Shown: one piece after another, positions 1 to 14,226 of the stretch
Layout: each line of letters starts with the position of its first letter
How positions within the stretch are numbered: the stretch's first letter is position 1
Assembly (NCBI GenBank): GCA_005884305.1
Contig: VAYL01000026.1
Coordinates: 1 to 14,226 of the forward strand
DNA length: 14,226 bases
Reading direction: 5' to 3'
DNA from: Actinomycetota bacterium
GTDB lineage: Bacteria; Actinomycetota; Thermoleophilia; Solirubrobacterales; 70-9
Program-made: the position numbers and the translations under genes
The notes under the pieces: model-generated
Databases searched by the model: none
Told to the model about the DNA's origin: nothing
Seen by the model: the letters and a program-made list of their open reading frames with translations, nothing else

Positions 1-1060
1 CGCGTCCACGAGCTTGCCCCATCCCTCCGCGGGATCCGGCTCCCGCCCGAGCGCCGCGGCAAGCTCCTCCCGGCTCGGCCGCTCGGCGATGTCCAGCCCA
101 GCGCGCTCGCGGATCGCGTCGCGCAGCGTCACCCGTTGCCAGGACGGCGCGACGTCGATCTCCTTGCCATCTCGCTCGACCTTCGCGGACCCGAAGACGT
201 GCTCCGCGACGTGCGCGACGAGCTGCTCGAGGCGCTCCGCCGCGGCGTGGTAGTCGGCGTACGCCTCGTACCACTCGACCATCGTGAACTCGGGGTTGTG
301 ACTGCGATCGATGCCCTCATTGCGGAAGTCCTTGCCGAGCTCATAGACCCGGTCGATCCCGCCGACAATCAGCCGCTTGAGGTAGAGCTCCGTAGCGATC
401 CGCTGGTTGCGTCACGAACGGCCGCGCGAGCGCTCCACCGTATAGCGGCTGGAGCACGGGCGTCTCGACCTCCACGAAGCCGTGGGAGTCGAGCCACTGC
501 CGCACCGTCGCGACGACGCGGGCTCGCTTCACGAACAGGTCGCGAACATCCGGGTTGGCGATCAGGTCGAGCTCGCGCCGGCGGTAACGGACCTCGACGT
601 CCTCGAGCCCGTGGTACTTGTCGGGCGGCGGGCGCAGGCTCTTGGCGAGCAGCGTCCAGTCGTCGATGCGCAACGAGAGCTCGCCGCGCTTGGTCGCGAA
701 CACCGTGCCCTCGGCGCCGATGAGATCGCCCAGGTCCAGTCCCACCAGCGCCTCGAAGGACTCCTCTCCGAGCAGGTCCTCCCTGGCGTGCAGCTGGATG
801 CGGCCGGAGCCGTCCACGAGGTCGAAGAAGGCCGCCTTGCCGTGGCCGCGGCGCGCCGCGATCCGGCCGGCCACTCGGTAGCGAACCTCGGTCTCCTCGC
901 CGGCGCTGAGCCCCTCGTGCTCCGCCCGGACGGAAGCGATCTCCGTCCGTCCCTCGAACGAGTGCGGGAACGGCTCGATGCCTGAATCGCGAAGCCGCGC
1001 GAGCTTCTCGCGCCGCTCGGCGATCACATGTGATTCGGAGCGCTCTTCAGGCTCGCTCAT
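1..1060 (-). pseudogene. lysS: Lysyl-tRNA synthetase (class II), frameshifted and cut by the window edge
   Basis: Charges tRNA-Lys with lysine in the cytoplasm. From the ATG at 1060 the first frame gives about 217 family-like residues: an OB-fold anticodon-binding domain (about 62-145) and class II motif 1 with FVEVETPVLQPLYGGA, ending at ARPFVT (codon 412-410). The frame then goes wrong and stops at 341. Homology resumes in another frame at 402 with RIATELYLKRLIVGG, then motif 2 (FRNEGIDRSHNPEFT), and stays open to base 1. Only 7 nt separate FVT from RIATEL, where the family normally has about 11 residues (an HHNxLDxxLYL-like stretch), so about 26 nt appear to be missing. greA lies 27 nt upstream and may be co-transcribed. 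The gene is normally essential, so either this is an assembly error, or the cell has another LysRS, or the gene is decaying. The identity is certain; the status is not. Confidence 0.9.
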
Positions 1061-1087
1061 CGGGCGGCGAGCCTATCGACGGCCGCG

Positions 1088-1567
1088 CTATGCAGCCTCG
1101 ATCTTGGTGATCTTGAGCTTGCGCTTCGGACCGCGCGGCACCTCGACGGTGACAACGTCGCCCCGCTTGTGGCCGACGAGCGCCTTGCCGATCGGCGACT
1201 CGTTCGAGAGCTTGCTCTCGGCCGGATCGGCCTCCGCCGAGCCCACGATCTGAAACTTCTTGGAATCGCCGGACTTCTGGTCCTTCACGTGGACGCGGAC
1301 GCCGACGCCGACCATGTCGGTGTTGAGCTGCTTCTCGTCGACGACAGTCGCCCGGCGGAGCCGCTCCTCGAGCTGCGCGATTCGCTGCTCGAGCAGGGCC
1401 TGTTCGTTCTTCGCGTCGTCGTATTCGGAGTTCTCCATGATGTCCCCGAACTCGCGCGCTTCCTTGATGCGTGCGGCAACCTCGCGACGCTTCACGGTTG
1501 TCAGCTGATTGAGCTCATCGCGGAGCCTGTCCAGCCCCTCCTGGGTGATCAATGATTCGCGAGCCAC
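1088..1567 (-). CDS. greA: Transcription elongation factor GreA
   Basis: Binds the RNA polymerase secondary channel and stimulates cleavage of backtracked transcripts. The 159-residue length is typical. The N-terminal antiparallel coiled coil (about 1-78) carries the tip motif GDIMENSEYDDAK (41-53), whose acidic residues D42 and E45 are expected to help hold the catalytic magnesium. The C-terminal FKBP-like domain follows (about 83-158) with the family signature ESPIGKALVGHKRGD. The start is GTG at 1567, with a GAGG about 9 nt upstream. A 154-nt leader separates it from dus and contains a TATAAT box and an intrinsic terminator, so greA is probably controlled separately from dus. lysS begins 27 nt downstream. 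The assignment is very secure. Confidence 0.97.
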   Translation of the reverse strand: MARESLITQEGLDRLRDELNQLTTVKRREVAARIKEAREFGDIMENSEYDDAKNEQALLEQRIAQLEERLRRATVVDEKQLNTDMVGVGVRVHVKDQKSGDSKKFQIVGSAEADPAESKLSNESPIGKALVGHKRGDVVTVEVPRGPKRKLKITKIEAA

Positions 1568-1597
1568 GTCTTAAACCTCATCCTCTGTGTGGTCGAA

Positions 1598-1616
1598 GGA
1601 CGCCCTGCCGGCGTCC
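1598..1616 (-). other. Small hairpin in greA leader
   Basis: A perfect 7-bp inverted repeat, GGACGCC/GGCGTCC with a 5-nt loop, lies 31 nt before the greA start codon. No T-run follows it on the minus strand, so it is not an intrinsic terminator. It could shape the leader or the ribosome approach. Its function is unknown. Confidence 0.3.
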
Positions 1617-1627
1617 CCGTCGATGAC

Positions 1628-1675
1628 GAAACAAAAACCCGAACGCGGCGCGGTATAGGGCGCTCGCGGGTCGGG
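1628..1675 (-). terminator. Intrinsic terminator inside the greA leader
   Basis: Read on the minus strand, CCCGA (1675-1671) pairs with TCGGG (1642-1638). After a small internal loop, CGCG/CGCG and GCGC/GCGC pairs follow with one bulged base and an 8-nt loop (1659-1652). The stem runs straight into TTTTTGTTT (1637-1629). This is a standard rho-independent design, oriented to stop transcription coming from dus or from the TATAAT box just upstream. greA starts about 60 nt beyond it, so it is either the end of the coaX-dus unit or an attenuator for greA. Confidence 0.65.
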
Positions 1676-1685
1676 CAGGCGGGCG

Positions 1686-1691
1686 ATTATA
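1686..1691 (-). promoter_or_regulatory. Candidate -10 box upstream of greA
   Basis: A perfect TATAAT reads on the minus strand between the dus stop and the terminator at 1675-1628. No good TTGACA-like -35 is visible at 16-19 nt; the best is TTCGGG at 18 nt. A transcript from here would begin near 1679, only a few bases before the terminator stem, giving an RNA of about 50 nt if terminated. A perfect consensus hexamer is rare in DNA this GC-rich, which is the main support. Confidence 0.4.
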
Positions 1692-1721
1692 GCGGGGGCG
1701 TTTTCCGTTCCCGAATGGCCA

Positions 1722-2723
1722 TTACGCCGCGAGTGCGGGCGCCTCGACGACCTCGCGGAGCAGGCTTCGCGCCTGATCCAGGTCCTCGGTGCGCTGGAAC
1801 GCGTCGGCCTCGCTTCCGGTCACGCCCAGTCGCTCGAGGTACCAGGGGTAGAACTTGCGCGCGTAGTGAGCCGCGCGGCGCGGTCCGAGGTGCCGCTCGG
1901 CGCGATCCAGCGTCCACAGCAGCTCGCGGACGATCTCGTCGTCGGTCGGCGGTGCTGCCCGCCTCCCCGTGAGCTCCTCGAAGATCCACGGGTTGCCGAG
2001 CGCGCCGCGGGCGATCATCACAGCGTGTGCCGCGGATTCGCGGTACGCGCGGCGTGCGACCTCCGCTGTGGCCAGGCCGCCGGAGACGATGACGGGCGCG
2101 CCCGATCCCTCGAGGCGATCCACCAGCTGTCTGACCAGCCCGTAGTCGGGATCGCCCTTGTGCTGCACCGCCGCGCTCCGAGGGTGAAGCGCGATCCCCG
2201 ACACCTGCGCCTCCTCCACGAGCCGTACCGCGAGATCGACCCCCGAGCAGTCACCGGGCTTGAGGCCCGAGCGCAGCTTCACCGTGACCGGAAGCCCGGA
2301 GCCCTCGCCAGCCGCTCGCGCCAGCGCCACCGCGAGGCCGGGTCGGCGAAGGAGCTCGGCTCCCGCGCCCGCCTTCCGGACCTTGCGTACCGGGCACCCC
2401 ATATTGATGTCGATGAGATCGGCGCCGGCTTCGGCGACCACGGCGGCGCCGGAGGCCATGACGTCCGGGTCGTGACCGAAGAGCTGAATCGACACGGGAT
2501 GCTCAGACGGGTGAATCCGGAGCAGCTCCCGCATCGTGCGCTCGTTGCGGTAGTGGAGCCCGAAGCTCGAGACCATCTCCGAGACCGCAAGGCCCGCCCC
2601 GTGGCGCCGGGCCTGAAGCCGCACGAACCAGTTGCCGATCCCCGCCAGGGGCGCGAGCAGAACGCGATTGGCGATCTCCAGGTCGCCGATGCGAAATGGC
2701 GCTGTGAGAGGTGGTTGGTTCAC
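1722..2723 (-). CDS. dus: tRNA-dihydrouridine synthase (DusB-like)
   Basis: FMN/NADPH enzyme that reduces uridines to dihydrouridine in the tRNA D-loop. The 333-residue protein has the TIM-barrel start ANRVLLAPLAGIGN (18-31), the catalytic cysteine C110 in INMGCPVRKV, a VKLRSG strand with K149, and the late phosphate-binding ARGALGNPWIFEEL (238-251). Two usual motifs are altered: the common HGRT-type stretch reads HPRS (180-183), and the common NGDI-type strand reads SGGL (214-217). The start is GTG at 2723 with no Shine-Dalgarno; instead heptad repeats sit directly upstream. The gene follows coaX by 59 nt. The family is secure; the exact subfamily (DusB versus other bacterial Dus) is inferred. 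Confidence 0.93.
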   Translation of the reverse strand: MNQPPLTAPFRIGDLEIANRVLLAPLAGIGNWFVRLQARRHGAGLAVSEMVSSFGLHYRNERTMRELLRIHPSEHPVSIQLFGHDPDVMASGAAVVAEAGADLIDINMGCPVRKVRKAGAGAELLRRPGLAVALARAAGEGSGLPVTVKLRSGLKPGDCSGVDLAVRLVEEAQVSGIALHPRSAAVQHKGDPDYGLVRQLVDRLEGSGAPVIVSGGLATAEVARRAYRESAAHAVMIARGALGNPWIFEELTGRRAAPPTDDEIVRELLWTLDRAERHLGPRRAAHYARKFYPWYLERLGVTGSEADAFQRTEDLDQARSLLREVVEAPALAA

Positions 2724-2782
2724 GAGCAGGTTGCAGGTAGCAGGTAGAGGACCACTATTTCTACATGCTCCCTGCTACCTGC
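2724..2782 (-). repeat. Heptad-repeat hairpin between coaX and dus
   Basis: The whole coaX-dus spacer is repetitive. A perfect 12-bp inverted repeat, GCAGGTAGCAGG (2733-2744) with CCTGCTACCTGC (2771-2782), encloses a 26-nt AT-richer loop. One arm abuts the coaX stop codon. Between the hairpin and the dus GTG the minus strand reads CCTGCTA, CCTGCAA, CCTGCTC, three 7-nt units in tandem. No T-run follows, so it is not an ordinary terminator. It could be a dispersed intergenic repeat, an mRNA-stabilising hairpin, or a structure masking the dus start. Confidence 0.7.
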
Positions 2783-3559
2783 TCACTGGTTTTGCTCCCA
2801 AATGAGGCGTAGGCCTGTGAGCGTGAGCAGGTCGTCGATTTCGTCGATCAGCTCGCAGAACGGGACGATCGCCGCCGCGTGGCCGCCGGTGGCCACGAAC
2901 TGAGTCTCGTCACCCAGCTCGCGCCGAATCCGTCGCGCGATCGCGTCGATCGCGCCGGCGAAGCCGTAGGTGATCCCCGAGAGCAGGCTCTGGTGGGTGC
3001 TCCGGCCGATCACGCTGCTCGCCTCGCTCGGCGGTTCTCCGAGCTCAATCGGAGGCAGCTTCGCGGTGCGCTGCGCCAGCGCCTCCATCGAGATCTCGAC
3101 GCCGGGACCGATGATGCCGCCGAGGTATTCACCACCCTCCGAAACCACGTCGAAGGTGATGGCGGTGCCGAAGTCGGCCGCGGCGCAGGGGCCGCCGAGC
3201 CGGTCGTAGGCGGCGACCGCGTTCGCAAGTCGGTCCGCCCCAAGCTCGCGAGGATTCTCGAGCTGGATCGCCATCCCCGTCTTTACTCCGGGCCCCACGA
3301 CGAGGCAGTCGCCGTTCAGATAGCGCTCACTCATCCCGAAGTACTCCGGCGTGAGCTGCGGCACTACCGACGAAACGATCGATCCGTCGACGGCACCCGT
3401 CTCGAGGCCCCGGAGCGCCAGAAGCGTCGACACTCGCACGGCGAGCTCGTCGGCGGTCGCTTCGACCTGGGTGGCGAAGCGCCAGTGCTCGACGAGATCG
3501 CTCCCGTTGAAGAGGCCCAGATGGCTCTGCGTATTCCCGACGTCGATCGCCAGCAGCAC
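2783..3559 (-). CDS. coaX: Type III pantothenate kinase
   Basis: Catalyses the first CoA step, ATP-dependent phosphorylation of pantothenate. The 258-residue protein has the ASKHA-fold phosphate loop AIDVGNT at 4-10 (D6, N9, T10), the ELGADR motif (105-110) with catalytic D109, the second phosphate motif ADFGTA (128-133), and GGIIGPG (147-153), all typical of type III rather than CoaA-type kinases. The start is GTG at 3559, because the conserved LLAIDVGNT follows at once; no clear Shine-Dalgarno is seen. It is divergent from the GST-like gene across 43 nt and runs into dus through the hairpin spacer. CoaX genes commonly sit near ftsH, dus and lysS, as here. Confidence 0.96.
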   Translation of the reverse strand: MLLAIDVGNTQSHLGLFNGSDLVEHWRFATQVEATADELAVRVSTLLALRGLETGAVDGSIVSSVVPQLTPEYFGMSERYLNGDCLVVGPGVKTGMAIQLENPRELGADRLANAVAAYDRLGGPCAAADFGTAITFDVVSEGGEYLGGIIGPGVEISMEALAQRTAKLPPIELGEPPSEASSVIGRSTHQSLLSGITYGFAGAIDAIARRIRRELGDETQFVATGGHAAAIVPFCELIDEIDDLLTLTGLRLIWEQNQ

Positions 3560-3602
3560 GCCGGGGATTATCCAGTGCCGGAGGCAATACGATGCCCGCG
3601 CG

Positions 3603-4385
3603 ATGGCCGCGGCCGACCAGCTCGACGCGAAGCTCTACGTCATCCCCGGCTCGCATCCCGCGATGGCGGCACGGCGGATGCTGGAGCTCAAGGGGATCCC
3701 GTATCGGCGCGTCGACCTCATGCCGGTGATCTCGCGCGGCGTGCTGCGCGGGTTGCGGTTTCCGTCCAACACCGTCCCGTCGCTGTCGATCTCCGGCCGC
3801 AAGCTCACGGGCTCGCGCGAGATCGCCCGCGAGCTAGACGCGCTGCGACCCGAGCCGCCGCTCTATCCCTCCGACCCGGAGCGACGGGTGGCCGTTGAGG
3901 ACGCCGAGCGTTGGGGCGAGGAGGTGCTCCAGCCGGCGGTCAGGCGCATCCTGTGGAACGCGCTCAAGCGAAACCGGGCGCCGCTTGCAAGCTATGCGCA
4001 GGGGGCGAGGTTGGGATTGCCGATCGGGCTCGCGGTGAAGACCGCCGCCCCAATCGTGGCAGCCGCCAGCCGGATGAACCGCGCAGGCGACGACACTGTG
4101 CGCCATGACCTCGCCTCGCTTCCCGGCTGGCTCAAGCGGATCGACGATTGGATCGAGGAGGGCGTGCTGGGGTCAGATCCTCCCAGCGCCGCCGACCTGC
4201 AAATCGGCGCGAGCCTGCGGCTCGCGATGACACTCGACGACCTGCGCCCTGCGATCGCGGAGCGGCCGGCCGGTGAGTTGGCGGTCCGGGCGATTCCCGA
4301 ATTCCCGGGGCAGGCCCCCCCGGTGCTGCCGCCAAGCTGGCTGGAGCCGGTGCGCGAGGTTCAGGCAGCGACCGCCGCGAGCTGA
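3603..4385 (+). CDS. Glutathione S-transferase-like protein
   Basis: A 260-residue protein with an N-terminal thioredoxin-like domain (about 9-82) and an all-helical C-terminal part (about 95-230). KLYVIPGSHPAMAARRMLELKG-like order, the cis-proline site TVPSLSISGRKL (P59) and GSREIA (70-75) follow GST topology. SAADLQIGASL (195-205) is the usual helical-domain N-cap region. The GST ES pair at the glutathione site is GS, and no N-terminal cysteine is present, so the thiol substrate and reaction are open; actinobacteria generally lack glutathione. The ATG at 3603 is the only nearby in-frame start; a GGAGG lies 18 nt upstream, which is rather far. It is the only plus-strand gene here, divergent from coaX, and ends 9 nt from the folK stop. 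Confidence 0.8.
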   Translation: MAAADQLDAKLYVIPGSHPAMAARRMLELKGIPYRRVDLMPVISRGVLRGLRFPSNTVPSLSISGRKLTGSREIARELDALRPEPPLYPSDPERRVAVEDAERWGEEVLQPAVRRILWNALKRNRAPLASYAQGARLGLPIGLAVKTAAPIVAAASRMNRAGDDTVRHDLASLPGWLKRIDDWIEEGVLGSDPPSAADLQIGASLRLAMTLDDLRPAIAERPAGELAVRAIPEFPGQAPPVLPPSWLEPVREVQAATAAS

Positions 4386-4394
4386 CACCGGGGT

Positions 4395-4964
4395 CTACAG
4401 CGAGCCGGTTCGGTTGATGCGCTGCCCCGGCCCGAGCCCCTCGAGGGAGTCGGCGAGGCGGGTTCCGTCGGGAAGCCTGAGCTCGGAATCGAGCTCCAGG
4501 AGGGGAGCCAGGACGAAGCGCCGGCGCTTCACCTCGGTGTGCGGAAGCGTTAGGCGATCGGTGCTGAGCTCCACGTCTCCGAGCAGCAGCAGGTCCACGT
4601 CCAGCGGCCGCGGGCCGTGCCGCTGGCCGCCCGCCATCCGCCCTTCCTCGACCTCGATGGCCTTGCAGAGGTCCAAGAGCTCCTCGGGCTCGAGGTCGGT
4701 TCGGATCCGGATCGCGGCGTTCAGGAAGTCCGGCTGGTCGAGCACCTCCCCCACCGGCTCGGTCTCATACAACGAGGAGACCGCGTCAACCTCCACCCCG
4801 TGCTCGCGCAGCGCCGTCACCGCCGCCCGGAGGTGGCCCTCCCGATCCCCGACGTTCGAGCCGAGCCCGAGGTAGCCGACGCGCTCGAAACCAGCCGCGC
4901 CCGTTCCGGACGGACGCTGGGGCTGGTTTCTCGCACCGCTCGCATTCCGGGCTCGCTGACTCAC
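4395..4964 (-). CDS. folK: HPPK (FolK) with a palindrome-encoded N-terminal extension
   Basis: Transfers pyrophosphate from ATP to 6-hydroxymethyl-dihydropterin in folate synthesis. The 189-residue protein has YLGLGSNVGDR (31-41), YETEPVG (66-72), the metal-binding RPLDVDLLLL segment (119-128; D122 and D124) and LPHTEVKRRRFVLAPL (140-155). Family members normally begin within a few residues of the GLGSN strand. Here about 28 extra residues precede it, including RNQPQRPSGTGAAGF (12-26) encoded by a palindromic element shared with hpt. The GTG start at 4964 overlaps the folB stop as GTGA. No other in-frame start codon occurs before GLGSN, so the extension must be translated if the gene works. 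The 3' end lies 9 nt from the convergent GST-like gene. Confidence 0.95.
   Translation of the reverse strand: MSQRARNASGARNQPQRPSGTGAAGFERVGYLGLGSNVGDREGHLRAAVTALREHGVEVDAVSSLYETEPVGEVLDQPDFLNAAIRIRTDLEPEELLDLCKAIEVEEGRMAGGQRHGPRPLDVDLLLLGDVELSTDRLTLPHTEVKRRRFVLAPLLELDSELRLPDGTRLADSLEGLGPGQRINRTGSL
4885..4932 (-). repeat. Protein-coding palindromic element, copy 1 (in folK)
   Basis: This 48-nt unit matches 9514-9561 at 43 of 48 positions. Outer arms GAAACCAGCC/GGCTGGTTTC (4930-4921 and 4896-4887) form a perfect 10-bp stem. After a 3-nt bulge, GCGTCCGT/ACGGGCGC adds 8 pairs (one G-T) around a 5-nt loop. It is read in the folK frame as ARNQPQRPSGTGAAGF. The element lies about 33 nt after the start codon, so the RNA hairpin could also influence translation. 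Confidence 0.85.
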
Positions 4965-5359
4965 CCGTCCGCGTCCGGCTCGTCGCCGGCGTCCGGACCG
5001 CGCGCATGGACGACCTCGACCGCGACCTGGCCCACGGCCACCGGCAGCGGCGGCTCCGGCTTTGCGGCCCGCACGCGGACCGACTCGCAGGAGAAGCGCT
5101 CCATCAGCCGCTCGGCGATCACGTGGCAGAGGCGCTCGAGCGTCTTGTAGCTGCGTTCGGTGGCGGCGAGAGCGACGATGTCGCACACCTCGGCGTAGTC
5201 GACGGTGTCCTCGAGCCGATCGGTCAGCACGGCGTCGCAATCGGGCACGTCGAAGCTGATGTCGATCTCGAGCCGCTGCCCCGTCTCGCGCTCAGCCTCG
5301 GTCACCCCGTGGTGGGTGAAGATCGACAGGCCGCGGATCTCCACGTCGACCGACGACAT
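4961..5359 (-). CDS. folB: Dihydroneopterin aldolase
   Basis: Cleaves dihydroneopterin to 6-hydroxymethyl-dihydropterin and glycolaldehyde, supplying FolK. The 132-residue protein shows VEIRGLSIFTHHGVTEAE near the N-terminus, DTVDYAEVC in the middle (the family's substrate-pocket segment), and YKTLERLCHVIAERL with the conserved ESL/ERL-type helix. RVRAAKPEPPLPVAVGQVAVEV is the expected C-terminal strand pair with KP before the final strand. The ATG at 5359 has GGAGG close upstream; an in-frame GTG at 5380 would add seven residues. It lies 45 nt after folP and its stop overlaps the folK start by 4 nt, so folB and folK are almost certainly translationally coupled. The C-terminal tail GPDAGDEPDADG is acidic and looks disordered. 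Confidence 0.94.
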   Translation of the reverse strand: MSSVDVEIRGLSIFTHHGVTEAERETGQRLEIDISFDVPDCDAVLTDRLEDTVDYAEVCDIVALAATERSYKTLERLCHVIAERLMERFSCESVRVRAAKPEPPLPVAVGQVAVEVVHARGPDAGDEPDADG

Positions 5360-5404
5360 ATGCCCTCCGTTCGGTTCCACGCGCGGAACGTACCAGCGGC
5401 GGGA

Positions 5405-6202
5405 TCAGCCTCTTCCGGCGGCGAGGACGGCTTCGGCGACGACGAGCGCCTGGCGGACCTCGGCCACATCGTGAACTCGCAGCACGTCGGCGCCTGCCCC
5501 CATCGCGAGCACGTTGCTTGCGATCGTCGCACCGAGCCGGTCGCCGACTTCCCGACCCGTGATGGTTCCGAGGAACCGCTTGCGCGATGTCCCGACCACC
5601 ACCGGGCGCCCGAGTTGGCGCAGCTCGCGCAGCCGCTGAAGCAGCTCGAGATTGTGGCGAACCGTCTTGCCGAACCCAATGCCGGGGTCGACCCAGATCC
5701 GCTCCTCATCGATCCCCTCGCCGGTGGCGAACTCGATCCGCTCCGCGAGGAAGGCCTTGACGTCGTCGATGACGTCGTCGTAGGTGGGGTTCTCCTGCAT
5801 CGTCCGCGGCGTGCCCTGCATGTGCATCAGCACGACGACGCAGTCTCGCTCGGCGCACAACCCGGCCAGCGCGGGGTCCGAGCGAAGGGCGGTGACGTCG
5901 TTGACGATCTCAGCGCCGGCGTCCAGGGCGGGCTCGGCGACCGCCGCCTTGGATGTGTCGATCGAGATCGGCGCCTCGACGTCATCGAGTCCGGCGAGAA
6001 CTGGCGCAACGCGCGCGAGTTCCTCCTCAGCGCTTACGGCGCGGGCCCCTGGACGAGTCGACTCGCCGCCAATGTCAAGCAGGTCGGCACCGCCGGCGAC
6101 CAGCTCGCGCGCGTGCGCGACCGCCCGCTCGGGCGCGAGAAAGCGCCCCCCATCCGAAAACGAATCGGGGGTCACGTTGACGATGCCCATCAACCTCGCC
6201 AC
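5405..6202 (-). CDS. folP: Dihydropteroate synthase
   Basis: Joins 6-hydroxymethyl-dihydropterin pyrophosphate with p-aminobenzoate; the target of sulfonamides. The 265-residue TIM barrel has all signature loops in order: MGIVNVTPDSFSDGG (5-19), DIGGESTRPGA (43-53), ISIDTSK (79-85), VNDVTALR (100-107), LMHMQGTPRTMQ (125-136), VDPGIGFGKT (171-180), VGTSRKRFLG (203-212) and RVHDVAE (242-248). The N-terminus is short: GTG at 6202 is used, but TTG at 6193 or ATG at 6190 would also keep the first motif. The upstream in-frame stop leaves no longer option. A 22-nt near-palindrome lies 12 nt before the start. It leads folP-folB-folK; folE is not in the window. Confidence 0.96.
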   Translation of the reverse strand: MARLMGIVNVTPDSFSDGGRFLAPERAVAHARELVAGGADLLDIGGESTRPGARAVSAEEELARVAPVLAGLDDVEAPISIDTSKAAVAEPALDAGAEIVNDVTALRSDPALAGLCAERDCVVVLMHMQGTPRTMQENPTYDDVIDDVKAFLAERIEFATGEGIDEERIWVDPGIGFGKTVRHNLELLQRLRELRQLGRPVVVGTSRKRFLGTITGREVGDRLGATIASNVLAMGAGADVLRVHDVAEVRQALVVAEAVLAAGRG

Positions 6203-6213
6203 AGGGGTGTTAG

Positions 6214-6235
6214 GCCGGTGCCGTACGGCGCCGGC
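6214..6235. repeat. Near-palindrome upstream of folP
   Basis: The 10-nt arms GCCGGTGCCG and CGGCGCCGGC around a central TA are complementary except for one pair (6219/6230). It lies 12-33 nt upstream of the folP GTG, where ribosome access or a regulator could be affected. It is too short to assign a role, and no T-run follows. Confidence 0.4.
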
Positions 6236-6278
6236 AGCAGCATGTGCCGTTCACAGGTATTCAGTATCCCTTCTGTAG

Positions 6279-6617
6279 CTACTGCGCCCGGATCAGGTTG
6301 CCCGACGGGCTGAGCTCGACGAAATGGTGCGCCTCGCCGTTGCGAAACCGCTGGCACTGGTTTGCGGGCTGATCGTCCACCGGCTGGCGCGGATCGTGCG
6401 CGATGTCCACGACCCAATCCGAGAGCCCTTGGAGCTGCTCGGCGATGCATGGCCCGCGGCTCAGGTCGGTGCCGTTCGCCTTCGCCTCGCGGTACGCCTG
6501 CATCGCCTCGTTGACCGCGCGGTCGCGGGTGTCCTGGCTGGGACTGCCGCCCCCGCAGCCGATCAACAGGACCAATGGAAGAAGGGCAAGTAGAGGGAGC
6601 CGCCGCACGCGGAACAA
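6279..6617 (-). CDS. Small putative lipoprotein of unknown function
   Basis: A 112-residue protein with a classic lipoprotein signal: basic MFRVRR, a hydrophobic stretch LPLLALLPLVLL, and the lipobox LIGC with C21 as the likely lipidated residue, followed by GGGSPSQD. The mature part is hydrophilic, with two further cysteines (C57, C88) that could pair outside the cell, and ends SPSGNLIRAQ. I recognise no family. The start is uncertain: TTG at 6617, or GTG at 6608 giving 109 residues; neither has a good ribosome site. It sits between ftsH and folP, with palindromes 20 nt upstream, and it breaks a gene order otherwise familiar from Bacillus. Secretion fits the signal; the function is not inferred. 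Confidence 0.7.
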   Translation of the reverse strand: MFRVRRLPLLALLPLVLLIGCGGGSPSQDTRDRAVNEAMQAYREAKANGTDLSRGPCIAEQLQGLSDWVVDIAHDPRQPVDDQPANQCQRFRNGEAHHFVELSPSGNLIRAQ

Positions 6618-6637
6618 GCTACCGCCGGGCGCGAACC

Positions 6638-6690
6638 GCGGGTCGAGTGAATCCGTTCCCGGAAAGCGGGACTGGATTCACTTGACCCGC
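6638..6690. repeat. Tandem palindrome, copy 1
   Basis: The arms 6638-6654 and 6674-6690 (GCGGGTCGAGTGAATCC and its partner) pair over 17 nt with a single mismatch. An inner TCCCG/CGGGA stem sits around GAAAG. It is related to the palindrome at 6711-6759. No T-run follows on either strand, so an intrinsic terminator is unlikely. It resembles REP-type intergenic palindromes. Confidence 0.8.
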
Positions 6691-6710
6691 CAATCTGCGG
6701 GGTGATGTGC

Positions 6711-6759
6711 GGGTCAAGTCAATCCACGCCCACCTGTCGGGCGCGGATTGACTTGACCC
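6711..6759. repeat. Tandem palindrome, copy 2
   Basis: The perfect 15-bp arms GGGTCAAGTCAATCC (6711-6725) and GGATTGACTTGACCC (6745-6759) enclose an inner CGCCC/GGGCG stem. Compared with copy 1, the arm position that reads G there reads C here, and the partner base changes with it, so pairing is kept. The start-to-start distance of the 49-nt cores is 71 nt. Both copies lie downstream of ftsH. Confidence 0.85.
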
Positions 6760-6846
6760 ACCGATCAGCGCCGACGCTGCCCTACGCAGCCTCAATCACG
6801 CGGGCAGCGCTGACGCGGCCGGGGCTCGCAAGGCGAAGGAGTGGGG

Positions 6847-8829
6847 CTACGCCCGCTCGTTCGGGTCGTCGGCCCGCATCTCGGCGGTGCCGCCGGCGAA
6901 GCCGGGCCGCGGGCGGGGTGAGGGACGCGGGCCCTCGCGCGCTGCAGGCTTCTCGGCCTCCGCCTCAGGCTCGTCGGGGACCTGCGTCTCCTCCTCCTCG
7001 CCCCCGAAGACCTCGTCCTGGGTGGCGCCGTCGAGGAGCTTCGCGAACTGCTCGGCGTCGATCGTCTCGCGCTCCAGGAGGATCTTCGAGATCGCGTCGA
7101 GCGCCGTGCGGCGCTCGACCAGGATGTCCTTTGCCGTCTGATGGGCCTCCTCGACGATGCGGCGGATCTCGTCGTCAATTTCGCGTGCGATCTCGTCGGA
7201 GTAATCCGGCTCCGAGGAGAACTCGCGGCCCAGGAACGGCTGCGAGCGGTCGTGGCCGAAGACGCGCGGCCCGAGGCGCTCGGACATGCCGAAGCGCATC
7301 ACCATCTGCTTCGCCGTCTCGGTCACCTTCTCGAGGTCGTTCGAGGCCCCGGTGGTGATCTCGCTGAAGATGATCTCCTCGGCGGCCCGGCCGCCGAGCG
7401 TCATCGCCATCGTGTCGGTGAGCTCCGCGCGCGTCGTCAGGAACTTGTCCTCCGTCGGCAGCGAGATCGTGTACCCCAGCGCTTGGCCGCGGCTGATGAT
7501 CGAGATCTTGTGGACCGGATCGGTGTTCGGGAGCAGGTGGCCGACGATCGCGTGGCCCAGCTCGTGATAGGCGGTGACGAGCCGCTCCTTCTCCGACATC
7601 ACCCGGCTCTTCTTCTCGGGCCCGGCGATCACGCGCATGATCCCCTCCTCGAGCTCCTGCATCGTGATCTCGCGCTTGTTCGAGCGCGCGGTGAGGAGGG
7701 CAGCCTCGTTGATCAGGTTCGCGAGGTCGGCGCCGGTGAACCCGGGGGTCTGGCCGGCGAGCGTGTCGAGGTCAATCCTCTTGGCGAGCGGCTTGCCGCG
7801 GGTATGGACCTCGAGGATCCGTTTGCGGCCCTTGCGGTCGGGCCGGTCAACGACGATCTGGCGGTCGAAGCGCCCCGGCCGCAGCAGCGCCGGATCGAGG
7901 ATGTCCGGGCGGTTGGTGGCGGCGATGAGGATGATGTTGTCCTTCATCTCGAAGCCGTCCATCTCCACGAGGAGCTGGTTCAGCGTCTGCTCGCGCTCGT
8001 CGTGGCCGCCGCCCATGCCGGCGCCGCGGTGGCGGCCCACGGCGTCGATCTCGTCCATGAAGATGATGCAGGGAGAGTTCTGCTTGGCCTGCTCGAAGAG
8101 GTCGCGCACGCGGCTCGCGCCGACGCCGACGAACATCTCCACGAAGTCAGAGCCGGAGATCGAGAAGAACGGCACGCCGGCCTCACCGGCGACGGCGCGC
8201 GCGAGCAGCGTCTTCCCGGTTCCCGGCGGCCCGTAGAGCAGAACGCCCTTCGGGATTCGCGCACCGAGCGCCTGGAAGCGTTTGGGGTTTTCGAGGAACT
8301 CCTTGATCTCCTGAAGCTCCTGCACCGCCTCGTCGACCCCGGCCACGTCGCGGAACGTGATCTTGGGCGCGTCGACCGACATGCGCTTGGCGCGCGACTT
8401 GCCGAAGCTCATCACGCGGGAGCCGCCGCCCTGCATCTGGTTCATCAGGAAGACCCAGAACCCGAAGAACAGGATGAACGGGAGAATGTAGGTGAGGATC
8501 GAGAGGAAGCTCGAGCCCCCGGTGCCCTCGACGTTGGTCTCGATGCCCTGCTTCTGGAGCAGGTTGATCAGCTGTGGCTGGGCGCTGCCCGAGGTCGGAT
8601 AACCGGTCGAGTACGTGCTGTCGTCCTGCCGCTTGACCGTGATCGAACTCGACTTCTGGTCGAACGTCACCGACTGGATCGCCGAGGGGTCGTGTTTCAC
8701 CTGATCGACGAACTGGCTGTAGGTCGGAGTCGGCTCACCGCCCGGCCCCGTGATCAGCTTCTGCGCGAAGAACGCGAGCACGATCACGATCAGGATGGGG
8801 AACGCCGCGCTGCGGAAGAAGCGCCTCAT
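6847..8829 (-). CDS. ftsH: ATP-dependent zinc metalloprotease FtsH
   Basis: Membrane-anchored AAA+ protease that extracts and degrades membrane and regulatory proteins. The 660-residue protein has TM1 (about 9-26), an extracytoplasmic domain (27-108), TM2 (about 109-130), and an AAA module with Walker A GPPGTGKT (200-207), Walker B IIFMDEID (255-262) and the second region of homology [20 protein letters not shown] (304-323). The M41 protease follows with HELGH (422-426) and a probable third zinc ligand, D498 in GASNDLEKV. The C-terminal tail (about 610-660) is first very acidic, then rich in Pro and Arg, longer than in E. coli and probably disordered. The ATG at 8829 has a G-rich stretch upstream. 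A 140-nt spacer from hpt may hold its own promoter. Confidence 0.98.
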
Positions 8830-8969
8830 CTCACGCCCCCTGGCTCGTCAGGAGGGCAGCGGACGCGAGGCGGATGCGATGAAGCTGGTGGATCTTGCGC
8901 ATGATCGAAGCGAGTGTTGCCAAGCCCCGCGACGGCTGGAATCAGCGTACCAGGGTGCCTGTACCCCGT

Positions 8970-9593
8970 CTAAGCGCCGGCTTGTGCCTGGTCTGTCTGC
9001 GCCAACACGGCGACGTAGTCGAGGTTTCGGTACCTCTGTGCGTAATCGAGCCCGTATCCGATCACGAAGCGGTTGGGGATCTCGAACCCCACGTAGCGGA
9101 TCGGAAGGTCGACCCGCCTGCGCTCGGGCTTCGTGAGCAGGGCACATACCTCTAGCGAGGCCGGATTCCGGGCCCGCAGGTTCCGTAGGAGGTAGTGGAG
9201 CGTGAGGCCGGAATCGATGATGTCCTCCACGATCAGGACGTCCCGGCCCTCGATCGACGAGTCCAGGTCCTTCAGGATGCGAACCACGCCCGAGGAGTCG
9301 GTCTCCGAGCCGTAGCTCGAAACGGCCATGAAGTCGATCTCGCATGGGACCTCGAGATGGCGCATGAGATCCCCTAGAAACAGGACCGCCCCCTTGAGGA
9401 CCCCGATCAGGACGAGGTCACGGCCTTCGTAGTCGCGGCTGATCTCGGCCGCCAGATCGCGGACCCGGCGCTGGAGCTCATCCGCCGGGACGAGCGTCTC
9501 GCCGATCGCACTATCGAAACCAGCCGCGCCCGCTCCTGACGTGCGCCGGGGCTGGTTTCTCACGCGCTCGCCGTCCGAGGCTCGCTCGTCCAT
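8970..9593 (-). CDS. hpt: Hypoxanthine phosphoribosyltransferase with palindrome-encoded N-terminus
   Basis: Purine salvage enzyme converting hypoxanthine (and often guanine) plus PRPP to nucleotides. The 207-residue protein has GVLKGAVLFLGDLMR (64-78), SSYGSETDSSG (92-102, the flexible catalytic loop) and the PRPP-binding VEDIIDSGLT (122-131), then KPERRRVDLPIRYVGFEIPN with K155. Family members usually begin near IGETLV (30-35). Here about 28 residues precede it, including RNQPRRTSGAGAAGF (12-26), nearly the same peptide at the same positions as in FolK. Starts at ATG 9593 or GTG 9563 both include the element, and none occurs after it. It follows tilS by 27 nt and precedes ftsH by 140 nt, the classic tilS-hpt-ftsH order. 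Confidence 0.96.
   Translation of the reverse strand: MDERASDGERVRNQPRRTSGAGAAGFDSAIGETLVPADELQRRVRDLAAEISRDYEGRDLVLIGVLKGAVLFLGDLMRHLEVPCEIDFMAVSSYGSETDSSGVVRILKDLDSSIEGRDVLIVEDIIDSGLTLHYLLRNLRARNPASLEVCALLTKPERRRVDLPIRYVGFEIPNRFVIGYGLDYAQRYRNLDYVAVLAQTDQAQAGA
9514..9561 (-). repeat. Protein-coding palindromic element, copy 2 (in hpt)
   Basis: The second copy of the 48-nt unit at 4885-4932. The outer 10-bp stem GAAACCAGCC/GGCTGGTTTC (9559-9550 and 9525-9516) is identical. The inner stem GCGCACGT/GCGGGCGC retains most pairs, with one A-G mismatch and a terminal T-G. It is read in the hpt frame as VRNQPRRTSGAGAAGF. The five differences from copy 1 lie in the bulge, inner stem and loop; the outer arms do not vary. 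Confidence 0.85.
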
Positions 9594-9620
9594 AGCGGCG
9601 TGAGTCTACGTTTCAGGCGG

Positions 9621-10973
9621 TCAGTCCAGAACCCGCGCGGTGAGAACGGCGACCTCGCGGGCATCGGGCGACAGCCGGAAGTCCTCCGACACCGCCACGC
9701 CGGCGACCCAGACGACCCGGCCGGCAGCCGTCACGACCGGGAGGCGCTGGCGCAGTGACCGGGGGACGCCCGTGTCGGTGAAGAGGTCCTGCAAGCTCTT
9801 CGTCCCGCTCATGCCCAACGGGCGCATGCGGTCTCCCTGCCGCCACGTGCGGACCACGAGCTCATCGCCGAGCGCCTCCGCATCGAGCGTCGCGAGGTCC
9901 GGGCCTGCAGGCTCGAGAGGACCCGCGCGAAGCTCGGCGCGGACCTCCCACTGGCCGAGCCGGCAGCTCCCGGGTACGGTGAGTGGGGCGGGCGCCGGTG
10001 CGGCGTCGGCCTCCGAAGCCGTCTCGAACCGGATCAGGCCCTGCTCGCAGACGGCGGTGACGCCCTGACCGAGATCGACCTCGCCGCCCTCCGGCATCAG
10101 CGCGAGCCGCATGATCTGACCGGCGCGGCGCCTGCTGAGCGGCACCGCCCGGCCCGCCGCCCGCTCGGCCAGCGCCCGGAGCGCGAGGCGCCGGAGCGCG
10201 GGCTCGGAGCCTTGGAGCGCCTCAGCCCGGATCGCCACCGATCCGGCGCCCGCTCCCGCCGCCTCCAGCGCCTCGAGCACGACGCGCTCGAGCAGCCGCG
10301 CCTCCTCGATCATCTCGGCCTGCGTCTCGGCGATGTTCCGCTCGGCGGCGGGCCCGAGGTCACGCAGCACCGGCAGGACCTCGGCGCGGATCCGGTTGCG
10401 CGCGAAGGTCGGGTCGAGGTTGCTCTCGTCGTCCGCGAATGGCAGCGCGGCATCGATCGCGAGCTGGCGCAGCTCACCGCGCTCGAGGTCGAGCAGCGGG
10501 CGGATCAACCGGCCGCTCTGGACCGGTAGACATCGAAGGCTCCGCGCACCCGGCGAGACGGCGAGCCGGTAGATGAACGTCTCGGCGAGATCGGTGCGCG
10601 TGTGGCCGGTGGCCACCCAGTCGGCGCCGGAGCGGATGCGCAGCCGCTCGGCGGCCGCGTAGCGGAACTCTCGGGCCGCCGCCTGGAGGTTGCCGTGCAG
10701 CTCCCGGGAGCGCTCGATGTGCAGATCGATCCGCAGCCGCGAGCAAAGGTCGCGGCACACGCGCTCGTCGCGGTCGGCGGACTCGCGGAGCCCGTAGTTC
10801 ACGTGGAGCGCATGAACCTGCTCGGGCCCTAGGACCCGGGCCACGGCCGCGGCCAGACAGGCCGAGTCGGGACCTCCCGACACCATCACCACCCCGGATG
10901 TGGGGCTCTCCACCAAGCCGCTGCGGCGCACGGCCTGCGCGAGGCTTTCCAGGGCCTCCTCTCTAGCGCCCAT
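9621..10973 (-). CDS. tilS: tRNA(Ile)-lysidine synthetase
   Basis: Modifies C34 of the CAU-anticodon tRNA-Ile to lysidine so that it reads AUA; essential in most bacteria. The 450-residue protein has the PP-loop SGGPDS (32-37), ALHVNYGLRES (55-65), the tRNA-adenylation helix region GHTRTDLAETFIYRL (123-137; the usual DD of GHTADDQ is TD here), and ARNRIRAEVLPVL (about residue 190 onward). The C-terminal TilS-C domain is present with WRQGDRMRPLGM and SLQDLFTD. The long alanine-rich middle fits the family. The ATG at 10973 has no Shine-Dalgarno, but TAATAT lies 6 nt upstream, which suggests a leaderless mRNA. The cyclase gene ends 52 nt upstream. Confidence 0.95.
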   Translation of the reverse strand: MGAREEALESLAQAVRRSGLVESPTSGVVMVSGGPDSACLAAAVARVLGPEQVHALHVNYGLRESADRDERVCRDLCSRLRIDLHIERSRELHGNLQAAAREFRYAAAERLRIRSGADWVATGHTRTDLAETFIYRLAVSPGARSLRCLPVQSGRLIRPLLDLERGELRQLAIDAALPFADDESNLDPTFARNRIRAEVLPVLRDLGPAAERNIAETQAEMIEEARLLERVVLEALEAAGAGAGSVAIRAEALQGSEPALRRLALRALAERAAGRAVPLSRRRAGQIMRLALMPEGGEVDLGQGVTAVCEQGLIRFETASEADAAPAPAPLTVPGSCRLGQWEVRAELRAGPLEPAGPDLATLDAEALGDELVVRTWRQGDRMRPLGMSGTKSLQDLFTDTGVPRSLRQRLPVVTAAGRVVWVAGVAVSEDFRLSPDAREVAVLTARVLD

Positions 10974-10979
10974 GGGGCG

Positions 10980-10985
10980 ATATTA
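10980..10985 (-). promoter_or_regulatory. Candidate -10 box for a leaderless tilS mRNA
   Basis: TAATAT reads on the minus strand and ends 6 nt before the tilS ATG. This is the distance expected if transcription starts at the A of ATG, and the leader lacks a Shine-Dalgarno. Actinobacteria use leaderless mRNAs widely. No convincing -35 was seen, and the box matches TATAAT at four of six positions only. Confidence 0.35.
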
Positions 10986-11025
10986 AGGTGGCGTTCGGCG
11001 TCAGTCGCCGCACCCGGCGCCGTCG

Positions 11026-12240
11026 CTACTCGGGCGTCTCTTGCTCGGCGGGCTCGGGCTCGCGCGCACGCGCGACGAAGAGCTCGACCGGGTTCGGAAA
11101 TCCCTTCAGCTCGACTCCGCCGATGGGGTCGAATTCCAGATAGCCGGACTCGCCGATGGCGTCGACGATTGCGGCGGTGACCATGACCTCCCCGCCGAGC
11201 GCCCGGGCGACGACTCGATGCGCGAGGTTCACCTCGCTGCCGAAGTAGTCGCCGTCGCGGTAGACGGCGCGCCCACGGTGAATGCCGACACGCGGCTGCG
11301 GTCGCTCCTGAAAGAGTCCCAGGAAACCGACCGCCCATTCGGTGAGCGTCACCGGATCGGGGGAGACGATCATGACCTCGTCGCCGATCGTCTTGACGAT
11401 CAGCGCCTCCGCGGGCAACGTCGCCTCCACCGTCTCGACGAAGCGTTCGACCAGGTCGAATGCCTCCTCGTCCCCCTCCTCCTCGGTGTAGCGAGTGAAG
11501 CCCGTGAGGTCCACGAAGCAGAAGGCCATCTGCACCCGGCCGAGCTGCCGCTGGCCGGCGAGCTCGGCCTCCATGTGGCCCACCACGTCCTGCTCGATGT
11601 AGAAGCGTAGGTAGCGCTGGTGGATGTACTCCATCAGGGGCGAGGTGATCGGTAGGAGGTCGCGGGCAAGCCCCTCCATCTCCTCCGCCATCTCGAGCGC
11701 ATCGACGCCCTGCTGGATCAGCGGCTCGTGCACATATAGATGGAAGAGGCGCACTTCTGCCTCTGCGATCTTGCGAATCGACTGCGCGTAGACGCGGACG
11801 AGCTGGAGCAGCGCGACGAGCGGGAAGCCGGCCCGCAGCACGTCCCGGATGTGCTCCATCGCCTCGACGTCCTGCTCGTTGAGGGTGCCCTCGATGGCGG
11901 TAGGGGTTCCAAGGAGCGCCATCATCCGCTCGATCAGCGCCTCCTCGAGGCCGGTCCGCTCGGCCGCCTCGACCCGGCTCAGATCCCGCTCCCGCCCGGG
12001 GAGCAGGTCCTCCACGTAGCCGAACGCCAGCCGCCCCTCGCGGACCGCCCGACGGAGCTCGCCGAGTGAATGGCCGCGCTCGCGCAGCCGGCTCACTACG
12101 CGCGCTTGGGCCGCCGCTGCCGTCGTCCACCTGCCCCTCCTCACCGGGATGACGCCGGCCCGCACCCACCGCTGAAGCGTGGACGGCGAGACGCCGGCGA
12201 TCCGCGACGCCTCGTTCAGAGAGATGTGGTCATCCGGCAT
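11026..12240 (-). CDS. MerR-type HTH fused to a class III nucleotide cyclase
   Basis: The 404-residue protein appears to join DNA binding to cyclic nucleotide synthesis. Residues 6-75 look like a MerR-type winged HTH (LNEASRIAGVSPSTLQRW, then a long helix). Residues 85-225 are helical and resemble regulatory domains of mycobacterial-type cyclases. Residues 236-392 form the class III catalytic domain: metal residues D244 (FVDLTGFTRYT) and D287 (TIGDEVM), substrate-side K283, and transition-state N338 and R342 (SEVNLAHRVVA). The second specificity site appears to be S335 where many adenylyl cyclases have Asp or Thr, so the product (cAMP likely) is not certain. The C-terminal tail is acidic. The ATG at 12240 has AAGGA about 9 nt upstream. 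It heads a likely unit with tilS, 52 nt downstream. No transmembrane segment is seen. Confidence 0.88.
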   Translation of the reverse strand: MPDDHISLNEASRIAGVSPSTLQRWVRAGVIPVRRGRWTTAAAAQARVVSRLRERGHSLGELRRAVREGRLAFGYVEDLLPGRERDLSRVEAAERTGLEEALIERMMALLGTPTAIEGTLNEQDVEAMEHIRDVLRAGFPLVALLQLVRVYAQSIRKIAEAEVRLFHLYVHEPLIQQGVDALEMAEEMEGLARDLLPITSPLMEYIHQRYLRFYIEQDVVGHMEAELAGQRQLGRVQMAFCFVDLTGFTRYTEEEGDEEAFDLVERFVETVEATLPAEALIVKTIGDEVMIVSPDPVTLTEWAVGFLGLFQERPQPRVGIHRGRAVYRDGDYFGSEVNLAHRVVARALGGEVMVTAAIVDAIGESGYLEFDPIGGVELKGFPNPVELFVARAREPEPAEQETPE

Positions 12241-12681
12241 CGCCGTCGATCCTTTCAGGGTCGCTCCGGTCCTGCGCGCGCTGAGTCACACACTCACGGC
12301 GCGAAGAACGACCCCTTACATAGAGCGACGGGGCTCGCGTCTCCCCGTCGCCCGCGGGCGTTCGGCCCGCCACGTCGGCCTGCGGCGCTTTGCGCCTCGC
12401 GGACCCGCTCCTCCGCCCCAGTCGCCGAAGGGCGACGGAGCGGCGCCCACTACGGCCTATTTCCAATCTCTCAGCGGGTGAGGCTACGCCTCTGGCAGGT
12501 CCACGTCAACGCGGATTTGCGCCATCGCGTCACAAGGACGGGCATCCAGCAAGGCGATCCGCGGCGGGTGTGGCCACTTAGTTTCGCTATGCGACACAAA
12601 CCGTCCACGCGAGCCTTCTAAGGCCGCACGTGTCTGCCTTGGGTGCCTCGCCTGAAGCGGTGCCCGACTTGGGCGGCGGCG
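12241..12681. other. Gene-free stretch with a run of short hairpins
   Basis: No open frame here has family-like content. Five perfect hairpins fall within about 170 nt: GCGACGGGG/CCCCGTCGC (12325-12351, 9 bp), GCGGGC/GCCCGC (12354-12370), GGCGC-TTT-GCGCC (12384-12396), GTCGCC-GAAG-GGCGAC (12421-12436) and GAGGC-TAC-GCCTC (12480-12492). From about 12500 to 12681 composition is less GC-biased and I see nothing assignable. The region should hold the promoter of the cyclase gene; the hairpins could be the end of the SCP2 transcript, a structured RNA, or repeat debris. Confidence 0.5.
12282..12296. promoter_or_regulatory. Palindrome upstream of the cyclase gene
   Basis: TGAGTCACACACTCA has perfect 5-nt arms about a 5-nt centre and lies 42-56 nt before the cyclase start. 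Because the protein carries a MerR-like HTH, autoregulation at this site is possible. MerR operators are usually longer and lie between -35 and -10; no clear promoter is visible here. Confidence 0.25.
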
Positions 12682-13119
12682 CTATTCGAGCACCAGGTTC
12701 GGGTGCTCCTGCGTCACCAGCCGGCTGTAGGACGTCACGAGCAATTTCAGCGCAGGTATGTAGACGAGCGCCGAGCGGGTGTCGCCGGTCGCCTTCACGC
12801 GGCCGCGCGCCATCGCGATCGCGAGGCTCTCCTTCCCCTGGAGATAAGCGTTCGCGACCTTCGAGTCCATGCGGAGCGTCAGCTTCGGCTTCCACTTGAC
12901 GTCCTCCGAGAACCGCCAGCTGAGGTGATGCTTGCCCTCGTCCGTGGCGGCGAGGCTGAGGACGAGCGGCAGGTCCGGGAACTCGAATCGGATGCGTAGG
13001 CCGGCGGCGCGGAGCAGCGGACCGGCCTGCTCGTCCGCGTCGGTCTCGGTCAGTACGTCCTCGAGCACCGACTGGAACTCGGCCGCCGCGGTCGCGGATG
13101 ATGCGCTCCCGCTCCCCAT
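12682..13119 (-). CDS. SCP2-like sterol/lipid-binding domain protein
   Basis: A 145-residue protein resembling the SCP2 fold: WRFSEDVKWKPKLTLRMDSKVANAYLQGKES follows the SCP2 order of a strand, then a helix ending in xGK. AMARGRVKATGDTRSALVYIPAL matches the usual Gkvki-Gd turn before the closing helix that lines the lipid tunnel. SCP2 domains bind acyl chains, sterols or acyl-CoA. No signal peptide is present; the N-terminus is Ser/Ala-rich. The ATG at 13119 lacks a clear Shine-Dalgarno and lies 19 nt after the acyltransferase stop, so the two are probably one operon and may share a lipid substrate. The family is inferred from pattern, not from a catalytic motif, since SCP2 has none. Confidence 0.6.
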   Translation of the reverse strand: MGSGSASSATAAAEFQSVLEDVLTETDADEQAGPLLRAAGLRIRFEFPDLPLVLSLAATDEGKHHLSWRFSEDVKWKPKLTLRMDSKVANAYLQGKESLAIAMARGRVKATGDTRSALVYIPALKLLVTSYSRLVTQEHPNLVLE

Positions 13120-13138
13120 CTCAGGCTGGAGGCTATCG

Positions 13139-14113
13139 CTACAAGGGCCCGGCGAACGCCGCTCGCCGCTTGACGAGATTCTCGTAGAGCTTCGCCTGGA
13201 TCGTCTCCCTCACCTGCTCCGAGACGTCGAACAGGAGCCGCGGGTCGTCGGCCGCGTCACGCCCGTGCTCGGTTAGGTCGATGGGCTCGCAGAACTCGAT
13301 GCGCCACTTTGACGGCAGCGGGATCAAGCCGAGGGGACCGAGCGCCGGAAATGTCGGCGTGATCGGGACGAATGGAGCGCCCACGGCGCGGGCGAGCGGT
13401 CTGGCGTCCGCAAGCTTCGGATAGATCTCCTCCGAGCCGACGACCGCGACCGGAACGATCGGGGAGCCGGTCCGGAGCGCCACCTCGACGAACCCGCCGC
13501 GGCCGAAGCGCTGGAGCCGGTAGCGCTCCGAGAACTGCTTGCCGGTTCCCTTCGCCCCCTCCGGAAACACCATCACGAGCTCGTCCTCCTCCAGGAGCCG
13601 CGCCGCGTTGTGCTTGCTGGCGGGCACCCCGCCCACCTTGCGCATAAACGCCGAGATGAACGGAAGGACGAATGCCCAGTCGAGCACCAGGAACCGTGCC
13701 CACCGCGGCAGCGGGTGCTGCTTCATGATCGAAAGCAGAATCATCGACGCGTCGAACGGGAAGAGCGCCCCGGCGTGGTTCGACACGAGAAGGGCGCGCC
13801 CGTGGGCCGGGACGTTGCGCACGCCCTCGACATCGACGCGCCACCACGCCTCGTACAGGAACTCGAACAGCGGGTACACCGCCTCGGCGAACTCCTCGTC
13901 GAACCCCCACTCGTCCTCGTGGTACTCGCCACGCATCCGGTGCGAGAGGAGCGCGACCATGCGGGCGAGTCGCTGGGGAAGCTCGTCGGCCGCGCGGTTG
14001 GCCGCCGTCACCGGGTCGAGCCCGTCCTCGATACCCGTCCGCACCCGCCGCAGGAAGTCCGCGACCGATTCGGCGGTCTCCTGCGACGGATCCACCTGAG
14101 GCTGGGCGCTCAT
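13139..14113 (-). CDS. PlsC-like lysophospholipid/glycerol acyltransferase
   Basis: Probable acyl-CoA- or acyl-ACP-dependent acyltransferase acting on a glycerolipid or similar acceptor at the membrane. The 324-residue protein has the catalytic block VSNHAGALFPFD (110-121; H113 and D121), longer-spaced than the canonical HX4D but like the MGAT-like branch of the LPLAT superfamily. It also has MRKVGGVPAS (157-166), the acceptor-binding VFPEGAKGTGK (182-192), and VEVALRTGSPIVPVAVVGSEE (209-229). About 90 N-terminal residues precede the domain. The hydrophobic stretch 141-156 is too short for a clear membrane span. The ATG at 14113 overlaps the upstream stop as ATGA and has GGGAG upstream, indicating translational coupling. 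Similar acyltransferases sit beside epimerase-like genes in mycobacteria. The exact substrate is unknown. Confidence 0.87.
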   Translation of the reverse strand: MSAQPQVDPSQETAESVADFLRRVRTGIEDGLDPVTAANRAADELPQRLARMVALLSHRMRGEYHEDEWGFDEEFAEAVYPLFEFLYEAWWRVDVEGVRNVPAHGRALLVSNHAGALFPFDASMILLSIMKQHPLPRWARFLVLDWAFVLPFISAFMRKVGGVPASKHNAARLLEEDELVMVFPEGAKGTGKQFSERYRLQRFGRGGFVEVALRTGSPIVPVAVVGSEEIYPKLADARPLARAVGAPFVPITPTFPALGPLGLIPLPSKWRIEFCEPIDLTEHGRDAADDPRLLFDVSEQVRETIQAKLYENLVKRRAAFAGPL

Positions 14114-14226
14114 CGCGTGGCTCCCGCGACCCGGCCGATCAGGTCGCCCGGGTGGATCGACGGCCCGATCCGGCGTCCCCGCGACTTCTGCGCGAAGTCC
14201 CGGATCGCACTCTCCGCATCGAACCG
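14110..14226 (-). CDS. C-terminal end of an unidentified gene
   Basis: An open frame enters from the right edge and ends at TGA 14112-14110, overlapping the acyltransferase ATG by 4 nt. The 38 visible residues begin RFDAESAIRDFAQKSRG and end HPGDLIGRVAGATR. The ATGA junction and in-frame continuity to the edge support a real gene in the same operon as the acyltransferase. By analogy with mycobacterial loci it might be an NAD-dependent epimerase/reductase, but the visible tail has no diagnostic motif, so no function is assigned. Confidence 0.6.
   Translation of the reverse strand, partial: RFDAESAIRDFAQKSRGRRIGPSIHPGDLIGRVAGATR

Follow-up and report, generated by a model that had tools for sequence, protein, structure and literature searches.

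An apparently mobile 72-nucleotide two-hairpin element read in frame within unrelated protein genes of a Solirubrobacterales-like actinobacterium

The folK and hpt genes of a Solirubrobacterales-like actinobacterium share an in-frame unit of 72 nt (24 codons), which is probably a non-autonomous mobile element, active in recent times and inserting, mostly at CGA, into coding DNA; from comparison of sequences, we give this reading a probability of about 0.8. The window, that is, the whole stretch of 14,226 nt that was analysed, is contig C191 of genome G000 (2.35 Mb in 268 contigs, 73% complete), which we take to be a fragmented metagenome-assembled genome; its lineage name follows the label of homologues in database records (“Solirubrobacterales bacterium”). 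The first-pass annotation of the window had described a 48-nt palindrome common to the two genes, and this match holds (4885-4932 against 9514-9561, both on the minus strand, 90% over 48 nt; family D7). The boundaries then given were too narrow: the palindromes are the 3′ part of a unit comprising a short hairpin (HP1), a GTGA linker and a long hairpin (HP2), which accounts for residues 3-26 of each protein. The features of the window are as follows.

4395-4964, minus strand: folK, with a GTG start at 4964-4962 that overlaps the stop codon of folB (GTGA)
4885-4956, minus strand: folK copy of the 72-nt unit, codons 3-26 of FolK (QRARNASGARNQPQRPSGTGAAGF), lacking in relatives
4887-4930, minus strand: HP2 of the folK copy, with a 10-bp outer stem, a 3-nt bulge, an 8-bp inner stem and a 5-nt loop
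4938-4956, minus strand: HP1 of the folK copy, a short stem with a tandem G-A mismatch, from alignment and covariation
8970-9593, minus strand: hpt (hypoxanthine phosphoribosyltransferase), ATG at 9593-9591, Pfam PF00156 from residue 38
9514-9585, minus strand: hpt copy of the 72-nt unit, codons 3-26 of Hpt (ERASDGERVRNQPRRTSGAGAAGF); the empty site of a congener reads VDDSAIGE
9516-9559, minus strand: HP2 of the hpt copy, from folding
9566-9585, minus strand: HP1 of the hpt copy, from alignment and covariation
9586-9588, minus strand: left CGA beside the hpt insertion, the right CGA being 9514-9516
4173-4178, plus strand: empty site in a GST-like gene (3603-4385), between Ser191 and Asp192; the metagenomic protein P0241 has a 24-residue insert
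2715-2723, minus strand: empty site at codon 2 of a dus/nifR3 gene (1722-2723); the metagenomic protein P0245 has a 24-residue insert

The hairpin geometry proposed earlier was reproduced in folK, where the 48-nt unit folds at -31 kcal/mol (z -5.1; none of 200 shuffles as good), and in hpt with one inner mismatch (-26.9 kcal/mol, z -3.3; 1 of 200 shuffles as good). The peptide pattern RNQPxRxSGxGAAGF was likewise found at residues 12-26 of both proteins in identical phase, as RNQPQRPSGTGAAGF in FolK and RNQPRRTSGAGAAGF in Hpt. Reading of the frames bears out that no start codon lies between the element and the fold, the Pfam HPPK domain beginning at FolK residue 31, and translation of hpt could also begin internally, at a GTG within its copy. 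Three other features of the window were observed. Two adjacent strong hairpins at 6633-6766 (GCGGGTCAAGTGAATCC type, arms 75-88% complementary), in the gap between a lipoprotein-like gene and ftsH, look like a second palindromic repeat family. A palindrome built on CAGGTAGCAGGTAG and CTACCTGCTC lies between dus and the next gene (about 2729-2785), and the frame of a gene resembling lysyl-tRNA synthetase breaks at about 341-430, perhaps by an assembly or sequencing frameshift.

The genome-wide search for further copies, which had been set beforehand as a test of the palindrome, was carried out in steps. A gapped pattern found five copies in G000, and a first covariance model, built from nine copies, found 18 places there at E < 0.001. 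Alignment of the flanks extended the conservation about 28 nt upstream of the 48-nt palindromes, and a second covariance model spanning both hairpins (18 sequences) identified 19 copies in G000 and two in the congener G003; the search of 48 further genomes of the family yielded none. These counts are lower bounds, because the covariance searches scored 94-150 candidates per genome, with strict filters where more than 40 genomes were searched. With 19 copies in G000, the pair of palindromes in the window is not a product of chance. Run against 60 relatives, the first model recovered the copy in G003 (E 1.7e-7); its remaining matches were weak, the best having an E value of 0.0015. The exact pattern gave no match among viral contigs and 28 single matches, all in unrelated organisms, in a species-genome collection, a scan that may omit near relatives of G000; the best of these (29 bits against model R1) was judged by inspection to be a chance match to the stem. 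HP1 alone was matched in 44 of 232 genomes of the order, and nearly all of its matches outside G000 and G003 were taken as chance on the basis of their loops; none of the four inspected matches with a similar loop adjoins a tRNA. An HP1-like 23-mer, CGAGCGAGCCTGGATGGCGAGCG, was also observed in a genome from another family of the order, away from tRNA (L232, G132:C34, 1064-1086).

The HP1 hairpin consists of GCGAGCC, a loop mostly of the GGAnGG type and GGCGAGC, and contains a tandem G-A mismatch; HP2 has a 10-bp outer stem, a bulge of 3 or 4 nt, an 8-bp inner stem and a 5-nt loop. A MITE would have terminal inverted repeats and a target site duplication; the inverted repeats here are internal hairpins, and the CGA shared by the two sides is exact on the left in 11 of 18 G000 copies. 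When 18 copies were aligned (17 of G000 and one of G003), pairing was retained in 92.5% of the cells, and 14 of the 23 pairs showed changes on both sides. None of 500 shuffles reached any of five covariation measures and slid structures paired at 32-41%, in a comparison that favours the structure, since it was derived from the same copies. The covariation includes HP1 (three of its five pairs), which is not the favoured single-strand fold by energy, and can also come from template switching that perfects palindromes. Two copies in tandem (L016 and L017, G000:C33:5334-5485) have a common CGAAC junction, and their HP1 is fully Watson-Crick (ACCAGCC/GGCTGGT) in place of the G-A mismatched form.

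The net insertion is usually 72 nt long. It has this length in 13 of the 18 aligned copies, the others being 71 nt (nadB and the ResA-like gene), 70 nt (L021), 76 nt (L023) and 74 nt (the G003 copy); L017, outside this alignment, is also 72 nt, and 14 of the 18 G000 copies compared, the copy at tRNA-Thr being left out, have this length. Among the copies read in sense, 11 of 13 are 72 nt net and the other two 71 nt. In L006, L012 and L019, the length is kept because the loss of one base in HP1 is offset by the gain of one elsewhere. The left triplet is CGA in 11 of 18 G000 copies (TGA, GGA, TCA, CCA or GCA in the others), and on the right CGA is found in every copy except three, of which two have CGG and one an alignment gap.

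Thirteen of the 19 copies in G000 lie in sense within genes, nine N-terminal, two internal and two C-terminal. The contexts, which were placed by hand with gene names that are partly presumed, are as follows.

N-terminal, sense: folK, hpt, nirA (sulfite/nitrite reductase), recG, a Mrp antiporter subunit, an uncharacterised ORF on C247, nadB, lon and a ResA-like gene
Internal, sense: a luciferase-like monooxygenase, and a RodZ-like protein between its HTH and membrane segment
C-terminal, sense: a wecA-like gene and an inositol-monophosphatase-like gene
Antisense: two copies in tandem on C33 and one on C145, the C-terminus of the gene ending inside the element
Between genes: one copy between a response regulator, whose stop codon is in HP1, and its kinase
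Intergenic or unplaced: one copy on C193, near a run of N
At a tRNA: one copy at tRNA-Thr

We presume the identities of nirA, recG, lon, nadB, mrp, the wecA-like, IMPase and ResA-like genes from conserved motifs, and likewise those of the response regulator and histidine kinase, folB, ftsH, lysS and rplO/rpsE. Pfam supports FolK, Hpt, the luciferase-like protein, the RodZ-type HTH, the Dus protein P0245 and a glycosyltransferase (P0242); P0241 has no Pfam match and takes its GST label from its source. The recurrence of one unit, in frame, in unrelated genes supports, at the level of sequence, a family of inserted repeats, which agrees with the earlier proposal of an independent family of protein-coding palindromes. 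The element is without a match in Rfam, and no such family for this bacterial group appeared among the top matches in the open PMC literature.

The further suggestion that the family targets N-termini stands as to the bias, with nine of the 13 sense copies N-terminal, two internal and two C-terminal; the N-termini may be either targeted or merely tolerant of the element. The first six codons hold seven of the 13 sense copies, for which a uniform model with genes of 950 nt gives 1e-9, a statistic that does not separate targeting from selection as the cause. Two frames of the consensus unit are free of stop codons, and the TGA of the linker closes the third. This TGA is kept in none of the four copies in which it would fall in the stop phase (nirA, recG, mrp and rodZ) versus 11 of the 14 other G000 copies (Fisher p 0.011, ignoring shared ancestry and with the tRNA-Thr copy outside the comparison); the loss supports translation of the element rather than proving it, because the copies in mrp, recG and folK seem to form a single subfamily. 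The N-terminal copies of nadB and the ResA-like gene, both 71 nt, have an in-frame GTG inside the element, and these genes may therefore start within it.

It is very unlikely that the element is a regulatory mRNA hairpin upstream of mis-called starts, its residues being left untranslated. Nine of the 19 copies lie at 5′ ends, and the text available from a study of REPs warns of this very situation for N-terminal cases (PMC3733652). The folK and hpt genes, however, have no in-frame downstream start; copies are also internal (in the luciferase-like, RodZ-like and GST proteins) or C-terminal; and homologues differ by exactly 24 residues after conserved first residues. For these three reasons the caution appears to be answered, by sequence and not by measurement.

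Orthologues without the element show the empty form of the site. The Hpt proteins of three congeners, whose start codons were picked by eye, begin VDDSAIGE, MNDSAIGE and VDPAIGE, all without the 24 residues. The sulfite reductase (nirA) begins MEPTAVEQ in two congeners and MEPTAVQQ in a third, and in G000 reads MEPTAT, 24 residues and then EQ. FolK was found in two congeners and is without the insert in each, and the N-termini of recG and nadB are too diverged for comparison with relatives. The luciferase-like protein has no close orthologue in the relatives searched, and its empty state is for this reason drawn from the reading frame only. When proteins were searched with the element peptide in all three frames, six were found at E ≤ 1 among 182 candidates: a GST, a glycosyltransferase, two ABC ATPases, a Dus protein and one Hpt. 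Compared with P0241 and P0245, respectively, the GST and dus orthologues in the window show a gap of exactly 24 columns in both cases. A native N-terminus was rejected on account of the empty sites in hpt, nirA, GST and dus.

The comparison of N-termini asked for by the first-pass annotation gave the same answer on a larger scale. Within the best 120 of about 8,000 Hpt homologues, the insert is present in 14 (13 with the full 24 residues) and absent in 106; for FolK, the best 120 of about 8,000 comprise three with the whole insert, 106 with none, eight with only six residues matching HP1 (e.g., MSERAPDGERVGYLG) and three that begin inside what resembles its last residues. The eight FolK homologues P0144, P0155, P0156, P0164, P0175, P0181, P0185 and P0215 have six extra residues (e.g., RAPDGE) after MSE, which is what an in-frame deletion of HP2, or insertion of HP1 by itself, would leave. 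It is scarcely credible that these residues are an ordinary native N-terminus shared by descent or chance: they do persist in 14 of the best 120 Hpt homologues, but the same DNA lies in unrelated genes and most of the listed orthologues are without it. Neither of the two outcomes named beforehand as refuting the first-pass reading was obtained, as the genome has more copies and the majority of listed orthologues are without these residues. In the Hpt carriers of a full insert, the insert is 38-79% identical to that of the window and the core 83-93%, and its length is constant. On a quick tree of 72 cores, the presence of the hpt insert changes at least nine times, and a single clade of carriers is rejected (p-AU 0.0009); the group was chosen after viewing the rows, and P0002, P0008 and the rows after P0074 were left out. 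One set of identical Hpt cores includes proteins with and without the insert. Gain and loss at hpt cannot be told apart on this tree.

The insert would seem to be tolerated by the proteins. In an AlphaFold model of FolK (33 sequences; mean pLDDT 75.9), residues 1-25 are the sole stretch with pLDDT < 50 and the first strand starts at residue 28, and the remainder matches HPPK structures (top TM 0.92 by target). The insert is thus predicted to be a disordered tail, since low confidence is confined to these residues and the rest is HPPK-like, and the FolK fold is predicted to be intact. Seemingly, the element leaves its host proteins unbroken.

The end of the element points to its source. The right arm and end of HP2, GGGCGCGGCTGGTTTCGAAC, are the antisense of the 3′ end of tRNA-Val(CAC), from the T loop outwards, for which genes are present in G000 (C170:695-766), G003 (C41:6776-6847) and also G001. 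The match is 16-20 of 20 bases in 17 of the 18 aligned copies, the indel-shifted L021 scoring 9. Furthermore, three copies are located at tRNA sequences. One of G003 lies inside a 3′ fragment of tRNA-Val, with a 22-nt stretch of the tRNA end repeated at its flanks; those at tRNA-Thr(CGT) on C46 of G000 and at tRNA-Ile(GAT) in G003 are flanked by direct repeats, of 24 and 27 nt, respectively, of their own tRNA 3′ ends, and ARAGORN still detects both tRNA genes. The flank thus differs between coding copies (three bases) and tRNA copies (22-27-nt repeats). The Val and Thr copies each measure 74 nt from one repeat to the next, compared with 103 nt for the Ile copy. In the tRNA-Thr copy (L174), HP2 is the tRNA-Thr end together with its complement and HP1 is the constant part; in the tRNA-Ile copy, HP2 is not that palindrome. 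Judging from these three copies, it is HP1 with GTGA that stays constant, whereas the palindrome changes with the tRNA in two of the three. The copies at tRNA sequences look like intermediates, and the coding copies may represent an amplified tRNA-Val lineage whose inner stem is better paired. Repeated tRNA-Val 3′ halves were also observed in G003, at L125 (G003:C41:1-9000) and L155 (G003:C16). In L125, a conserved block (162 nt; two of the blocks are 91% identical) that ends in a hairpin comes after each half, and genes rich in internal repeats lie between some of the halves, a cassette-like array at tRNA-Val that brings an integron to mind.

Two accounts of the movement take the tRNA end as their starting point. 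A tentative one is that a tRNA-Val-specific tyrosine integrase moves the element in trans, the element itself being too short to encode such an enzyme. A mini-integrative element of this kind, in which folding of the strand restores a core site in double-stranded form, in the manner of an integron attC, for recombination at secondary sites containing CGA, is possible but not probable. Searches for mobility genes, which took in PF01797 and PF00589, found in G000 a gene for a tyrosine integrase, truncated where its contig ends and lying some 0.1 kb from the tRNA-Val(CAC) 3′ end; among 18 other loci examined (of 43 other matches), three are within 1.5 kb of tRNA-Val, two of these being tRNA-Val(CAC). 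The repeats of tRNA 3′ ends around the tRNA-located copies, and an HP1 joined without HP2 to the tRNA-Val 3′ end at G003:C16:4226, also fit this account. However, G003, which has element copies, gave no integrase match at E 1e-15, and relatives of the integrase occur in 26 of 61 genomes, mostly where no element was found, so that the integrase is a candidate only. A shared core of three bases, moreover, would be unusual for tyrosine integrases. A doubtful account dispenses with an enzyme: single-stranded DNA at replication forks would undergo foldback synthesis or template switching and so spread the element, whose palindrome would be a tRNA 3′ end copied by snap-back. The HP2 of L174, made up of tRNA-Thr sequence with the layout unchanged, is what such copying would leave, and the covariation fits palindrome correction; yet the constant HP1, the length of 72 nt in 14 of 18 copies and the recurrent site in hpt suggest a defined reaction.

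A third account relates the element to REPs of the GTAG and CGTC types, which the available part of one paper describes as short hairpins, mostly intergenic, the GTAG type being linked to the RAYT transposase; REPs also occur within ORFs, where dimers encode 20-30 residues and a share lie at N-termini (PMC3733652). Mobilisation by such a Y1 transposase is unlikely here, although a short tag (GTGA) precedes a hairpin that is often at gene ends, and REPs inside genes are known from the same partial source. The element differs from these REPs in lacking the GTAG and CGTC tags, its linker being GTGA or a variant, and in being a 72-nt unit of two hairpins. PF01797 had no match in G000 (73% complete), where no RAYT was found, nor in G001 and G002, and its sole match in G003 is on a 5.2-kb contig suspected to be foreign.

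Returning to the mobile element, we suggest that the family would descend from a tRNA-targeting element whose end captured a tRNA 3′ end, and that it may move in the form of DNA, the hairpins serving as the substrate. In genes, copies would persist because the unit keeps the frame, has stop-free frames and lands in disordered N-termini, linkers or C-terminal tails. Against the mobile-element reading stand the left CGA, exact in no more than 11 of 18 G000 copies, the greater length and different HP2 of the tRNA-Ile copy, and the contrast in flanks between coding and tRNA copies. It is tempting to speculate, with the odds against it, that a mini-element both derived from and targeting tRNA, which a recombinase with tRNA targets moves in the form of a folded single strand, was retargeted to CGA just after start codons and became a protein-coding palindrome.

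Protein-coding palindromes are described chiefly from Rickettsia and Wolbachia, and the present element resembles the Wolbachia ones, as partly described, in being an in-frame palindromic repeat of unrelated genes. According to the available excerpts, Rickettsia palindromic elements (RPEs) lie in frame in unrelated conserved genes and also in tmRNA and RNase P RNA, with a length of 105-146 bp (PMC2229807) or about 150 bp (PMC10969869), and the former paper calls the way in which such small elements move an open question (PMC2229807). The element shares with RPEs its in-frame position in unrelated protein genes (13 of 19 in sense) and its presence at RNA genes. By contrast, it has 72 nt and two hairpins, compared with the single long stem-loop with terminal inverted repeats of the RPE, a tRNA-matching end, another phylum and a high G+C content; by length and two-hairpin layout it is not an RPE, as far as the descriptions set them apart. 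The enterobacterial repeats RU-1/ERIC, RU-2 and RU-3 (103-168 bp, intergenic, some in genes) are, in the abstract that describes them, likewise small and mobile and add residues to proteins, but that abstract gives them no tRNA end (PMC2759123). The mitochondrial genes of Nematomorpha, in the part of the report available, contain perfect repeats of up to 284 bp (PMC6649704), which resemble the element in being inverted repeats inside protein-coding genes.

The tRNA-located copies invite a further comparison. Elements that integrate into tRNA genes by tyrosine recombinases carry the tRNA 3′ end as a direct repeat on either side, and the tRNA can stay intact. All three tRNA-located copies are flanked in this way and the coding copies are not. 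The element is unlike them in its body of about 50 nt between the repeats (two of the three tRNA copies), in having no genes and in its many copies away from tRNA.

The element thus adds an unrelated, high-G+C palindrome family with a recognisable source (a tRNA 3′ end), a unit of 24 codons and matched empty and filled sites. Because the source sequence, the defined unit, the empty and filled sites and the tRNA copies are all at hand, its origin and mobility are directly testable; the HP1 hairpin, the 72-nt unit, the tRNA-matching right end, the tRNA copies and the empty sites of the window all go beyond the earlier reading. The insertions constitute a natural series showing where proteins tolerate 24 extra residues. 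If the retargeting of a tRNA mini-element proves true, this would be, to our knowledge, the first family of the kind whose origin can be identified, and would show in-frame “selfish peptides” arising from integration sites.
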